Shown piece after piece: positions 1-64,000 of a DNA stretch of 64,000 bases. The stretch lies in contig NZ_JAERSE020000004.1 of the NCBI RefSeq assembly GCF_016735585.2, forward strand, positions 310,001 to 374,000. Reading direction: 5' to 3'. The translations under genes and the position numbers were made by a program. The stretch is from Chryseobacterium tagetis. GTDB taxonomy: Bacteria > Bacteroidota > Bacteroidia > Flavobacteriales > Weeksellaceae. The notes beneath the pieces were generated by a model, which worked only from the letters and a program-made list of their open reading frames with translations, was not told the origin of the DNA and made no database searches. Each line of letters starts with the position of its first letter. Position 1 is the first letter of the stretch.

Positions 1-1
1 T

Positions 2-202
2 TTCACCAAATTTCAGATTTCAAAAAAATATTCAATTTTGGCAGTGACTATTTTAGCACCGATTTTCACTTATATTATTAATCTTCTGGTAACTGATTTT
101 ACAGACTACCGAATTGGTGTAGAATTAATTATCCTTAACGGATTGCTTACTTTCATCGGATTGTGGCTGGTAAGACATAAGTCGCATTTGAAAATTGTTT
201 AA
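2..202 (+). CDS. C-terminal end of a membrane transporter (partial)
   Basis: The window opens inside a reading frame that stays open for 66 codons and stops with TAA at 200-202. The residues are strongly hydrophobic in two stretches (about residues 10-32 and 41-58 of the visible part) separated by a short polar turn containing TDYRIG, followed by a basic tail. This is what the end of a multi-pass transporter looks like, with the positive tail on the cytoplasmic side. A sodium:solute symporter is my best guess from the wording of the tail, but the visible part is too short to assign the family. A strong terminator follows 33 nt downstream. Confidence 0.55.
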   Translation, partial: FTKFQISKKYSILAVTILAPIFTYIINLLVTDFTDYRIGVELIILNGLLTFIGLWLVRHKSHLKIV

Positions 203-234
203 TTAAAGTATTAAGCTTTACCTAAATAAAAACT

Positions 235-262
235 AAAATCCGGATTTCGCATCCGGATTTTT
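235..262 (+). terminator. Rho-independent terminator
   Basis: An 11-bp perfect stem (AAAATCCGGAT / ATCCGGATTTT) with loop TTCGC ends in a T run. It closes the transporter gene and separates it from transketolase. Confidence 0.85.
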
Positions 263-318
263 ACATTTTTATAAGACATTAAAAAATTGTAAATTCGCGT
301 GCAAATAAATCTTATATA

Positions 319-1170
319 ATGAGTAAAAGTATCGAAGAGTTAAAATCTCTTACTACACAAATCAGAAGAGACATTTTAAGAATGGTTCACGCTGTAAATT
401 CTGGTCACCCAGGTGGAAGTTTAGGATGTACTGAATACTTCACAGCCCTTTACGGAAAGGTAATGAACTATAATCTTCCTTTCACGATGGAAGGTAAAAA
501 TGAAGATCATTTCTATCTTTCAAACGGACACATTTCTCCGGTATTCTATTCAACTTTAGCTAGATTCAACTTTTTCCCTGTTGAGGAGTTGAGTACTTTC
601 AGAAAATTAGATTCTAGATTGCAAGGTCACCCTACGACTCACGAAGGTCTTCCGGGGATCAGAATCGCTTCAGGTTCTTTAGGACAAGGGCTTTCTGTAG
701 CTCTTGGTGTGGCTCAAGGTAAAAAATTAGATGGGGACAGCTCTTTGGTTTACTCTCTACACGGAGATGGTGAATTGCAGGAAGGTCAGGTTTGGGAAGC
801 ATTTATGTATGCTGCAGCAAAAAAAGTAGACAACATCATTTCTACGATCGACTATAATGGTCAGCAAATTGACGGAAGCACAGAAAATGTACTTTCTTTA
901 GGAAATCTTCACGCAAAATTAGAAGCTTTCGGATGGACTGTTTTGGAAGAGAAAAACGGTAATGATCTTGAAGCTGTGATTGCTATTCTTGAGAAAGCAA
1001 AAACTGAAACAGGAAAAGGAAAACCAGTAGTAATCATTCTTCATACAGAAATGGGAGCGGGTGTAGACTTTATGATGGGAACTCACGCTTGGCACGGAAA
1101 AGCTCCTAATGATGAGCAATTGGATACTGCATTCAAGCAATTATATTTAGAAGCTCCTGCTGATTATTAA
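319..1170 (+). CDS. Transketolase, N-terminal subunit
   Basis: This is the thiamine-diphosphate-binding half of transketolase, which moves two-carbon ketol units between sugar phosphates in the pentose phosphate pathway. The 283 residues begin at an ATG preceded by an A/T-rich leader. Visible motifs are SGHPGGSLG with His30, SNGHISPV near residue 70, and the ThDP motif GDGELQEGQ near residue 150, followed by the conserved Asn in DYNGQQ near residue 178. The usual bacterial enzyme is one chain of about 660 residues; here the second half is the next gene (1260-2204), the two-gene form common in Bacteroidota and archaea. The two products should form one enzyme. Identification is firm. Confidence 0.95.
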   Translation: MSKSIEELKSLTTQIRRDILRMVHAVNSGHPGGSLGCTEYFTALYGKVMNYNLPFTMEGKNEDHFYLSNGHISPVFYSTLARFNFFPVEELSTFRKLDSRLQGHPTTHEGLPGIRIASGSLGQGLSVALGVAQGKKLDGDSSLVYSLHGDGELQEGQVWEAFMYAAAKKVDNIISTIDYNGQQIDGSTENVLSLGNLHAKLEAFGWTVLEEKNGNDLEAVIAILEKAKTETGKGKPVVIILHTEMGAGVDFMMGTHAWHGKAPNDEQLDTAFKQLYLEAPADY

Positions 1171-1259
1171 TTATAAATGATGATCGATAAATGATGATTG
1201 CGAATCTTTAAAATATCATTGTCACCTATCATTTATCAATTATTAAAAACTTAAGTAAA
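1171..1259 (+). repeat. Intercistronic palindromic repeat-like spacer
   Basis: The spacer between the transketolase halves is built from ATGAT/GATAAATGAT-type words and their complements (GATAAATGAT near the start, ATCATTTATC near the end), so it can fold back on itself. A similar arrangement lies between the RND pump and its adaptor gene at 25584-25655. No open reading frame or terminator T run is present. Confidence 0.45.
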
Positions 1260-2204
1260 ATGAAATTTACATATACAGAAAAAAAAGATACACGTTCAGG
1301 ATTCGGAGCCGGATTAGCTGAACTTGCTGATACTAACCCAAATGTTGTAGCACTTTGTGCAGACCTTATCGGATCTTTGAAAATGGAGAAATTCATTGAG
1401 AAAGCTCCGGAAAGATTCTACCAGACAGGTATTGCAGAGGCCAACATGATGGGCCTTGCTGCTGGTCTTAGCATTACAGGGAAAATTCCTTTTACGGGAA
1501 CTTTCGCTAACTTTTCTACTTCAAGAGTGTATGACCAGATTCGTCAGTCTATCGCTTATTCTGGAAAAAATGTTAAAATCTGTGCTTCTCACGCAGGTCT
1601 TACTTTAGGAGAAGATGGTGCTACTCACCAGGTGTTGGAAGATATCGGGATGATGAAAATGCTTCCTGGAATGACGGTAATCAATCCTTGTGACTACAAC
1701 CAGACAAAAGCAGCTACAATCGCTATTGCTGAGCATGACGGTCCTGTATATCTAAGATTCGGTAGACCAACTGTTCCTGTTTTCATTCCGGAAGATATGC
1801 CTTTCGAAATCGGAAAAGGAATTCTTTTACAGGAAGGAACTGATGTAACAATCGTTGCAACAGGTCACCTGGTTTGGGAATCTTTAGTTGCTGCTGATGA
1901 GCTTGAAAAAGAAGGTATTTCTTGTGAGGTGATCAACATCCACACAATTAAACCTCTTGATGAAGAGATCATCTTAAAATCTGTTGAAAAAACAGGTAAA
2001 ATCGTAACTGCAGAAGAGCACAACTACCTTGGTGGTTTAGGTGAGTCTGTTGCGGGAATGTTAGCAAGAAAAAGACCGACAAGACAGGAATTCGTTGCAG
2101 TAAACGATACTTTCGGAGAGTCTGCTACGCCTGCTGAACTGATGAAGAAATATAAAATCGACGCTGCTGCTGTAAAAGAAGCAGTGAAGAGAATTTTAGC
2201 ATAA
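1260..2204 (+). CDS. Transketolase, C-terminal subunit
   Basis: This 314-residue protein carries the pyrimidine-binding and C-terminal domains of transketolase, completing the enzyme started by the preceding gene. The segment [13 protein letters not shown] near residue 58 holds the glutamate that activates the ThDP cofactor, and [15 protein letters not shown] near residue 110 is typical of the family (also seen in DXP synthase-like proteins). The gene lies 89 nt after the N-terminal subunit and ends at a strong hairpin, so the two are probably one transcript. DXP synthase can be ruled out because it is a single, differently ordered chain. Confidence is high. Confidence 0.95.
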
Positions 2205-2224
2205 TATTTTCTTACCTATATATG

Positions 2225-2253
2225 AAAAGCATCCTTTTTAGGATGCTTTTTTT
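2225..2253. terminator. Bidirectional terminator between convergent genes
   Basis: A 10-bp stem AAAAGCATCC / GGATGCTTTT with a 6-nt loop has T runs on both strands. It ends the transketolase transcript on the plus strand and can stop the TetR/DUF1348 operon on the minus strand. Confidence 0.85.
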
Positions 2254-2291
2254 ATTTTGAATTTGTTGGAAATTTGCAAAGGCAAAAACAC

Positions 2292-2705
2292 TTATTTAAA
2301 CTTCCTCTCCTCTTCTTTTATCGATAAATCATTAATACTTGCGAATCTTTTTCTCATTAAACCATTTTCATCAAATTCCCAATTTTCATTTCCGTAAGCT
2401 CGCAACCAATCGCCTTCTTTGGTTTGATATTCATATTCGAAACGAACAGCGATACGGTTTTCTGTATGCGCCCAATATTCTTTTTTCAGTTTATAATTCA
2501 ATTCGCGTTCCCATTTTTTAGAAAGAAATTTTACGATTTCTTCTCTACCGTTAACGAATTGATCTCTGTTTCTCCATTCGCTGTCGATAGTATATGCTTT
2601 GGAAACTCTTTCAGGGTCCTGACTATTCCAAGCATCTTCTGCTAATTGGATTTTTTCTAATGCCGTTTCAAAAGTAAAAGGCGGAAGTGGGTGCTTTTGT
2701 TCCAT
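2292..2705 (-). CDS. DUF1348 (SnoaL/NTF2-like) family protein
   Basis: The 137-residue product has the make-up of the DUF1348 family, small NTF2-like alpha+beta barrels. Typical parts are an N-terminal helix with [17 protein letters not shown], then [26 protein letters not shown] and the strands [12 protein letters not shown] and [12 protein letters not shown]. No catalytic role is established for this family. The gene starts 2 nt downstream of the TetR regulator, so the two are surely cotranscribed and the protein is probably under that regulator's control, a common layout for stress-response or xenobiotic-handling proteins. The function beyond the fold is unknown. Confidence 0.8.
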
Positions 2706-2707
2706 GA

Positions 2708-3232
2708 TTACATTAAATTGATGATTATTTTTTTTGATTTTTCTATTAATTCATTCGATCTAAAAAGCTGGCTTTCAATAATGCTGCTTTCGAAAAGTAA
2801 ATAAATATGATCTGAAAGGTCTTTATCTTCCATTAATTCAGAAAAGTAATTCCTCAAATCTGTTTTGTGACCTTGAATGACAGATAAAATTTTCACATTA
2901 TCCGTAGAAATTTCAGATAAGATATTCAGGAAACTGCAACCTCTGAAATCTTCCTTTTGATTCATATAGATTAAAAAATCGAAGGACGAAATGATTTTAG
3001 ATTTTACATCTTTCTGTTTTGATGTGAAATTGTGTAACGCATTAAACCAATACTCATGTCTTACATTCAAAAATTCAACGCATAAGTCTTCTTTTGACTT
3101 AAAATATTGATAGAAGCTTGCTCTTGCCACATTTGCTTCAGCAATAATCTGATTAATTCCTGTAGAATTATATCCTTGTTTTGCAAAGAGTTCAAATGTT
3201 GTGTTAATTATTCTTTCTTTTGGTGATGACAT
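2708..3232 (-). CDS. TetR/AcrR family transcriptional regulator
   Basis: A 174-residue repressor-type protein with an N-terminal TetR helix-turn-helix (residues about 10-50: [18 protein letters not shown], then the recognition helix [10 protein letters not shown]) and a helical ligand-binding region after it. An upstream in-frame ATG at 3250 would add six residues, but a TAnnTTTG box at 3253-3260 would place the transcript start at about 3247, inside that extension, so I prefer the ATG at 3232. A perfect 7-bp inverted repeat at 3279-3296 sits where the -33 region should be and is a likely autoregulatory operator. It is followed 2 nt later by the DUF1348 gene. The ligand is unknown. Confidence 0.85.
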
Positions 3233-3252
3233 GCTCGATTTATTTAACAAAA

Positions 3253-3260
3253 CAAATTTA
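3253..3260 (-). promoter_or_regulatory. -7 box of the TetR operon promoter
   Basis: The minus strand reads TAAATTTG, a full match to the Bacteroidota TAnnTTTG consensus. It lies 21 nt upstream of the preferred start codon at 3232 and argues against the longer start at 3250. Confidence 0.5.
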
Positions 3261-3278
3261 TAATTTTATTTTCAAAAC

Positions 3279-3296
3279 AGACAGATCATTCTGTCT
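3279..3296. promoter_or_regulatory. Candidate TetR operator
   Basis: AGACAGA and TCTGTCT form a perfect 7-bp inverted repeat around a 4-nt centre. Its centre is about 30 nt upstream of the -7 box, overlapping the -33 region, which is where a TetR-type repressor would block RNA polymerase. Confidence 0.6.
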
Positions 3297-3365
3297 ATAA
3301 TTATTTTAAAGAAATATCAATAATAACTAAATTTAAAATAAGTTCGGAACAAGAAAACTTCTTAG

Positions 3366-3538
3366 TTTTTAACGCAATGACCCTAACGTTTATCTTTAAT
3401 TAAACATGAAAAAATTTCCGTTCACAAAGACGTTTCACTCAGCTACGGCTCAAGTTATCATTTGCTGAACGAAGTGCCTTTGCGAGCGGAAAATAATACT
3501 CATTCATTAATACTTCGTTACAAACATTGCGTTAAAAA
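3366..3538. mobile_element. Nested inverted-repeat element (MITE-like candidate)
   Basis: Outer 14-bp perfect inverted repeats TTTTTAACGCAATG (3366-3379) and its complement (3525-3538) enclose an inner imperfect inverted repeat of 29-nt arms (3415-3443 and 3464-3492). The inner arms match at 22 of 29 positions and all seven differences are transitions, so on one strand or the other many could pair as G-U. There is no open reading frame inside. It resembles a small non-autonomous element or a long structured RNA/DNA hairpin. It lies in the 400-nt gap between the TetR operon and the next gene, both flanking genes being intact. Confidence 0.5.
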
Positions 3539-3543
3539 AAGTT

Positions 3544-3599
3544 TTGGCTAAAGCCAATTGGAATTGTTTAAAAAGAAAAAAACGGACTAAAGTCCGTTT
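3544..3599 (-). repeat. Paired palindromes, REP-like; distal one also a terminator
   Basis: Two short palindromes share a CT-AA-AG centre: TTGGCTAAAGCCAA at 3544-3557 and AAACGGACTAAAGTCCGTTT at 3580-3599. The second is followed on the minus strand by a T-rich run and probably terminates the gene at 3654-4031. From memory, palindromes of this form are scattered through many flavobacterial genomes; one copy in this window cannot prove that. Confidence 0.5.
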
Positions 3600-3653
3600 C
3601 TATTGATATTGTAATCTTTTAATCTTCGAGTTTTTTAATCCTTTAATAAAAGA

Positions 3654-4031
3654 TTATCTAAAGAATTTCCATTTCGGGATAATTGCCAACATCCCGAATC
3701 CTGTAAAAAGGAAAAGATTGGTAACATCCGTATAAAGGAAAGTGGATAGATAGTAATTGTGCATAAAGAAGTGCAGAACAAGCAGCGTTGGAAATGCAAA
3801 AATGCCTATTTTTCGGTAGAAAAACATTAAAACAAGACTTACTGCCATCAATGCATCGATCGTGAAAATAGCATAGGAATACCAAGCCGGAATATTCAAT
3901 GTTTCATGTTGCAGGTATTCATCAAGATCTATCCCGAATCCCATGATTGTAAACAACATCAAGGCTGCAAAAGCCAGAATAAATCCCCATCCTTTCTTCG
4001 GATCTTCGTCAAAATAGCTATATTCTTCCAT
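3654..4031 (-). CDS. Small four-helix membrane protein of unknown function
   Basis: I do not recognise a family for this 125-residue protein. Four hydrophobic segments are visible (about residues 14-32, 51-71, 75-92 and 102-119) with an acidic N-terminus (MEEYSYFDEDPKKG) and a basic end (PKWKFFR). The second and third segments are joined by FYRKIG and His/Tyr residues cluster at HFFMHNYYL. It lies just downstream of the Lrp-type regulator but a clear hairpin separates them. A role in the inner membrane is the only inference I can support. Confidence 0.7.
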   Translation of the reverse strand: MEEYSYFDEDPKKGWGFILAFAALMLFTIMGFGIDLDEYLQHETLNIPAWYSYAIFTIDALMAVSLVLMFFYRKIGIFAFPTLLVLHFFMHNYYLSTFLYTDVTNLFLFTGFGMLAIIPKWKFFR

Positions 4032-4036
4032 AGGTA

Positions 4037-4075
4037 CAAAAATAAAGAACTTATGAGAGATTTCATAAGTTCTTT
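4037..4075 (-). terminator. Terminator after the Lrp-type regulator
   Basis: A 13-bp perfect stem AAAGAACTTATGA / TCATAAGTTCTTT with a 6-nt loop lies between the regulator and the small membrane protein. The T-rich tail is on the minus strand. Confidence 0.8.
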
Positions 4076-4099
4076 TATATAATTCGTTTAAAATTTGAA

Positions 4100-4570
4100 T
4101 TAGATAGAGATCGCGTTGATCAATCTGTTTTTGTCACTTAGGTATTCTTCCATAGAAATCATACTTTCAGTTCTCATTACATCCTGAATATCATCTATTT
4201 GATAAATGATTCTTTTTGCATCCTCCGTATTTTTAGCTCTTACTTTACAAAAAATATTATATTTTCCTGAAATAACGCTTGCTTCAATTACATTAGGAAT
4301 ACTTGTTAATTCCTTCAATACTTCTTGCGTACGGTTTGATTTTGTTAAAAGAATTCCAATGAAAGCCGTGAAGTGATAGTCTAGCTTTCCGTAATCAATG
4401 TTAAGAGATGATCCCAAAATAATACCCGCATCTTCCATTTTTTTCACTCTTACGTGAATTGTTCCAGCAGAGACATCCATCTGTTTTGCAATTTCAGTAA
4501 AAGGCATTCTTGTATTTTCTACTAAGAAATCAAGAATTTTCTTGTCTATTTCGTCCAGTTGATAGTTCAT
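4100..4570 (-). CDS. Lrp/AsnC family transcriptional regulator
   Basis: The 156-residue protein has the standard two-domain plan: an N-terminal winged helix (DEIDKKILDFLVENTR, then TEIAKQMDVSAGTIHVRVKKMEDAGII, residues about 6-52) and a C-terminal RAM ligand-binding domain of alternating strands and helices (about 65-150) where amino acids bind in relatives. The target genes cannot be told from the sequence; members often control amino-acid metabolism and their own gene. Two TAnnTTTG boxes lie upstream (4600-4607 and 4615-4622, minus strand). A terminator follows, so the gene is monocistronic. Confidence 0.92.
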   Translation of the reverse strand: MNYQLDEIDKKILDFLVENTRMPFTEIAKQMDVSAGTIHVRVKKMEDAGIILGSSLNIDYGKLDYHFTAFIGILLTKSNRTQEVLKELTSIPNVIEASVISGKYNIFCKVRAKNTEDAKRIIYQIDDIQDVMRTESMISMEEYLSDKNRLINAISI

Positions 4571-4599
4571 ATTAGTCTGATTGTATTTTTTGTAAAAAA

Positions 4600-4607
4600 C
4601 AAATATA
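4600..4607 (-). promoter_or_regulatory. -7 box upstream of the Lrp-type regulator
   Basis: The minus strand reads TATATTTG, a perfect TAnnTTTG match 29 nt before the start codon. A second match, TAAATTTG, occupies 4615-4622, so either could serve. No good -33 element is evident for either. Confidence 0.5.
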
Positions 4608-4704
4608 TTTTTTGCAAATTTAGAAAAAATAATTTAGTAAAAAAAATTATCACAAATATTAACAATAATTAACACGGATGATAAAAATCATTAAAATATT
4701 CTGA

Positions 4705-7700
4705 TTATTTAACCTCTGATTTTACAGAATCTGTTTTTATTTCACTTTCAACTTTCTGCTGTTTTTTATTCTTTTTCTTCTTAAACAGGGAATTAAAACT
4801 TTTACTCCAAACGACCCCCACTCCATATGATTGATTTGCTGAGCCATTTGCATTAAGCCCAGTTCCAGTACCGATAGCATATGGTTTTGAATATCCTCTT
4901 AATATTAATGTCCCATCATTCTTCTTAGAAATATCATATTCTATAGATCCCTCTCCTGATAAGAAATTGTTGGTATCTGTATTTTCTGTCTTAGAAAGCG
5001 GAATTCCAAGACCTGTTTTTACGTTCACTCTTGGTGAAAGTTCAAAACTAACTCCTGCATTGGCTCTGTCTCCTGTATTTGAGTTCTGATCTCCTTTTAC
5101 ATAATTCAAGTCAATCTGGAATTCGTTACTCACTGTATTCAATGCTGAGCCTAATTGTTTTAAGATCATATTATATCCTGAACTTTCCGCTACTCCGGCA
5201 AAATCAACTCCTACTCCACCCGTCGTCATATTAAAGCTATTTAACAAAAGAACAGATCCAAATTGTAATACTTTTTCACCATCCTGACTTAGTTTACTGT
5301 TCAATGCTTCTTTTACCTGACTGGTAACATCTAATGCCGTCAATCCCAATTCGACCTCAGGATTTGTTAATGTTTCTGTAATCTTAGCCTGAAGAAGGAT
5401 TTTAATCGGCTGAAGTCCGCTCATACTAAGATATTCTCCCGTATTAGAAACCATCCTCATATAATTTGCCGTAATATCCAGAGTAGGCTTCATTGCATCA
5501 CCATCCCAACGAATACTGCTTCCTTTTTCTATCTGGAAGGTTTTGTTAAGGATCGCTTTAGAAATAAAGGTTCCGTTGTCTACCATATAAGCTCCACTCA
5601 TAGAAATATTCCCCTGTCTGCTCATCTGGAATTTCAGATTGTTGGCAATTCCTTTCACAGAAATGTTTCCTACATCATCTCCCACCAAAACATTTACAGT
5701 AGTCCCTTTATCGATATCCAGACTCAAATCGACATTCATATTAGCACCAGATTTCTTTTTATCTTCCAATACAATTTCTCCTACTTTATTTTCTTTTAAA
5801 AACCTCAGCATTTTAAATTCTTCCACATTAGTCGTAGAAGCAGAATTAAAGGTAAATGTACTTCCATTTAATGCTTTGAACGGAGTTCGTGGACTGGTTT
5901 CTATATCCAACGAAGAGACCGGTCCGGAAATCGTTGCTTCCCCCTGTCCATATACTCTACCCCAAAATAGGTCGTTATCTTTTTGAGTTGAATTTAAAAC
6001 CAAAAGATTATTGGCATTAAAGAAAAGAGCGACCTGCATTGAAGATAAGGTTTCAAAACGGATATACCCGGAAACTGTTCCCTGCGAGCTAGTTCTGCCA
6101 TCATGCACTTCAATATTATTAAGAATAGCCAATCCTTTTGATAAAGGAATTACCGTATCATCAAATGAATAATCAACTCCTGTAAATAAAAGCTTTAACC
6201 CGAATCCTTTTAATGCAATATCTCCACTATAATCAAGATCACTCAATTTTCCGCTAATTTTAAGATCTCCCGTTGCTTTACCCCGCATGTTTCCAAAGAT
6301 GGACTGTACAAACTGCTGTGTAAATGCAAGATCAAAATCTCTCATCTCTGCAGTAAGATCTATAACAGGAGACGAAGTATTATTGTTTACCGTTCCTGTA
6401 ACGTGCAGGTTGTTATTTCCTAAAACTCCTGCAGAAGCCACTTTGATATCCACATCATACACATTTAAAGAAAAACCGTTGGTTGCAGAGATAGTAATAT
6501 CTCCCATGTCATTTCCATTCATGACAATATCATCTATCGTCATGTCTATAAGGGGTTGCAAGGTACTTTTGTCCATACGGATCTTAACACTACCATTGGC
6601 AAGTCCTTTTATTCCCATGGGATTTCCTCCGGACTGCATTTCCAGAAGTTTCTCTATTGAGAAATCTTTCACTTCCGCGTCCACATAGAAATCTTTCGCC
6701 GATTTAAATGTTGATTCATTGATCTGTAATGAACTGTTATCAGAGTAAATTCTAAGATTTCTTATTTCAAAATCTGCAGTCTTCTTCCTGTATACAATAG
6801 AGTGATCTAAATTCGGATCGGTATCTATTTTCCAATTTACATCATTGAATGCAATTTCAGTAGGTTCAAATTTGAATACAAAGTCACCTGCCTCATTCGT
6901 AGACTGGTTAAAGTTGATTGCATAGCTTTTCAGCTTATTTTCTACGTCATCTTCCGGACTTCCGTGTTTGAAGTTCGTAGAAATTCTGAGCAGGCTATTA
7001 TTTTCATTTTTACCGGTTAAGGTAATATCTCTGAGTATATTTTTATTGTATTCAATCTTATTTATCTTCGCGTACAGTTGCTGATCGAGATTAGCCGTGT
7101 TAATTCTAACCATAATACTATCGACCATAGCACTGTCTTTCTTAATGTCGCCCCTGTCATTGATTTTATAAGAAGGATTGGATGCAGCCAATGCCTTATC
7201 CGCCTCTGTTATTTCCTCAATTTTGGTCATGACATACTTCAGAGAAGCTGCATCAAGATTTAAGATCAAATTATTAGAATTCCCATCATATTCACCATCC
7301 ACTTTTGCACCTTGAGGCAATTTCAGATCTGGCATAAAATAACTGATCAGACCTTGCTCAACATCAAAATTCATGGCAAAATTCTGACCTCTGTACAGCT
7401 TTCTCGGTGGCGGACCAACCAAAATTTTTCCTAAGCCATTTTCTACCATACCGACAAGATCTGCAAGATTATATTTCCCTGAAATTTTACCATTTACAGC
7501 TCCCGGTGCGTCAACATCAATTACTCTTCCGCCATTCTCTATGAAAGTTTTAAGTTTTGCATTAGGAATTTTATACCGTTCTGTTGCCGTTGCAAAATCT
7601 ATATTATTGGCTTCTACATCAAGGTTCAGATCATTTAAGGTAGACATCGCCATTTTTCCGACAACCTGCCCGCTCACGATTTGGTTTCCGGGTTTATCGG

Positions 7701-9492
7701 TGAAGTAATTCATATTTAAATAACTCACATTGGCATCTACATTGGCAAAAATTCTTGAAGTGCTGAAATCTATTAAGCCTTTTATGGTTGCTTTAGCCTG
7801 TTCATCATTAACCGTAATTAAACCATTGTATTTTTTGTGATCTAATAATCCGTCCAAATACAGATTATTGATTTCTTTATTCATAATCTCAACACTTGAA
7901 ATCTGAGATTTTGTACTCAGCTTCATCGTATTGACATCAAAACTCTGCCCGTTAAGATTAAATTTTCCGGAGATCAATCCAACAGATTTGTTTTTTGTGA
8001 TCACAGAAGTATTCAGATCCTTTATCTCTGCATATCCTACATATTTTGGCAGTGCAGAACTGTAATCCGTTAAAGAAAAGTTTGTGATTTTTGCCTGTCC
8101 TATGCTAGTCATCAGGTTTCCTGACGATATATACACCTGCTTAGGAGTCACTTTAGCAGTTCCGTTGTATTTCAGCCTTCCGAAATCATCTGCAAAATTT
8201 TTCATCTTTTTAGAGATGAAGGTCGGCATCATTTTTTTTAGTTCGATATAAGTAAAATCGGTAGAAAGATCGTTCGTTTCGATCTGGAAATTCCCTTTCA
8301 GTAAATTGTGGGCCTGTAATTTTTTGGTAGCAATATTCACCTGCGGATTTCTGATCAGGAAGTTCTTTAAGGTAAACTGGTTTAAAGGTCCTTCCATGTC
8401 TCCCGAAAGATTGAATGGAATAAAATTATCCCAGTTCGTCACAAAATAACTGATATCATATCCGCTAAGCTGACTTCCCTGATTGATATTCATTTCCCAC
8501 TTTACTTTGTTAGTAAAATCAGCCCATGAACCTTGGTGAAGGTTAAACTTAATATTCCCTTGCAATAATGAATGATCCGTATTTAAAGTCAGATCTTTCA
8601 GCAACAGAAAATCTTCTGTCATCGAAAATTCTGTAGAGAAGGTTTCCACAAAATGAGATTTCCCCCATCTTTTGGTGGTAAATGTGAAATTGTTGATCTG
8701 TGCAGAAATATTCGCTCCGTTTACTCTTACTTTTGGGGCTTTCAGATTCACTCCTGTAGCAGTAAGCCATTTCCCTGCTTCTCCCGGTGAATTCTGATTA
8801 ATAATAGAAATTTTAGAATCTAAAATCTCCAATCGGGAATTAAGCTGAAACGGTGGTTTGCTAGGATCTCTTTTTTTCCCGCTGTCGAATAATTTTGTAA
8901 ATCGTATGAAATTGGAAATGCTGTCTCCTTTATAAGTAATTACCTTTACATCGGCATTTTTAAGAATAAGGCCGTTGAAACTTAAAGAATTATGTTTACC
9001 AATGTTCGTCGCTAATGAAAACCAGTCGGAATTGGCAATAAATTCTTTTGCCTTTATGAATTCAAAACCTTTATAATCTTTTACTTTTAACCCTTTAATC
9101 GTTACATCTCCAAAAAAATCTACCTCAACACTTTCAGTAGACATATCTGCTTTGAAGTCTCTGTTTACGATCTGCAAAGCCTGATCTGCTGCCCATCTCT
9201 TGGTAACCGGAAGATTAATGACTACAACAGCAAGAACAACTACCCCAAGAACAAACCAGAAAAGAACCAGTAAAAGTCTGGCCCACCAGGAATAGCTTGT
9301 CACATCTTTTGCAGCCTGCTTTCCTATTTCCTGAGCAGCATCTAAAGGGTGCTTTATAGCGTCTGAGGCAAATTCAGAAGCTTCCTTTACGGTTTCCTGA
9401 ACATTTTCCACAGTTTTCTGTACCTGATTTCCTAAGTTTTCAGCTACTGATTTTTTGTTCTCATTGTCGTTATTATTCTCTAACTTTGCCAT
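4705..9492 (-). CDS. tamB: Translocation and assembly module protein TamB (DUF490), giant form
   Basis: A 1595-residue AsmA/TamB-type protein thought to span the periplasm as a beta-groove and carry lipids or assist outer-membrane protein assembly. After a charged N-terminal stretch (about 1-65) there is one membrane anchor at about 71-94, then more than 1,400 residues of repetitive beta-strand sequence. The C-terminal DUF490-type part contains the typical DNGTFISKAI and GSSIRWDGDAMKPTLDI segments and ends in a Lys-rich tail. E. coli TamB is about 1,260 residues, so this is long. The frame opens further upstream to 9594, but the start MAKLENN at 9492 is preferred because an extension would run deep into tsaD. 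It diverges from tsaD with 4 nt between start codons. I see no promoter box for tamB in the tsaD 5' coding region. Confidence 0.9.
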   Translation of the reverse strand: MAKLENNNDNENKKSVAENLGNQVQKTVENVQETVKEASEFASDAIKHPLDAAQEIGKQAAKDVTSYSWWARLLLVLFWFVLGVVVLAVVVINLPVTKRWAADQALQIVNRDFKADMSTESVEVDFFGDVTIKGLKVKDYKGFEFIKAKEFIANSDWFSLATNIGKHNSLSFNGLILKNADVKVITYKGDSISNFIRFTKLFDSGKKRDPSKPPFQLNSRLEILDSKISIINQNSPGEAGKWLTATGVNLKAPKVRVNGANISAQINNFTFTTKRWGKSHFVETFSTEFSMTEDFLLLKDLTLNTDHSLLQGNIKFNLHQGSWADFTNKVKWEMNINQGSQLSGYDISYFVTNWDNFIPFNLSGDMEGPLNQFTLKNFLIRNPQVNIATKKLQAHNLLKGNFQIETNDLSTDFTYIELKKMMPTFISKKMKNFADDFGRLKYNGTAKVTPKQVYISSGNLMTSIGQAKITNFSLTDYSSALPKYVGYAEIKDLNTSVITKNKSVGLISGKFNLNGQSFDVNTMKLSTKSQISSVEIMNKEINNLYLDGLLDHKKYNGLITVNDEQAKATIKGLIDFSTSRIFANVDANVSYLNMNYFTDKPGNQIVSGQVVGKMAMSTLNDLNLDVEANNIDFATATERYKIPNAKLKTFIENGGRVIDVDAPGAVNGKISGKYNLADLVGMVENGLGKILVGPPPRKLYRGQNFAMNFDVEQGLISYFMPDLKLPQGAKVDGEYDGNSNNLILNLDAASLKYVMTKIEEITEADKALAASNPSYKINDRGDIKKDSAMVDSIMVRINTANLDQQLYAKINKIEYNKNILRDITLTGKNENNSLLRISTNFKHGSPEDDVENKLKSYAINFNQSTNEAGDFVFKFEPTEIAFNDVNWKIDTDPNLDHSIVYRKKTADFEIRNLRIYSDNSSLQINESTFKSAKDFYVDAEVKDFSIEKLLEMQSGGNPMGIKGLANGSVKIRMDKSTLQPLIDMTIDDIVMNGNDMGDITISATNGFSLNVYDVDIKVASAGVLGNNNLHVTGTVNNNTSSPVIDLTAEMRDFDLAFTQQFVQSIFGNMRGKATGDLKISGKLSDLDYSGDIALKGFGLKLLFTGVDYSFDDTVIPLSKGLAILNNIEVHDGRTSSQGTVSGYIRFETLSSMQVALFFNANNLLVLNSTQKDNDLFWGRVYGQGEATISGPVSSLDIETSPRTPFKALNGSTFTFNSASTTNVEEFKMLRFLKENKVGEIVLEDKKKSGANMNVDLSLDIDKGTTVNVLVGDDVGNISVKGIANNLKFQMSRQGNISMSGAYMVDNGTFISKAILNKTFQIEKGSSIRWDGDAMKPTLDITANYMRMVSNTGEYLSMSGLQPIKILLQAKITETLTNPEVELGLTALDVTSQVKEALNSKLSQDGEKVLQFGSVLLLNSFNMTTGGVGVDFAGVAESSGYNMILKQLGSALNTVSNEFQIDLNYVKGDQNSNTGDRANAGVSFELSPRVNVKTGLGIPLSKTENTDTNNFLSGEGSIEYDISKKNDGTLILRGYSKPYAIGTGTGLNANGSANQSYGVGVVWSKSFNSLFKKKKNKKQQKVESEIKTDSVKSEVK
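9455..9488 (+). promoter_or_regulatory. tsaD promoter embedded in tamB codons
   Basis: TTG at 9455-9457, a 23-nt spacer and TAACTTTG at 9481-9488 match the Bacteroidota promoter pattern. The -7 box lies inside tamB codons 2-4 on the other strand and predicts a transcript start only 1-3 nt before the tsaD ATG, that is, a nearly leaderless mRNA. Confidence 0.6.
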
Positions 9493-9496
9493 TATT

Positions 9497-10513
9497 ATGA
9501 GCGACTCTATAATTTTAGGTATCGAATCGTCTTGTGACGATACTTCAGCAGCTATTATCAAAGGAAATGCTATTCTTTCTAACATTGCCGCCAATCAGGC
9601 AATTCACAAAGAATACGGTGGTGTGGTTCCTGAACTGGCTTCAAGAGCACACCAGCAAAACATCATTCCTGTTGTTGAAAAATCTTTACTCAAAGCAAAT
9701 ATACAACAAAATGCAATCTCTGCCATAGGCTTTACACGTGGTCCCGGACTTTTGGGTTCACTTCTTGTGGGTACATCTTTTGCCAAGTCATTGGCGATGA
9801 GTTTAGATGTTCCGTTAATTGAGGTAAACCACCTTCAGGCACATATTTTAGCACATTTCATTGAGGATGCAAATCCTATGCCGCCCAAATTTCCGTTTTT
9901 GTGTCTTACCGTAAGCGGAGGTCATACGATGATCGTTTTGGTAAAAGACTATTTTGATATGGAAATTATCGGGAAAACCATTGATGATGCTGCAGGTGAA
10001 GCTTTTGATAAAATCGGGAAAATATTTGATCTTGATTATCCGGCAGGTCCTATTATCGACCGATTGGCAAAAGAAGGAAATCCGGATGCTTTTAAGTTTA
10101 ATAAACCTAGGTTAGAAAATTACGATTATTCTTTCAGCGGAATTAAAACTTCGGTATTGTATTTCATCCAGAAAGAGGTAAAAAAAGATCCTGATTTTAT
10201 TAAAAATAATCTTAATGATCTTTGTGCTTCTGTTCAGAAATCTATTATTGAGATTTTAATGAACAAACTGGAAAAAGCGGCACTAGACTTAAATATAAAA
10301 GAAGTGGCGATTGCCGGCGGAGTTTCTGCCAATTCAGCGTTAAGAAAAGCAATGCAGGACAATCATGAAAAACTAGACTGGAATATTTATATCCCGAAAT
10401 TTGAATATACAACAGATAACGCTGCAATGATTGCCATGGTAGCTCAGCTGAAATTTGAAAGAGGTGAATTTACTGATCTGAGAACAACAGCTACCGCAAA
10501 ATACGATTTATAA
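9497..10513 (+). CDS. tsaD: tRNA N6-adenosine threonylcarbamoyltransferase TsaD
   Basis: TsaD transfers the threonylcarbamoyl group to A37 of ANN-decoding tRNAs, making t6A, in complex with TsaB and TsaE. The 338-residue length is standard. Visible landmarks are the ASKHA opening LGIESSCDDTSAA (residues 7-19), the metal-binding His pair in HLQAH (His112 and His116), TVSGGHT near 137 and AIAGGVSANSALR near 275. An in-frame ATG at 9455 would add 14 residues but lies in tamB and upstream of the promoter box, so MSDSI at 9497 is the start. The stop codon overlaps the next ATG by one base. mtaB, which acts on t6A, is in the same window (44216-45562). Confidence 0.96.
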   Translation: MSDSIILGIESSCDDTSAAIIKGNAILSNIAANQAIHKEYGGVVPELASRAHQQNIIPVVEKSLLKANIQQNAISAIGFTRGPGLLGSLLVGTSFAKSLAMSLDVPLIEVNHLQAHILAHFIEDANPMPPKFPFLCLTVSGGHTMIVLVKDYFDMEIIGKTIDDAAGEAFDKIGKIFDLDYPAGPIIDRLAKEGNPDAFKFNKPRLENYDYSFSGIKTSVLYFIQKEVKKDPDFIKNNLNDLCASVQKSIIEILMNKLEKAALDLNIKEVAIAGGVSANSALRKAMQDNHEKLDWNIYIPKFEYTTDNAAMIAMVAQLKFERGEFTDLRTTATAKYDL

Positions 10514-10923
10514 TGAAAATATTATTAGAAGAAAAAGTACTGGGAACGCAATCTAAAAAGAACTCAAAATATTATTGGGTTTTGGAAACCGTTACCGGAA
10601 AAAATGAAGCCGTTGCCCAAACTGAAGATGAGGATTATTTAATGGTGAGTTCAGAAACCGGATATATTCAAAATATAAAGGAAGAGGTTTTAGAAAAAAT
10701 AAATTCAGAAAATGTTTTCAGCTTTGCGTATGAACCCAAAGAAGGAGATTATTTATCCATCAAAAATAATTTAAGAAAAAACGAATATCTGAATATGATT
10801 TTCATGAATAATAGTTGGGTTGAGGAAATTTATATGTGTTCTTACAGAGACTGTGAAGGTGATATTTATACTACAATAAAAACAGGAGTTGCATTTTTGA
10901 GCGAAAATGAGATCTTTTTTTAA
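10513..10923 (+). CDS. Conserved-looking hypothetical protein between tsaD and rsmE
   Basis: I do not recognise a domain in this 136-residue soluble protein. It is acidic, without signal peptide or membrane segment, mostly short strands and helices, with a late NNSWVEEIYMCSYRDCEGD segment holding its only two cysteines. Its ATG overlaps the tsaD stop (TAATG) and rsmE starts 20 nt later, so it is translationally coupled to tsaD and part of an RNA-modification operon. That position suggests a role linked to translation, but nothing in the sequence proves it. Confidence 0.8.
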   Translation: MKILLEEKVLGTQSKKNSKYYWVLETVTGKNEAVAQTEDEDYLMVSSETGYIQNIKEEVLEKINSENVFSFAYEPKEGDYLSIKNNLRKNEYLNMIFMNNSWVEEIYMCSYRDCEGDIYTTIKTGVAFLSENEIFF

Positions 10924-10943
10924 AAAATAATACCCTTTTTTCT

Positions 10944-11639
10944 ATGAAACTTTTTTTTGGAGAGATAAATAACGGAAAAGCAATCATCAATGATGAAGAA
11001 CAGCAGCATATTGTAAAGGTTCTTCGTATGAAAAACGGTGAAGAAATCCATGTAACGGACGGAAACGGAAATCTTGCTTCGGGAAAACTCGTTATTGAAG
11101 GAAAAAAAGCAAATATTGAAGTAGCTGAAATTAAAGAAGATTTTCCTGATTTCAGTCCAAAGCTTCATATCGCGATTGCTCCGACCAAAAACATCGACCG
11201 TATTGAGTTTTTTGTAGAAAAAGCTGTAGAAATGGGAGTTTCTGAAATTACAATCCTGCAAACTGAAAAAACGGAGCGTAAAAACATCAATATTGATAAG
11301 CTGAAAAAACAGGCGATTGCAGCATCCAAACAAAGTTTACGATTCCATTTTCCTGTGATTAATGATACTGTGAAAATCTCTGATTTCCTGAAAAAGATCA
11401 ATCCGGAAAATACATTTGTAGCGCATTGTCATGAAAATCTGGATAGAGTTCACCTTAACGAAATTCCATCTCTGGAAAATATTACTTTTTTAATTGGTCC
11501 GGAAGGAGACTTTTCTGAGAAAGAAATTTCATTTTTAGCAGAAAACAATATCAAAGCGGTCTCACTGGGAAACCAAAGATTAAGAACGGAAACCGCAGGA
11601 ATTTTTGTAGCCGCATGGAATTATAACAAAATGATCTAG
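10944..11639 (+). CDS. rsmE: 16S rRNA (uracil(1498)-N(3))-methyltransferase RsmE
   Basis: A 231-residue SPOUT-family methyltransferase that methylates N3 of U1498 in helix 44 of 16S rRNA. An N-terminal PUA-like domain (residues 1-65, with HIVKVLRMKNGEEIHVTDG) is followed by the knotted catalytic domain. The family motifs EKAVEMGVSEI (92-102), LIGPEGDFS (183-191) and LGNQRLRTETA (208-218) form the S-adenosylmethionine pocket. It ends a tsaD operon. Its TAG stop lies in the palindrome CTAG, which also supplies the stop of the convergent gene, leaving no space for a terminator. Confidence 0.95.
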   Translation: MKLFFGEINNGKAIINDEEQQHIVKVLRMKNGEEIHVTDGNGNLASGKLVIEGKKANIEVAEIKEDFPDFSPKLHIAIAPTKNIDRIEFFVEKAVEMGVSEITILQTEKTERKNINIDKLKKQAIAASKQSLRFHFPVINDTVKISDFLKKINPENTFVAHCHENLDRVHLNEIPSLENITFLIGPEGDFSEKEISFLAENNIKAVSLGNQRLRTETAGIFVAAWNYNKMI

Positions 11640-12172
11640 CTTTTCTCTTTAAATCTTTTGATAGGCATTGTCAATCCGACCTGAAGCGTATTAATTGGAA
11701 AATTTTCGGCTTTTAACAATCTGAAATTATATCCGACGGTAAGTTTTCCATTTCCTCCACCGAATCCTAAATAAGGCATTATTCGCGGAATGACTTTCTG
11801 AAAATTGGTCTGAAACTGCATTTCTGCTCCCATCGAAATTCCGGCACTTGAACTGACTCCAATTTTAGGGGCCATAAAAAAACCATATCTGTTGTTAATG
11901 ATAAAATCACTTCCCGCGTAATAAACTTTTGTTGCGCCGTGATTTCCTCCATAATCAATTACTCTTCCGAAAACCAATTCAATGATATGCATTTGTGAAG
12001 CTCTGAAAGTCTCAGTATTATCTTTCGCATCTCCTGCATAATGATAACCGACTAATATTGCCGGAGAAATGGTTGTTTTTAATCTTCTGTGAGATAAGGT
12101 ATCAAATTTCAGCTGTGAAAAGAACAAACCACCGGATGAAATAAAAAATACCAGTAAAAATAATCTCGTCAT
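11636..12172 (-). CDS. Predicted exported protein of unknown function
   Basis: The 178-residue product begins with a signal peptide (MTRLFLLVFFISSGGLFFSQ) and continues as alternating short beta strands such as TTISPAILVGYHYAG, FIINNRYGFFMAPKIG and IMPYLGFGGGNGKLTVGYNF, the pattern of a small outer-membrane barrel. It has no lipobox cysteine. It converges on rsmE with a 4-nt overlap of the two stop codons. I cannot assign a named family. Confidence 0.75.
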   Translation of the reverse strand: MTRLFLLVFFISSGGLFFSQLKFDTLSHRRLKTTISPAILVGYHYAGDAKDNTETFRASQMHIIELVFGRVIDYGGNHGATKVYYAGSDFIINNRYGFFMAPKIGVSSSAGISMGAEMQFQTNFQKVIPRIMPYLGFGGGNGKLTVGYNFRLLKAENFPINTLQVGLTMPIKRFKEKS

Positions 12173-12248
12173 CCTATTTTTATTTCAACTATAACTTCTA
12201 AAAGTTAATTTTATTATCCTTTACATATTTTTCAAATATCTATTTCTT

Positions 12249-13115
12249 TTAATACTCTCTTTTTACTTCATTAAATATTTTAAATCTCTTCAAAAGAGGG
12301 AACAAAATGTGATAAGGAAATAAAATAACAAGAATAAAATAATTAGCACATTCAAAATCTGCCAAAACAAATTTCATCGTATACAAATGGAATACATATA
12401 GAAAAATCATAAAAAATGTCAATAATTTTCTATTAAAAGCTCCTAAAAAACATAAAAACTGTGTAAGAATACCAAGTACAGTAATGATTACCCATATATT
12501 TTCGTAAGCATACAAATTTTTCATCCAAACAGGAACAATTTCATCCGCCCTATAATAGTTATCATAAGTATTAAGCTTTGCAGCATTTTTATTAATCCAT
12601 AAAAGCTTATCAGTATGTTTTATAATATTTTTAAATGTTGCCAAAATTTTACTTGCTCCTGCCAAAGTATAGGTTACCAAAATACCTAAATAAAAATACT
12701 GAATAAGTTTATAATCTTTTCCTTCTAATTTTTCTGGCAATAGAAATATACTTAGAAAGAAACCAAGAATAATCAAATGATTATCATGATGCAGTCCATA
12801 ATTAGCAGAAATGGGGAGATTAATAACCGCCGCTAAAAGAAATATAAACACATTAAGAATATAAGACGGTTTAAAAAATGTCCATACAAAAAGTAACCCA
12901 CAGGTCATTAAAAGAATTACAAATACTAACGTACTGGGATATTCAGGAAATATAATTTTTTGGAGCCAAAAAACAGGTTCATTAAGAGAATCCGCCCTTT
13001 CTTTGAGCATTTTAAATTTTAAATATTGTGCCACCAACCAATAGAGACCAAAAATTCTTACAAGAAAATAAGAAACTTTAAAATTAAAGATAGTAAGCTG
13101 AGGATAGGTCATCAT
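12249..13115 (-). CDS. HTTM-like multi-pass membrane protein
   Basis: A 288-residue integral membrane protein with about seven hydrophobic segments. The architecture and the conserved-looking SANYGLHHDNHLIILGFFLS segment near residue 105 recall the HTTM/vitamin K-dependent gamma-carboxylase-like family, but the match is by eye and moderate. Its start overlaps the stop of the 144-residue gene upstream by 4 nt, and that gene overlaps trmH by one base, so all three form one operon. Two adjacent ATG codons (13115 and 13112) are possible starts. Confidence 0.65.
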   Translation of the reverse strand: MMTYPQLTIFNFKVSYFLVRIFGLYWLVAQYLKFKMLKERADSLNEPVFWLQKIIFPEYPSTLVFVILLMTCGLLFVWTFFKPSYILNVFIFLLAAVINLPISANYGLHHDNHLIILGFFLSIFLLPEKLEGKDYKLIQYFYLGILVTYTLAGASKILATFKNIIKHTDKLLWINKNAAKLNTYDNYYRADEIVPVWMKNLYAYENIWVIITVLGILTQFLCFLGAFNRKLLTFFMIFLYVFHLYTMKFVLADFECANYFILVILFPYHILFPLLKRFKIFNEVKREY

Positions 13116-13546
13116 AATTCAATAATAAATTTCTTAGCAATTTTCATGGCTTTTGTCTCAATCAGACGAGGATTGTAGCTCTCTTTATAGAGTAAATAAC
13201 CTTCAAAATTTGGTTCTATATCCTTAGCAAAGATCAAGAGTTTTTTGCGACTCATTTCCTTATCTATATTATTTTCTATTTGTTTCCCATAAGTATCCGT
13301 AATCAAAGCTTTATCATTGGCATCATAGTATGGAGAAGGTGTTATATAATTTATTTTTATAGTATCCATACCTTTAAGACCATACAAAATATATCTTTCT
13401 TCATGTAAAGATCCTCCACTAGGAACTGCAAATAACTTCCAGCTGGCAAAAGGATAAAGCTCCTTATAGCCTTTTTCAATGATAAAAAGACTCGTTAAAG
13501 ACATACCAAAAGAAAAAAAGAATAAGTATTTTGTGTATTTTTTCAT
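13112..13546 (-). CDS. Membrane-anchored small protein, partner of the HTTM-like gene
   Basis: This 144-residue protein has one N-terminal hydrophobic segment (about residues 7-24) and an otherwise soluble, probably periplasmic part with KELYPFASWKLFAVPSGG. I recognise no family. The overlaps on both sides (one base with trmH, 4 nt with the HTTM-like gene) imply coupled translation and suggest that it and the downstream membrane protein act together. Neither has an evident link to tRNA methylation apart from the shared operon. Confidence 0.7.
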   Translation of the reverse strand: MKKYTKYLFFFSFGMSLTSLFIIEKGYKELYPFASWKLFAVPSGGSLHEERYILYGLKGMDTIKINYITPSPYYDANDKALITDTYGKQIENNIDKEMSRKKLLIFAKDIEPNFEGYLLYKESYNPRLIETKAMKIAKKFIIEL

Positions 13547-14217
13547 TACATCTTAATATTATTTTCTCTCAAATATTTTTCAAATATCTGATCTCCGCTT
13601 CGCATCGAATTCACCGCCCAACGGATTTTCACTCTTAATAATTTTTCTTCATTAAGTTTATAATCTATTCCGGACTTTATCAGCTTTTGCTTTAATTCAT
13701 ACAAACAGATCGAAGCCGCCACAGAAACATTAAAACTTCTCGTAAAACCATACATCGGAATCGCCAAAGTCTCATCTGCAAAGTCTAAAATTTCTTGGGA
13801 AACGCCTTCCATTTCAGTTCCGAAAATTAGAGCCATCGGTTCTGTGATTTCATACTCAGGCAAAAATCTAGCATTATTTTCTAACGATACCGCAACCATT
13901 TTATAGCCTCTGTCTTTGATCTTCTGGAAAGATTCCATATTTCGGGGAAGTTTTTCGACTTCAACCCAGGTATCTGCTCCTTTCGTCACTCGCAGATTAG
14001 GCTCAAAATTATGTTCTTCCTGCAAAGCAACTACTTTATGAAAAGCACAGGCTTCTGTAGACCGAACCACTGCTGCTGCATTTCTGAACTGATAGACGTC
14101 TTCCAAAACCGGCAGCACAAAATCTGAACTTTCAGGCGCAAAATGTTCAATTTTCCTTATTCTTTCTTCCGTTAAAAACTCTTTGAGGTACTCGTATGTT
14201 TTTACTAAATCTTCCAT
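13546..14217 (-). CDS. trmH: tRNA (guanosine(18)-2'-O)-methyltransferase TrmH
   Basis: SpoU/SPOUT-family enzyme that 2'-O-methylates G18 in the D-loop of tRNA. The three SpoU motifs are visible in the 223 residues: NAAAVVRS (46-53), LIFGTEMEGVS (130-140) and IPMYGFTRSFNVSVAASI (153-170). The C-terminal VKIRWAVNSMRSGDQIFEKY is typical of TrmH rather than the 23S rRNA enzyme RlmB, which has an extra N-terminal domain. It heads an operon with two membrane proteins and diverges from asparaginase. Confidence 0.9.
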   Translation of the reverse strand: MEDLVKTYEYLKEFLTEERIRKIEHFAPESSDFVLPVLEDVYQFRNAAAVVRSTEACAFHKVVALQEEHNFEPNLRVTKGADTWVEVEKLPRNMESFQKIKDRGYKMVAVSLENNARFLPEYEITEPMALIFGTEMEGVSQEILDFADETLAIPMYGFTRSFNVSVAASICLYELKQKLIKSGIDYKLNEEKLLRVKIRWAVNSMRSGDQIFEKYLRENNIKM

Positions 14218-14244
14218 GCATTTTCAAATCTTTGCAAATTAACG

Positions 14245-14252
14245 TAATTTTG
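14245..14252 (+). promoter_or_regulatory. -7 box of the asparaginase promoter
   Basis: TAATTTTG matches TAnnTTTG 43 nt upstream of the asparaginase ATG. No upstream TTG lies at the right distance. Confidence 0.4.
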
Positions 14253-14295
14253 AGGAATGAACCCGACAAAGGTCTAAATTCTTAATAAAAGTTAC

Positions 14296-15312
14296 ATGAA
14301 ACGAAAAGTCCTGCTAATATATACCGGTGGAACCATCGGGATGGAAAAAGACTATGAAACAGGAAGTCTGCGTGCTTTCGACTTCGGAAATATTTTTGAA
14401 AAAATGCCGGAAATGAAGCTCATGGAATGCGAAGTTTCTCTTCACCCTTTCACAGAGCCTCTGGATTCATCAGATATGGGACCAAAGGAATGGAGAATGA
14501 TTGCCAATTATATCCGTGAAAATTATGAAGAATATGATGGCTTTCTGGTTCTTCACGGAACCGACACGATGTCTTATACTGCTTCCGCATTAAGTTTCAT
14601 GCTGAAAGGATTACGAAAACCCGTTATTTTCACAGGTTCACAGCTTCCTATCGGTGATCTGAGAACGGATGCCAAAGAAAATCTTCTGACCAGTTTATAT
14701 TATGCCAGTTTATATGAAAATAATGAAGCGGTCATTCAGGAAGTTGCCATTTATTTTGAATATAAATTGCTGAGAGGAAACAGAACCTTAAAATATTCGG
14801 CTGAGTTTTTTGATGCCTATTCAAGTCCGAATTATCCTATTTTAGGACAATCCGGAGTTCACTTAAATATTATTAAAGACAATCTTTACCGTTGCGATCC
14901 GAGCGTAGAATTTCATGTAGATGAACATATTTCTGAAGATATTTTATTCTGGAGAATTTTTCCGGGAATGCATTTAAGCCATTTCAAAGAAATCCCCAGA
15001 ATGAAAGTATTGATTCTTCAGGTTTTTGGATCCGGAACTATTTTCAGCAATGAAAAAACCCAGGAAACACTACAGGAAATCCGAAACAACGGAACAGAAA
15101 TCGTAGTGGTAAGCCAATGTATTTCAGGAGGTATTTCGTTTGGAAAATACGAAAACAGCAATGTATTTTCAAGAATAGGAGCCATCAGCGGAAAAGATAT
15201 GACCGCAGAATGTGCTATTACAAAAGCCATGCATTTAATTGGCAATCCCGTCTACAAAGGAAGCTTTGCTGAAAATTTCACCAAAAGTCTTTGTGGAGAA
15301 ATTTCTGAGTAA
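14296..15312 (+). CDS. ansA: Type I (cytoplasmic) L-asparaginase
   Basis: Hydrolyses asparagine to aspartate and ammonia. The 338-residue chain lacks a signal peptide, which fits the low-affinity cytoplasmic type I enzyme rather than the periplasmic type II. Both catalytic threonine motifs are present: YTGGTIGM (residues 9-16, Thr13) and LHGTDTMSYTASALS (86-100, Thr89), followed by IFTGSQLPIGDLRTDA. The C-terminal allosteric domain is complete to GEISE. The gene stands alone and is followed by tRNA-Ser. Confidence 0.94.
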   Translation: MKRKVLLIYTGGTIGMEKDYETGSLRAFDFGNIFEKMPEMKLMECEVSLHPFTEPLDSSDMGPKEWRMIANYIRENYEEYDGFLVLHGTDTMSYTASALSFMLKGLRKPVIFTGSQLPIGDLRTDAKENLLTSLYYASLYENNEAVIQEVAIYFEYKLLRGNRTLKYSAEFFDAYSSPNYPILGQSGVHLNIIKDNLYRCDPSVEFHVDEHISEDILFWRIFPGMHLSHFKEIPRMKVLILQVFGSGTIFSNEKTQETLQEIRNNGTEIVVVSQCISGGISFGKYENSNVFSRIGAISGKDMTAECAITKAMHLIGNPVYKGSFAENFTKSLCGEISE

Positions 15313-15325
15313 TCGTGTGATTAAA

Positions 15326-15356
15326 TTTGCAGATTCAATAAATTACCCTATTTTTG
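15326..15356 (+). promoter_or_regulatory. tRNA-Ser promoter
   Basis: TTTG at 15326-15329, a 19-nt spacer and TATTTTTG at 15349-15356 give a near-ideal Bacteroidota promoter, with transcription expected just before the tRNA at 15368. Confidence 0.65.
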
Positions 15357-15367
15357 CAATCTGAAAA

Positions 15368-15454
15368 AGAGAGGTGTCCGAGTGGTTGAAGGAGCTACCC
15401 TGGAAAGGTAGTATACGGGTAACTGTATCGAGGGTTCGAATCCCTTCCTCTCTG
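15368..15454 (+). tRNA. tRNA-Ser (anticodon GGA)
   Basis: Acceptor arms AGAGAGG (15368-15374) and CCTCTCT (15447-15453) pair over 7 bp with discriminator G. The anticodon loop CTGGAAA (15400-15406) gives anticodon GGA, reading UCC/UCU. A variable arm follows (TATACGGGTAACTGTA), as in class II tRNAs, and the T arm carries GGTTCGAAT. CCA is not encoded. Confidence 0.95.
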
Positions 15455-15464
15455 CAAATACCAA

Positions 15465-15502
15465 AACAACCCCATTGTACATCAATGGGGTTGTTTGTTT
15501 TT
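15465..15502 (+). terminator. Terminator after tRNA-Ser
   Basis: A 13-bp perfect stem (AACAACCCCATTG and its complement) with a 5-nt loop is followed by a T-rich run. It ends the tRNA transcript. The 265 nt from here to 15767 show no gene or further structure. Confidence 0.85.
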
Positions 15503-15767
15503 TATAGGTTTATTCATCATCATTTCATTTATGATTTTGTAAAGCAAACAGTGTTTTTTTGTATGCATTTATTGCTGAAAGAAAAATTCAAAGCATTTTA
15601 TTTTATAGTTTCGTTTCTATTAGAAAAATAAATAAGGGCAGGATAACCTTACTCTCGTCTTCTATTAATTAGTTTTTAATTTTTTGAGATTTTTAGCGCG
15701 TTAATGATCGAAAATTATACCATTACTAAATCTGATACACGACCAGTAGATAGGTAACCATTATTTA

Positions 15768-16226
15768 CTATTTTCTAATTGAAGTTATCTTATAAGAAGA
15801 ATCTCCTTTTATTTGATAGAGTTCTTTTGAATGTAAGCTACCATCAATATTATGAAACTCAAAATATCCAGTCTTTAGTTTACTTTGATAACATTTTTGT
15901 GGATTGGAAGATTTTTTAAACCTATATAATCCTTTAGAAAAAAGTTTATGTGTCTTTTTTTCTTCCACTATTTCAGTACCATAAAAATAATTATTTTTTG
16001 AACTATCTATTATTATAAAGACATCAAAATGATCATCATAAATATCGTTGTCTTTTTCTTTATAGACGTAAATTGTATCTATAAACTGATCTGCTTTAAA
16101 TTTTCCATCTGCTTTAATAAAGCCATTTTTATCATAAATACTATAAGACATATCGCTTTCTTTTATACAGGATTTCATTAGAAAAATAGAAAATATTAAT
16201 AATAAAAAACGTGTTTGACAATTCAT
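15768..16226 (-). CDS. Predicted lipoprotein, paralogue of the neighbouring gene
   Basis: 152 residues starting with a short lipoprotein signal (MNCQTRFLLLIFSIFLMKSC), with Cys20 as the likely lipidated residue. The longer frame to 16262 would place 12 unlikely residues before the signal and overlap the upstream gene, so MNCQ is preferred. The mature part shares a pattern with the neighbour at 16228-16734: an opening IYDKNG turn, the motif NYFYGTE, a basic strand before it ends, and a late strand-rich tail. The one-base gap to the neighbour implies cotranscription. The function is unknown; the turn pattern recalls antitoxin YwqK/MORN-like repeats only weakly. Confidence 0.7.
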   Translation of the reverse strand: MNCQTRFLLLIFSIFLMKSCIKESDMSYSIYDKNGFIKADGKFKADQFIDTIYVYKEKDNDIYDDHFDVFIIIDSSKNNYFYGTEIVEEKKTHKLFSKGLYRFKKSSNPQKCYQSKLKTGYFEFHNIDGSLHSKELYQIKGDSSYKITSIRK

Positions 16227-16227
16227 T

Positions 16228-16734
16228 CTATAGCGTAATTTTAGTGTTATATACAGTGTCATTTATTATTATATACTCATCTTTCCCAATAATATTACAA
16301 TTCAAGTCATAAGTGTTGTGAATTCCATATGGTTGGCTACTTGATAATGCTTTTCTAAAGTCTGAATTTCTTTTATATCTAAACGTTCCCATAAGTTTAG
16401 CATTTTTCTTAAAAATAATATATTCTGTTCCATAAAAATATGGTCCTCTCAAGCTATCAATATTAATAGAATCTACAAAAGGTAAATTATGATTTTTACT
16501 ATAAACAATACTACTCGTAAAATAGTCTTTGCGAAAATGTAAATTCACGGCAGCTTTTTCGCCTTTATCAAAAAAAGTAATTTTAGTGTCATCTGCAGTT
16601 TTATCTAAAATATAATTAAGCTTTCCATTTGGATAATATATTTTTTTTGGTATTTCCTTTTTACAGCTTAATAAGAAAATAAAACTAAATAAAATAATAT
16701 ATCGCAGAGTAATTTTATTTTTAATATTACGCAT
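16228..16734 (-). CDS. Predicted lipoprotein, first gene of a paralogous pair
   Basis: 168 residues with a lipoprotein signal (basic MRNIKNKITLRY, hydrophobic core, lipobox LLSC) followed by KKEIPKKIYYPNGKLNY. The frame opens upstream to 16806, but the added 24 residues precede the signal peptide and overlap a hairpin, so the ATG at 16734 is chosen. It shares PYFYGTE, an adjacent FRYKR basic strand and a similar C-terminal layout with the downstream gene, so the pair arose by duplication. It sits in a low-GC accessory-looking stretch beside tRNA-Ser. No function can be given. Confidence 0.65.
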   Translation of the reverse strand: MRNIKNKITLRYIILFSFIFLLSCKKEIPKKIYYPNGKLNYILDKTADDTKITFFDKGEKAAVNLHFRKDYFTSSIVYSKNHNLPFVDSINIDSLRGPYFYGTEYIIFKKNAKLMGTFRYKRNSDFRKALSSSQPYGIHNTYDLNCNIIGKDEYIIINDTVYNTKITL

Positions 16735-16768
16735 TTTAATAATTATTAGAGTGCTTATTCTCAGAACC

Positions 16769-16787
16769 GTGCATAAGAAGTATGCAC
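16769..16787. repeat. Hairpin upstream of the lipoprotein pair
   Basis: GTGCATA / TATGCAC form a perfect 7-bp stem around AGAAG. On the minus strand it is followed by ACGGTTCTGAG, wording that recalls the 3' strand of group II intron domain V, but the matching 5' strand (GAGCCGT) is absent. Confidence 0.4.
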
Positions 16788-17012
16788 CCGTGTAGAGTTT
16801 TTTCATCCCAAGTTTATTTTAGTTTATTGTTATTAATTCTTTAAAACGTTGCAAAAATATTGTTTTTAGTTCACAGAGATTAGATTTATAATAAAATATT
16901 TGTGAATATTCGTATTCCATCATCCTTTTTATTCTTAATCCTATGAAGCAAAGGTAGGGCTGCAATACGACAAAGTGTGTCGTCTCTTATTTTGGGACCC
17001 TGGATATTATTC

Positions 17013-17337
17013 AAGCTGGTCAGAAAACTAGCTATAAGCGGTACTGAAGTGGTTGTAACCTCTTATAAAATGCCTGAAGCTGGTTGGTAAAGTATCTAAA
17101 GGCGGTTATGAACTGCCTGGAAGAGGTTATGAAAAGGGGGTGCGCCAGTTCGGAACCTCTTTTAGGGGCTTAGGAACCGGATATACCCACTTAGAGAAGT
17201 CCCTGTCACCACTTCACCAACCTATTGCAGCCACTTCAGGACCGGCTGAGGGGTGGTTCCGGACCGGGTAAAAGGGGTTCGGAACCGGCTGTAACCACTT
17301 CATCAACCGGTTGCAGGAACTTCAAAACAATCTGCCC
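17013..17337. repeat. Degenerate 22-nt tandem repeat array
   Basis: From 17077 the sequence divides into twelve consecutive units of 21-22 nt: 17077, 17099, 17121, 17142, 17164, 17186, 17208, 17230, 17252, 17274, 17295 and 17316. Each has the core (G/A)(C/G)TT, 2-4 variable bases, then (G/C)(A/G)AC(C) and often GG; the clearest is GGTTCGGAACCGG in the tenth unit. Two further, less regular units precede them (17013, 17047). The core is itself near-palindromic. The stretch is visibly richer in G and C than the A/T-rich flanks and contains no open reading frame. The unit length is not a multiple of three. The rest of the gap from 16807 to 17560 shows only a small palindrome (ACGACA / TGTCGT near 16968-16984). 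Confidence 0.6.
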
Positions 17338-17560
17338 CCACTCACCTGTTCAGTGAATGTTACACCACAACTGGTATTCCCGGTAATCGTAGAAAAACTC
17401 CTGGATTCAGATTTACATGGACTTATTTTTTTTCAAAGTAAAACCTAATCGATCGTTCCTAAAATCTTCCTAAATCTCTTATTTAATTTGTCCTGTTTTT
17501 CAATAGCATTGAAAGTATTTATATACATCAACAATCAACAGAACCTTTAAATTCGTGATT

Positions 17561-18352
17561 ATGAAGAGAGCATTATGTTTATTATTTCCCCTTTTATTTT
17601 TAAATAGTCTTTTGCAGGCACAGATAAGCCCGCCCGGTTTGGGAGATGCCAATACTGCTTTTTGGGGCGCTTTCGGAATAAAACAAAAGCTGGATTCTTT
17701 GGGTAAGAAAGAGGCGCTCAGTTATGTAGCGATTGGCCGTAAAAGCAGCCCGGACAATGAAACATTGTTTTCAAAACAGGCTATTTTTGTTGTAAATCAT
17801 GAGGTTTACCATTCTTTTTCACCTCATCAGCAATACAGCTACGCCATTAGCTACCGAAGACAGCCCGAATATCAGAGTTCAGAGCCTTATGATAAGGAAG
17901 CTACGGAACAGGAGTTAAGAGTATATGGAAGATATGCCTATACTTTTAATTTAGGGGAAAGATTAAAGTTTAAAAATACCATCCGGCAGGAATTCAGGAA
18001 ATTTTTTGACGCTGATTTTAATAGAACTGAAGAGGATTTTCAGCTGAGAACACGTCTTAAAAGTCAACTGACCTATACTGTATCCCGAAAAAGCAACCAG
18101 AAAATTCTAGTGAGCATGGAGGAATTATTTTCAATAAGCCACATGAATGAACCTGAACATTCATGGAATCATTTTGGATACCGGGAAATGCGTATTGCGG
18201 CTTATTATGTATTTGCTATCCCCCATTCTCCTTTTACAATGGATATAGGATATATGGATGACCTGATCAGGGACAGCAGAAGCCTCCACAAAGGCGGCGT
18301 TCATTATCTTGCCGCAGATCTTATCTGGAATATTCCTTATCAGCGTAAGTAA
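17561..18352 (+). CDS. DUF2490 family outer-membrane-like protein
   Basis: 263 residues with a signal peptide (MKRALCLLFPLLFLNSLLQA), then the features of DUF2490: W34-type aromatic opening FWGAFGIKQKL, alternating amphipathic strands (YSYAISYRRQPEY, LRVYGRYAYTF), the basic RLKFKNTIRQEFRKF block with RTRLKSQLTYT, and a terminal strand. Such proteins are predicted small beta-barrels of unknown role. A GTG at 17555 is in frame, but the ATG at 17561 directly precedes the signal peptide and is preferred. It stands alone, downstream of the repeat array. Confidence 0.8.
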   Translation: MKRALCLLFPLLFLNSLLQAQISPPGLGDANTAFWGAFGIKQKLDSLGKKEALSYVAIGRKSSPDNETLFSKQAIFVVNHEVYHSFSPHQQYSYAISYRRQPEYQSSEPYDKEATEQELRVYGRYAYTFNLGERLKFKNTIRQEFRKFFDADFNRTEEDFQLRTRLKSQLTYTVSRKSNQKILVSMEELFSISHMNEPEHSWNHFGYREMRIAAYYVFAIPHSPFTMDIGYMDDLIRDSRSLHKGGVHYLAADLIWNIPYQRK

Positions 18353-18354
18353 TA

Positions 18355-18394
18355 AAAAAACCTCCCGGTCAACTATGATCAGGAGGTTTTGTTT
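18355..18394. terminator. Bidirectional terminator between convergent genes
   Basis: AAAACCTCC (18357-18365) pairs with GGAGGTTTT (18382-18390) around a 16-nt loop. A and T runs on the two sides allow it to serve the DUF2490 gene and the minus-strand gene at 18443. Confidence 0.7.
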
Positions 18395-18442
18395 GAAAAA
18401 TTTCAAACTACAATTTAGTTATATGAATGTTTGGTTTAAAAA

Positions 18443-19138
18443 TTAATTGCAGATCATTAAAAACTGCTCGTTCATCTGTACTTTAAATTTGGCTTCTGAT
18501 TTTAATTTTGAGTACATCATGTGTTCGAAAGCGTGTACTTCTTTTAATTTTTGGTCTATAAATTCTGCGATCTGCACGACAGAAAAAATGAAATCTCTAT
18601 ATACCGCAATATCAACAGTCTTTCCGAAAACAGGAAGATAGGCTTTAAGGAAAGGGATGGTGGATTGATGTTGGTTATAGTTTACACACAATCCGGCTCC
18701 ATCTCTAAACGTAATGACTTCTTTATCATTAATAAAATCAAAAACGGATGTATTGTCTTGGGTAGTATTTTGGGCAATATGTCTGTTGATCTTGTCTAAA
18801 ATATGCTGTGCATATTCCATCATGGTGATGGTTTTCCATTCAAAAAGGTGATTCATTCCTTTCGAAATGTGTTTGTTGTTTTGATCGCAGCTGGTGCAAA
18901 ATGAAATTCCTATTTTTTCATAATACGGGAAAAAGCAGTCTTTGATCTGAACAGATGCATCTGCCTGAAGCCTGTCTTTAGCAAAATTGTAATATACATA
19001 CGGACTGTACAAATTTGCCAAGTGCTTCAAATAATCAACCTCGGATGTGTTATGGTATTCTTCAAACCATTTTTCAAGGTTGTTGTAATAATTATTTTCA
19101 AATTCTTTATAAGTAAGATAAAACGGCAGTTCCATAGC
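18443..19138 (-). CDS. Hypothetical protein, no recognised domain
   Basis: 231 residues, soluble, rich in Tyr, Asn and Phe, without signal peptide or membrane segments. A CTSCDQNNKHISKGMNH segment near residue 85 (two Cys and two His) could bind metal, but this is only a spacing observation. The frame opens to 19159, yet a TAGTTTTG promoter box at 19157-19164 (minus strand) would put the transcript start near 19150, so the second ATG (MELPFYL at 19138) is preferred. It lies between a DUF2490 gene and an M20 peptidase and shares no operon with either. I cannot suggest a function. Confidence 0.65.
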   Translation of the reverse strand, partial: AMELPFYLTYKEFENNYYNNLEKWFEEYHNTSEVDYLKHLANLYSPYVYYNFAKDRLQADASVQIKDCFFPYYEKIGISFCTSCDQNNKHISKGMNHLFEWKTITMMEYAQHILDKINRHIAQNTTQDNTSVFDFINDKEVITFRDGAGLCVNYNQHQSTIPFLKAYLPVFGKTVDIAVYRDFIFSVVQIAEFIDQKLKEVHAFEHMMYSKLKSEAKFKVQMNEQFLMICN

Positions 19139-19156
19139 TTTGTAATTTTGATATGA

Positions 19157-19164
19157 CAAAACTA
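19157..19164 (-). promoter_or_regulatory. -7 box of the hypothetical gene at 18443
   Basis: The minus strand reads TAGTTTTG, a TAnnTTTG match. It overlaps the first possible ATG at 19159 and so supports the internal start at 19138. Confidence 0.45.
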
Positions 19165-19225
19165 TTCCGCTTATGCGACAAAACTTGACGTATTAAAATG
19201 CACCTAAAAAAATAGTTGAGAATTT

Positions 19226-20758
19226 TTATTTGTCATAGTTTTTCATAATGAATTCAAAGTAATGAATCATTCTAAGGTAGTTCTCGATACTGATATATTC
19301 GTTGGTGCTGTGAATACTTTGCTGTTCAAAACTGTTGATCTTAATAGGCATAAATCTGTAAATATGATCACTCACGATCTGATATTTATAAGCATCCGTT
19401 CCTCCCACTGTAAGGTAAGGAGTCACTACAGCTTCAGGATAAATCTGTTGTATTCCCTGTTGAATCATTTTATAAGCACGAGTATTCGTAGATGAAACTG
19501 CAGACGCTTCACGGCTATTGTCGATTTCTTCTACCTCCACATCAAAGCCTTCTGTAGCTTTCGCAATATGTTCTTTGACCTCTTTTATAGTATTACCGGG
19601 AAGTAATCTGAAGTTGACCACAAATTCCACTTCAGGGGAAAGAACATTGGTTCCGTCACTGCCTTTCATCATGGTAAGTGCTGTAGTCGTTCTCACCAAA
19701 GCGTTGGTTGTGTTATTTTTGGTGAGTTGAGAAAGCAATACAGGTTTAAGCAGCCATGTATTTGCAATGGCCATTCTGTTCACAAAAGACATTCCTCCTC
19801 CTACATTATTAAAAAATTCCTGCATAGAAGGGGTTATCATAGGTTTCATCTGATCTTTTTCAAGCCGCTGCATAATAACTGCTGCTTTACCAATGGCACT
19901 TTCAGTGGGTGGCATAGAAGAATGACCGCCCAGTCCTTTTACTTTTATTTTGGCTGAAAGAAATCCTTTTTCGGCACAACCGACAACGGCAACATCATTA
20001 TTAATTCCGGCCACATTTCCTTTTTCTAAAATCAGCCCACCTTCGTCATATACGGCATCAAATTTTAGCCCCAGTTTTTTAAAGTGTTCAGCAATCTGGG
20101 TGGCCCCTTTTTTCCCTCCTACTTCTTCATCAAATCCAAAAGCCAGATAAATATCGCGTTCCGGAATAATTTTACTTTCAATGATCATATTTGCTGATTC
20201 CATTAAAGAGAAAAGCATTCCTTTCATATCTATCGTTCCTCTTCCATAGATCTTACCATTTGCGACGGCTCCTGAAAACGGACCATATTCCCAGTCTTTT
20301 GCTACTCTTGAAACGCTTGGCGTCGGTTTATCATTTGGCTGGTTTATATTTTCATTTTTATTGAGCACGTCTGCATCGCCCGGCGGAACAACATCAATAT
20401 GGGATAAAAACAATATAGGAGCTAAAGAACTGTTTTTTCCTTTTATTTTAAATACTAAAGCATAGGTATTGATTTCATAGTTTTCGGTATTTTGATAGAC
20501 CAAAGGATAAGATTCTTTTAAATAGGTCTTAAATTTTTCAAACGGAGCATAATCAAAATCACCCAATTCACCTGTAGAAACTGTAGGTATTTTTATTCCT
20601 CCGGATAACCGCTGAACTGCAGCATCATTACGAACAACATCCCAGGGTTTTCCGGCAGAAGCTTCGTTCTTTTTGAATGGATAAGTGAGGGTCCTTATGA
20701 TTAGAAAAATAAGTAAGACTACAATTGCAGCTAAGAATAGTAATAGTATTTTTTTCAT
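19226..20758 (-). CDS. M20 family metallopeptidase (carboxypeptidase S/PM20D1-like)
   Basis: A 510-residue zinc-dependent peptidase with an N-terminal membrane anchor or signal (about residues 4-23). M20 landmarks are FLSHIDVVPPGD (metal ligand His and Asp), YGRGTIDMKGM (bridging Asp), FGFDEEVGG (catalytic and metal Glu) and the dimerisation-domain GLGGHSSMPP. The long insert between the first two motifs fits the carboxypeptidase S branch rather than cytosolic dipeptidases. The frame extends to 20809, but MKKILLL at 20758 begins the signal/anchor and is the natural start. It probably acts in the periplasm on small peptides or N-acyl amino acids. Confidence 0.88.
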   Translation of the reverse strand: MKKILLLFLAAIVVLLIFLIIRTLTYPFKKNEASAGKPWDVVRNDAAVQRLSGGIKIPTVSTGELGDFDYAPFEKFKTYLKESYPLVYQNTENYEINTYALVFKIKGKNSSLAPILFLSHIDVVPPGDADVLNKNENINQPNDKPTPSVSRVAKDWEYGPFSGAVANGKIYGRGTIDMKGMLFSLMESANMIIESKIIPERDIYLAFGFDEEVGGKKGATQIAEHFKKLGLKFDAVYDEGGLILEKGNVAGINNDVAVVGCAEKGFLSAKIKVKGLGGHSSMPPTESAIGKAAVIMQRLEKDQMKPMITPSMQEFFNNVGGGMSFVNRMAIANTWLLKPVLLSQLTKNNTTNALVRTTTALTMMKGSDGTNVLSPEVEFVVNFRLLPGNTIKEVKEHIAKATEGFDVEVEEIDNSREASAVSSTNTRAYKMIQQGIQQIYPEAVVTPYLTVGGTDAYKYQIVSDHIYRFMPIKINSFEQQSIHSTNEYISIENYLRMIHYFEFIMKNYDK

Positions 20759-20892
20759 GATAATCGGTTTGGTACCTAAATATACAAAACCCTTTCTATA
20801 ATTCACCAATATGAATGTCTCAAAATAATATTAATTTTCAGCAACTTATATTAATTTCAGAATCACCTTCCTGTTTTATGATCTGTATTACA

Positions 20893-20922
20893 ACAAAAAG
20901 AGACCGCCAAATTGACGGTCTC
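20893..20922 (-). terminator. Terminator of the RND efflux operon
   Basis: GAGACCG / CGGTCTC arms (20900-20906, 20916-20922) close a 9-nt loop, with a T run on the minus strand. It lies 27 nt after the efflux outer-membrane gene. Confidence 0.75.
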
Positions 20923-20948
20923 CCAAATAAAACATTAAGGATTTACAA

Positions 20949-22391
20949 TCACTTCCAGCCTCCGCCTAAGCTCTTATAAATATCCACAACTGTACTCAGC
21001 TGTTTTTGTTTTGCTTCCACCAGTTCCATTTTAGCATCCAGTGCATCTCTCTGGTTCAGAAGAACTTCCAGATAATCTGCTCTTGAATTTCTAAATAACT
21101 GGTTAGCAATATCTATTGATTTATCCAAAGCCTGTGTTTCTTCAGACTTCAGTTTATAATACTGATCGATGTTTTTCACTTTAGACATTAAGTTTGCAAC
21201 GTCTAAATAGGCATTCAGAATTGTTTTGTCATATTCATACAAAGCCTGGATCTGTCTTGCATCCGCAGTCTGGAAATTGGCTTTGATGGCGCTTTTGTTA
21301 ATGAGCGGTCCTGCCAGTTCACCTGCTAAATTGTAAGCAATAGATTCCGGCATTTTCACCAAGTAAGAAGGTTTAAATGCTTCTAATCCTAATGTCGCAG
21401 AGATTTCCAATGAAGGATAAAATTCTTTTCTTGCTGCTTCTACGTCTAGTTTTGATGACTTTAACTCCAATTCCGCCTGTTTGATATCAGGACGGTTCGC
21501 CAATAATTGAGACGGAATTCCTGTATATACCGTTTGCGGAATTGTGGTCATAAAATCTTCTTTTGTTCTTACAATCGGTTGTGGATAACGACCACACAGC
21601 GCATTAATCTGATTCTCTTTTTCGGTAATTTCCTGACGGATTGTATATTCTGATGCTTTAGATTTTGCAAGCTCGGCTTCAAATTTTTTCACCGCCAATT
21701 CAGTAGTTGCTGCAGCTTCTTTCTGAATTTTTGAGATTTCCAGAGCTTTTTGCTGAAGTTTAATATACTGCTGAATAATATCCAGCTGATTGTCCAAAGC
21801 AAGCAATTCGTAATAGTTATCGGCAACTTCTTCAATCAGGTTCGAAAGAACGAAATTCTTCCCTTCTACTGTCGAAAGATAATGGGCAACCGCAGATTCT
21901 TTCTCTGTTCTTAATTTTTTCCAGATATCGATTTCCCAGTTAGCCATCAAACCGCCCTCGAAATTCCCAAGCGGATCCGGCATTTCTTTTCCGGGTTCGA
22001 TTTCTGTGGTAGCATCCCCCGCTCCTTCACTTGTATAACGTCCAGCTTTCTTCAATCCGGCGCCAACCCCAGCAGTTACTGTAGGAGTTAATCTTCCTTT
22101 TTTCGCTAATACTCCACTTTTTGCAATTTCAATTTCCTGCAAAGTGATCATCAGTTCCTGATTGTTCTTTAATGATGTTTCAATTAAAGCCACTAAGTTC
22201 GGATCAGTGAAGAATTGTCTCCAAGGGGTTGTTCCGATGTTATTACTGGCATCCCCCTGATCTTCCTGATTAAAATTCTGAGGGACATTTTCTTTTACCT
22301 CGTCTTTTATGACAGTCGCCATTGGCGCCTTACAACTTGCTAAAACAAGCGATAAGGCGATGGCTGCTATATATTTATTATAAATCTTCAT
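20949..22391 (-). CDS. RND efflux system outer-membrane lipoprotein (OprM/NodT type)
   Basis: The 480-residue outer-membrane channel of the tripartite pump. It starts with a lipoprotein signal ending in LVLASC and has the two repeated helical-hairpin halves of the TolC fold, with LIETSLKNNQELMITLQEIE and the diagnostic IPSQLLANRPDIKQAELEL near the middle. An in-frame ATG at 22400 adds three residues; MKIYNKY at 22391 begins a regular signal and is preferred. It overlaps the pump gene by 14 nt and is the last gene of the operon. Confidence 0.92.
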   Translation of the reverse strand: MKIYNKYIAAIALSLVLASCKAPMATVIKDEVKENVPQNFNQEDQGDASNNIGTTPWRQFFTDPNLVALIETSLKNNQELMITLQEIEIAKSGVLAKKGRLTPTVTAGVGAGLKKAGRYTSEGAGDATTEIEPGKEMPDPLGNFEGGLMANWEIDIWKKLRTEKESAVAHYLSTVEGKNFVLSNLIEEVADNYYELLALDNQLDIIQQYIKLQQKALEISKIQKEAAATTELAVKKFEAELAKSKASEYTIRQEITEKENQINALCGRYPQPIVRTKEDFMTTIPQTVYTGIPSQLLANRPDIKQAELELKSSKLDVEAARKEFYPSLEISATLGLEAFKPSYLVKMPESIAYNLAGELAGPLINKSAIKANFQTADARQIQALYEYDKTILNAYLDVANLMSKVKNIDQYYKLKSEETQALDKSIDIANQLFRNSRADYLEVLLNQRDALDAKMELVEAKQKQLSTVVDIYKSLGGGWK

Positions 22392-25300
22392 GTTTGTCAT
22401 CGTGTTGATACGGTTCTGTTTGTTCTGTTAAAGGATTTTCTTCTTCATATTTTGACAATCTCGACTTTTCGGCGATCGTTCCGAAGATATAATACAATCC
22501 AGGAATAATCATCAATCCGAAAATAGTTCCGATCAACATTCCTCCTGCTGCTGCTGTACCAATGGTTCGGTTACCAATTGCACCCGGTCCGGTTGCCATT
22601 ACCAAAGGAATCAAACCTGCAATGAATGCAAAAGAGGTCATCAAAATCGGACGGAAACGGATCGCTGCTCCTTCAATCGCCGCCTGAGCGACAGGAATTC
22701 CTTCTTCAGCTTTTTTCTGAACGGCAAATTCCACGATCAATACGGCATTTTTACCCAATAGACCGATCAACATCACCATTGCTACCTGAGCATAAATGTT
22801 GTTTTCTAATCCTAATAATTTCAAACATAGGAATGCTCCGAAAATCCCTGTCGGCAATGATAAGATTACCGGTAACGGAAGAATGAAACTTTCATACTGT
22901 GCCGCAAGAATTAAGTAAACAAATCCTAAACAGACTAAAAATATATATATCGCCTCGTTTCCACGGCTTACTTCATCTTTAGAAATACCTGCCCAGTCAA
23001 TACCGAAACCTCTAGGAAGGGTCTTGTCTGCCACTTCTTTAATCGCTGCAATTGCCTGTCCGGAACTGTATCCCGGTGCAGGAGTTCCACTCACCTCAGA
23101 TGAGTTATACATATTATGTCTCGTGATCTCTGATAAACCGTACACTTTTTCCAAATGCATGAAATCTGAGTAAGGAACCATCTGATCTTTATCGTTTTTA
23201 ACATACAATTTCAATAGATCTGTCGGCAATGCACGATATTGAGGTCCTGCCTGAACAATTACTTTATAAGGTCTGTCGAAACGGATGAAACTCGTCTCGT
23301 AGTTGGAACCGATTAAAGTTGATAAATTGTCCATTGCATTTTCGATCGTTACGCCTTTTTGCTCGGCAAGATCGTTATCTACTCTCAACATATATTGCGG
23401 GAAACTCGCAGAATAGAATGTAAATGCAGAACCCAGTTCAGGACGTTTTTTCAGTTCCTTTACAAAGTCGTTACTTACCTGTTCCATTTTGTGATAATCT
23501 CCACTTCCTGCTTTATCCAGCAAACGAAGCTCAAAACCACCTGCAGCACCATATCCCGGAATTGACGGCGGCTGGAAGAATTCTATGTTCGCACCCGGAA
23601 TATTTTTAGCCTTTTCTTCAAGCTTTTCTATGATTTCCGCGGCAGATTCTTTACGGTCTTCCCAACTTTTTAAGTTGATCAAACAAGTACCTGAGTTGGA
23701 ACCTGTACCTTCTGTCAGGATCTCATAACCTGCCAATGAAGAAACGGATTGTACTCCATCAATACCTTCAGATTCTCTTAATAGTTCTCTGGCAATCTGG
23801 TTAGTTCTTTCCAAGGTTGAACCCGGTGGCGTCTGAATAATCGCGTAGATCATCCCCTGGTCTTCCGCCGGAATAAATCCTGATGGAAGGGAATTACTCA
23901 GGAAGAATGTAGCAGCACAGAAAGCCAATAACAATGGAAGTGTAACCGTTTTTTTCTTCACTGTTTTGTTCAGCATTTTCTCGTATTTCCCAGCTCCTTT
24001 TGTAAATAAACCGTTGAATTTATCTAAGAAAATAGTAATAGGAGTTCTTCTCTTAGGTTTTCCGTGGTTATTTTTTAAGATTAAAGCACATAAAGCCGGA
24101 GTCAATGTCAAAGCTACAACCCCTGAAAGAATAATCGCAGAAGCCATTGTAATAGAGAACTGACGATAGAAAACCCCAACAGGACCAGACATGAACGCAA
24201 TCGGAATGAATACGGATGCCATTACCAAAGTAATTGCGATGATCGCCCCACTGATTTCATGCATCGCTTCTTCTGTTGCCTTTAACGGAGATAAATGTTT
24301 TTCTTCCATCTTGGCATGAACGGCTTCAATAACCACAATCGCGTCATCGACCACAACCCCGATCGCCATTACAAGGGCAAAGAGCGAGATCATGTTTAAT
24401 GTAATTCCAAATGCCGACATGACTGCGAATGTACCTATCAATGAAACGGGAACCGCCAAAGCAGGAATCAATGTTGAACGCCAGTCTCCCAAGAACAGGA
24501 ATACCACGATTGCCACCAAAATAAAGGCTTCAAATAGGGTATGAACTACTTTTTCAATAGATGCATCCAAAAATTTTGATACATCATAACTGATGTCATA
24601 GTGCATTCCTTTCGGGAAGGTTGTTTTCTGCAATTCAGCCATCAAAGATTTTACATTTTTGATAACGTCACTTGCATTGGATCCGTAAGATTGTTTTACA
24701 GTGATCGCTGCAGAAGGTTTACCGTTCAATGTAGAATAAATGTCATACATCGATGAACCGAATTCGATATCTGCAACATCTTTTAATCTGATAAATTCTC
24801 CGCCCGGTTTTGCTTTAAGAATAATATTTCCGTAATCTTTTTCATTGTTAAAACGGCCCGGATATTTTAAAATATATTCAAATGACTGAGATCTTTTACC
24901 GGAACTCTCCCCTGTTTTACCAGGTGATGCTTCTAAACTTTGTTGGTTTAAAGACTCCATTACTTCATCTGCTGAAATACTGTAAGCCGTTAATCTATCT
25001 GGTTTCAGCCAAATACGCATTGCATATTCTCTTGTTCCCAAGATGTCTGCGAAACCAACTCCGCTTACCCTTCTCAATTCAGACATCACGTTGATATCTG
25101 CATAGTTGAAAAGGAATTTCTGGTCAGCTTTCGGATCATCACTATACAGGTTGATATACATCAACATGTTAGGTTCTTCACGAGTGATTTTCACCCCTTC
25201 ACGAACTACCAATGGCGGAAGTTTGTTTACAACCGAAGATACACGGTTTTGTACGTTTACAGCGGCTACGTTAGGATCGGTTCCCAAATCGAAAACCACC

Positions 25301-25572
25301 TGAATAGAAGCTTCCCCGTCGTTTCCGGCATCGGAAGTCATATATTTCATTCCCGGCACCCCATTTAAACCTCTTTCTAACGGAATAACCACGGATTTGA
25401 TCAACAATTCGTTGTTGGCACCCGGATATTCTGCTGTGATGTTTACTTTTGGCGGTGAAATGGAAGGGAACTGTGTAATCGGCAACTTCGTCAGGGACAA
25501 GACTCCCATAAATACGATAATCAAAGAGATTACGATAGACAGAACAGGTCTGCGAATGAATTTCTTAAACAT
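22378..25572 (-). CDS. RND multidrug efflux pump, inner-membrane subunit (HAE1/AcrB type)
   Basis: A 1064-residue proton-driven exporter of the AcrB family. It has the usual two-fold plan: a membrane helix at the N-terminus (FIRRPVLSIVISLIIV), a large periplasmic porter domain, six helices, then a second set. The proton-relay pair is visible in VVDDAIVVIEAVH near residue 405, and the second half opens with a helix followed by SGFIPAEDQGMIYA. The tail (about 25 residues) is acidic and cytoplasmic. It lies between its adaptor gene (88 nt upstream) and its channel gene (14-nt overlap). Substrates cannot be predicted. Confidence 0.95.
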   Translation of the reverse strand: MFKKFIRRPVLSIVISLIIVFMGVLSLTKLPITQFPSISPPKVNITAEYPGANNELLIKSVVIPLERGLNGVPGMKYMTSDAGNDGEASIQVVFDLGTDPNVAAVNVQNRVSSVVNKLPPLVVREGVKITREEPNMLMYINLYSDDPKADQKFLFNYADINVMSELRRVSGVGFADILGTREYAMRIWLKPDRLTAYSISADEVMESLNQQSLEASPGKTGESSGKRSQSFEYILKYPGRFNNEKDYGNIILKAKPGGEFIRLKDVADIEFGSSMYDIYSTLNGKPSAAITVKQSYGSNASDVIKNVKSLMAELQKTTFPKGMHYDISYDVSKFLDASIEKVVHTLFEAFILVAIVVFLFLGDWRSTLIPALAVPVSLIGTFAVMSAFGITLNMISLFALVMAIGVVVDDAIVVIEAVHAKMEEKHLSPLKATEEAMHEISGAIIAITLVMASVFIPIAFMSGPVGVFYRQFSITMASAIILSGVVALTLTPALCALILKNNHGKPKRRTPITIFLDKFNGLFTKGAGKYEKMLNKTVKKKTVTLPLLLAFCAATFFLSNSLPSGFIPAEDQGMIYAIIQTPPGSTLERTNQIARELLRESEGIDGVQSVSSLAGYEILTEGTGSNSGTCLINLKSWEDRKESAAEIIEKLEEKAKNIPGANIEFFQPPSIPGYGAAGGFELRLLDKAGSGDYHKMEQVSNDFVKELKKRPELGSAFTFYSASFPQYMLRVDNDLAEQKGVTIENAMDNLSTLIGSNYETSFIRFDRPYKVIVQAGPQYRALPTDLLKLYVKNDKDQMVPYSDFMHLEKVYGLSEITRHNMYNSSEVSGTPAPGYSSGQAIAAIKEVADKTLPRGFGIDWAGISKDEVSRGNEAIYIFLVCLGFVYLILAAQYESFILPLPVILSLPTGIFGAFLCLKLLGLENNIYAQVAMVMLIGLLGKNAVLIVEFAVQKKAEEGIPVAQAAIEGAAIRFRPILMTSFAFIAGLIPLVMATGPGAIGNRTIGTAAAGGMLIGTIFGLMIIPGLYYIFGTIAEKSRLSKYEEENPLTEQTEPYQHDDKHEDL

Positions 25573-25583
25573 AAAATAATATA

Positions 25584-25655
25584 AATTATTAATGATGAAT
25601 GATAAGTGATGGTTTGAACAGTTTACATGATCAATGATCGCTTATCAATTATCGT
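25584..25655 (-). repeat. Intercistronic palindromic repeat-like spacer
   Basis: The gap between adaptor and pump genes contains AATGATGAATGATAAGTGATGG and, further on, its rough complement ending TTATCAATTATCG. The wording and layout match the transketolase spacer at 1171-1259. Confidence 0.45.
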
Positions 25656-25660
25656 ATTTC

Positions 25661-26746
25661 TTACTCTGCTTTTAATTTCAACGATTGAAGAACTTTTTTC
25701 GGATCCTGAGCTTTAACCTGAACTTTCTGATCGTCTTTCACTTTCTGTACTCCTTCTAATAGAATTCTGTCGCCTGTTGCCAATCCTGAACCAACAACAT
25801 ATACATCAGGAAGTTCATAAGCTATTTTAATATTTCGGGATTTTGCCACTCCGTTTTTATCAACTACAAAAACGTATTTCTGATCCTGAATTTCGTATGT
25901 TGCTTTTTGAGGAATGATTAAAGCGTTTTTCAAAGGCAAAGTCATTCTCACTTTTCCTGTTTCTCCGTTTCTTAACAGCTTTGCAGGGTTCGGAAATTTA
26001 GCTCTAAAAGCAATGTTTCCTGTTTCACTGTCAAATTCTCCCTCAATGGTCTGAACTTCACCTTTTTGAGGGAAAACATCACCGTTTGCCATAACCAAAG
26101 CTACCTGATTGCTTCCTCTTGAGGCTACATTTCTCTGGTAATTCAGATATTCCGGTTCAGAAACGTTGAAATACGTGTATACATCATTGTTATCTGAAAG
26201 AGAGGTTAATAAATCTCCTTCATCAACCAAGCTTCCCAATTTCAAAGGAATTCTGTCAATAATCCCTGAAAACGGAGCTTTAATGTCTGTAAATGACAAG
26301 TGAATCTGGGCCAATTTAGCTTCTGCGTTGGCAGCATCCAATTTAGCTTTAGCCATTGCTCTTTCGTTTTTAGAAACAATGTTGTTACTTGCTAGTGTAC
26401 TGGCATTTTTCAATTCAATAGTAGCCTGCGCTACTTCTGCCTGTGCTTTCAATAGTTCTGCCTGATAAAGCTTTGGCATGATGCGGAATAGTGTCTGTCC
26501 CTGGTGTACAAACTGGCCTTCATCTACAAAGATTTTCTCAAGGAAACCTTTCTCCTGTGCACGAACTTCGATGTTCTTCACAGATCTGATCTGAGCTACA
26601 TATTCTTTATCAATTACCGTATCCATTACTACTGGAGAGGTAACAGGATAAATCGTAGCTTCTTCTTTTTCTTCTTTTTTCTTGTTACAGCTTGTGAACA
26701 ATAAAAGACTGCTTAGCGCAATGCTTGCGACAACTCTTTTCATCAT
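25661..26746 (-). CDS. RND efflux periplasmic adaptor (membrane fusion protein)
   Basis: 361 residues linking the pump to the outer-membrane channel. It is a lipoprotein (lipobox LLFTSC, about Cys19) with a Lys/Glu-rich linker, then the lipoyl-like half VRAQEKGFLEKIFVDEGQFV, a short helical hairpin (ELLKAQAEVAQATIELKNA), the second lipoyl half with FTDIKAPFSGIID, and a beta-barrel with LRNGETGKVRM. The frame opens upstream to 26839, but the preceding residues do not fit a signal, so the ATG pair at 26746/26743 is chosen. First gene of the adaptor-pump-channel operon. Confidence 0.93.
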   Translation of the reverse strand: MMKRVVASIALSSLLLFTSCNKKKEEKEEATIYPVTSPVVMDTVIDKEYVAQIRSVKNIEVRAQEKGFLEKIFVDEGQFVHQGQTLFRIMPKLYQAELLKAQAEVAQATIELKNASTLASNNIVSKNERAMAKAKLDAANAEAKLAQIHLSFTDIKAPFSGIIDRIPLKLGSLVDEGDLLTSLSDNNDVYTYFNVSEPEYLNYQRNVASRGSNQVALVMANGDVFPQKGEVQTIEGEFDSETGNIAFRAKFPNPAKLLRNGETGKVRMTLPLKNALIIPQKATYEIQDQKYVFVVDKNGVAKSRNIKIAYELPDVYVVGSGLATGDRILLEGVQKVKDDQKVQVKAQDPKKVLQSLKLKAE

Positions 26747-26896
26747 AATTCTAGAGTTTATATAAATCGTTAATGTTTTAATTTGGAATGAAAAATGGTA
26801 ATATAGAATGGTGACGAAGTGATGATTACCAACAAACACAACGCAGATATTTTCCCGCCGGCAGAGCCAACAGAAAATAAATCGAAAAATAAAATC

Positions 26897-27289
26897 TTAG
26901 ATTCTGATAGAACGAATCAGAATGAATCTTTTTACAGAGTCAAATTCAGAGAGGAAACCATGAATAGTAGGCTTAAGTCTTTTGAAGCTTTTCAGTCCAA
27001 AAATATAAACCAATGTAAAAATACTCGCAAAAACAACCATAGCCTGAAATGTATCAGACAATTGGAAATCATCTTCCGTAAGTTCCAGAGAGTAAGCATT
27101 GCTTGCATCATCCGGCGACTGTTGCATAGAAAGTTTTTCGTAGGTTTGGTTTAAGCGGTTTGCTCTTTTAGGTAAATTCTGAGAATTGTGATGGGTATAA
27201 TCGTTTCGTAATGTTTTGACGTTGATCTTACTTTCCACTACGAATAGCAGAAAAAGACTGGTCAAAAAATACACGATATAATTTCTCAT
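26897..27289 (-). CDS. Small membrane protein upstream of the efflux operon
   Basis: 130 residues with an N-terminal hydrophobic segment (about 4-20) and a second one near 84-100 (MVVFASIFTLVYIFGL), enclosing a polar Asn/Gln-rich region and ending in a basic tail. I recognise no family. A strong promoter at 27303-27335 predicts transcription from about 27297, which excludes the longer start at 27367 and supports MRNYIVY at 27289. It precedes the efflux operon by 150 nt on the same strand, so read-through is possible. Confidence 0.65.
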   Translation of the reverse strand: MRNYIVYFLTSLFLLFVVESKINVKTLRNDYTHHNSQNLPKRANRLNQTYEKLSMQQSPDDASNAYSLELTEDDFQLSDTFQAMVVFASIFTLVYIFGLKSFKRLKPTIHGFLSEFDSVKRFILIRSIRI

Positions 27290-27302
27290 AATTTTGAAGG
27301 CA

Positions 27303-27335
27303 CAAATGTATGTTTTAGTTTGCATAAAAATCAAA
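27303..27335 (-). promoter_or_regulatory. Promoter of the small membrane protein gene
   Basis: On the minus strand TTTG (27332-27335), a 21-nt spacer and TACATTTG (27303-27310) match the Bacteroidota consensus fully. The A/T-rich stretch from 27336 to 27622 shows no gene or clear structure. Confidence 0.65.
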
Positions 27336-27622
27336 CCAATTTTATGATAAATGACATGTATTAACAATATTTAACTCACCTTTAAATATCCTGAATAACA
27401 ATTAACCTTTCATACATTGATGGAAACAACCAGCAAAGAAACATTTAATTATTATTGATTCTCAATTATTTATATCTATAATCTTCTAAAAAGCCCTCAT
27501 TAGCACAAAAAGTCATAAGAAAACATTAAAACTAGAAGAGATTTTAAAAATAAAATATTCATTTAATTTCAGACCCACTATATAATTTATAATAATTTAA
27601 CAGTTTCTATCTAAAAAAACAA

Positions 27623-27630
27623 TAACTTTG
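27623..27630 (+). promoter_or_regulatory. -7 box of the lipoprotein gene at 27673
   Basis: TAACTTTG matches TAnnTTTG, with transcription expected at about 27637. A 27-codon frame (27648-27731) begins at the first AUG of this transcript and overlaps the lipoprotein gene out of frame. Confidence 0.5.
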
Positions 27631-27672
27631 CCAAACAAATCACACCAATGAAACACATCAAAATAAATTATT

Positions 27673-28065
27673 ATGAAAAAAAATGTTCTTTTCGCGGTCT
27701 TCGCTCTTATACTTACCTTACTGTCATGTAACCATTCCACTAAAGAAAATGAAGTTGCAGCCATAGAGCCTGCCAGAGAAATTATAAAGGACAGTATTAC
27801 CAAAGCCACTTTTGTAGATGATTTTGGTGATCAGATGGAAGTGATCATCAATCATACTCAAAATACAGCCAAGATTTTTCTTGATGGTAAGACATACGAA
27901 ATAAAAAAAATCGACGAGCTGCCGGAATATACTGCTGCAAACGAAGCTTATCAGTATTCTAATATCCGAGGAAATATCACATTTCTAAAAAAGGATGCGG
28001 ATATGGTATTGTTTCATTACAAACCAACCAAAGAAAACAGTCCTACTAAAATGGCTTCTTACTAG
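27673..28065 (+). CDS. Predicted small lipoprotein, possibly MliC-like
   Basis: 130 residues with a clean lipoprotein signal (MKKNVLFAVFALILTLLSC, Cys19). The mature part has a pattern of strands (DDFGDQMEVIINHTQNTAKI, FLDGKTYEIKKI, YQYSNIRGNITFLKKDADM) that loosely recalls the MliC/lysozyme-inhibitor fold, where a GNITFLKK-like strand resembles the family's final strands, but the disulphide cysteines are missing. It is followed 37 nt later by the META-domain lipoprotein, probably in one transcript. Confidence 0.7.
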   Translation: MKKNVLFAVFALILTLLSCNHSTKENEVAAIEPAREIIKDSITKATFVDDFGDQMEVIINHTQNTAKIFLDGKTYEIKKIDELPEYTAANEAYQYSNIRGNITFLKKDADMVLFHYKPTKENSPTKMASY

Positions 28066-28102
28066 CCAATCCTTTATTATATTTAATCCAAACCTTATCA
28101 CT

Positions 28103-28534
28103 ATGAAAAATCTACACCACTACATTATCATTTTCTTTTTATCAGTATTTCTTTTTTCCTGTAATAGTGCCAAACAGTCATCCAAAAATGACATTACCGA
28201 AAAAACATGGAAGCTTACTGAGCTTAATGGTAAACCCATTCAATTGAAAAATCCTAAAAACAACCCTTATTTCAAACTTAATACAAGTACAATGAGATAT
28301 GAAGGACACGCCGGATGTAACGGTATAGGAGGAAGTTTTGAAATCAAACCGGATATCATGCGTATAAAATTCAATCAGGGAATGTCTACCATGATGGCCT
28401 GTGAAGATTTAGAAACCGAACAATTATTTAGTAAGGCTTTGTTAGCTGCAGATAATTATTCGGTAAATGGTAATACTCTTACTCTTAACAGAGCAAGAAT
28501 GGCTCCTTTAGCGAAATTTGTTCTTAGCAATTAA
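28103..28534 (+). CDS. META domain (HslJ-like) lipoprotein
   Basis: 143 residues. The lipoprotein signal ends in FLFSC, followed by a META domain: TEKTWKLTELNGKPI, then the signature YEGHAGCNGIGGSFEI, MSTMMACEDLETEQLFSKAL and the last strands with NTLTLNR. META-domain proteins such as HslJ are heat- or stress-linked envelope proteins of unclear biochemistry. The frame reaches back to 27995 within the previous gene, but MKNLHHY at 28103 starts the signal. A strong hairpin follows. Confidence 0.87.
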   Translation: MKNLHHYIIIFFLSVFLFSCNSAKQSSKNDITEKTWKLTELNGKPIQLKNPKNNPYFKLNTSTMRYEGHAGCNGIGGSFEIKPDIMRIKFNQGMSTMMACEDLETEQLFSKALLAADNYSVNGNTLTLNRARMAPLAKFVLSN

Positions 28535-28553
28535 ACACAATTTACCATATAGT

Positions 28554-28589
28554 AAAAAAATCGGGTCATTGTTGACCCGATTTTTTTTT
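28554..28589. terminator. Bidirectional terminator between convergent genes
   Basis: TCGGGTCA / TGACCCGA form a perfect stem with a TTGT loop, flanked by A7 and T9 runs. It ends the META-domain transcript and the minus-strand FAD oxidoreductase gene. Confidence 0.88.
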
Positions 28590-29625
28590 AATTTATAAAT
28601 CTTTTCATATCTACTTCTTCAGGTAGCTGAGAATCATTTTCAATGCAATCATATAACACTTTGGAAAAATAACAGCCATTCAATATTCCTCTTGCTCCTA
28701 ATCCGTTAAACACATACATACTCGAGTGATCTGAATGTTTTCCAATAATAGGCCTTCTGTCTTTCACGGTAGGACGAAACCCAAAATTGACTTCCTGTAT
28801 TTCAAAATCGTAAGGATAAAATTCAGCTAAACCATTTGTCAACTGTTCTACAGCAGAATCATCAATATGATGGTGAAGCTGGTCACGATCATAAGTTCCT
28901 CCGTAAAAATATAAATCGTTGTCTAATGGAAACAAAAAGTGTTTCTTTTTAATGGTAATATTCTGATCTAAAGATTTTGATAGTTTTACTTTAATATGAT
29001 GTCCTTTATTGGCATTTACAGTAATATCTGAAAAGAAAGGATTTTCTTTCACTCCCATTCCTTCGCAAAAAATAATATTCTTAAAATTAAACTCTTTATA
29101 AACGGAATCAGCAGTGTTAATTTTAGAATATTCAAATTTTTCTTTAATCAATTGTCCTCTGTTTTCAAGAAAATCAAATACACCCATGAAAAACCCCTTA
29201 ACATTGAGTCTCGCAGACTGATTAACCTTTCCTGTATTAAAATCGTTTTTTACTACCTCTATGTGATCAAAATTTTCATCCAAAAAATCCTGAAGCTCTA
29301 TATTTTCAGATTTTTTAAGCCAAAGTTTCTGTTCATTTTCATCGTGAAAAATTCTGTGAATAGGTGCATCTATTAAATAATTATTTCCCGTATAGGCTTC
29401 AATTTCTTTTAATGAGTCCTTTAGAAAATCTATCTGTTCCTGAGCCTTCCAAAAAGTAGTAAATTTCTTTAACACTACAGGATTGATTATTCCCGCAGAC
29501 ACTTGTGAAGCGCTTTTTTCACCTTCGGAAAACATCACGAATGATTTATTATTTTTAATCAATTGATGAGCAAAAAAAACGCCTGCATATCCATCTCCAA
29601 CAATTATATAGTCTACATTTTTCAT
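28588..29625 (-). CDS. FAD-dependent oxidoreductase (DAO family) next to gldN
   Basis: 345 residues with an N-terminal Rossmann motif IIVGDGYAGVFFAHQL (GxGxxG form, residues 7-22) and the DAO-family ending RPTVKDRRPIIGKHSD and NGLGARGILNGC, where flavin contacts lie in relatives. The fold is that of glycine/D-amino-acid oxidases; the substrate is unknown. Such a gene lies beside gldN in other flavobacteria as I recall, but here a terminator at 29698-29729 separates it from gldN, so functional linkage to secretion is unproven. Confidence 0.85.
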   Translation of the reverse strand: MKNVDYIIVGDGYAGVFFAHQLIKNNKSFVMFSEGEKSASQVSAGIINPVVLKKFTTFWKAQEQIDFLKDSLKEIEAYTGNNYLIDAPIHRIFHDENEQKLWLKKSENIELQDFLDENFDHIEVVKNDFNTGKVNQSARLNVKGFFMGVFDFLENRGQLIKEKFEYSKINTADSVYKEFNFKNIIFCEGMGVKENPFFSDITVNANKGHHIKVKLSKSLDQNITIKKKHFLFPLDNDLYFYGGTYDRDQLHHHIDDSAVEQLTNGLAEFYPYDFEIQEVNFGFRPTVKDRRPIIGKHSDHSSMYVFNGLGARGILNGCYFSKVLYDCIENDSQLPEEVDMKRFIN

Positions 29626-29697
29626 ATAAGAATCTTCATTTAATTAAGGTTTCGTTTAATTATGCCTTTCAAAACTAAATAATACTACATTTCACAA

Positions 29698-29729
29698 TAA
29701 AAAAACCTGAGTAAAAATACTCAGGTTTT
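29698..29729 (-). terminator. Terminator of the gldKLMN operon
   Basis: AAAACCTGAGTA (29702-29713) pairs with TACTCAGGTTTT (29718-29729) around AAAA, with a T run on the minus strand. It lies 22 nt after gldN. Confidence 0.88.
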
Positions 29730-29750
29730 GTATATGAATCAAATGAAATA

Positions 29751-30689
29751 TTAATAATTCCACAATTCGTTTTCCATTTCAAGAATCTGTGCTTTGATTC
29801 TATCACTTTCTTCAAGTTGTTCTTCAGCATTTCTAGGAACATAATCCTTGATGCTTCCGTCTCCTAAACCGCTTGATGATTTATAGATTACAGAAGAGAA
29901 TCTTCTTGCATTGATAACGTCATCAAAAGATAAATCAGCAGCTGAATTTTTTCTATTGAATACATAGTTATTTGCCAAGATATCTCTCGCTTTAGGATAG
30001 TATACCCAGAATAGATCGATTAACTCATCTTTTCCAGCAATCGCTTTTCCTTCAGCATCATAAACACCCTGAACCGCAGGATCTGGTCCCATTGCAGCAA
30101 TACCAAGAGGTCTGTATTTCATTTGACCATCTCTTTTGTCAATAAACCACATTCCCATTATTTTCAACATTTTAACTTTATCAGTTGTTGTTTGAAAATA
30201 GTCGGTATATTCTTTTTTCTCTTGTTCAGTTAACTGTCTACCTGATTGTAAAATATCAATTGCAGCATCATTTAAAACAACTTTTTCAAGTCTTTTTTTG
30301 ATACCTTCTGCAGAAAGTTTTGTAGTAAAATCCTCATCGTCATATACTTCTTCAATTTGACCGCTTAATGCAGCATCTAATAGAATCTGATATAATGATC
30401 TAGTATTTTTAGACAAAAGACCGTTTGGATTGTCATAATAGAAAGGCTGATTGATTTTATCATTCAAATCTATAATTTCCCAAACATACATACCTTTTAA
30501 GATATCCTTCTCATCTACAAATCCGTACTCTAGTGGTTTTACTTTATTACTAATAACAGTATCTCCCACTTTTCTCATATTTTCAGCTCTCATTTGTCTG
30601 AACTCTTCCGGAGAAGAAGCATTTAGAATAGACTGAGATAATGCAAACCCAGAAACTAAAACTAAAAGACTGCTAATATATTTTTTCAT
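29751..30689 (-). CDS. gldN: T9SS ring-associated protein GldN
   Basis: 312 residues with a signal peptide (MKKYISSLLVLVSGFALSQS). GldN (PorN in Porphyromonas) is a periplasmic component that binds GldK in the ring under the outer membrane and is needed for type IX secretion. Landmarks are KVKPLEYGFVDEKDI with MYVWEIIDLNDKINQPFYY, and MWFIDKRDGQMKYRPLGIA, typical of the family. It is last in the K-L-M-N block, 18 nt after gldM, and ends at a hairpin. Assignment is firm because family and gene order agree. Confidence 0.95.
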   Translation of the reverse strand: MKKYISSLLVLVSGFALSQSILNASSPEEFRQMRAENMRKVGDTVISNKVKPLEYGFVDEKDILKGMYVWEIIDLNDKINQPFYYDNPNGLLSKNTRSLYQILLDAALSGQIEEVYDDEDFTTKLSAEGIKKRLEKVVLNDAAIDILQSGRQLTEQEKKEYTDYFQTTTDKVKMLKIMGMWFIDKRDGQMKYRPLGIAAMGPDPAVQGVYDAEGKAIAGKDELIDLFWVYYPKARDILANNYVFNRKNSAADLSFDDVINARRFSSVIYKSSSGLGDGSIKDYVPRNAEEQLEESDRIKAQILEMENELWNY

Positions 30690-30707
30690 AATAATTGCTA
30701 TTTAAAC

Positions 30708-32294
30708 TTATGGAACATGTATAATAATTGGAGTGATTTTCTTAATAGGTCCTTCCAATCCTTGAGCTGTCGCCTTTATTTCAATAATTGATACATCATC
30801 ACCAGGTCTAACATTTTTCAACAGACCTGCTGCATCTTGCAATGAATTTCCTTTTACAAGCATTGCTGCTCTTCCCGGGATTCTAACCATAAATTCAGTT
30901 ACGGTAAATGATACAGGGAAGTCGAAATCTGGAATCGCTGCCTGAACCGTTTGATTCTGGATAGACTGAGCCGGCATTGTCAATACATTCTGTCCTCTCA
31001 TCTGTCCTTGCGGTGGCGGTACATTCTTAATTCTGTATTCAAATTCCTGAGATACTACTTTACCATTAGGTTCTCTACCTGACAAGATCAATTTAACAAC
31101 ATTTCCTGCTTGTGGTTTTACAATCCACTTACCTGTACCAGTACTTCTTACCAAAGCACCTGGAGCAGATAATGTAAGTTTAGAATTATCAGCACCTAAG
31201 ATAGATCCAGATACTGGGTTTTCTAATCCTCTATACATTACATTCATCTTATCTGCAGAAAGTAATAATCCTTTTTCAAGTTTTACCTCTTGTGGACCTG
31301 CAATTACATTATAAGTATGAGTCCAAGTGAAAGGCTGAGCTTTTCCACTAGCATCGGTAAGTGTAATCACACCACCAATTTTGTGTTCTCCTAATCCTCC
31401 TGTGTTTAAAGAAAGGAATCCTTTTCCATTTTCCTGTCTTCCAACACCACTGATACTAATCTTGTTACTGTTAGAGTAGTTACCCAACATTACAACTGCT
31501 TCAGCTTTATTACCTGCAACGATATCTGTAGGAGCAGAAACAATAGCTTCATAGCTTGTAAACTTGATACTAGCATCTACTTTTTCTTGTAGCATTAACG
31601 CCAATGCATCTGATTGTACATTTCTTGCATCATTCTGAATAATTCCTAAGTTAGAAATTGCCGCAATAAGTGGCTGGTGATAGAATTTATTCTGAAACCA
31701 AGTTTTACCGTTCGGAGATTTTCCTTGAGGATATTCTGCGATTAAAGAAGCGTTTGCTCTTTCAACCAATTTTGCCAGCTGTGAATTTCCACCAAATGTT
31801 GCATTGATATAATTTCTTACATCATCAATTTTAGATTTTAAATCCAGAGCATTTTTTGATGGACTATTTTCATCTCCTCCCTTGAAGAAGAATTCTGTAG
31901 TTGCTTCATTATTATTCAATGCAGAGAAGTTTTCACTTACATCCATATCCTTCCCCTTTTCATCTTTATCGTGGAATTCTGATTGTTTTTTAAGTGTAAC
32001 TTTTACATCTTCTGCTGCTTTTACCAACCCATCAATTTTATCTCTCAATACTTGATACTGTGCCCAAGGCTGAGCATAAGTATCTGGCACTTGTTGCGCT
32101 TTAGCTTCAAGTGTTTTTTCGAAGATATCTTTATTTTTTTGTTCCGTTAAATTACGGGTTTGATTAAGGGATACTGTAGAGTCATAAAATGACCTGATAA
32201 TTTCAACATCAATGTTTAGGGCCATCATCGCGATGAACACCAAATACATAAGGTTGATCATCTTCTGACGTGGAGTCTGTTTTCCTTTTGCCAT
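30708..32294 (-). CDS. gldM: T9SS motor protein GldM
   Basis: 528 residues. A single membrane helix at about residues 13-29 (INLMYLVFIAMMALNID) is followed by a long periplasmic part built of successive domains in the known structures. GldM (PorM) forms the rotating shaft that sits in the GldL ring and couples proton flow to the outer-membrane machinery. The N-terminal MAKGKQTPRQKMINLMYLVF is characteristic. It lies 52 nt after gldL and 18 nt before gldN. Confidence 0.96.
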   Translation of the reverse strand: MAKGKQTPRQKMINLMYLVFIAMMALNIDVEIIRSFYDSTVSLNQTRNLTEQKNKDIFEKTLEAKAQQVPDTYAQPWAQYQVLRDKIDGLVKAAEDVKVTLKKQSEFHDKDEKGKDMDVSENFSALNNNEATTEFFFKGGDENSPSKNALDLKSKIDDVRNYINATFGGNSQLAKLVERANASLIAEYPQGKSPNGKTWFQNKFYHQPLIAAISNLGIIQNDARNVQSDALALMLQEKVDASIKFTSYEAIVSAPTDIVAGNKAEAVVMLGNYSNSNKISISGVGRQENGKGFLSLNTGGLGEHKIGGVITLTDASGKAQPFTWTHTYNVIAGPQEVKLEKGLLLSADKMNVMYRGLENPVSGSILGADNSKLTLSAPGALVRSTGTGKWIVKPQAGNVVKLILSGREPNGKVVSQEFEYRIKNVPPPQGQMRGQNVLTMPAQSIQNQTVQAAIPDFDFPVSFTVTEFMVRIPGRAAMLVKGNSLQDAAGLLKNVRPGDDVSIIEIKATAQGLEGPIKKITPIIIHVP

Positions 32295-32346
32295 TCTCTT
32301 TTCTTTTGTTTGATTAAATAATTAAAATTTAGAAATGGTTAAGAAA

Positions 32347-33039
32347 TTAAGACTTCATTGCAGTTAACATACCGCCATAAACTCTATTTAAGTTATTTAA
32401 GTTAGATGTTAAGCCTTGTAATTCTTGATTGAATTTTTCTGATTGCTCAGCAGATTTTTGCATATCTGCAACATATTTGTTTGCAAATTCTGATTGTCTC
32501 TTTCCGCTTTCTAATTGCATTGCGTATAGAGCATTCATACTTTCCATATGTTGAGCAGCTTTATTCAACTGATCGTTGTATTTATGAGTAGAAGCAGATA
32601 CATCTACCGTTTGGTTAATCTGATCTACAGAGCTTGAAAATTTATCGATTCCTGTTCTCAATCTGTCAAATAATTGAACGTCAAGCTTTGCATCCTGTAA
32701 CATTTTATCAAGTTTACCAGAAAGAGAGTTTTCTAGCTCAGCTAAATGATTGTTGTTATTTCTAGTAGAAACATTAGAATGTAAAGGGTTAGGATTTGCA
32801 TGTTTATCTAATAATTCAGGGTAAACATTTTCCCAAGCATAAGACTCTTCATTTTTCGGTGGATCAAAGGCAAAAATAACGAAAATAATAGCCTCAGTAA
32901 CAAGCCCTACCGTAAGAGCGATGTTACCATTAATAGGTCCTAGTGTAATGTGAGTAATTTTAAGCCAAGCTCCTAGAATTACAATTGCAGCACCGAATGA
33001 ATAGAAGAAATTCATCCAAGCATCTTTAGTCTTAAACAT
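32347..33039 (-). CDS. gldL: T9SS motor protein GldL
   Basis: 230 residues with two membrane helices (about 11-29 and 39-58) and a cytoplasmic, partly coiled-coil C-terminal region (ELENSLSGKLDKML onward). GldL (PorL) forms the pentameric proton channel around GldM. The charged membrane residues Lys27 (GAWLKI) and Glu49 (LVTEAIIF) stand at the positions described as important in the Flavobacterium johnsoniae motor, so the channel should be functional. It is placed 45 nt after gldK. Confidence 0.96.
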   Translation of the reverse strand: MFKTKDAWMNFFYSFGAAIVILGAWLKITHITLGPINGNIALTVGLVTEAIIFVIFAFDPPKNEESYAWENVYPELLDKHANPNPLHSNVSTRNNNNHLAELENSLSGKLDKMLQDAKLDVQLFDRLRTGIDKFSSSVDQINQTVDVSASTHKYNDQLNKAAQHMESMNALYAMQLESGKRQSEFANKYVADMQKSAEQSEKFNQELQGLTSNLNNLNRVYGGMLTAMKS

Positions 33040-33084
33040 ATACGTTAGTTTTTTTTAATGTTAGTGTAAATTAGTTTTTGGTTT

Positions 33085-34503
33085 TTATCTGTTTATTTTT
33101 CTTGGCTTTACCGCAGCTTCAGGAATGTCCTGTACTGTTCTAAATCCAATATAACTTCTAGCAGAATCTTTTCTTTCCCAATCTCTCATACCTGTCATCA
33201 ACATATATCCCACATCTTTCCAAGAACCTCCTCTTACAGATTTTCTAGTATCAGACTTATCTTTTGTAGATGGATTAAGCGTAGATGTAAATACAGCAGA
33301 TGAATTATTATATCCTGATTCTGTCCATTCAGCAACGTTTCCGGCCATATCGTATAAACCAAATCCGTTCTTTCTAAATTTCTTTACAGGAGCTGTATAG
33401 GTATAAGTACCTTTTTTATCATCTTCCATATAGTTACCTCTTTTTGGCTTAAAGTTTGCAAGATAACAACCTCTGTCATCCATTAAATAAGGTCCTCCCC
33501 AAGGATAAGCTGCATTTTGTTTTCCACCTTTTGCTGCATATTCCCATTCTGTTTCACTAGGTAAACGGAATTGTATTGGTCTTTGTTTTCTTCTTTTTAA
33601 ACTTTCGTTGTAATCAGATTTTAATTTGGTTCTGAAATTACAATAAGCTCTTGCCTGATCCCAAGTTACTCCAACTACAGGATAGTCTTTATAAGCTTTG
33701 TGCCAGAAATATTGTTCAAATAATGGCTCATTATATGTAAAGTGGAAGTCTTTAACCCAAACTGTTGTATCAGGATAGATTGCAATACTTTCTCTTTTCA
33801 AATAATTTACCCCTCTTTCATTATCAGCAATAGCAGCATCCATATCTCCCCACTGATAAGTATATTTTAATTTACTTACATCTAGGATTCTTTCATTTCC
33901 AACTCTAGAAGAAGCTGGTAAATACAAAGATTCTAAAACTTCAGCATATTCTACATCCGGATACTTTGTTGTATTCCAATGCAAAGGAATTTTCCAATCT
34001 AATTTCTTACTTGCATCGTAGCTTCCGTCATTTCCGCCACCTTGGCCTTCTAAATATTCTTGATATGGTGTTAAGTTGTCTTCTTTTTTAGCAAGGTAAG
34101 CATAGTCTCCTATACCTGTACCCTTTCCTCTTCCATCTCCGCCTTCACCTGCAGCTTCAGCAAGTAATGTTCTAGCGATAGAGTCTCTCACATAATTAAT
34201 AAACAGTCTGTATTCTGCATTCGTAGTTTCAGCTTCATCCATGAAGAAAGAAGAAACCGTTGATGTTTTCAACGCTGATTTTTCCGGAGAGTTTGTTGGG
34301 TCTTGATCTGCCATACCCGCAATAAACGAGCCTGCAGGAATCGCAACCATACCATATGGTCTTTCCGCAACAAATGATTTTGCTTTTTCTCTTGGTATCA
34401 ATTCTCCTTTCGTTCCTGGTTTCCCTACAGAAGAAGTACCACCACCTGAACAAGATACCGACGCTACTGACGCAGACAATAATAAAAGAAATATCCTTTT
34501 CAT
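33085..34503 (-). CDS. gldK: T9SS ring lipoprotein GldK
   Basis: 472 residues. A lipoprotein signal ends at Cys18 (SVASVSC), followed by a low-complexity Gly/Ser linker and a formylglycine-generating-enzyme (FGE/SUMF1) fold with FRLPSETEWEYAAKGG, GNVAEWTESGYN, SVRGGSWKD and SYIGFRTVQD. GldK (PorK) forms the outer-membrane-attached ring with GldN; the fold is structural in this family. It is the first gene of the K-L-M-N operon. A TATATTTA box (34526-34533, minus strand) may be its promoter. Confidence 0.95.
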   Translation of the reverse strand: MKRIFLLLLSASVASVSCSGGGTSSVGKPGTKGELIPREKAKSFVAERPYGMVAIPAGSFIAGMADQDPTNSPEKSALKTSTVSSFFMDEAETTNAEYRLFINYVRDSIARTLLAEAAGEGGDGRGKGTGIGDYAYLAKKEDNLTPYQEYLEGQGGGNDGSYDASKKLDWKIPLHWNTTKYPDVEYAEVLESLYLPASSRVGNERILDVSKLKYTYQWGDMDAAIADNERGVNYLKRESIAIYPDTTVWVKDFHFTYNEPLFEQYFWHKAYKDYPVVGVTWDQARAYCNFRTKLKSDYNESLKRRKQRPIQFRLPSETEWEYAAKGGKQNAAYPWGGPYLMDDRGCYLANFKPKRGNYMEDDKKGTYTYTAPVKKFRKNGFGLYDMAGNVAEWTESGYNNSSAVFTSTLNPSTKDKSDTRKSVRGGSWKDVGYMLMTGMRDWERKDSARSYIGFRTVQDIPEAAVKPRKINR

Positions 34504-34611
34504 GTTAATTTTTATAATTAAGCCGTAAATATATAATTTTTTTAAGAAACTTTTAAGATTTTTTTTGAAATAACGGAAGAAATCTAAATTTATTTTATTT
34601 ACACCAAATTT

Positions 34612-36465
34612 TTATTCCACAGTTACAGATTTCGCAAGGTTTCTTGGTTGGTCTACATTCGCTCCTCTGTACACTGCAATATAGTATGCCAATAACTGTA
34701 AAGGTACTGATGCAACGATTGGTGAGAAGCATTCTGAAGTTTCAGGGATTTCAATAACATAATCCGCCATTGCACTTACCTGAGTATCTCCTTTATTAAC
34801 AACAGCGATAATTTTACCTTTTCTTGCTTTAATTTCCTGAACATTACTTACAATCTTATCATAATGTCCTTTTTTAGGTGCTATAATAACAATTGGCATA
34901 TTTTCGTCAATTAATGCAATTGGCCCATGCTTCATTTCTGCAGCAGGATATCCTTCCGCATGAATATAAGAGATCTCTTTTAACTTCAATGCTCCTTCCA
35001 ATGCAGCAGGATAGTTATATCCTCTTCCTAAATAAAGGAAGTTTGTAGTGCTCACAAAGTCTTTTGCAATATCTTGCACCAATTCGTTCGTTGAAGCTAA
35101 GACATCTTCAATTCTTTTAGGAATAGCATCTAACTCAGCAATTAAGCTCATGAAATCTGCGTTTCCTAAATTCCCATTATGTTTACCTAATTTAAATGCA
35201 ATTAAAGTAAGGATGGTAAGTTGAGCAGTAAAAGCTTTTGTAGAAGCCACTCCAATTTCAGGACCGGCATGAGTATATGAACCTGCATCTGTAATTCTAG
35301 CAATGGAAGAATCTACAACATTACATATACCATATATAAATGCTCCTTTTTCTTTTGCTAATTTTAAAGCAGCCATTGTATCTGCAGTTTCTCCAGACTG
35401 AGAAATCGCAATCACTACGTCTTTATCAGTAATAATTGGGTTTCTATATCTGAATTCCGAAGCATATTCTACTTCAACAGGGATTCTTGCATATTCTTCA
35501 ATTAAATATTCACCGATAAGACCTGCATGCCAAGAAGTGCCACAAGCAATGATGATAATTCTGTTTGCATTCTTGAACTTTTCAATATGATCCCAGATTC
35601 CGGCCATTTTGATAACTCCTTCATCTACAAGAAGTCTACCTCTCATGGTATCGTGCACGGATTTTGGCTGTTCGAAAATTTCTTTTAACATGAAATGCTC
35701 ATAACCCCCTTTTTCGATCTGCTCTAAACTTAATTTAAGTTCCTGAATTTCAGGTTTAATTTTAGAGTTATCATTAATCGTTCTGATATCTACCCCGTTT
35801 TCTAAAGAAATAGTAGCCATATGACCTTCTTCAAGATAAATAGCTTCCTTCGTAAACTCTACGAAAGGTGACGCATCTGAAGCAATGAAATATTCTTTTT
35901 CTCCAATACCGATTGCCAAAGGAGATCCTAATCTTCCTACTACCAATACCCCTGGGAAATCTTCATGCATTACTGTGATAGCATACGCTCCATATACCTC
36001 ATTAAGTGCATATCTTACTGCAGTTGGAAAATCCGTTTCAGAATTCAAATCCATGAAATACTGGATAAGATTCACCAAAACTTCTGTATCTGTTTCTGAT
36101 TTGAAGGTAAAACCTTTTTCAGTAAGCATTGTTTTAATGGTATCGTAGTTTTCAATAATCCCATTATGAACAAGTGCAATCTTATTATTGTTAGAAAGGT
36201 GTGGATGGGAGTTTCTATCACTTGGAACTCCATGTGTAGCCCAACGGGTGTGGCCCATACCGATTTTAGAAGTCCCTTTTAGGCCTTCAGAAATCTTTAC
36301 TAAATCATCTACCTTCCCTTTCGTTTTCTCAACTTCTAATTTATTATTTCCATCTTCTAAGACAATTCCAGCACTGTCATACCCTCTATATTCCAATCTT
36401 CTAAGACCGTTGATAACAATATCATACGCATCCTGAAATCCTGTATACCCTACTATTCCGCACAT
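34612..36465 (-). CDS. glmS: Glutamine-fructose-6-phosphate aminotransferase (isomerizing)
   Basis: GlmS makes glucosamine-6-phosphate from fructose-6-phosphate and glutamine, the entry to peptidoglycan and LPS amino sugars. The 617 residues comprise the N-terminal class II glutaminase with catalytic Cys2 (MCGIVGYTG), GHTRWATHG near 71 and two SIS isomerase domains (IIIACGTSWHAGL near 300; AEMKHGPIALIDE near 508), ending in NLAKSVTVE. It starts 29 nt after the DUF4270 gene. I see no ribozyme or riboswitch in the short upstream spacer. Confidence 0.97.
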   Translation of the reverse strand: MCGIVGYTGFQDAYDIVINGLRRLEYRGYDSAGIVLEDGNNKLEVEKTKGKVDDLVKISEGLKGTSKIGMGHTRWATHGVPSDRNSHPHLSNNNKIALVHNGIIENYDTIKTMLTEKGFTFKSETDTEVLVNLIQYFMDLNSETDFPTAVRYALNEVYGAYAITVMHEDFPGVLVVGRLGSPLAIGIGEKEYFIASDASPFVEFTKEAIYLEEGHMATISLENGVDIRTINDNSKIKPEIQELKLSLEQIEKGGYEHFMLKEIFEQPKSVHDTMRGRLLVDEGVIKMAGIWDHIEKFKNANRIIIIACGTSWHAGLIGEYLIEEYARIPVEVEYASEFRYRNPIITDKDVVIAISQSGETADTMAALKLAKEKGAFIYGICNVVDSSIARITDAGSYTHAGPEIGVASTKAFTAQLTILTLIAFKLGKHNGNLGNADFMSLIAELDAIPKRIEDVLASTNELVQDIAKDFVSTTNFLYLGRGYNYPAALEGALKLKEISYIHAEGYPAAEMKHGPIALIDENMPIVIIAPKKGHYDKIVSNVQEIKARKGKIIAVVNKGDTQVSAMADYVIEIPETSECFSPIVASVPLQLLAYYIAVYRGANVDQPRNLAKSVTVE

Positions 36466-36494
36466 AATTTATCTCGTGTTTTTTTATTTGTATT

Positions 36495-38090
36495 TTATTT
36501 TTTGCTGTGAACAACTAAAAGCTGAATTTTCTTTTGGCTAGATGGATCGTTACCAATAAATACCGCTCTGTCTGCTGCAAAAGCTCGACTTGTATATTTA
36601 TATCCTGCTAAGGTCCCCGAAGTACTAGAAATAAATCCTCCTAAATCAATTTTGAAATATTTATTAGTATTGTCCACTCCTGTCTCTACTATATCTTTTA
36701 AAGATTTGGTAATTGAAAAATCATAATATGCCTGATTTTTGTCAATATCATAAATTTTATACATTCCAAAATTGATCGAGCCACTAAGATTTAATAAATC
36801 TGTGGTAAAGGCTGTTGTTTCTTTGCCATTACTATCTAAATCTTTTTGAACAATGGTAAATGATCTTGGATTTATATATTGACTATTATAGTTTGCATAA
36901 TTAACACTCCAAGTAGGATCAGTATAAATTCTGATTCTCGCTCCTATAATAGCAGATTTATCATTTTCATATAGCTCTTTCAATTTTTCAATTGTGGTCG
37001 TTGGAATTTTAATTCCAATTGAAGGACCACCCATTCCCTGTGTATACAATTTCTCGTCCCCTATTACTTTATTTCCAATAACAAAAGTTCCAAATTTTGC
37101 TCCTGTTCTGTCATATTCATAATGACCAATATGAGCATTTGCAGATCCCATGGTAAAATTATAAGTAGATTGTGGTCTTGTATTGGTACCGTTTTCGGTT
37201 TTATCATTCTTATAATACATGATCATTTCTATATCATCCGGACTAAACTGCAATAAATATCCATCACTTTCAGCTACAGAAATTCTTAATCCTTTAAAAT
37301 ATCTGATAAAATTAGAAGCATCTTTAAGGTCTGAAGAACTTGCTTTATCTACAATTTTAGTTTGGAAGAAAGTAGCACTTAAAGGAATTCTTATTCCTAC
37401 TGCTGAAGAAGTATATATTGATGTTGCATCAGAATCTTTAGTAATAGTTACACTATTTACATTTCCATTAAATATTTTACTTCCTAGTTCAGATGAATAA
37501 TATTTATAATTAGTATTTGAATATGCTATATCGTTCTGTCCATTTAAGAAATCTTCAACTTCATGTACTTTGATTGTAAATTGCGGAGTTGATCCGTTAA
37601 TTTTAGCTTTACCATATTTATAAGCAGGATAAGTATTTACTACTTTTTTAGCAGCAACATTCCCATCTGGGGAAATATAATCTTCATCTGTTGTTGTGGT
37701 AAGTGAGTCCGTTGCATACGTTGGCTTTACAACTAAAACAACAGAATCTACAACCGCATTTGTTCCAAAATCTGGAGTATAAGCAGGCAAACGTACCTGT
37801 GTAAGATAAGATGCCCTTTGCATACCAAACTGACTTTCCGTAAAAGCACCTAGGACAGCTTTTCTTGTAGAATTATAAACATCAAACATATTTGATGCAT
37901 CACTTCGGATACTGTCATTATTACTGATATTATAAGCAATAACATCATAAGAAGCCTCATCTCCCTGAGCTGCATCATTCAAAAATAATTGTTCTCCTAA
38001 ATTATCTGTTTCTGGTTCACAATTGTATAATAATACACTTCCAAAAATCGCCATAAACAAAATGGCGAAAGTTCTTTTAATAATAGTCAT
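36495..38090 (-). CDS. DUF4270 family lipoprotein
   Basis: 531 residues with a lipoprotein signal (lipobox LLYNC, Cys24, then EPETDNLGEQL) and a long beta-rich body holding SYDVIAYNISNNDSIRSD and the repeated aromatic strands of DUF4270. The family is found in Bacteroidota beside glycogen-synthase-like and glmS genes; its role is unknown, presumably surface- or periplasm-exposed. It lies 13 nt after the upstream gene and 29 nt before glmS, so the three are probably cotranscribed. Confidence 0.85.
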   Translation of the reverse strand: MTIIKRTFAILFMAIFGSVLLYNCEPETDNLGEQLFLNDAAQGDEASYDVIAYNISNNDSIRSDASNMFDVYNSTRKAVLGAFTESQFGMQRASYLTQVRLPAYTPDFGTNAVVDSVVLVVKPTYATDSLTTTTDEDYISPDGNVAAKKVVNTYPAYKYGKAKINGSTPQFTIKVHEVEDFLNGQNDIAYSNTNYKYYSSELGSKIFNGNVNSVTITKDSDATSIYTSSAVGIRIPLSATFFQTKIVDKASSSDLKDASNFIRYFKGLRISVAESDGYLLQFSPDDIEMIMYYKNDKTENGTNTRPQSTYNFTMGSANAHIGHYEYDRTGAKFGTFVIGNKVIGDEKLYTQGMGGPSIGIKIPTTTIEKLKELYENDKSAIIGARIRIYTDPTWSVNYANYNSQYINPRSFTIVQKDLDSNGKETTAFTTDLLNLSGSINFGMYKIYDIDKNQAYYDFSITKSLKDIVETGVDNTNKYFKIDLGGFISSTSGTLAGYKYTSRAFAADRAVFIGNDPSSQKKIQLLVVHSKK

Positions 38091-38103
38091 TAAAATGTGT
38101 TTT

Positions 38104-38874
38104 TTAATAAAGTTGATTGATAGAATCTACATCAAGATACTCCGATTTTGATGTTTCTGTTTCGTTGAACGCTTTATCCAGTTCTTCATTTAAGAATTCG
38201 TCTCCTTTAACGATTGAATTCACATAGTTCATACTTTCAATGACAACATTCTGAGTCGTTGGATTTTCTAGTGCTTTTAAACCTGAAATATTATCAAACT
38301 TAAGTTTTTCATCCATATTGTTACTCAATACAGCATCTTTCTCATTGTATAAAGAAAGAACTATTTTAGCATCTTTGAAATATGTATCTGTTTCATAATA
38401 GGTTTTCAGATAAATAGGAACGAAAGAAGACATCCATCCGTTCAGGTGAACAACATCGGGAACCCAATTTAATTTTTTGATGGTTTCTATAACCCCTCTC
38501 GCAAAAAAGATTGCTCTCTCATCATTGTCATCAAAAGGATTTCCTTCATCATCAAAATAATATTGCTTTCTTTTAAAATACTCTTCGTTGTCTATAAAGT
38601 ATACCTGAAGTCTTTCCCCAGGAAGAGAAGCTACTTTAATAATAAGTGGCTGATCTAGATCATTGATAATAATATTCATTCCTGAAAGACGAATAACCTC
38701 GTGAAGCTGAAACTTCCTTTCACTTATTTGTCCAAATCGTGGCATAAAAACTCTCACATCATTACCTTCTTGGTGCATCTTAAGTGCCATTTTGTTTACC
38801 ACTGTTGCTAAATTTGTATCTTCCTGATAAGGGAACATTTCTGTGGTAATGTACAGTATCTTTTGATTCGGCAT
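38104..38874 (-). CDS. Glycogen/starch synthase-like GT5 N-terminal domain protein (probable pseudoenzyme)
   Basis: 256 residues aligning with the N-terminal half of GlgA: KILYITTEMFPY (5-16), GNDVRVFMPRFG, the loop before DERAIFFARGVIE, and PDVVHLNGW near 140. GlgA proteins are about 470-500 residues with two GT-B domains; the whole C-terminal nucleotide-binding half is missing and the stop is followed 13 nt later by the next gene. The ADP-glucose motif KTGGL that follows SEMFP in GlgA is replaced by QEDTNL. It therefore probably lacks glucosyltransferase activity and may be regulatory or bind glucan. First gene of the operon leading to glmS. Confidence 0.85.
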   Translation of the reverse strand: MPNQKILYITTEMFPYQEDTNLATVVNKMALKMHQEGNDVRVFMPRFGQISERKFQLHEVIRLSGMNIIINDLDQPLIIKVASLPGERLQVYFIDNEEYFKRKQYYFDDEGNPFDDNDERAIFFARGVIETIKKLNWVPDVVHLNGWMSSFVPIYLKTYYETDTYFKDAKIVLSLYNEKDAVLSNNMDEKLKFDNISGLKALENPTTQNVVIESMNYVNSIVKGDEFLNEELDKAFNETETSKSEYLDVDSINQLY

Positions 38875-38913
38875 AAACTTCTATCTAATTTTTGTAAAAA
38901 ATGCTTTAATGTG

Positions 38914-38921
38914 CAAAATTA
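38914..38921 (-). promoter_or_regulatory. -7 box of the GT5-DUF4270-glmS operon
   Basis: The minus strand reads TAATTTTG, a TAnnTTTG match 39 nt before the first start codon. Confidence 0.5.
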
Positions 38922-39016
38922 CAAAAAAACATCCAACATTATTTTAATTAACATTTTTTTACGATAATTCCCTTTTCCAAATTATCAAAACCAACAATAT
39001 TATATGATATTTTTAG

Positions 39017-39024
39017 TATTTTTG
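39017..39024 (+). promoter_or_regulatory. -7 box of the panC promoter
   Basis: TATTTTTG matches TAnnTTTG and predicts a leader of about 15 nt before the panC start. Confidence 0.5.
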
Positions 39025-39044
39025 AAATACTATTATAACAAACT

Positions 39045-39893
39045 ATGGAAGTTTTAAAAAATAAAAAAACGCTTCAGGATTTCATTGAAAGACAGAAAGA
39101 AATGGGAAAAAGAATAGGCTTTGCTCCTACTATGGGAGCGTTGCATAAAGGCCACCTTTCTCTTTATGAAGAAGCCAGAAAAGAAAATGACCTTGTCATC
39201 TCTTCAATTTTCGTAAACCCTACCCAATTTAACAATTCTGAAGATCTTGAGAAATATCCAAGAGATATCAATCGTGATATTTTGATTCTGCAGAATTCAG
39301 GATTGGTAGATGCTGTTTATATTCCTGAAGTATCAGATATCTATCCTGAAAAGACAGAAAGCCAACATTATGATTTTGACGGACTGGAAAATGAAATGGA
39401 AGGAAAATCACGCCCCGGACATTTTGACGGGGTAGGAACAGTCGTAGAAGAACTTTTCAGACAGATCCAGCCCGATAACGCCTATTTTGGTGAAAAAGAC
39501 TTCCAACAGCTAGCTATTATTAAAAAAATGGTTGAAAAGAAAAAACTTCCTATTCACATAAAAGGAGTTTCAATCTACAGAGCTGAAAACGGCTTGGCAT
39601 TAAGTTCCAGAAACCAAAGATTACATGAAGATAGAAAAGAAGCGTCGAAAATTATTTACGAAACTTTAAAAAAGGTAAATGATTGGTTTAAAACGAATAC
39701 AATATCTGAGATTAAAGAAAAGGTGCAGGATGTTTTTGATCATCAACAAGGTATGCAGTTAGAATATTTTTTAATTGCAGACGAAAAAACTTTAAAAGAA
39801 ACTAATTCTGTTTACAATGACAGAATCTACAGAGCTTTCATTGTCGTTATTGTAGATGGAGTAAGACTCATTGACAACATGCATCTATCATAA
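39045..39893 (+). CDS. panC: Pantothenate synthetase (pantoate-beta-alanine ligase)
   Basis: PanC condenses pantoate with beta-alanine using ATP to give pantothenate, the precursor of coenzyme A. The 282-residue length is standard. Visible signatures are the ATP motif FAPTMGALHKGHLSL (residues 26-40, the HxGH-like His34 and His37), SIFVNPTQFNNSEDLEKYP near 65, FDGVGTVV near 126, FGEKDFQQLAII near 148, and LALSSRNQRL near 185. Monocistronic with its own promoter box and terminator, divergent from the GT5 operon. Confidence 0.97.
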   Translation: MEVLKNKKTLQDFIERQKEMGKRIGFAPTMGALHKGHLSLYEEARKENDLVISSIFVNPTQFNNSEDLEKYPRDINRDILILQNSGLVDAVYIPEVSDIYPEKTESQHYDFDGLENEMEGKSRPGHFDGVGTVVEELFRQIQPDNAYFGEKDFQQLAIIKKMVEKKKLPIHIKGVSIYRAENGLALSSRNQRLHEDRKEASKIIYETLKKVNDWFKTNTISEIKEKVQDVFDHQQGMQLEYFLIADEKTLKETNSVYNDRIYRAFIVVIVDGVRLIDNMHLS

Positions 39894-39929
39894 AAATCTA
39901 CTTGATAAATTTATTTTTTAATATAACCT

Positions 39930-39957
39930 GCGTTACTTTCTAAGTAGCGCTTTTTTA
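39930..39957 (+). terminator. panC terminator
   Basis: GCGTTACTT (39930-39938) pairs with AAGTAGCGC (39942-39950) with one G-U pair, followed by a T run. Confidence 0.8.
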
Positions 39958-40025
39958 TTCAATTTAAGTTTAAGACATTTTAATTTTAGTAATTAAAAAC
40001 ATCCCGCTGCTTACTGTATGTACAT

Positions 40026-40059
40026 AAAAAAATCAAAGGCCTCTTGAGGAAGCCTTTGA
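40026..40059 (-). terminator. Terminator of the distal tRNA-Lys unit
   Basis: TCAAAGGC / GCCTTTGA arms with an 11-nt loop and a T run on the minus strand. A near-identical hairpin lies 250 nt away at 40278-40309. Confidence 0.8.
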
Positions 40060-40113
40060 AACACCAAATCACAAAATATTAATATGAAAAAAATTTACTT
40101 TTCAGTAAACTTG

Positions 40114-40186
40114 TGACCCGGCTGGGATTCGAACCCAGGACCCATACATTAAAAGTGTATTGCTCTACCAGCTGAGCTACCGAGTC
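40114..40186 (-). tRNA. tRNA-Lys (anticodon TTT), copy 1
   Basis: 73 nt, acceptor GACTCGG / CCGGGTC with discriminator A and no encoded CCA. The anticodon loop CTTTTAA gives TTT. It has its own promoter at 40238-40268 and its own terminator. The gene and terminator lie in a block nearly identical to that of copy 2. Confidence 0.95.
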
Positions 40187-40237
40187 GGTCACTTATCTAC
40201 AAAGACATTTTAAAAATGTTTTTCGCTTTAAGCGGTG

Positions 40238-40268
40238 CAAAGATACAATATTTTTTGTTTTTGCAAAA
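40238..40268 (-). promoter_or_regulatory. Promoter of tRNA-Lys copy 1
   Basis: On the minus strand TTTTG, an 18-nt spacer and TATCTTTG, the same boxes and spacing as the promoter at 40753-40783. Confidence 0.65.
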
Positions 40269-40277
40269 TTTATTTTT

Positions 40278-40309
40278 AAAAATCAAAGGCTTCTTGTGGA
40301 AGCCTTTGA
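40278..40309 (-). terminator. Terminator of the three-tRNA unit
   Basis: TCAAAGGC (40283-40290) and GCCTTTGA (40302-40309) repeat the hairpin at 40026-40059; it ends the Lys-Leu-Lys transcript. Confidence 0.7.
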
Positions 40310-40363
40310 AACACCAAATCACAAAATATTAATATGAAAAAAATTTACTTTTCAGTAAACTTG

Positions 40364-40436
40364 TGACCCGGCTGGGATTCGAACCCAGGACCCATACATT
40401 AAAAGTGTATTGCTCTACCAGCTGAGCTACCGAGTC
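40364..40436 (-). tRNA. tRNA-Lys (anticodon TTT), copy 2
   Basis: Identical in its 73 nt to copy 1. It is the last tRNA of the Lys-Leu-Lys transcript, followed by the hairpin at 40278-40309. Confidence 0.95.
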
Positions 40437-40508
40437 GGCCACAATTGTAATGATAAATATAAAAATAATTCTAATAAATCATACCAATTATTTCAATTTT
40501 CTGCAGTG

Positions 40509-40591
40509 TGCCTGCGACTGGATTCGAACCAGCACATCCTTAGGAAACCACCCCCTCAAGATGGCGTGTCTACCAATTTCACCACGCAGGC
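40509..40591 (-). tRNA. tRNA-Leu (anticodon GAG)
   Basis: 83 nt with acceptor GCCTGCG / CGCAGGC, discriminator A, and a variable arm typical of class II tRNAs. The anticodon stem CCATC / GGTGG encloses loop TTGAGGG, giving anticodon GAG for CUC/CUU. CCA is not encoded. Confidence 0.95.
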
Positions 40592-40626
40592 AATAAAATT
40601 ACAAAATCCAGTAATTTTCTTGCTTG

Positions 40627-40699
40627 TGACCCGGCTGGGATTCGAACCCAGGACCCATACATTAAAAGTGTATTGCTCTACCAGCTGAGCTACCGAGTC
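40627..40699 (-). tRNA. tRNA-Lys (anticodon TTT), copy 3
   Basis: The same 73-nt tRNA-Lys sequence as copies 1 and 2, here first in the Lys-Leu-Lys transcript. Confidence 0.95.
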
Positions 40700-40752
40700 G
40701 GTCACTTTATTGTCGATTAACACTGTGATAATGTCTCTCGTTTTTAGTGGTG

Positions 40753-40783
40753 CAAAGATATGAGTTTTTTCTTTATCTCAAAA
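40753..40783 (-). promoter_or_regulatory. Promoter of the tRNA Lys-Leu-Lys cluster
   Basis: On the minus strand TTTTG (40779-40783), 18 nt, TATCTTTG (40753-40760). Transcription should begin near 40745, upstream of tRNA-Lys copy 3. Confidence 0.65.
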
Positions 40784-40813
40784 CTTTTTCGCAAATTTGT
40801 TTAAAAAAAATTC

Positions 40814-41329
40814 ATGATAATTTCACTTGTTGGATACATGGGAAGTGGCAAATCTCACATTTCCAAAATATTAAGCGAAAAACTAGATTTTAAATTAATT
40901 GACCTCGATAAAGAAATTTCACGGAGAAATAAATTAACGATCCCTGAAATCTTCGATAAAAAGGGAGAAATTTACTTTAGAAAGCTGGAAAGAGAAACTT
41001 TGGAAGAGATTTTAGCTTCTGAAGAAAATGTGATTTTAAGCCTTGGTGGAGGGACTCCGGTTTATTATAATAATATGGAAATTATTAATCATAACTCAAA
41101 AAGTGTTTTTTTGAGGGCTTCTGTAGTAACTTTATCTGAAAGGCTTTTAAAGCAAAAAGAAAAACGTCCTTTGATTGCAACTATTTCTGATGAAAATCTT
41201 GCTGAGTTTATAGCTAAGCATTTATTTGAAAGAAATGACTTTTACAATAAAGCACAAATCAATGTAATTACAGACGCACGAGAACCGGATGATATCGTTA
41301 ATGAAATAATAGAAAAGCTCTATCTCTAG
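40814..41329 (+). CDS. aroK: Shikimate kinase
   Basis: Phosphorylates shikimate at the 3-hydroxyl in the chorismate pathway. The 171-residue protein has the P-loop GYMGSGKS (residues 7-14), the substrate Asp in LIDLDKEI (29-36), FRKLERETL near 55-63, the glycine-rich SLGGGTPVYY near 76-85, and the lid with RPLIA. It stands alone; its stop codon lies within the loop of its terminator hairpin. Confidence 0.95.
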   Translation: MIISLVGYMGSGKSHISKILSEKLDFKLIDLDKEISRRNKLTIPEIFDKKGEIYFRKLERETLEEILASEENVILSLGGGTPVYYNNMEIINHNSKSVFLRASVVTLSERLLKQKEKRPLIATISDENLAEFIAKHLFERNDFYNKAQINVITDAREPDDIVNEIIEKLYL

Positions 41330-41337
41330 AGCTTTTT
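41313..41337 (+). terminator. aroK terminator overlapping the stop codon
   Basis: AAAAGCTC / GAGCTTTT arms at 41313-41320 and 41329-41336, then T residues. The aroK TAG (41327-41329) lies in the hairpin. Confidence 0.7.
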
Positions 41338-41352
41338 TGTTTTTAATCAATA

Positions 41353-41790
41353 TTAATCTTCATTTTCTGAATCTCCTCCAGTTTCCCCAAAGAAGTCATC
41401 CCAATCTGTAAAATCTGCAGCAACATCATTTTCTACATAGTCATCCATATCTCGTCGGTCTTTCTTCGTTGGTCTTCCTTCTCCTTTGATTCGGTAATAA
41501 TCCTGAGACATTTTACGCATTTTTAATAATTCATATTGATCGTTATCCGTCACATCTTTTATATGAAGCGGCACCAATTTCGCTCCTATTCTGCTTTTAG
41601 GGATCTGAATTACTTTAATTTTATAATCAATCTGATTTTTACGGATCTTGATCACATCGCCCTCCTTCACCTCTTTAGAAGACTTCACCACCGACTCACC
41701 AATAGAAACTCTGTTTTTTTTAATCTCCTCAGTAGCAATGGTTCGCGTCTTATAAAAACGAATGCTCCATAAAAATTTATCTATTCTCAT
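41353..41790 (-). CDS. S4-domain RNA-binding protein (Hsp15-like)
   Basis: 145 residues. The N-terminal S4 domain is clear: MRIDKFLWSIRFYKTRTIA, then a KNRVSIGESVVKSSKEVKEGD turn and IKIRKN. Hsp15 (HslR) in E. coli binds 50S subunits carrying stalled nascent chains. The C-terminal part has a basic GRPTKKDRRDMDDY segment and an acidic, Asp/Glu-rich tail. It is single, between aroK and an FKBP-like lipoprotein, divergent from the latter. Confidence 0.85.
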   Translation of the reverse strand: MRIDKFLWSIRFYKTRTIATEEIKKNRVSIGESVVKSSKEVKEGDVIKIRKNQIDYKIKVIQIPKSRIGAKLVPLHIKDVTDNDQYELLKMRKMSQDYYRIKGEGRPTKKDRRDMDDYVENDVAADFTDWDDFFGETGGDSENED

Positions 41791-41848
41791 ATTTTTTTAT
41801 ACTTTTGTCGTTATATTATTTGTAAAGTAATTAAAAGTTTTTTTAAAA

Positions 41849-42595
41849 ATGAAAAAAATATTTTTATATATCCTTGCGGGTGGACTATGCTTTTCTGCAT
41901 GTAAAAAAGATGACGAAGATGATGCTTTTGTGGAACCTACTGATATCAATGTAAGAAATTCTTATGATGAACAGGCTATTCAAAAATTTATGGACGAAAA
42001 TTATCTAGATACACAAGGAAATATAAAAGCTTTTAGTGAAACAGATACGACCGATGATAACTATAAAAAGCTCTCTGAACTTAATCCTATCAAGCTCCCA
42101 TCTGGGGTTATTTATGTAATAAGAGATGGTGCTCAACCTTCACCTGGCGTTGCCATAGAAACAAATTCTAGCGCTAGTAATGCCACCCAAATCAAAACCA
42201 TGATAAGAGCAAATTATTACCTTGCTACAAATACAGATGGAAATATTAATTTATCGTCCAGAGGTGCACTTTTCAATACAATCGACGGAAACGGGTCCCC
42301 CTTTACAGATCCTACTTTTTATTATGTGAAAAAATCGGTTTTAGATGCTGCAACAGTAGATGTTGCAAAACAAAGAAGCTATTACGAAATCGAAGGTTTT
42401 CAAGAGGGTTTAAAGCAATTCCGTGGATATGAAAACACTGCAAACGGAGCTCCATATAACTTACAGGGTGTAATTATAGTTCCATCAAAAGCTGCTTATG
42501 CAAGAGACAGTAACTACTACAATCTTCAGAATGCATGTTTTGTATTTAACTTTCAAATCTACGATGCCAAAACAAGGCCAGCAGACCAACAATAA
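41849..42595 (+). CDS. FKBP-like lipoprotein
   Basis: 248 residues with a lipoprotein signal (MKKIFLYILAGGLCFSAC, Cys18) and an Asp/Glu-rich linker. The later part contains LPSGVIYVIRDG and, near the end, FQEGLKQFRG, LQGVIIVPSKAAYA, which match the order of strands and the GxxxGL..M..G....IPS..AYG wording of FKBP peptidyl-prolyl isomerases. Several active-site aromatics differ, so catalytic activity is uncertain. Similar lipoproteins in gliding bacteria include GldI, but I do not claim identity. A strong bidirectional terminator follows. Confidence 0.65.
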   Translation: MKKIFLYILAGGLCFSACKKDDEDDAFVEPTDINVRNSYDEQAIQKFMDENYLDTQGNIKAFSETDTTDDNYKKLSELNPIKLPSGVIYVIRDGAQPSPGVAIETNSSASNATQIKTMIRANYYLATNTDGNINLSSRGALFNTIDGNGSPFTDPTFYYVKKSVLDAATVDVAKQRSYYEIEGFQEGLKQFRGYENTANGAPYNLQGVIIVPSKAAYARDSNYYNLQNACFVFNFQIYDAKTRPADQQ

Positions 42596-42596
42596 A

Positions 42597-42632
42597 ATAA
42601 AAAAGCGCTTCAAATTTGAAGCGCTTTTTTTT
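42597..42632. terminator. Bidirectional terminator between convergent genes
   Basis: AAAAAAGCGCTTCAAA and its exact complement abut at 42599-42630 with no spacer, giving a 16-bp palindrome with A and T runs on the ends. It serves the FKBP-like gene and the glutamate synthase-like gene. Confidence 0.85.
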
Positions 42633-42645
42633 ATTTATGTATTTT

Positions 42646-44163
42646 CTAAGATCTTGCTTTTTGTTTTACATTCCCTAAGATATCCGGGAAGTAAAGATCT
42701 GCTAAGTGATCAAATTCATCTCCTCTCATAAACATGGTGGCATCAACCTCTTCGTAAGAACTTCTTCCTGCCGCAGCAATCAATTCATTACAGGTATGAA
42801 GTGTATTTTTATGGAAATGATACACTCTTTCTGCTTTATCAGTTACATCAAGGCCTTTAATCAGCATTTTATCCTGTGTAGCAACACCTGTCGGACAATT
42901 ATTCGAGTTACATCTTAGCGCCTGAATACAACCCAACGAGAACATAAATCCTCTTGCATTATTACACATATCTGCTCCCATTGCAATAGCTCTCAAAATA
43001 TCCAAACTCGTTAACACTTTTCCACTCGCAATAACTCTTAATTTATTTCTTAAATTATAGTTCTTAAGTGTTCTGTTAACAAAAATCAAAGCAGGTTCTA
43101 AAGGCATCCCTACTCCATCTGAGAATTCCGGTGGTGCTGCTCCGGTACCTCCTTCAGCTCCGTCAATAGTTATAAAATCAGGATAAATTTTCAGTACATT
43201 CATCTGAACGCATACGTCTTCAAACTCTTTAGTATCTCCTATACAAAGTTTAAATCCTACAGGTTTCCCCCCTGAAAGTTCTCTTAAATGTTGTACAAAT
43301 CTCAAAAGGCCTGCCGCATCAGAAAAAGCACTATGAGAGGGCGGAGAAATGACTGTAATTCCTGGCGTGACGTGGCGTATTTTTGCAATTTCCGGAGTAT
43401 TTTTCACCCCTGGTAAAACTCCGCCATGACCTGGTTTTGCTCCTTGAGATAATTTGATTTCAACCATTTTCACATTAGGCATGGTTGAATATTTTTTAAA
43501 TAATTCAGGGTTAAATTTCCCTTCTTCATCACGACATCCGAAATATCCTGTTCCGATTTGCCAGCACAGATCTCCTCCTTCCAAGTGATGCGGAGAAATC
43601 CCCCCTTCACCCGTATTGTGATAGAAATTGCCTTTTTTGGCGCCTCTGTTCAAGGAAATTTGCGCTCTATCACTCAATGCTCCGAAACTCATTGCAGAAA
43701 TATTGAATAAAGAAGCATGATAAGGCTGTCTACACTGCTCACCTCCTACCCAAACTCTTGGAAGTTCTTCTTTTGGAGATTTGGCATAAATGGAATGTTT
43801 TATTCCTTCATATTTTCTATGATTGACTTCAAGTTGGGTCCCGAAAGCTACGGTATCACTTAAGTTTTTAGCTCGTCTATAGACTGCTGAACGCTGGTTT
43901 CTGGGAAACGGTTTCCCATCTGTTTCCCTTTCTATGAAATATTGCTGCATTTCGGGTGAAATACTTTCGAAAAAGTATCTGAAGTACCCCAAAACAGGGA
44001 AGTTCCTTAGAATAGCATGTTTTGACTGATAAGCATTGTAAACTCCCAATGCATAAATTGCGGATAACAGCGTAGGTATCCAATAGTGTGCTCTTATTAG
44101 TATTGCCACAATCCACGTAGCAACAACTAATACAATCCCCCAAGATAAAAACTTATCTCTCAT
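42646..44163 (-). CDS. Membrane-anchored FMN-binding glutamate synthase family protein
   Basis: 505 residues. Two N-terminal hydrophobic segments (about 7-25 and 30-45) precede a barrel with the glutamate synthase FMN and cysteine motifs: MSFGALSDRAQISLNRGA, GGLSPHH-like GGISPHHLEGGDL, IDGAEGGTGAAPPEF, and the cluster region SLGCIQALRCNSNNCPTG with spaced Cys that hold the 3Fe-4S in relatives. It lacks the amidotransferase domain of GltB, so it is not a standard glutamate synthase; substrate and partner are unknown. It is single, downstream of mtaB on the same strand. Confidence 0.88.
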   Translation of the reverse strand: MRDKFLSWGIVLVVATWIVAILIRAHYWIPTLLSAIYALGVYNAYQSKHAILRNFPVLGYFRYFFESISPEMQQYFIERETDGKPFPRNQRSAVYRRAKNLSDTVAFGTQLEVNHRKYEGIKHSIYAKSPKEELPRVWVGGEQCRQPYHASLFNISAMSFGALSDRAQISLNRGAKKGNFYHNTGEGGISPHHLEGGDLCWQIGTGYFGCRDEEGKFNPELFKKYSTMPNVKMVEIKLSQGAKPGHGGVLPGVKNTPEIAKIRHVTPGITVISPPSHSAFSDAAGLLRFVQHLRELSGGKPVGFKLCIGDTKEFEDVCVQMNVLKIYPDFITIDGAEGGTGAAPPEFSDGVGMPLEPALIFVNRTLKNYNLRNKLRVIASGKVLTSLDILRAIAMGADMCNNARGFMFSLGCIQALRCNSNNCPTGVATQDKMLIKGLDVTDKAERVYHFHKNTLHTCNELIAAAGRSSYEEVDATMFMRGDEFDHLADLYFPDILGNVKQKARS

Positions 44164-44215
44164 GAATGTCGTATTTAAAGTTAAAAATAAATTTAGTGGA
44201 AATTTCGCAAAGAGA

Positions 44216-45562
44216 CTATGCTTTTGCTAAAAAACTTTCGTAGGAAGATTGCACAGAAACCGTGCCATCTGACAGGATTTTTTCTAAATTTAGAAATTCG
44301 ATCTGATTTACAGAAGCCTGATCAAAGTCCTTTTGAACTCTCACATAGTTTTCTGTAAAGCCAAACATTTTGCCGTCTTTATTTTCATGCTCCCAAAGAA
44401 CCGGAAGCGTTTTCCCTAATTGGGTTTGGTAAAATGCCATCTTTTTCTTTTCAGATAAGATTCTCAGCATTTTATTTCGCTTTTTTCTTTCAGGAATCGG
44501 AACTACACCTTCCATTCCTACCGCTTCAGTATTTTCTCTTTCAGAATAAGTAAACACGTGAAGATAAGTAATAGGAAGCTCATTAAGGAAATTATAAGTT
44601 TCCATAAACCTTTCTTCCGTTTCTCCAGGGAAACCGACTATTACATCCACACCAATAGCAGCATTAGGCATTACCTCACGGATTTTGTTTACTCTATCAT
44701 TATAAAGCTTCGTCAGATAACGACGCTTCATTTTTTTCAATAAGTCATCACTTCCGGATTGCAACGGAATATGAAAATGTGGAACAAAACTTTTGCTTTT
44801 AGAAACCAGTTCAATACTTTCATCTCTCAAAAGATTAGGTTCAATAGAAGAAATACGGATTCTTTCGATCCCTTCGACCTGATCTAATTCTGAAATTAGA
44901 TCTAAAAAAGTATGTTCGTGTCTTTTGTTTCCGAATTCGCCTTTTCCATAATCACCGATATTCACACCTGTAAGAACAATTTCTTTGATGTCTCTCGCTG
45001 CGATTTCTTTGGCATTCTTTAAAACATTTTCGATGGTGTCTGAACGGGAAATCCCTCTTGCTAAAGGAATTGTACAGTACGTACATTTGTAATCACAACC
45101 ATCCTGAACTTTCAGAAAAGCTCTGGTTCTGTCACCAATGGAATAGCTTCCGATAAAGAAATCAGTTTCTTCAATTTCACAAGAATGAACAATACCTTCG
45201 CTTTCAGATTTTTCTAAATCGTCAAGATAGCTTAAAATGTTGAATTTTTCTTTGGCTCCTAAAACCAAATCAACGCCTTCAATCTGTGAAATTTCTTCAG
45301 GTTTCAATTGCGCATAGCATCCAACAATAACCACCAATCCTTCAGGATTGGCTTTCATAGCTCTTTTCACGTGAAGTTTACATTCACGATCAGCATTTTC
45401 AGTGACTGAACAGGTATTGATTACATAAACATTCGCCTTCTCATCAAAACTCACCTTGTCATAACCGGCACCTGTTAATTGACGGGCAATAGTAGATGTT
45501 TCCGCAAAATTTAATTTGCAGCCAAGGGTGTGAAATGCGGCAGTTCTTTGAAAAGTTGACAT
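44216..45562 (-). CDS. mtaB: tRNA t6A37 methylthiotransferase MtaB
   Basis: A radical-SAM enzyme that adds a methylthio group to t6A37 in tRNA, giving ms2t6A. The 448 residues show the N-terminal UPF0004 cluster cysteines (Cys15, Cys51, Cys82), the radical-SAM CxxxCxxC at Cys156, Cys160 and Cys163 (GCDYKCTYCTIP), then IVGFPGETEERF and a C-terminal TRAM-like region. The start HTLGCKLN wording fits MtaB rather than MiaB or RimO. Its substrate is made by TsaD, also in this window. A TATCTTTG box lies upstream (45589-45596). Confidence 0.93.
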   Translation of the reverse strand: MSTFQRTAAFHTLGCKLNFAETSTIARQLTGAGYDKVSFDEKANVYVINTCSVTENADRECKLHVKRAMKANPEGLVVIVGCYAQLKPEEISQIEGVDLVLGAKEKFNILSYLDDLEKSESEGIVHSCEIEETDFFIGSYSIGDRTRAFLKVQDGCDYKCTYCTIPLARGISRSDTIENVLKNAKEIAARDIKEIVLTGVNIGDYGKGEFGNKRHEHTFLDLISELDQVEGIERIRISSIEPNLLRDESIELVSKSKSFVPHFHIPLQSGSDDLLKKMKRRYLTKLYNDRVNKIREVMPNAAIGVDVIVGFPGETEERFMETYNFLNELPITYLHVFTYSERENTEAVGMEGVVPIPERKKRNKMLRILSEKKKMAFYQTQLGKTLPVLWEHENKDGKMFGFTENYVRVQKDFDQASVNQIEFLNLEKILSDGTVSVQSSYESFLAKA

Positions 45563-45588
45563 TTATGTACTCCTGATTTTTGTGGATG

Positions 45589-45596
45589 CAAAGATA
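45589..45596 (-). promoter_or_regulatory. -7 box of the mtaB promoter
   Basis: The minus strand reads TATCTTTG, a TAnnTTTG match, 26 nt before the start codon. No well-spaced TTG is evident. Confidence 0.5.
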
Positions 45597-45629
45597 GTAA
45601 TTTTAATATGATTTTTAAATTGATTCAAT

Positions 45630-46220
45630 CTATTGCTTAAATTCGTCTCTCACTTCTGGGCTATTTTGATAACAAACAGGCGAAGAATTGGAATTAAAAT
45701 CATTTTCAGGAAATTTATTTTTCATTTCAGTATTAAATTCCTGAGACTTATTTCTTGCGATAGAAAGTGTATTCCAGTTATCATTTTTCATCATTTTAGC
45801 AATGTATATGATTTGTCCTACATGATAAGGGTAATGCGCCAACTGACGGAAAACAGCATCAATTACCGAATGGGCTTCATTTCTTATATAAATCGTTGAA
45901 TATAAATTTTCATCATTAATTTGATTCAAAGCATCGAAAAGACATTTCCAGCCTTTTTCCCAATACTCTAAAACCTCAGCTTTTGATTTAAAAGTATTCA
46001 CAAATTCTTCGTCACGATTTCTCCAAGGTTTTTCGCCGTCTTCTGTTAAGAAATTCGTCCATCTCGACAGCATATTTCCTGCAATGTGCTTCACAATAAC
46101 AGCAATTGAATTACTCTCTTCATTGAACTGCCAAAAAATCTGCTCATCAGAAAGCTGTTCAAATGATTGATCACCAAGTATTTTATAATATTCAAAACGT
46201 TTTATGAATAGATCTTTCAT
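45630..46220 (-). CDS. DUF1572/DinB-like family protein
   Basis: 196 residues of a DinB-like four-helix bundle. The N-terminal MKDLFIKRFEYYKILGDQSFEQLSDEQIFW and NSIAVIVKHIAGNMLSRWTNFL, with the usual His, and a late LAHYPYHVGQIIYIAKMMK supply the three metal-binding histidines of the family. Functions are mostly unknown, some members being thiol-dependent transferases. It lies upstream of mtaB on the same strand but with a 67-nt gap that includes the mtaB -7 box. Confidence 0.85.
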   Translation of the reverse strand: MKDLFIKRFEYYKILGDQSFEQLSDEQIFWQFNEESNSIAVIVKHIAGNMLSRWTNFLTEDGEKPWRNRDEEFVNTFKSKAEVLEYWEKGWKCLFDALNQINDENLYSTIYIRNEAHSVIDAVFRQLAHYPYHVGQIIYIAKMMKNDNWNTLSIARNKSQEFNTEMKNKFPENDFNSNSSPVCYQNSPEVRDEFKQ

Positions 46221-46259
46221 ACATATTAATTTGAATATCTAATTTAAAGATTTTACAAT

Positions 46260-46288
46260 AAAAAAACCGCCACTTTCATGACGGTTTT
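46260..46288 (-). terminator. Terminator of the T9SS cargo gene
   Basis: AAAACCG / CGGTTTT arms at 46263-46269 and 46282-46288 with a T run on the minus strand. Confidence 0.75.
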
Positions 46289-46305
46289 ATAATTTTTAAG
46301 TTAAT

Positions 46306-48402
46306 TTATTTTCTGTTTTTTACCATTACCCATCCTGTGTATTTAACAGGAGTATTTTGTTTACCAGGTTCATTCCATGTTATGGAATACCAGTAATTTC
46401 CTGTTGAAACAGGTTTATTACCCGCAGTTCCGTCCCATTTATAATTATTAAACTTATCCGCCTGGAAAATTTTATTTCCATATCTGTCATAAATATTAAA
46501 GACCAGATTCTGTTTACCTGCCAATGCTGAGTAATCAATCACATCATTGATACCGTCTCCGTTTGGCGTAATGGCATTAATTAAATTCGGAACAACAATA
46601 GCAACATCTACAGGCTCACAATTATAAGCGTCTTTCACGTAAATGGTATGATCTCCTCTTTTAATATTTGTAAAGACATTAGAATCCTGCCAATTAATAT
46701 TATCCATTGAATATTTATATGGAGATGTCCCTCCTGTCACATTTATAGTAACGGTTGTATTAGAAATATCAATACTTACTACTACAGGTTCTTCGGCTGC
46801 GTGTACTTTTACGGTTTGCGTAGCAATACATTCGCCTGATTTCAGTTTTACCCAATACGTTCCTACACTTACGTTGGAAATAGACTGTGTAGTCGCTCCT
46901 GTACTCCATTCATATCCGTCAAACCCAGATCCTGCATCAAGAGTGGTTTTATCTTCAATACATATTGTTTTATCTTTTAAAACTGATGAGTACACCGCAG
47001 GAATGATCGACAATGTTATTTTCGCAATACCATAACAGCCATTGCCATCTATTACTTTTACGTAGGCCGCACCTTCTGCCGAAATGTAAGCTAAAGGAGT
47101 CAGTATTTCATTGGTTCCATTGATCGCGTTGGCTACAGAGGCATAATATTTTTTAGTAACACTTGTTTGTGTAGTTACCGATACAGTAGTTAGATTAAAA
47201 GATGCCATTTTAGGATTATCTTCTGATGCACAAGCTCTTAAAGAAACATCATTCACAATCACTTCCGGGTAAAACTTGAGAGTAATCACAGCTACAGCAG
47301 AACAACCCTGCGATGTTTTTATCGACGCATATACCACACCTTCTGCTGACAAGTATTGGTTAGGCGTTGTAATCGGTGATGTTCCGGCATTCAGATCAGC
47401 CATCGTCTGATAATATTTAATCGTAACACTCGATCCGGTGAACACATTGGCAGTTGTCAGATCAAATGTTCCTTTCCCTGATTTATAATTGTTACAAGCA
47501 TATATTGTAGCATTATTCCCCGTTATTCCTCCTATTTTAAATTTAAACGCGCCGGTCTGCCTACAGAAGTTGATCGGATTATTCGGATTTGCAGGGTCTA
47601 AATAATGTATACTATAATAGTAAGTCATGGTTGTATAAACCAATTGAGGCACTAAAATAGGATTAGCCCCGGAAAGAGCATCATTCTGAGAAGTATGATA
47701 AGTGATCACAAAATTAGGATTCCCATTAAGAATTCCCGCGGTTAATGTACTGAAATCAAAAACGGCAGGACTTGCACAGATTAAAATTTCTCGAGGATCA
47801 TTTGGATTTGCCGCAGGAGTTCCTGGTGGAGTAAATGGATGCGGCTGCAAAAGAGGATCTGTAAAAGGAGAAGCCAAAGTAGCTGTTCCGCCCCAGGTTA
47901 AAGAAAATGGAGCAACAGTTGTACTTCCCGCTCCTACCCAGTTATCAATATAAAGATAATAGGTCTGTCCGGCTATAACGTCCATATACATACAGTAAGG
48001 CGTAGTTGAGCCTCCTGCTGCACTCGTAAGCGTACTGGTCATATTTAACCCTGTATTTGCACCTACTCCAATTACAGTAGCTGCATTACACCGGATAGGA
48101 GATCCCAAATTTCCACAAGTGGCATTAGGTCCGTAGATTGCCCAGTCATAATCTGCTCCCGGATCATTGGGAACCAGATCAAAAGTAAGGGTTCCGCTGG
48201 TAGCGATCGTAAGTTTATACCAAATTGAATTATGCTCACCCGTTGTCAAACAGCCTCCTAAGGTTTCATTCACGTTACCTATTCCTGTAGGACTGTAGGT
48301 AATACTCGAATTTCCACAAACCGACAACGCAGTAGAACAATCTGCCTGAGAAAAATAAACTTGTGATAATAATAAAAGAAATAGTAGTAGAGTTTTTTTC
48401 AT
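46306..48402 (-). CDS. Secreted protein with gliding motility-associated (T9SS type B) sorting domain
   Basis: 698 residues with a signal peptide (MKKTLLLFLLLLSQVYFSQA) and a C-terminal type B domain: TPNGDGINDVIDYSAL, FNIYDRYGNKIFQ, WDGTAGNKPVSTGNYWYSITW and VMVKN, the signal for export by GldKLMN. The middle has an N-terminal Cys-rich domain and repeated adhesin-like modules of about 85 residues, each carrying a SAEGVVYASIK / SAEGAAYVKVI segment with a following cysteine (e.g. around 362 and 447). It is likely surface-bound or released and probably adhesive. It is single, with a strong promoter. Confidence 0.92.
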   Translation of the reverse strand: MKKTLLLFLLLLSQVYFSQADCSTALSVCGNSSITYSPTGIGNVNETLGGCLTTGEHNSIWYKLTIATSGTLTFDLVPNDPGADYDWAIYGPNATCGNLGSPIRCNAATVIGVGANTGLNMTSTLTSAAGGSTTPYCMYMDVIAGQTYYLYIDNWVGAGSTTVAPFSLTWGGTATLASPFTDPLLQPHPFTPPGTPAANPNDPREILICASPAVFDFSTLTAGILNGNPNFVITYHTSQNDALSGANPILVPQLVYTTMTYYYSIHYLDPANPNNPINFCRQTGAFKFKIGGITGNNATIYACNNYKSGKGTFDLTTANVFTGSSVTIKYYQTMADLNAGTSPITTPNQYLSAEGVVYASIKTSQGCSAVAVITLKFYPEVIVNDVSLRACASEDNPKMASFNLTTVSVTTQTSVTKKYYASVANAINGTNEILTPLAYISAEGAAYVKVIDGNGCYGIAKITLSIIPAVYSSVLKDKTICIEDKTTLDAGSGFDGYEWSTGATTQSISNVSVGTYWVKLKSGECIATQTVKVHAAEEPVVVSIDISNTTVTINVTGGTSPYKYSMDNINWQDSNVFTNIKRGDHTIYVKDAYNCEPVDVAIVVPNLINAITPNGDGINDVIDYSALAGKQNLVFNIYDRYGNKIFQADKFNNYKWDGTAGNKPVSTGNYWYSITWNEPGKQNTPVKYTGWVMVKNRK

Positions 48403-48434
48403 TATCCAGTGGTTATTAAATTTTTAAAGCACAT

Positions 48435-48467
48435 CAAATATAACAATTTAAACTTATAACAACAAAA
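48435..48467 (-). promoter_or_regulatory. Promoter of the T9SS cargo gene
   Basis: On the minus strand TTTTG (48463-48467), 20 nt, TATATTTG (48435-48442), a full consensus match. Confidence 0.65.
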
Positions 48468-48538
48468 GATAAGAAAAGTAAAATATTTAATTATAAAAAA
48501 TTAAAATAATTAAATAAATGAAAACGAATAAACAAAAA

Positions 48539-49336
48539 CTATTTTATACTCGTAATATTACCACACATATTTTCAAGGTGGAAAATTTTATGAAAAGGAC
48601 TTTTCACTTCATTTAAATGCTCCCTGTCTTGAATAAAGGTATATCTCGAAGCCAGAGAATTCATATCCGAGACAATGACCAGCCAACATTCATCAACTGT
48701 ACTGTCATAATACGGGAATTTCTCGTTTTTCTTCTCTATTAATTCCAGGATTTTTTCAGAACAAAGCTCATCAAACAGGCTCATGCTGTATTCATAAGTG
48801 ATGAAAACATTTCTGCGGTGAAAAGATTTCCGTACACTTTTTACCACACCAAACGGCTTACCTTTTTTAATACTTTTATAAATATTCTGAATAATTTCTT
48901 CCTGATGCTCCAGAGAATCTAACTTAATGTTTGGGTAGAATTCTAAAAAATAAACACCACGATGCTTCGTAGTGTCTTCTTGTTCCAGTAATATTTCTGT
49001 CTGACGGAAAATTTTATTTAAACTGCTTTCAACCTTTTTCATTTCAAGATGATTGATCACCTCTGTAAGCTCTATTCCTATCTTTTTGTCGTTAAGTTTA
49101 GCGATAAAGTCTGGACTCTCACAGGTAAGATTTTCAAATTGTACTTCCGGAAAATGGTGCATAAATGAATTCAGCAATAAAATCTCGGCCTTCTTTTTAT
49201 ATTTTTCACGATCATGCAAAGGAGACTCATCGATCTTACGGTGATACTTCTCCATCGGCTTTTTTTTCAAATGTCGGTTCAGATAATATAAGCTCAGATT
49301 TTTAATTAAATCTTCATCAGAAAATGCCTTTTTCAT
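48539..49336 (-). CDS. Hypothetical protein with a PD-(D/E)xK-like segment
   Basis: 265 residues, very rich in Lys and Glu, soluble. The segment CESPDFIAKLNDKKIGIELTEV (residues 72-93) has Pro75-Asp76, then a short hairpin and Glu89, the layout of PD-(D/E)xK nuclease-fold proteins, but the catalytic Lys position reads Thr91 (ELTE). A helix rich in charged residues follows and the rest is alternating helix and strand. I see no signal peptide. It is monocistronic, so any nuclease or restriction role is only an inference from one motif. Confidence 0.6.
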   Translation of the reverse strand: MKKAFSDEDLIKNLSLYYLNRHLKKKPMEKYHRKIDESPLHDREKYKKKAEILLLNSFMHHFPEVQFENLTCESPDFIAKLNDKKIGIELTEVINHLEMKKVESSLNKIFRQTEILLEQEDTTKHRGVYFLEFYPNIKLDSLEHQEEIIQNIYKSIKKGKPFGVVKSVRKSFHRRNVFITYEYSMSLFDELCSEKILELIEKKNEKFPYYDSTVDECWLVIVSDMNSLASRYTFIQDREHLNEVKSPFHKIFHLENMCGNITSIK

Positions 49337-49502
49337 GTGCTTATGATTTTATTGTTATGGAACACATAAAACTTCCTGTTTCAGTTCTTGAAGTTTTGAT
49401 TATCAAAAAATTACACTTAAAGGTAAGCAAAAAAACAATTCAAAAAATGCTTTTAAAAATAATTTCTCTTATAATTAATATAAAGTTTATTTTCATAATC
49501 AA

Positions 49503-49510
49503 TACCTTTG
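49503..49510 (+). promoter_or_regulatory. -7 box of the glucan phosphorylase promoter
   Basis: TACCTTTG matches TAnnTTTG 27 nt before the start codon. Confidence 0.5.
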
Positions 49511-49536
49511 CCCTTTCAATTATAAAACTGTGATTT

Positions 49537-51201
49537 ATGGATTTTAAGAATTTTAAAATACCCTACAGCATCAATCCCCAATACTCTAAAAAAGTTGCCT
49601 ATTTTTCAATGGAATTTGCCATTGAGCAGGTGTTAAAGATATATTCAGGAGGTCTCGGATTTTTGGCAGGTTCTCATATGAGAAGCGCTTACAACCTAAA
49701 ACAGGATCTTATCGGAATCGGTATTCTTTGGAAATTCGGATACTACGATCAGGCAAGAAACCATGATCAGACCTTACAGCCAACATGGACAAGAAAAATG
49801 TACAGCTTCCTTGAAGATACCGGAATAAAATTTCAGATTGAAATACACAGTGCTCCGGTTTGGGTAAAAGTCTGGTACCTGGATCCTGAAATTTTCAATA
49901 CGGCTCCCATGTTTTTCTTATCAACAGATGTTCCGGAGAATGATCACATTTCAAAAACCATTTGCCACAAACTTTATGACGCTAATGAATCTACAAAATT
50001 AGCGCAGTACATTTTGCTTGGTAAAGGCGGAGCAAGATTGCTGGATGAAATGAATATCGAAAGAGAAACTTATCATCTTAATGAAGCTCACGGACTTCCT
50101 GCTGCATTCCATTTATTAAAAAAATACAACGGAGACCTGAATAAAGTAAAGGAAAAACTGGTTTTCACCACCCATACTCCGGAAGAAGCCGGAAATGAAA
50201 AGCACAATCTGAAATTATGCTATGATATGTCTTATTTCTCAGGATTGAGCATGGAAGAAGTGAAAAAAATAGAAGGTGCAGATGACGATCGCTTCAATCA
50301 CTCTCTTTGTGCTTTGAAAATGGCAAAAATTGCCAACGGAGTTTCACAGCTTCATGGCGTAGTTTCCAGAGCAATGTGGAGCAAATATCCGGGAATTTGC
50401 GAAATTACTTCGATTACTAATGCGCAGGAATTCAAATACTGGTCAGACAAACCGCTTTATAATTCAAAAGATGAAAACGACGAGACTGTTTTTGATTATC
50501 GTAAAAAACATCTGAAGAAAAGATTATTCAAAATCGTAGCAGATCAGACTGGGAATTTATTCAATCCGAATATATTTACCATTGTCTGGGCAAGAAGATT
50601 TGCAGGTTACAAACGTGCCGATTTGCTTTTGCATGACAAAGAGAGATTATACAGATTATTGAATCATCCTAAATATCCGATTCAGATTATCTGGGCGGGA
50701 AAACCTTACCCAATGGATTATTCTGCGATTTCTACGTTTAATTCTTTAGTAGAAGAAAGCAAAAATCACAAAAGTATGGCAGTTCTTACGGGCTATGAAC
50801 TATCATTAAGCAAATCCTTAAAACAAGGTTCTGATCTTTGGTTAAACAATCCGAGAGTTCCGAGAGAAGCTTCAGGAACTTCAGGAATGACGGCAGCAAT
50901 GAACGGTTCTGTCAATTTATCTACAGATGACGGATGGATCCCTGAATTTGCAAAACATGGTGAAAATTCATTTGTAGTTCCAAAAGCTGATTACCAGAAT
51001 ATGAGTGTTTACGAACAGGATACTTATGATCTGAACAAACTATATGAAATCCTGGAAAACGAAATTCTTCCTACTTATTACGAAAAGCCTAATGTATGGA
51101 GAAAAATTCAGCATAATGCAATGAATGACGTGAAAGATCAGTTCAACAGCGATAGAATGGCTGATGAATATTACAAAGTGCTTTACAACTATAACGGGTA
51201 A
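49537..51201 (+). CDS. glgP: Alpha-glucan phosphorylase
   Basis: 554 residues of the short bacterial alpha-glucan phosphorylase type, which releases glucose-1-phosphate from glycogen or maltodextrin with pyridoxal phosphate. Visible parts are VAYFSMEFAIE with YSGGLGFLAGSH, the histidine motif LNEAHGLPAAFHLL, FTTHTPEEAGNEKH, RRFAGYKRADLLL, and the C-terminal EASGTSGMTAAMNGSVNLSTDDGW, where cofactor and glucan bind. The classical GlgP is about 800 residues; this group is shorter throughout. It complements the GT5-like gene at 38.1 kb in glycogen metabolism, although no working glycogen synthase is in this window. Confidence 0.9.
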   Translation: MDFKNFKIPYSINPQYSKKVAYFSMEFAIEQVLKIYSGGLGFLAGSHMRSAYNLKQDLIGIGILWKFGYYDQARNHDQTLQPTWTRKMYSFLEDTGIKFQIEIHSAPVWVKVWYLDPEIFNTAPMFFLSTDVPENDHISKTICHKLYDANESTKLAQYILLGKGGARLLDEMNIERETYHLNEAHGLPAAFHLLKKYNGDLNKVKEKLVFTTHTPEEAGNEKHNLKLCYDMSYFSGLSMEEVKKIEGADDDRFNHSLCALKMAKIANGVSQLHGVVSRAMWSKYPGICEITSITNAQEFKYWSDKPLYNSKDENDETVFDYRKKHLKKRLFKIVADQTGNLFNPNIFTIVWARRFAGYKRADLLLHDKERLYRLLNHPKYPIQIIWAGKPYPMDYSAISTFNSLVEESKNHKSMAVLTGYELSLSKSLKQGSDLWLNNPRVPREASGTSGMTAAMNGSVNLSTDDGWIPEFAKHGENSFVVPKADYQNMSVYEQDTYDLNKLYEILENEILPTYYEKPNVWRKIQHNAMNDVKDQFNSDRMADEYYKVLYNYNG

Positions 51202-51230
51202 AGTTTAAATTAAAGATTACTTTATCCTAA

Positions 51231-51274
51231 AAAACAAAATCGGTCTGAAAAATTTCAGACCGATTTTGTTTTTG
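51231..51274. terminator. Bidirectional terminator between convergent genes
   Basis: A 20-bp perfect stem containing ATCGGTCTGAAA and its complement (51231-51250, 51253-51272) with A and T runs at the ends. It serves glgP and the DUF6496 gene. Confidence 0.9.
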
Positions 51275-51282
51275 TTTGTTAA

Positions 51283-51468
51283 TCAATTTTTCTTTTTGTG
51301 AGGTACTTTTAAACCTTTTTCTCTGGCTTCAGAAATACCTATGGCTATTGCCTGTTTTCTGCTCGTCACTTTTTCCCCGGAAGAAGATTTCAGCTTTCCT
51401 TCCTTGAATTCGTGCATTACTTTTCCTACTTTGTCCTGAGCTTTTTCTGAATATTTTGTCTTGCTCAT
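51283..51468 (-). CDS. DUF6496 small basic protein
   Basis: 61 residues, strongly basic: MSKTKYSEKAQDKVGKVMHE, then KEGKLKSSSGEKVTSRKQA, AIAIGISEAREKGLKVP and a Lys-rich end. This is the DUF6496 pattern; such small proteins are common in Bacteroidota and of unknown role, perhaps nucleic-acid binding given the charge. It follows the 157-residue gene by 12 nt and precedes a terminator. Confidence 0.85.
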   Translation of the reverse strand: MSKTKYSEKAQDKVGKVMHEFKEGKLKSSSGEKVTSRKQAIAIGISEAREKGLKVPHKKKN

Positions 51469-51480
51469 GATATATTTCTT

Positions 51481-51954
51481 TTAAGATTTAGGCAGGGCAA
51501 CCCCTATTTCGTAAACGCATGCATGCTTCAAATACTTTGAACGCTCTCTGGAAGTCACCGATTCTAAATGATTATTCTTCAACACAATAATCGGATCTTC
51601 CGTATTTTCTATTTCAAAATTGGCGAAATATCTTTCGTCAGGACTTGTTTTATCATTACTTGCTTTTATCTTTTGCAGCTCATCCGCATATTGTCTGAAC
51701 CCCGGATCTGATGAATGAATGAATTTATACTCATCACCTGCTTCTACATAATAATGAAGTTTTTTCTCGATCAGATTGGCTTCATCACAAATCTCGGGAT
51801 TGTCATTTCCGTCTTTAAAACCTACTTCTACCAATGTTCCTCCTTTCTTCTGTGCACATTGCTCAGCATCATCATAACTGGAAAATCCTGTGTATACAAT
51901 TTGATTTTCTAAAACATATCGGTTCAGCTTTTGGTTAAATGCATTCGTTTCCAT
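51481..51954 (-). CDS. Hypothetical protein
   Basis: 157 residues, soluble and acidic, not recognised. It has an Asn/Gln-rich start (METNAFNQKLNRYVLENQ), a YTGFSSYDDAEQCAQKKGG helix-turn, and a late HACVYEIGVALPK strand. It is upstream of the DUF6496 gene by 12 nt on the same strand, so the pair is likely cotranscribed. No membrane segment is present. No function is suggested. Confidence 0.7.
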   Translation of the reverse strand: METNAFNQKLNRYVLENQIVYTGFSSYDDAEQCAQKKGGTLVEVGFKDGNDNPEICDEANLIEKKLHYYVEAGDEYKFIHSSDPGFRQYADELQKIKASNDKTSPDERYFANFEIENTEDPIIVLKNNHLESVTSRERSKYLKHACVYEIGVALPKS

Positions 51955-52047
51955 AATTATTATTGATTTGATTATATATTCATTACATTCAATTTTGTTG
52001 CCAAAATCCTTGTTTTAATTTGCTTTTTTCTGCATTTATAAAATTAT

Positions 52048-52055
52048 TATATTTG
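52048..52055 (+). promoter_or_regulatory. -7 box of the dipeptidyl peptidase gene
   Basis: TATATTTG matches TAnnTTTG 18 nt before the ATG at 52074 and rules out the longer frame opening at 52020. Confidence 0.55.
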
Positions 52056-52073
52056 AAATCTTTAAAATTAGAA

Positions 52074-54203
52074 ATGAAAAAATTCTTACTCACGCTTACA
52101 ATTGCTGCTGCATTTCAAAATATATCAGCACAGGAAATCACTTTAGATAAAATATATTCAGGATATTACCGCGGAAAAGGCATTGCCGGAATCACCTCTA
52201 TGAAGAACGGTGAAAATTATCTGGTGATCGAACAGGGCGGAATCGCTAAATATTCTTATAAAACGTCTCAAAAAGAAGTAAATATCGTAGACGGAAATTT
52301 TGAAAGCTATGAGTTTTCTGATGATGAGTCTAAAATTCTATTGCAAAAAGAGAGTCAGCCTATTTACAGACATTCTTTTTTAGGAACATTTGATGTAAAA
52401 GATCTAAAATCCGGGAAAACAATTTCTTTGAACAACGGAAAACCAGTTCAGGAGCCGAGATTCTCTCCGGATGCAACAAAAGTGGCGTTCATTGTTGATA
52501 ATAATATTTTTTATCAGGATTTAAATTCAGGGAAAATAACTCAGGTTACAGAAAACGGGGTTAAAAGTAAAATATTAAATGGTCTTGCAGACTGGGTATA
52601 CGAAGAGGAATTCGGGCACGCAAGATTATATGAATGGACCAAAAATTCCAATGCGATCGTTTTCGTAGAATCTGTTGAAGAAGATGTTCCGGAAATTTAT
52701 ATTCCAATCTATGGAAAAACGCTTTATCCAAGCGAAATGCGTTATAAATATCCTAAAGCGGGAGAAAAAAACTCTGTAGTTTCTGCTCACATTTATCTTT
52801 TGGATAGCGGTAAAAAATCAAAAATAAATCTTGCCAACTTTAAGAATTATTATATTCCGAACGTTATTCAGACGGCAAAACCTGACGAAATTGTATTGAT
52901 TACTTCTGAAAGAACTCAAAACGCTTCAGATATTTTAAAAGTCAATACAAAAACAGGAGAAGCAAAAAAACTTTTCACGGAGACCGATGAAAAATGGATC
53001 GATACGGATAATGTAACGTTAGAATTTTTAGATGACAACAGTTTCCTTTGGGGATCTGAAAGAGATGGAAACCGTCACTTGTATTGGTACGATCAGGAAG
53101 GAAAACTAAAAAAACAGGTTACAAAAGGAAATTGGGAGGTAACTGATTACTATGGTTACAATCCAAAATCAAAGGAAATCTACGTTCAAACTACGGAAAA
53201 AGGAAGTATCAACAAAGTGGTTTCTAAAGTCAATATTGAAAACGGAAAAACCCAGTTGATTTCAAATACAGAGGGAAATAACTCCGCGAACTTCAGTAAA
53301 AACTACAATTACTTCATTGAAACTTCTTCTACTGCAGCAAAACCTTACACATTCGTTCTTAAAGACGGAAACGGTAAAGTGGTAAAAGAACTTCAGAATA
53401 ATGATGCGCAGCTTCAAAAATTAAAGACCGATAATTTCGTTGAAAAAGAATTTATCACCATTCCGAATGAAGCCGGAGATCAGATGAATGCATGGATCAT
53501 TAAGCCTAAAAACTTTGATAAAAACAAAAAATATCCATTGTTCATGTTTCAATATTCAGGACCGGGTTCTCAGCAGGTTGCCAACTCTTGGGACAACGGA
53601 AACGGAATCTGGTTTGAAATGCTAGCGCAAAAAGGCTATATCATAGCTTGTGTTGACGGACGTGGAACGGGGTATAAAGGGGCTAAATTCAAAAAGGTGA
53701 CTTATATGAATTTAGGAAAATATGAAATTGAAGATCAGATTACCGCTGCAAAATGGTTCGGAAATCAATCCTATATTGATAAATCAAGAATCGGAATTTT
53801 CGGATGGAGCTTTGGTGGATATATGGCAAGTTTAGCAATGACTAAAGGAGCGGATGTTTTCAAAACAGGAATCGCTGTTGCACCGGTAACCAACTGGAGA
53901 TATTATGATTCTGTTTACACAGAAAGATTTTTAAGAACTCCACAGGAAAACCCTGACGGATATGATAAAAATTCACCGACTGAATATGCGAATCTTTTAA
54001 AAGGTAAATTCCTGTTAATCCACGGAACGGCAGATGATAACGTACATTTCCAAAATTCTATGGAATTCTCAGAAGCTTTGATTCAAAACAAAAAACAATT
54101 TGAATTCATGGCGTATCCTGATAAAAACCATGGTATCTATGGTGGACAGACAAGACCTCAGTTATATCAGAAAATGACTGATTTTATTTTGGAGAATTTG
54201 TAA
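52074..54203 (+). CDS. Dipeptidyl peptidase IV (S9B family)
   Basis: 709 residues. A signal peptide (MKKFLLTLTIAAAFQNISA) directs it to the periplasm, where it removes dipeptides from N-termini with Pro or Ala in second place. The N-terminal half is a beta-propeller (with WVYEEEFGHARLYEW, the S9B Glu pair that fixes the substrate amine) and the C-terminal alpha/beta hydrolase holds the triad Ser579 (GWSFGGY), Asp654 (GTADDNVH) and His686 (DKNHGIY). Its products suit the three POT-family transporters that follow. A promoter box supports the start used. Confidence 0.93.
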   Translation: MKKFLLTLTIAAAFQNISAQEITLDKIYSGYYRGKGIAGITSMKNGENYLVIEQGGIAKYSYKTSQKEVNIVDGNFESYEFSDDESKILLQKESQPIYRHSFLGTFDVKDLKSGKTISLNNGKPVQEPRFSPDATKVAFIVDNNIFYQDLNSGKITQVTENGVKSKILNGLADWVYEEEFGHARLYEWTKNSNAIVFVESVEEDVPEIYIPIYGKTLYPSEMRYKYPKAGEKNSVVSAHIYLLDSGKKSKINLANFKNYYIPNVIQTAKPDEIVLITSERTQNASDILKVNTKTGEAKKLFTETDEKWIDTDNVTLEFLDDNSFLWGSERDGNRHLYWYDQEGKLKKQVTKGNWEVTDYYGYNPKSKEIYVQTTEKGSINKVVSKVNIENGKTQLISNTEGNNSANFSKNYNYFIETSSTAAKPYTFVLKDGNGKVVKELQNNDAQLQKLKTDNFVEKEFITIPNEAGDQMNAWIIKPKNFDKNKKYPLFMFQYSGPGSQQVANSWDNGNGIWFEMLAQKGYIIACVDGRGTGYKGAKFKKVTYMNLGKYEIEDQITAAKWFGNQSYIDKSRIGIFGWSFGGYMASLAMTKGADVFKTGIAVAPVTNWRYYDSVYTERFLRTPQENPDGYDKNSPTEYANLLKGKFLLIHGTADDNVHFQNSMEFSEALIQNKKQFEFMAYPDKNHGIYGGQTRPQLYQKMTDFILENL

Positions 54204-54288
54204 ACATGATTCATCATTAAGAAAGCCTTATATATTGAGATTCTTTCTTCGTCAGAATGACAAATATTGTGTTTTTAAGCATAAATAT

Positions 54289-54320
54289 AAAAATCCCTCT
54301 CGGCTGTGAGAGGGATTTTT
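54289..54320 (+). terminator. Terminator between dipeptidyl peptidase and POT genes
   Basis: AAATCCCTCTC (54291-54301) pairs with GAGAGGGATTT (54308-54318) around GGCTGT, followed by T residues, so the transporter has its own promoter. Confidence 0.85.
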
Positions 54321-54383
54321 ATATTTATTTCATTAATCAATTATTCAAAATTCAATTAATTTTATCAATTAAAATTAAAAACC

Positions 54384-54391
54384 TATTTTTG
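54384..54391 (+). promoter_or_regulatory. -7 box of the first POT gene
   Basis: TATTTTTG matches TAnnTTTG 21 nt before the ATG at 54413 and excludes the longer frame opening at 54257. Confidence 0.5.
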
Positions 54392-54412
54392 GGAAATTTG
54401 AAATTTTCAACT

Positions 54413-56068
54413 ATGAAGACTAAACATCCTAAAGGGTTGCCTTTCCTCTTCTTCACTGAAATGTGGGAACGTTTCGGGTATTATTTAATTCTCGGAATTT
54501 TTGTATTGTACGTAATTGAACCAACAGGTTTAAAAGGAGGACTTGGACTTCCTGACAAAACTGCAGACGATATTTTTGGAACTTATATTGCCTTGACTTA
54601 TCTGACCCCTTTCATCGGTGGATTTCTAGCAGACAGAGTTTTAGGCTATATCAAATCGATTTATTTAGGAGGAATTCTAATGGCAGCCGGATATATCGGG
54701 ATGGGTATCTTCAAAGATCTTACTTTGTTTTACAGTTCTTTAGCTTTAATTATCATCGGAAACGGTTTTTTTAAACCCACTATTTCTACATTGCTTGGAA
54801 ATCTGTATTCCGAAGAACCTTATAAAGCCAATAAAGATTCCGGATACAATATTTTCTACATGGGAATTAATATCGGAGCGTTTATCTGTAACATTATTGC
54901 TGCTTTCATGAGAAATAAATTCGGTTGGGGTGAAGCTTTCATTACGGCCGGAGTTGGGATGTTAATCGGTATGGTTATTTTTACGATCGGCAGAAAACAT
55001 TATATTCATGCTGCTCAAATGAAACCTGTACAGGAAGGTGACACAAAGCTTTCTGAAATTTTGATTAAAGTTTTCGTCCCGGCAATTATCGCGGGAGTTA
55101 TTGGATGGTTTATCCCTAAAAATATTTTTGGAAGTGATAGTACGGATGCCTTTATTTTTGCGTGTATTCCTGTTATTTACTTTTATGCCTCCCTTTATTT
55201 CAAAGCAAAACCTGAAGAAAAATCATCTATTGGAGCTTTGTTATCGGTATTTTTGATCAGTATGTTCTTCTGGGCAGTGTTCAAACAAAACGGAACAGCC
55301 TTGACTAGGTGGGCCAATTATTATACGGACAGAAGTGTTCCGGCATCACTGGAAAAGCCCTTGGAAGGAATTTATATGGTGGAAGGAAAAAGTTATGAAA
55401 ATAAAGAAGTTCCTGTATATGACGACCAATTCCAGTCACAAAAAGATAAAGACGGAAACACGATTAAAGTACAAGGAAAAGATGTTTATTTTAAAAACAT
55501 TTCTCCTGAACAACGTGCTCAATTAGAGAAAAACCCGGAAACAAAAACTTATTTATATAACACTGAATTATTCCAATCTATCAATCCGTTTTGGGTAATT
55601 GCTTTAACACCTCTTGTCGTAGGATTTTGGGCATTATTAAGACGAAAAGGAAAAGAACCTTTAACTCCGACAAAAATCGTTTTAGGGCTTTTCATTTCGG
55701 GATTGTCTTGTTTGGTAATGGTTTTGGCAGTCTGGGCCGGAGACAATGGAGCTGTAAAAGTTTCACCTTGGTGGCTGGTTGCAAGTTACGGAGTTATTAC
55801 AGTCGGAGAATTATGCCTTTCTCCGATGGGATTATCTTTCGTTTCCAAATTGTCTCCTGCGAGAATTACAGCCTTGATGATGGGAGGCTTTTTCTTAGCA
55901 AACTCTGTCGGAAACAAGCTTTCAGGAATTTTAGCGAGTACATGGTATAACTATGACAATAAGATGAATTATTTTCTGGTAAACTTCGCTTTATTAATAT
56001 TTGCTACACTTTTAGGCTTATCAATGTTAAAAAGATTAAACAAAATTATGAAAGAAAAAGGGCATTAA
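54413..56068 (+). CDS. Proton-dependent peptide transporter (POT/PTR2), copy 1
   Basis: 551 residues of a 12-to-14-helix major facilitator. The POT signature ExxER appears in FFTEMWERFGYYLI (helix 1, residues 13-26) and again FYMGINIGAFICN in helix 5. It imports di- and tripeptides with protons. Compared with copies 2 and 3 it has an extra polar region of about 70 residues (near 320-385, with KDKDGNTIKVQGKD) before the helix opening NPFWVIALTP, presumably periplasmic. The frame reaches back to 54257, but MKTKHPKG at 54413 fits both the promoter box and the family. It is followed by a terminator. Confidence 0.92.
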   Translation: MKTKHPKGLPFLFFTEMWERFGYYLILGIFVLYVIEPTGLKGGLGLPDKTADDIFGTYIALTYLTPFIGGFLADRVLGYIKSIYLGGILMAAGYIGMGIFKDLTLFYSSLALIIIGNGFFKPTISTLLGNLYSEEPYKANKDSGYNIFYMGINIGAFICNIIAAFMRNKFGWGEAFITAGVGMLIGMVIFTIGRKHYIHAAQMKPVQEGDTKLSEILIKVFVPAIIAGVIGWFIPKNIFGSDSTDAFIFACIPVIYFYASLYFKAKPEEKSSIGALLSVFLISMFFWAVFKQNGTALTRWANYYTDRSVPASLEKPLEGIYMVEGKSYENKEVPVYDDQFQSQKDKDGNTIKVQGKDVYFKNISPEQRAQLEKNPETKTYLYNTELFQSINPFWVIALTPLVVGFWALLRRKGKEPLTPTKIVLGLFISGLSCLVMVLAVWAGDNGAVKVSPWWLVASYGVITVGELCLSPMGLSFVSKLSPARITALMMGGFFLANSVGNKLSGILASTWYNYDNKMNYFLVNFALLIFATLLGLSMLKRLNKIMKEKGH

Positions 56069-56091
56069 TCCTCCTTTATAATAAAGAAAAT

Positions 56092-56121
56092 AAAGCTGCA
56101 GAGTTATTCTGCAGCTTTTTT
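56092..56121 (+). terminator. Terminator after POT copy 1
   Basis: AAAGCTGCAGA / TCTGCAGCTTT arms (56092-56102, 56108-56118) with a GTTAT loop and T run. Confidence 0.85.
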
Positions 56122-56143
56122 ATTTAAATATAAAATTAAAACC

Positions 56144-56173
56144 TTGCCGAAAACACAAAAAAAACTATATTTG
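56144..56173 (+). promoter_or_regulatory. Promoter of POT copy 2
   Basis: TTG (56144-56146), a 19-nt spacer and TATATTTG (56166-56173) match the Bacteroidota consensus, with a 29-nt leader. Confidence 0.65.
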
Positions 56174-56202
56174 TCAGTCTTAACAAAAATTAACAATAAA
56201 AA

Positions 56203-57915
56203 ATGGATAATACTGAAGCATTAAGTCCGAAACCGGATGAATTTGTAGAGAATAAGAATTCCAGACATCCAAAAGGATTATGGGTTCTGTTCGGAACAGA
56301 AATGTGGGAGCGTTTCAACTTTTATGGGATGAGAGCATTGCTTACCTTATTTATGGTAAACTCGCTTTTGATGAAGGAGGCAGATGCTTCAATTATTTAC
56401 GGAGGTTTCCTTGCTCTTTGTTATCTTACTCCAATGTTAGGTGGTTTTATCGCCGACAGATTCTTAGGAAACAGATATTGTATCCTTCTTGGAGGTACTT
56501 TAATGGCGATCGGACAGTTCTTGTTATTCATCAGTGCAAGTACATTCGGATCTAGCGTAGGAACAGCCACTACAATCATGTGGACTGCTTTGGGAATCAT
56601 TATTTTCGGTAATGGATTCTTCAAACCAAACATTTCTTCAATGGTTGGAAGTCTTTATCCAAAACAGGAAAAATCTAAACTAGACTCTGCATTTACAATC
56701 TTCTATATGGGGATCAACTTAGGAGCTTTTCTGGGTCAGTTGATTTGTCCATTAATTGGAGACGTAAAATCTGCAGACGGAATCAGAGATATCCATGCTT
56801 TCAAATGGGGATTCTTAGCGGCTTCTATCGCTATGATGGTAGGAACAATCACATTCTTAATTCTTAAAAACAAATATGTTGTAACACCGACTGGAAGACC
56901 AATCGGAGGTTTACCAAAACATAATACTTCAGAAGACTTTGAAGAAGGGGAAGCACAAACTGCAAAATTCTCTACAGCTTCAGTTGGAATTGCAGCTGTA
57001 TTATTTGTAATTCTGGGTTCATTATTTCATTTTGCTCTAGGGCAGAATGTAATCTATTCATTGGTTTACGCGAGTGGTATCTCATTGGCCTATTTAATTA
57101 TGTCTGATTCTTCTTTAACTAAAATTGAAAGAGACAGAATCTGGGTAATCTATATCGTTTCATTCTTCGTAATCTTCTTCTGGGCAGCATTTGAACAGGC
57201 AGGTTCATCTTTGACGTTCATCGCAGACAACCAGACAGACAGACATTTCTTCGGATGGAATATGCCACCTTCAATGGTGCAGATCTTCAACGGAATCTTC
57301 GTTGTAGCTTTAGCCGTACCTTTCAGTATCCTTTGGGATAAATTGAGAAACAGAGGAAAAGAGCCTGTATCTCCATTCAAACAAGCATTAGGATTAGCCT
57401 TGATCGCTGTTTCATATTTCATCATTGCACACAACGTAAAAGATCTTGGTAACCATGGCCTTTTAGCTGTAAAATGGTTAATCTTATTATATTTCATCCA
57501 GACTTGCGGTGAGCTTTGTTTATCTCCGATCGGATTGTCATTGGTAGGAAAATTAGCTCCAAAAAGATTTGCTTCATTACTATACGGAGTATTCTTCATC
57601 GCAAACGCAGCTGGATATGCATTGGCCGGAACTTTAGGTTCTATCTTGCCTGCAACGGGTGATAAATTCGAAGCTGCTCAGAAAATCGGAGTAAATCTTC
57701 AGGATGTACTGGATAAAAAAGTAGTTTTAACGAATGATCAGGTAGCTGCTTTCGAAAAAGCGCAATTACCTTTACAGAACCCAACTTTTGCAGGATTTGA
57801 AATCCACAACTTATTCGAATTCTTTATGGTATTCGTGGTTCTTTGTGGTATTGCCGCTGTAATCCTTGCTCTAATTTCACCATTCTTAAAGAAAATGATG
57901 CACGGTGTAAACTAA
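56203..57915 (+). CDS. Proton-dependent peptide transporter (POT/PTR2), copy 2
   Basis: 570 residues with the same plan as copy 1: KGLWVLFGTEMWERFNFYGM in helix 1, ADRFLGNRYCILLGG before helix 3, FYMGINLGAFLGQL in helix 5, and CGELCLSPIGLSLVGKLAP in the later half. It has an additional acidic N-terminus (about 15 residues) and a loop of about 45 residues between the last two helices (IGVNLQDVLDKKVVLTNDQ). It has its own promoter and terminator, so the three copies are separately regulated. Confidence 0.92.
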   Translation: MDNTEALSPKPDEFVENKNSRHPKGLWVLFGTEMWERFNFYGMRALLTLFMVNSLLMKEADASIIYGGFLALCYLTPMLGGFIADRFLGNRYCILLGGTLMAIGQFLLFISASTFGSSVGTATTIMWTALGIIIFGNGFFKPNISSMVGSLYPKQEKSKLDSAFTIFYMGINLGAFLGQLICPLIGDVKSADGIRDIHAFKWGFLAASIAMMVGTITFLILKNKYVVTPTGRPIGGLPKHNTSEDFEEGEAQTAKFSTASVGIAAVLFVILGSLFHFALGQNVIYSLVYASGISLAYLIMSDSSLTKIERDRIWVIYIVSFFVIFFWAAFEQAGSSLTFIADNQTDRHFFGWNMPPSMVQIFNGIFVVALAVPFSILWDKLRNRGKEPVSPFKQALGLALIAVSYFIIAHNVKDLGNHGLLAVKWLILLYFIQTCGELCLSPIGLSLVGKLAPKRFASLLYGVFFIANAAGYALAGTLGSILPATGDKFEAAQKIGVNLQDVLDKKVVLTNDQVAAFEKAQLPLQNPTFAGFEIHNLFEFFMVFVVLCGIAAVILALISPFLKKMMHGVN

Positions 57916-57938
57916 TCCGCATCAAATAAAATACAACT

Positions 57939-57968
57939 AAAACCTCTGCTAAGTCAGAGGTTTTTTTT
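57939..57968 (+). terminator. Terminator after POT copy 2
   Basis: AAAACCTCTG / CAGAGGTTTT arms around CTAAGT, followed by T8. Confidence 0.88.
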
Positions 57969-58069
57969 ATTTTCGTATGTTCTTATCAAAACGATAATTA
58001 TTGGCAAATCATTCAATAATTAAATGAATTGCTTGAACTTCTTAATTAAAAAATAATCATATACTTATT

Positions 58070-59581
58070 ATGAGCAAAACTCTAGAAGAAATACAAAATT
58101 TCGAAGGAAAATACCCTAGGCAAATCTGGAGCCTTTTCTTCTCTGAAATGTGGGAACGTTTCTGTTTCTACGGAATGAGAGGAATGTTGGTTTTCTTTAT
58201 GATCTCACAACTTAATTTTCATGAAAGTGAAGCCAATCTTCAATACGGAGCCACACAGGCTTTCGTGTATGCTTTCACTTTTGTTGGCGGGCTTTTCGCT
58301 GATAAGATCTTAGGTTTCAGAAAATCTCTTTTCTGGGGCGGACTTTTAATGATTGTCGGAAGTTTAATTCTGGCAGCAGATCCTCACAAATTTTTCTTTC
58401 TGGGAATTGCATTTACCGTGGTAGGAACAGGTTTCTTTAAGCCTAATATCTCTTCAATGGTTGGACAGCTTTACAAACCAAACGATTCAAGAGCAGATGC
58501 AGGTTTTTCACTTTTCTATGCTGGAATCAATCTTGGAGCGTTACTCGGTGGATACTTATGCATTGCCATTGGAAAAGGAGAACTTTTTGCCAGTATTATT
58601 CCTGAAGAATTAAGATGGCACTTAGCATTCGGATTTGCAGCAATTGTAATGGTAATAAGTTTAATCAATTTTGTATTTACCCAAAGAAGTCTAGGAACAA
58701 TCGGGCTTCAGCCAGGACATCCTGATAATGAAGTAAAATCCACTCCTATTCCAAAATGGAAAGAATACGGAACATACGTCTTATCATTAATCTTCGTTCC
58801 GATTATCATGATCATGGTAGCCAAAACCGAGTACACAGATTATTTCATGTGGACGATCGGACCATTGACTTTGATTTATCTATTTTATGAAATGACAAAA
58901 GTAACGCCTTCAGAACGTAAGAAACTTTGGGCTGCTTTAGTATTTATTTTATTCTCAATTTTATTCTGGGGAATTTATGAACAAAGTGGAGGTTCGTTAA
59001 GTATTTTCGCAGCGAAAAATCTTAATAAAGATCTTCTTGGCCTAGATCCGAATGGAGTAAACAATTCAGGAGGTGCATTCTTCATTATTTTCCTTGCACC
59101 ACTCATCGGATTGCTTTGGATTTGGCTGAATAAAAGAAAAATTGAACCTAATACCATCATTAAATTCGGTTTAGGATTTATTTTCTTAGGATTAGGATAT
59201 TATATTTTATTTGCTACAAGACTTTTTGCAGACCTTCAGGGAGTTACTTCTTTGAATTTCTTCACCATAGCTTTACTGGTCATTACCTTAGGAGAACTAT
59301 GTCTCTCTCCTATCGGACTCTCTATTATGACGAAGCTTTCCACAAAAAACCTTCAGGGTATGATGATGGGAATGTGGTTTCTGGCTTCCGCTTACGGGCA
59401 ATATGTTGCAGGAATTATTGGAGCAGGCTTAGCAACTGCCAAAGAAGGATCTACCAACTATGACGCTCTTATCACTTATACCGATGGATATAAACAATTA
59501 GGTTTATACGCTGTAATTGCCGGAGTGGTATTAATTTTGATTTCCCCATTCGTGAAAAAATTAATGCAGGATGTAAAATAG
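58070..59581 (+). CDS. Proton-dependent peptide transporter (POT/PTR2), copy 3
   Basis: 503 residues, the shortest and most typical of the three. FFSEMWERFCFYGMRGMLVF marks helix 1, GTGFFKPNISSMVGQLY helix 4 region, FYAGINLGALLGGYL helix 5, and LGELCLSPIGLSIMTKLS the later half. It lacks the large extra loops of the other copies. No TAnnTTTG box is obvious upstream. The thioredoxin gene follows by 36 nt without a terminator between, so the two may be cotranscribed. Confidence 0.92.
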   Translation: MSKTLEEIQNFEGKYPRQIWSLFFSEMWERFCFYGMRGMLVFFMISQLNFHESEANLQYGATQAFVYAFTFVGGLFADKILGFRKSLFWGGLLMIVGSLILAADPHKFFFLGIAFTVVGTGFFKPNISSMVGQLYKPNDSRADAGFSLFYAGINLGALLGGYLCIAIGKGELFASIIPEELRWHLAFGFAAIVMVISLINFVFTQRSLGTIGLQPGHPDNEVKSTPIPKWKEYGTYVLSLIFVPIIMIMVAKTEYTDYFMWTIGPLTLIYLFYEMTKVTPSERKKLWAALVFILFSILFWGIYEQSGGSLSIFAAKNLNKDLLGLDPNGVNNSGGAFFIIFLAPLIGLLWIWLNKRKIEPNTIIKFGLGFIFLGLGYYILFATRLFADLQGVTSLNFFTIALLVITLGELCLSPIGLSIMTKLSTKNLQGMMMGMWFLASAYGQYVAGIIGAGLATAKEGSTNYDALITYTDGYKQLGLYAVIAGVVLILISPFVKKLMQDVK

Positions 59582-59617
59582 ATAAGTAAATACTTACTTT
59601 TACTTAAATAACAAATC

Positions 59618-60151
59618 ATGAAAAAAATTATTAGTATAATCTGTTTGTTTTTGTTGACTTTCAACTTTGCACAGGTAAAATGGATGACCATTGAAGAAGC
59701 TTTAAAAGCCCAGAAAGAAAATCCAAAAAAAATCTTGATCGACTTTTATGCAGACTGGTGTGGTCCGTGTAAGATCATGGATAAAAAAACCTACGGACAT
59801 CAGGTTATTGCTGATATTATCAATCAAAATTATTATCCCGTAAAATTTAATGCGGAAGAAAAAAAATCGATTGAAATTTTTGACAGAACATTTTCAAACC
59901 CAAATACCGAAGTAAAAAAAGGCAGAAATTCTTTACACGAATTTACCCAGTATATGAATGTAGGAGCTGTTCCAAGTACTGTATTTCTGGATGAAAACGG
60001 AGGACCAATCACTATTTTGCAAGGTGAATTGTCTGCGAAAGAACTGGAACCTTATTTGGAATTTATTTCAAAGGATATGTTCAAAAAAATCCGTTCAAGG
60101 GAACAATGGGAAGATTATCAGAAAAAATTCAAATCAAAAATAAAAGATTGA
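59618..60151 (+). CDS. Secreted thioredoxin-fold protein
   Basis: 177 residues with a signal peptide (MKKIISIICLFLLTFNFAQ) and a thioredoxin domain carrying the CxxC active site in FYADWCGPCKIMDK (about residues 44-57) and the cis-Pro loop VGAVPSTVFLDENG near 120. It should be a periplasmic thiol reductant or disulphide-handling protein. It lies 36 nt after POT copy 3 and is followed by a weak hairpin (60219-60249). The substrate is unknown. Confidence 0.9.
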   Translation: MKKIISIICLFLLTFNFAQVKWMTIEEALKAQKENPKKILIDFYADWCGPCKIMDKKTYGHQVIADIINQNYYPVKFNAEEKKSIEIFDRTFSNPNTEVKKGRNSLHEFTQYMNVGAVPSTVFLDENGGPITILQGELSAKELEPYLEFISKDMFKKIRSREQWEDYQKKFKSKIKD

Positions 60152-60218
60152 TCAAAAACTTTGGGATACATGATTCATCATTCATGGTTTTAAAATTTAA
60201 TCTAAAAAAATATCAGAG

Positions 60219-60249
60219 AGACTTTCAATTTTTTTGGAAGTCTTTTTTA
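60219..60249 (+). terminator. Weak terminator after the thioredoxin gene
   Basis: AGACTT (60219-60224) and AAGTCT (60238-60243) pair across a 13-nt T-rich loop, followed by a T run. Confidence 0.55.
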
Positions 60250-60316
60250 TTTTCCCGAAATTCGAACCTTTGTTTTTTCATTCAAAATCTCGAAGCTCCA
60301 TCTCGAAACCTGAAAA

Positions 60317-62401
60317 ATGAATCTCGAAACTTCTATAGAATATGTTAAAGGTATCGGTCCTGAAAAAGCCAAACTCATCAAAAATGTGTTAGGAATTTCA
60401 ACCGTGGAAGATCTGTTAGACTTCTACCCTCTTCGTTATCTGGATAAAAGTAAAGTTCATAAAATTTCTCAGCTTAAAAATGTGAGTACAGATGTTCAGC
60501 TAAAAGGAAAAATCACAAGCATTCAGGAAATACAGACCGGAAAAATAAAAAGGCTTTCCGCGAAATTTAATGATGATACCGGTTCTATGGATTTGGTATG
60601 GTTTCAATATTCTAAATGGCTGAAAGAGCAGATTCCCGTCAATAAGGAAATTTATATTTTTGGAAAGATCAATGTTTTTAATAATCAATTTTCGATGCCG
60701 CATCCGGAAATTGAGGTTGAAGAAAAAAAAGAAAGCGACAATCGTCTAAGACCCATTTATCCAAGTTCGGAAAAACTGACCAAAAGAGGATTGAATCAAA
60801 AATTCTTTCAAACTGTTTTAAAGAATATCTGTAAAGAAATTCCCAATCTGATCGAAGAAAATATGCCTGAATACATGATGAAACATTTTAAGTTTTTATC
60901 AAGACAACATACTTATCTGAACATCCATTTTCCAAAAGATATAGAACATTTTGAAAAAGCCAATTATAGGTTAAAATTTGAAGAATCGTTCTTCTTTCAG
61001 TTGGGTTACGCTTTAAAAAAACTTCATCATAAAACACAGTCACATGGAAATCCTTTTCCGATCGTAGGAGATTTTTTCACGGGTTTTTATGCGAACAATC
61101 TTCCGTTTGATCTTACAGGAGCGCAAAAAAGAGTGCTTAAAGAAATTCGTCAGGATATGAAGAAACCGATCCAGATGAACAGACTTTTGCAAGGCGATGT
61201 AGGTTCCGGAAAAACAATGGTTGCTTTACTGACGATGCTGATTGCAATGGACAACGGCTTTCAAAGCTGTATGATGGCTCCTACTGAAATTCTCGCTCAA
61301 CAGCATTACAATGGGATCAAAGATCTTCTGATCGGAACTGATATCAACGTACGTCTTCTGACAGGTTCCACAAAAGCATCCGAAAGAAAAATAATTCATG
61401 AGCAACTGGAAAACGGAGAACTTTCTATTTTAATAGGAACCCACGCTGTTTTGGAAGACAAAGTAAAGTTTAAAAATCTGGGATTAGCCATTATCGATGA
61501 ACAGCACAGATTCGGGGTTGCACAACGTGCAAAACTCTGGGCTAAAAATAAAATTCCACCACATATTCTGGTGATGACCGCAACACCTATTCCCAGAACA
61601 TTAGCCATGAGCTTTTATTCTGATCTGGATGTTTCTGTGATCGATGAAATGCCGGTTGGAAGAAAGCCTATTATAACAGCTCACCGACGCGAAAAAGACA
61701 GAGCCTACGTTTATAACTTTTGCAGAGAGGAAATTCAAAAAGGACGACAGGTCTATTTTGTTTATCCTTTAATTGAAGAATCTGAAACTTTAGATTATAA
61801 AAATTTGATGGTAGGATTGGAAAATGTAATGGATAATTTTCCAAAATACAATGTGACGATGCTTCACGGAAAAATGAAGCCCGATGAAAAAGATGCTGCT
61901 ATGAGTTATTTTGCATCAGGAAAAGCAGAAATTATGGTGGCAACAACCGTGATTGAAGTAGGGGTAAATGTTCCGAATGCTTCTGTAATGGTCATTGAAA
62001 GTGCAGAAAGGTTTGGTTTATCACAGCTCCATCAATTGCGTGGCCGCGTGGGTCGTGGTGCAGAACAAAGCTATTGTATTCTGATGACTTCCGATAAGCT
62101 GTCTTCTGACAGCAGAACCCGTATTAAAACGATGACGGAAACCAATGATGGTTTTAAAATATCAGAGGTCGATATGAAGCTTCGCGGTCCCGGAGATATT
62201 TTGGGAACCCAGCAAAGTGGTGTTGTAGATTTTAAAAGGCTGGATCTCATTGAAGATTCAGCAATTATAAAATTGACGAAAAAAACTGTCGATAAAATTC
62301 TTGAAAACGATCCTCTTCTTACCCGAGCAGATAATCAATTGATCAAAAATTATTATTTAAGATATTACAGAGGAAAAAATAAATGGAGCAAGATTTCATA
62401 A
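60317..62401 (+). CDS. recG: ATP-dependent DNA helicase RecG
   Basis: 694 residues. RecG remodels stalled replication forks and branch-migrates Holliday junctions. The N-terminal wedge/OB domain (about 55-135), then the helicase core: Walker A GDVGSGKT (293-300), MMAPTEILAQQH, the Walker B box IIDEQHRFGV near 393, TATPIPRTLAM, and later TVIEVGVNVPNASVMVIE, HQLRGRVGRG. The QLRGRVGRG motif and the final GPGDILGTQQSG identify RecG rather than Mfd or PriA. It is single and ends in a hairpin. Confidence 0.96.
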   Translation: MNLETSIEYVKGIGPEKAKLIKNVLGISTVEDLLDFYPLRYLDKSKVHKISQLKNVSTDVQLKGKITSIQEIQTGKIKRLSAKFNDDTGSMDLVWFQYSKWLKEQIPVNKEIYIFGKINVFNNQFSMPHPEIEVEEKKESDNRLRPIYPSSEKLTKRGLNQKFFQTVLKNICKEIPNLIEENMPEYMMKHFKFLSRQHTYLNIHFPKDIEHFEKANYRLKFEESFFFQLGYALKKLHHKTQSHGNPFPIVGDFFTGFYANNLPFDLTGAQKRVLKEIRQDMKKPIQMNRLLQGDVGSGKTMVALLTMLIAMDNGFQSCMMAPTEILAQQHYNGIKDLLIGTDINVRLLTGSTKASERKIIHEQLENGELSILIGTHAVLEDKVKFKNLGLAIIDEQHRFGVAQRAKLWAKNKIPPHILVMTATPIPRTLAMSFYSDLDVSVIDEMPVGRKPIITAHRREKDRAYVYNFCREEIQKGRQVYFVYPLIEESETLDYKNLMVGLENVMDNFPKYNVTMLHGKMKPDEKDAAMSYFASGKAEIMVATTVIEVGVNVPNASVMVIESAERFGLSQLHQLRGRVGRGAEQSYCILMTSDKLSSDSRTRIKTMTETNDGFKISEVDMKLRGPGDILGTQQSGVVDFKRLDLIEDSAIIKLTKKTVDKILENDPLLTRADNQLIKNYYLRYYRGKNKWSKIS

Positions 62402-62435
62402 AAAAGTCGTGAAAAAAAAATTTCCACGACTTTTA
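62401..62435 (+). terminator. recG terminator
   Basis: AAAAAGTCGTG and CACGACTTTT arms enclose an A/T-rich loop directly after the stop codon. The following stretch to 62829 is very A/T rich; I see no gene, RNA or repeat in it that I can support. Confidence 0.75.
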
Positions 62436-62829
62436 AAAACTGTTATTTAAGAAGAAATTGAAAGGCAAATAAAAAACAAAATGAATTGAGTTTCCAAATA
62501 TTATTATAAAAACCAACTATTTGAGCTAAGAGAAAGGATTCTTTTAACTGTTTGAGTTTTCATGATTGTACCGTTTTATTTAAAGATCTTCTGCGCTTTA
62601 ATTGGAAACTCAAGTAATCCATTTTGTTTAACTAACGTTTTATCTAAGATTCAAGAGAGAAATAGTAATAACTTCTCGAGCATTATGCTTTTATATAGTT
62701 TATTTGTGTTATTAATTTGTATTACAAAATTGACATATCCGCACAAAAAAAAATTACATCATTATAATTATTTTTTATATAATTATCACATTAATGTGAA
62801 TATTATGTAATATATAATTTAATTCACCT

Positions 62830-63279
62830 CTATCCCATTTTCATAATAAAGTTGCTCCTGTTCAGTCCGGACGTCTGATATTGCCAAATCATTGTAATAA
62901 TTTCTGAAACTGTTTTTTTGAGTTTAGCAAAATCTTCATTCAACTTTAAAAAGATATTGGCCCCGGAAACAAGAATATCTTCTATTTCAGTATCCGCCAA
63001 ATCATTAGAGTAAACAACAAATATGGCAGAGCTGTATCTTGTATCATCTATCCTCTCTTTAATAAGCAGAAAGTCTGTATTCTGAATATCCTGATAATTG
63101 ATAAATACAACATCGGGAACTCCATACATAGCTTTGTTTAAGTACTGGCTCAAATCTTCATCATTATAAAAATCTGTACATCTGATTTTTATCCTGTGTT
63201 CCTGAAATATTTTTTTTAAAAGAATAAGACTATGTACATTAGAGTCTAATAAAGTGATGTTTAAAAACTCTTTATTCAT
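62830..63279 (-). CDS. Receiver-like protein lacking the phosphoacceptor Asp
   Basis: 149 residues resembling a response-regulator receiver domain: first strand FLNITLLDSNVH (only Asp12 of the usual acidic pair), helix, GVPDVVFINYQDI, where the phosphorylatable Asp is replaced by Asn61, then AIFVVYSNDL, and SGANIFLKLNEDF, where the conserved Lys is displaced. It therefore probably does not receive phosphate and may be a binding or signalling pseudo-receiver. It has no output domain. Its ATG overlaps the AraC gene stop by 4 nt, so the two are translationally coupled. Confidence 0.7.
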   Translation of the reverse strand: MNKEFLNITLLDSNVHSLILLKKIFQEHRIKIRCTDFYNDEDLSQYLNKAMYGVPDVVFINYQDIQNTDFLLIKERIDDTRYSSAIFVVYSNDLADTEIEDILVSGANIFLKLNEDFAKLKKTVSEIITMIWQYQTSGLNRSNFIMKMG

Positions 63280-63860
63280 GCTAGATTCCTTGTACTTAGT
63301 TCTACTTCTTTTTCTTTAAGATTTTTTCTTTTACCGATCATCTTTAAGAACAATGAAGGCGTAAGACCGGTAATATTTTTGAACTGACTGCTTAAATGGG
63401 CTACACTCGAATAATTAAGCATTAATGAAATTTCCGTTAAGCTGTACTTATTGCTTATCATTAATTCTTTTGCATACTCAATCTTCTGGATGATAATAAA
63501 GTTCTCTATGGAAGTATACGTAATTTCAGAAAACAGATTGGACAAATATCCATAGCTGTGATTTAATTTCTCGGAGATATAAATGGAAGCTTTTACAGAA
63601 ATACAGTTTTCCGAAAAAACCAGCTCTACAATTGCATCTTTTATTTTCTGTACCAAAGCCGTCTTCTGGCTTTCAATAATCTCGATGCCGTAGTCTTGCA
63701 GTCTTTTTTTAAAGACTGTGTGTTGTTCTTGGGTGAAATCCTCGTAAAACTCAACTTCTCCAAAATCGAGCATCCGGTATTTCACTCCGTATTCTTTTAA
63801 CTTATCATCCAATACCTTCCTGCAGAGCGCATTGAAATCAAACTTTACATACATTTTCAT
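63276..63860 (-). CDS. AraC family transcriptional regulator
   Basis: 194 residues with two AraC helix-turn-helix motifs at about 92-175: ASIYISEKLNHSYGYLSNLFSE and KYSLTEISLMLNYSSVAHLSSQFKNITGLTPSLFLKM. The first 80 residues form a small domain with an acidic FGEVEFYEDF segment and LQDYGIEIIESQKT, without the cupin fold of sugar-type AraC proteins, as in short flavobacterial regulators. The start could be ATG 63860 or 63854 (MYVKFDFN). It is followed, overlapping, by the pseudo-receiver gene. The ligand and targets are unknown. Confidence 0.85.
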   Translation of the reverse strand: MKMYVKFDFNALCRKVLDDKLKEYGVKYRMLDFGEVEFYEDFTQEQHTVFKKRLQDYGIEIIESQKTALVQKIKDAIVELVFSENCISVKASIYISEKLNHSYGYLSNLFSEITYTSIENFIIIQKIEYAKELMISNKYSLTEISLMLNYSSVAHLSSQFKNITGLTPSLFLKMIGKRKNLKEKEVELSTRNLA

Positions 63861-63930
63861 CCTAATCTAAGTGTGTTTATATTTAAAAGTAAATATACAA
63901 ATTATTTCAATTAAAAGTGATATAGGGTAT

Positions 63931-63967
63931 TAAAAAAAAATTCCTGTATGATTTTGATACAGGAATT
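63931..63967 (-). terminator. Terminator of an off-window gene
   Basis: AATTCCTGTAT (63939-63949) and its complement (63957-63967) form a perfect 11-bp stem around GATTTTG, with a T run on the minus strand. It should end a minus-strand gene lying beyond 64000. An ATG at 63979 also opens a short plus-strand frame (MKKNILT), too little to call. Confidence 0.75.
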
Positions 63968-64000
63968 AAACACTAAGGATGAAAAAAAATATACTTACTA

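Follow-up and report, generated by a model that had tools for sequence, protein, structure and literature searches.

The array at positions 17,013 to 17,337 of the window (the whole 64,000-nucleotide stretch of Chryseobacterium tagetis DNA that was analyzed) belongs to a low-copy class of intergenic arrays found in the genus Chryseobacterium and in a second genus of the family. In this class, an A/T box recurs about once per helical turn, and the arrays lie preferentially near genes for a protein of about 165 aa and near T9SS-Rhs toxin genes. Support is good for the class as such, for its lattice, and for where the arrays lie. From the period and by analogy with known systems, the arrays might be DNA that wraps around a protein, with DNA gyrase as the best candidate and topological anchoring as the role, a reading to which we assign a probability of roughly 0.4.

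The array of the window and its relatives

Over positions 17,013-17,337, the sequence resembled itself at lags of 21, 43, 64, 86, and 108 (identity 0.42-0.44, and 0.39 at lag 22), compared with 0.25 in dinucleotide shuffles (z 5.7-7.4, reached by 0 of 1000), and the maximum identity over lags 3-119 was 0.444 versus at most 0.367 in 300 shuffles. Because the peaks fall at these lags, the mean period is 21.5 nt. The original prediction of a tandem array of about 21-22 nt was thereby confirmed, including its significant excess over shuffled sequence at lags 21 and 22. The array is degenerate, since Tandem Repeats Finder did not detect it even at a score of 30. The motif fit called 12 units in the window copy, lying in both orientations on one lattice. 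G+C was 0.498 in the array, 0.27-0.28 in its flanks, and 0.349 in the whole 64-kb window, and no ORF of at least 60 aa was found across 17,013-17,337, in agreement with the earlier description of a G+C-rich array without a reading frame. A coding repeat was dropped as a candidate, as the array lacks such an ORF and has a period that is not divisible by three. The lattice model R2, built from 40 segments of array matches, matched the array from 17,033 to 17,334 on both strands (best E 1.4e-10) and nothing else in the 64-kb window at E ≤ 1. Rfam searches of the window at the gathering level gave five tRNAs only, with no match at the array, and searches of ten array loci at E ≤ 1 gave one sub-threshold match, lying off the array; a tRNA or rRNA remnant or a known RNA family was therefore dropped as well.

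The lattice consists of TT-N4-AA alternating with CT-N2-AG, and its single-letter period is ~10.8 bp, or one helical turn. Thus described, each array has an A/T box every ~10.8 bp, G/C-rich words of freely variable sequence between the boxes, and 8-13 called units over roughly 140-340 bp. The unit had been described as about two helical turns, which holds for the 21.5-nt period, although the fundamental is one turn, with two alternating boxes per 21.5 nt. The unit fitted to 25 arrays, S-N-S-TT-N4-AA-G-T-G-G-C-T-R-N-A-G-N, was called 248 times versus 19 in one mononucleotide shuffle; it carries 13.6 bits per 22 nt, and its near-fixed positions are TT, AA, T17, and A20. Tandem steps were mostly 21 or 22, flips of orientation shifted the units by 8 nt and preserved the lattice, and the models matched both strands at the same places. 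In 44 arrays, which were chosen by a model and of which some periodicity is thus expected, the A signal was strongest at 10.85 bp (mean power 13.5) and the T signal at 10.90 bp (13.4), versus a power of 1.6-1.7 in 62 control stretches. The window array, which was not so chosen, had its A and T peaks at 10.80 and 10.75 bp. The S/W signal peaked at 10.83 bp within the range 9.5-12 (bootstrap 10.80-10.90, just excluding 10.75), and its peak near 10.8 was significant against shuffles at the 5% level in only 25 of the 45 arrays, including that of the window; the overall S/W maximum was at 7.2 bp, not 10.8.

By plain BLASTN, the array was seemingly unique to C. tagetis (one of 173 genomes at E ≤ 1e-4, with the best four candidates per genome). 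A second BLASTN query gave only weak matches of 18-47 nt beyond C. tagetis; by eye, two of these loci (L115 and L116) hold arrays and one (L117) does not. An exact 35-base pattern had no match in a named genome collection from which the C. tagetis genome is possibly absent. The apparent uniqueness was overturned by R1, a sequence-only profile built from the five C. tagetis copies, which at E ≤ 0.1 had matches in 71 of the 171 genomes of the genus, C. tagetis included (kinship was ignored in this and all other counts of distribution, placement, and conservation). The element is dispensable, as 100 of the 171 genomes had no R1 match at that threshold. At E ≤ 0.001, R2 matched 79 of 296 family genomes; 65 of these belong to Chryseobacterium and 12 to a single other genus, and the remaining two are borderline cases. 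R2 matches are present in Epilithonimonas records, and this is probably the second array-bearing genus. With neighboring rows grouped and the 150 best candidates scored in each genome, C. tagetis (G000) had five arrays, G067 six, G140 five, G180 two, and G012 none, where G067, G140, and G180 had been picked for their matches and G012 for having none. Among the matches listed, we found no account of such arrays in the open-licence PMC literature, and the class is apparently undescribed so far.

Because both R1 and R2 were built from arrays, their matches resemble the lattice by construction. The best period was 21.5 nt at 18 of the 19 best R1 loci in other genomes (z 6.8-13.3 against shuffles) and 32.5 at one, a selection by model that favors the 21.5-nt period. 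The model-free tests are the lag analysis of the window and the period scan behind the ~165-aa genes, which were found by protein search.

Genomic placement of the arrays

The placement of the arrays is non-random, being near ~165-aa genes and T9SS-Rhs toxin genes. Close orthologues of the ~165-aa gene (E below 1e-60) were present in 49 of 171 genus genomes, and R1 matched 43 of these 49 versus 28 of the 122 others (a hand count that ignores kinship). C. tagetis has two copies of the gene, at C1 and C4:0.8k, each with an array at the stop codon. At 41 named loci, R2 matched downstream of the gene in 33, upstream in none, and not at all in 8; the downstream arrays lay within 500 nt of the stop codon in 29 cases and within 150 nt in 22. 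The period scan covered the 450 nt after the stop codon at 28 of the 30 loci found by protein search (L167 and L175 were left out). Its best period was 21.5-22 at 15 loci, 32.5 nt, equal to three helical turns, at five, and 29 at one (z 4.3-12.7 where present), and seven loci showed none.

Mostly, the ~165-aa gene and its downstream array lie in restriction-modification islands. In raw counts at the 33 loci, ORFs upstream included N6_Mtase (8 of 84), Methylase_S (5 of 84), and Vsr (4 of 84), and those downstream included GmrSD_N (6 of 55) and AAA_5 (9 of 55); glycosyltransferases and housekeeping genes were also found around these loci. Of 49 array loci retrieved, a set in which several places are represented twice, eight adjoin a Peptidase_M24 (map) gene, and these eight come from eight genomes. 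The ~165-aa protein is predicted to be helical (AlphaFold mean pLDDT 80.7), it had no Pfam or NCBIfam match, and the best PDB hit of its model in Foldseek had an E of 2.8, far from the threshold of 0.001. The proteins of loci L154-L183 and L214-L252 have four helices and a P/T/S-rich tail and often stand in restriction-modification islands before the array. Relatives of the protein at which no array was detected occur in Bergeyella, Riemerella, Capnocytophaga, and a Chitinophagaceae MAG.

At ten chosen ~165-aa loci, 43 of the 45 species pairs had arrays more alike than the fourfold sites of the gene beside them, with mean identities of 0.712 for arrays, 0.598 for fourfold sites, and 0.513 beyond the array; the 150 nt upstream of the ~165-aa gene, at 0.712, were as conserved as the array. 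Arrays at one site were 56-86% identical between species (among the pairs listed), and those at different sites shared little beyond the lattice. In related genomes, unit cores were kept while the spacers diverged, which is the pattern that the original prediction had expected of a functional array.

At E ≤ 1e-20, members of the T9SS gene family were found in 164 of the 171 genomes of the genus. The 88 T9SS genes among the matches listed were compared with 77 array places among the rows listed, of which 48 share a contig with a listed T9SS gene and could be tested. Fourteen of the 48 arrays lay 8.7-15.6 kb downstream of a T9SS gene on the same strand, versus 1.23 expected and a maximum of 6 in 2000 random draws, in which contig extent was taken as the largest listed coordinate. 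Three more, in G140, G055, and G079, preceded a T9SS gene by 0.67-0.84 kb, and 31 were more than 20 kb from one.

The C. tagetis genome (4.43 Mb) contained five array copies, at C5:327k (the window), C5:59k, C4:0.8k, C1:760k, and C4:854k, with pairwise identities of 74-93% over 258 aligned columns; in the window, the core common to all five spans 17,038-17,288. These were the only places found by R2 at E ≤ 0.001 (best 150 of 641 candidates scored), and a weak sixth place, C3:227101-227260, was matched by profile R1 alone (E 1.4e-6). At the window, C1, and C4:854k, the array immediately precedes a conserved promoter region that contains a -7-like box and a palindrome resembling ACGACA-N5-TGTCGT. 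A T9SS protein gene comes next, and DUF6443/Rhs-type genes come after it at C1 and C4:854k. Between C1 and C4:854k, the arrays were 85% identical, the fourfold sites of the T9SS genes 73%, and the 165-nt leader 68%. Similar palindromes before T9SS genes of the genus were seen by eye in 12 of 13 upstream regions, being degenerate in L047 and L016 and absent in L015.

In the window, the operator-like palindrome lies at 16,967-16,983, between array and promoter. It is followed by TACCTTTG (16,949-16,956), which we take to be a Bacteroidota -7 box from its consensus; it reads away from the array, and a similar box occurs in the genome's own paralogues. These features and those that follow are on the reverse strand. 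The box points toward a 48-nt leader remnant of a T9SS gene (16,759-16,806, MKKLYTGAYFLCTVLR), 87.5-91.7% identical to five paralogues of the same genome, and its protein type is that of the first gene of T9SS-Rhs operons. Only 16 codons of this gene are left, fused to a lipoprotein-like protein in one ORF (16,228-16,806), next to a second lipoprotein-like ORF (15,768-16,262); neither ORF had a family match. The window copy stands between divergent genes, not behind one, and is a remaining copy at a decayed T9SS-Rhs locus. It was inherited together with a T9SS-Rhs promoter, most of the gene having since been lost.

Contigs C4, C6, and C7 of C. tagetis end inside T9SS genes; T9SS-Rhs loci, and possibly arrays, are therefore under-counted in the assembly. 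Beside the C1 array locus is a T9SS protein with DUF285/PARCEL repeats (L011:6195-7841). A small Cys-rich ORF (MKKKIILTECFKCGKRY..., read from the sequence) adjoins the C4:0.8k array (L010, about 504-674), and a related piece adjoins the C5:59k array on its other side (L009, about 7320-7490). A second, unrelated dispersed family (L094-L113; for example G000:C1:1181133-1181239) has 75-105 nt made of ~11-nt units (CTTCGGGTCTTCTTCGGATC...) inverted around CTTCGGAAAAA-N-TTTTTCCGAAG into a long hairpin, and was found in 34 of 171 genus genomes at E ≤ 0.001 (best five candidates per genome). The single Y1 transposase of C. tagetis (L093, G000:C4:29427) has GGGCTTTAGCCC-type hairpins on its flanks and is likely a RAYT with its own REP. 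The array is unlike these hairpins, and a REP of the resident Y1 transposase was dropped as a candidate. The original prediction had named a transposon or a tRNA or rRNA remnant as contrary findings; the array is no such RNA remnant and differs from the hairpins of the genome's one Y1 transposase.

Possible functions of the arrays

A box every ~10.8 bp would bring equivalent features to the same side of the helix along some 140-340 bp. Such DNA could be wrapped around a protein that reads it through bendability instead of exact bases, with DNA gyrase as the first candidate binder and a nucleoid protein polymerizing on DNA as the second. Many arrays border loci that are exchangeable or very long, such as T9SS-Rhs operons and restriction-modification islands, where they may serve as topological anchors. 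The fit to the G+C wave of gyrase is partial, because the S/W signal is strongest at 7.2 bp, its peak near 10.8 is significant in only 25 of the 45 arrays, and the bootstrap just excludes 10.75. In addition, a conserved RNA fold can be drawn for orthologous arrays, which speaks against the wrapping reading.

That fold is the basis of the view that the array is transcribed, for example in the 3' UTR of the ~165-aa gene, and that its units pair into a long branched hairpin, which we consider unlikely. Ten orthologous arrays had 61 consensus pairs, 16 of them changed on both sides versus 6.2 ± 2.0 in shuffles (reached by 0 of 500) and 1-6 in slides, and shifts of the same arrays by lattice register gave at most 54% pairing and at most 9 double-changed pairs. 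For single helices, however, lattice shifts attained the actual counts of double changes, and inverted-repeat correction could mimic compensation in such arrays. A structure from seven species kept 69-84% of its pairs in three held-out species, but pairs with new letters were kept near chance (3/13, 13/30, and 9/29, versus 2.5, 9.6, and 8.2 expected). Minimum free energies relative to lattice-column shuffles averaged z -2.1/-1.9 over 24 arrays and reached -3 to -5 on both strands at L135, L138, L139, L140, and L147, next to the ~165-aa gene, but only -1.8/-1.4 in the window copy, with no signal at L148, L149, and L150. Among the five C. tagetis copies, 1 of 83 pairs was compensated, and the covariation term was unfavorable. 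Within the unit, the arms had no consistent excess of pairing over positions 1-4 (for TT-N4-AA, WC z between -2.0 and 2.1), and the excess at positions 5-6 coincided with the next boxes; simple local hairpins were dropped, as these arms show no consistent covariation beside the boxes. The lattice is strand-symmetric, and the structured model R3 does not discriminate RNA structure, because it matches arrays of many places on both strands. A DNA-level element is favored over structured RNA, since the words vary freely, both strands match, and the covariation seen at one orthologous site did not hold up in the held-out species, and RNA structure at the ~165-aa gene is possible.

The location of arrays at Rhs loci and inside restriction-modification islands with varied downstream genes might also reflect a recombination boundary, at which shared homology or recombination-prone DNA enables the exchange of toxin and defence cassettes. 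The C. tagetis copies travel with pieces of promoter and gene, one of them beside a truncated gene, and resolvase domains occur in 2 of 84 upstream ORFs. An identity of 56-86% at one site, with little beyond the lattice across sites, is nevertheless poor for homologous exchange, and no integrase was regularly linked among the ORFs listed around the arrays; we regard this explanation, too, as unlikely. The abutting of array and conserved, palindrome-bearing promoter at three C. tagetis loci, including the window, recalls an operator array through which a sequence-specific regulator activates the T9SS promoter from upstream. The arrays 0.67-0.84 kb upstream of T9SS genes in G140, G055, and G079, those between a ~165-aa gene and a T9SS gene (L147/L221 and L240), and the helix-turn-helix genes common near arrays point the same way. 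This appears improbable, as only three of 51 T9SS upstream regions scanned (to 1300 nt) had a clear 21.5-nt array, all of them in C. tagetis, most arrays lie away from such regions, and the near-fixed letters are confined to T/A positions, which is not typical of operators. We consider most improbable a functionless selfish or neutral repeat, such as a decayed insertion or REP-like element, even though the element was undetected in many genomes, its copies are duplicated along with their flanks, and IS200-like Y1 transposase genes stand next downstream of the array at two loci (L214:3418-3888 and L215:3448-3906), where a link to array spread is possible. Against it are the few copies, the strict lattice kept as words change, the conservation above fourfold sites, the non-random placement, and the C. 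tagetis Y1 hairpins, which are unrelated to the array. The four readings offered originally (protein-binding array, RNA source, recombination substrate, or decayed repeat) thus find partial support, RNA structure weakly so, and "decayed" suits the neighboring gene better than the array, because the T9SS gene is reduced to a leader remnant while the array keeps its lattice.

Returning to the wrapped-DNA reading, a fuller version of it, which we put forward with considerable doubt, is that the arrays are a new chromosomal class that stores helical phase, not base sequence. Such a wrapping lattice, either a gyrase loading site or a nucleoid-protein filament, would mark toxin and defence cassettes in the Chryseobacterium group and help to exchange or insulate them, often paired with a dedicated gene for the ~165-aa helical protein. 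If wrapping is true, bacteria hold discrete loci at which DNA topology is set by phase alone, and such loci adjoin cassettes that decide competition and phage defence. A link between supercoiling and islands of gene turnover would then be directly testable in Bacteroidota, and the arrays would provide a sequence-based marker for these islands.

Comparison with known systems

Plasmid iterons and centromere repeats are direct repeats near two helical turns, as in the arrays. Unlike them, the arrays are chromosomal, occupy several sites, and do not conserve their words. Among the ORFs listed at array loci, no Rep or Par gene stood out, nor did a cas gene or an integrase of the kind that accompanies CRISPR or integron attC arrays. 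The lattice is also like the Class A flexible patterns of Larsabal and Danchin, with T or TT every 10-11 bp; these patterns are short and genome-wide, whereas the arrays are long, discrete, low-copy, and dyad-symmetric (PMC1242344).

Like the E. coli gyrase footprint and the Mu strong gyrase site, the arrays have a base composition that varies with a phase of ~10.8 bp along DNA expected to wrap. In the E. coli gyrase motif, G+C changes with a 10.75-bp period in two flanks, and the whole forms one ~130-bp site with a central cleavage region (PMC6379681); the arrays differ from such a single site in being runs of ~140-340 bp with an S/W maximum at 7.2 bp. BIME-2 elements are described as acting as gyrase sites (PMC6379681). 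Like BIME-2 and REP clusters, the arrays are intergenic and G+C-rich, with dyad-symmetric units in both orientations. They number 2-6 per genome in the four bearing genomes searched deeper, in contrast to more than 100 copies of REP clusters in E. coli (PMC2817692). They also differ in lacking a fixed palindrome sequence, with only the TT/AA/T/A lattice positions near fixed, in having a strict helical lattice, and in lacking a regular RAYT link, Y1_Tnp occurring in 2 of the 55 ORFs that follow the ~165-aa gene, each time beside the array. Therefore, the array falls outside the REP/BIME group on both its copy number and its sequence conservation, although by analogy it may work like a member.
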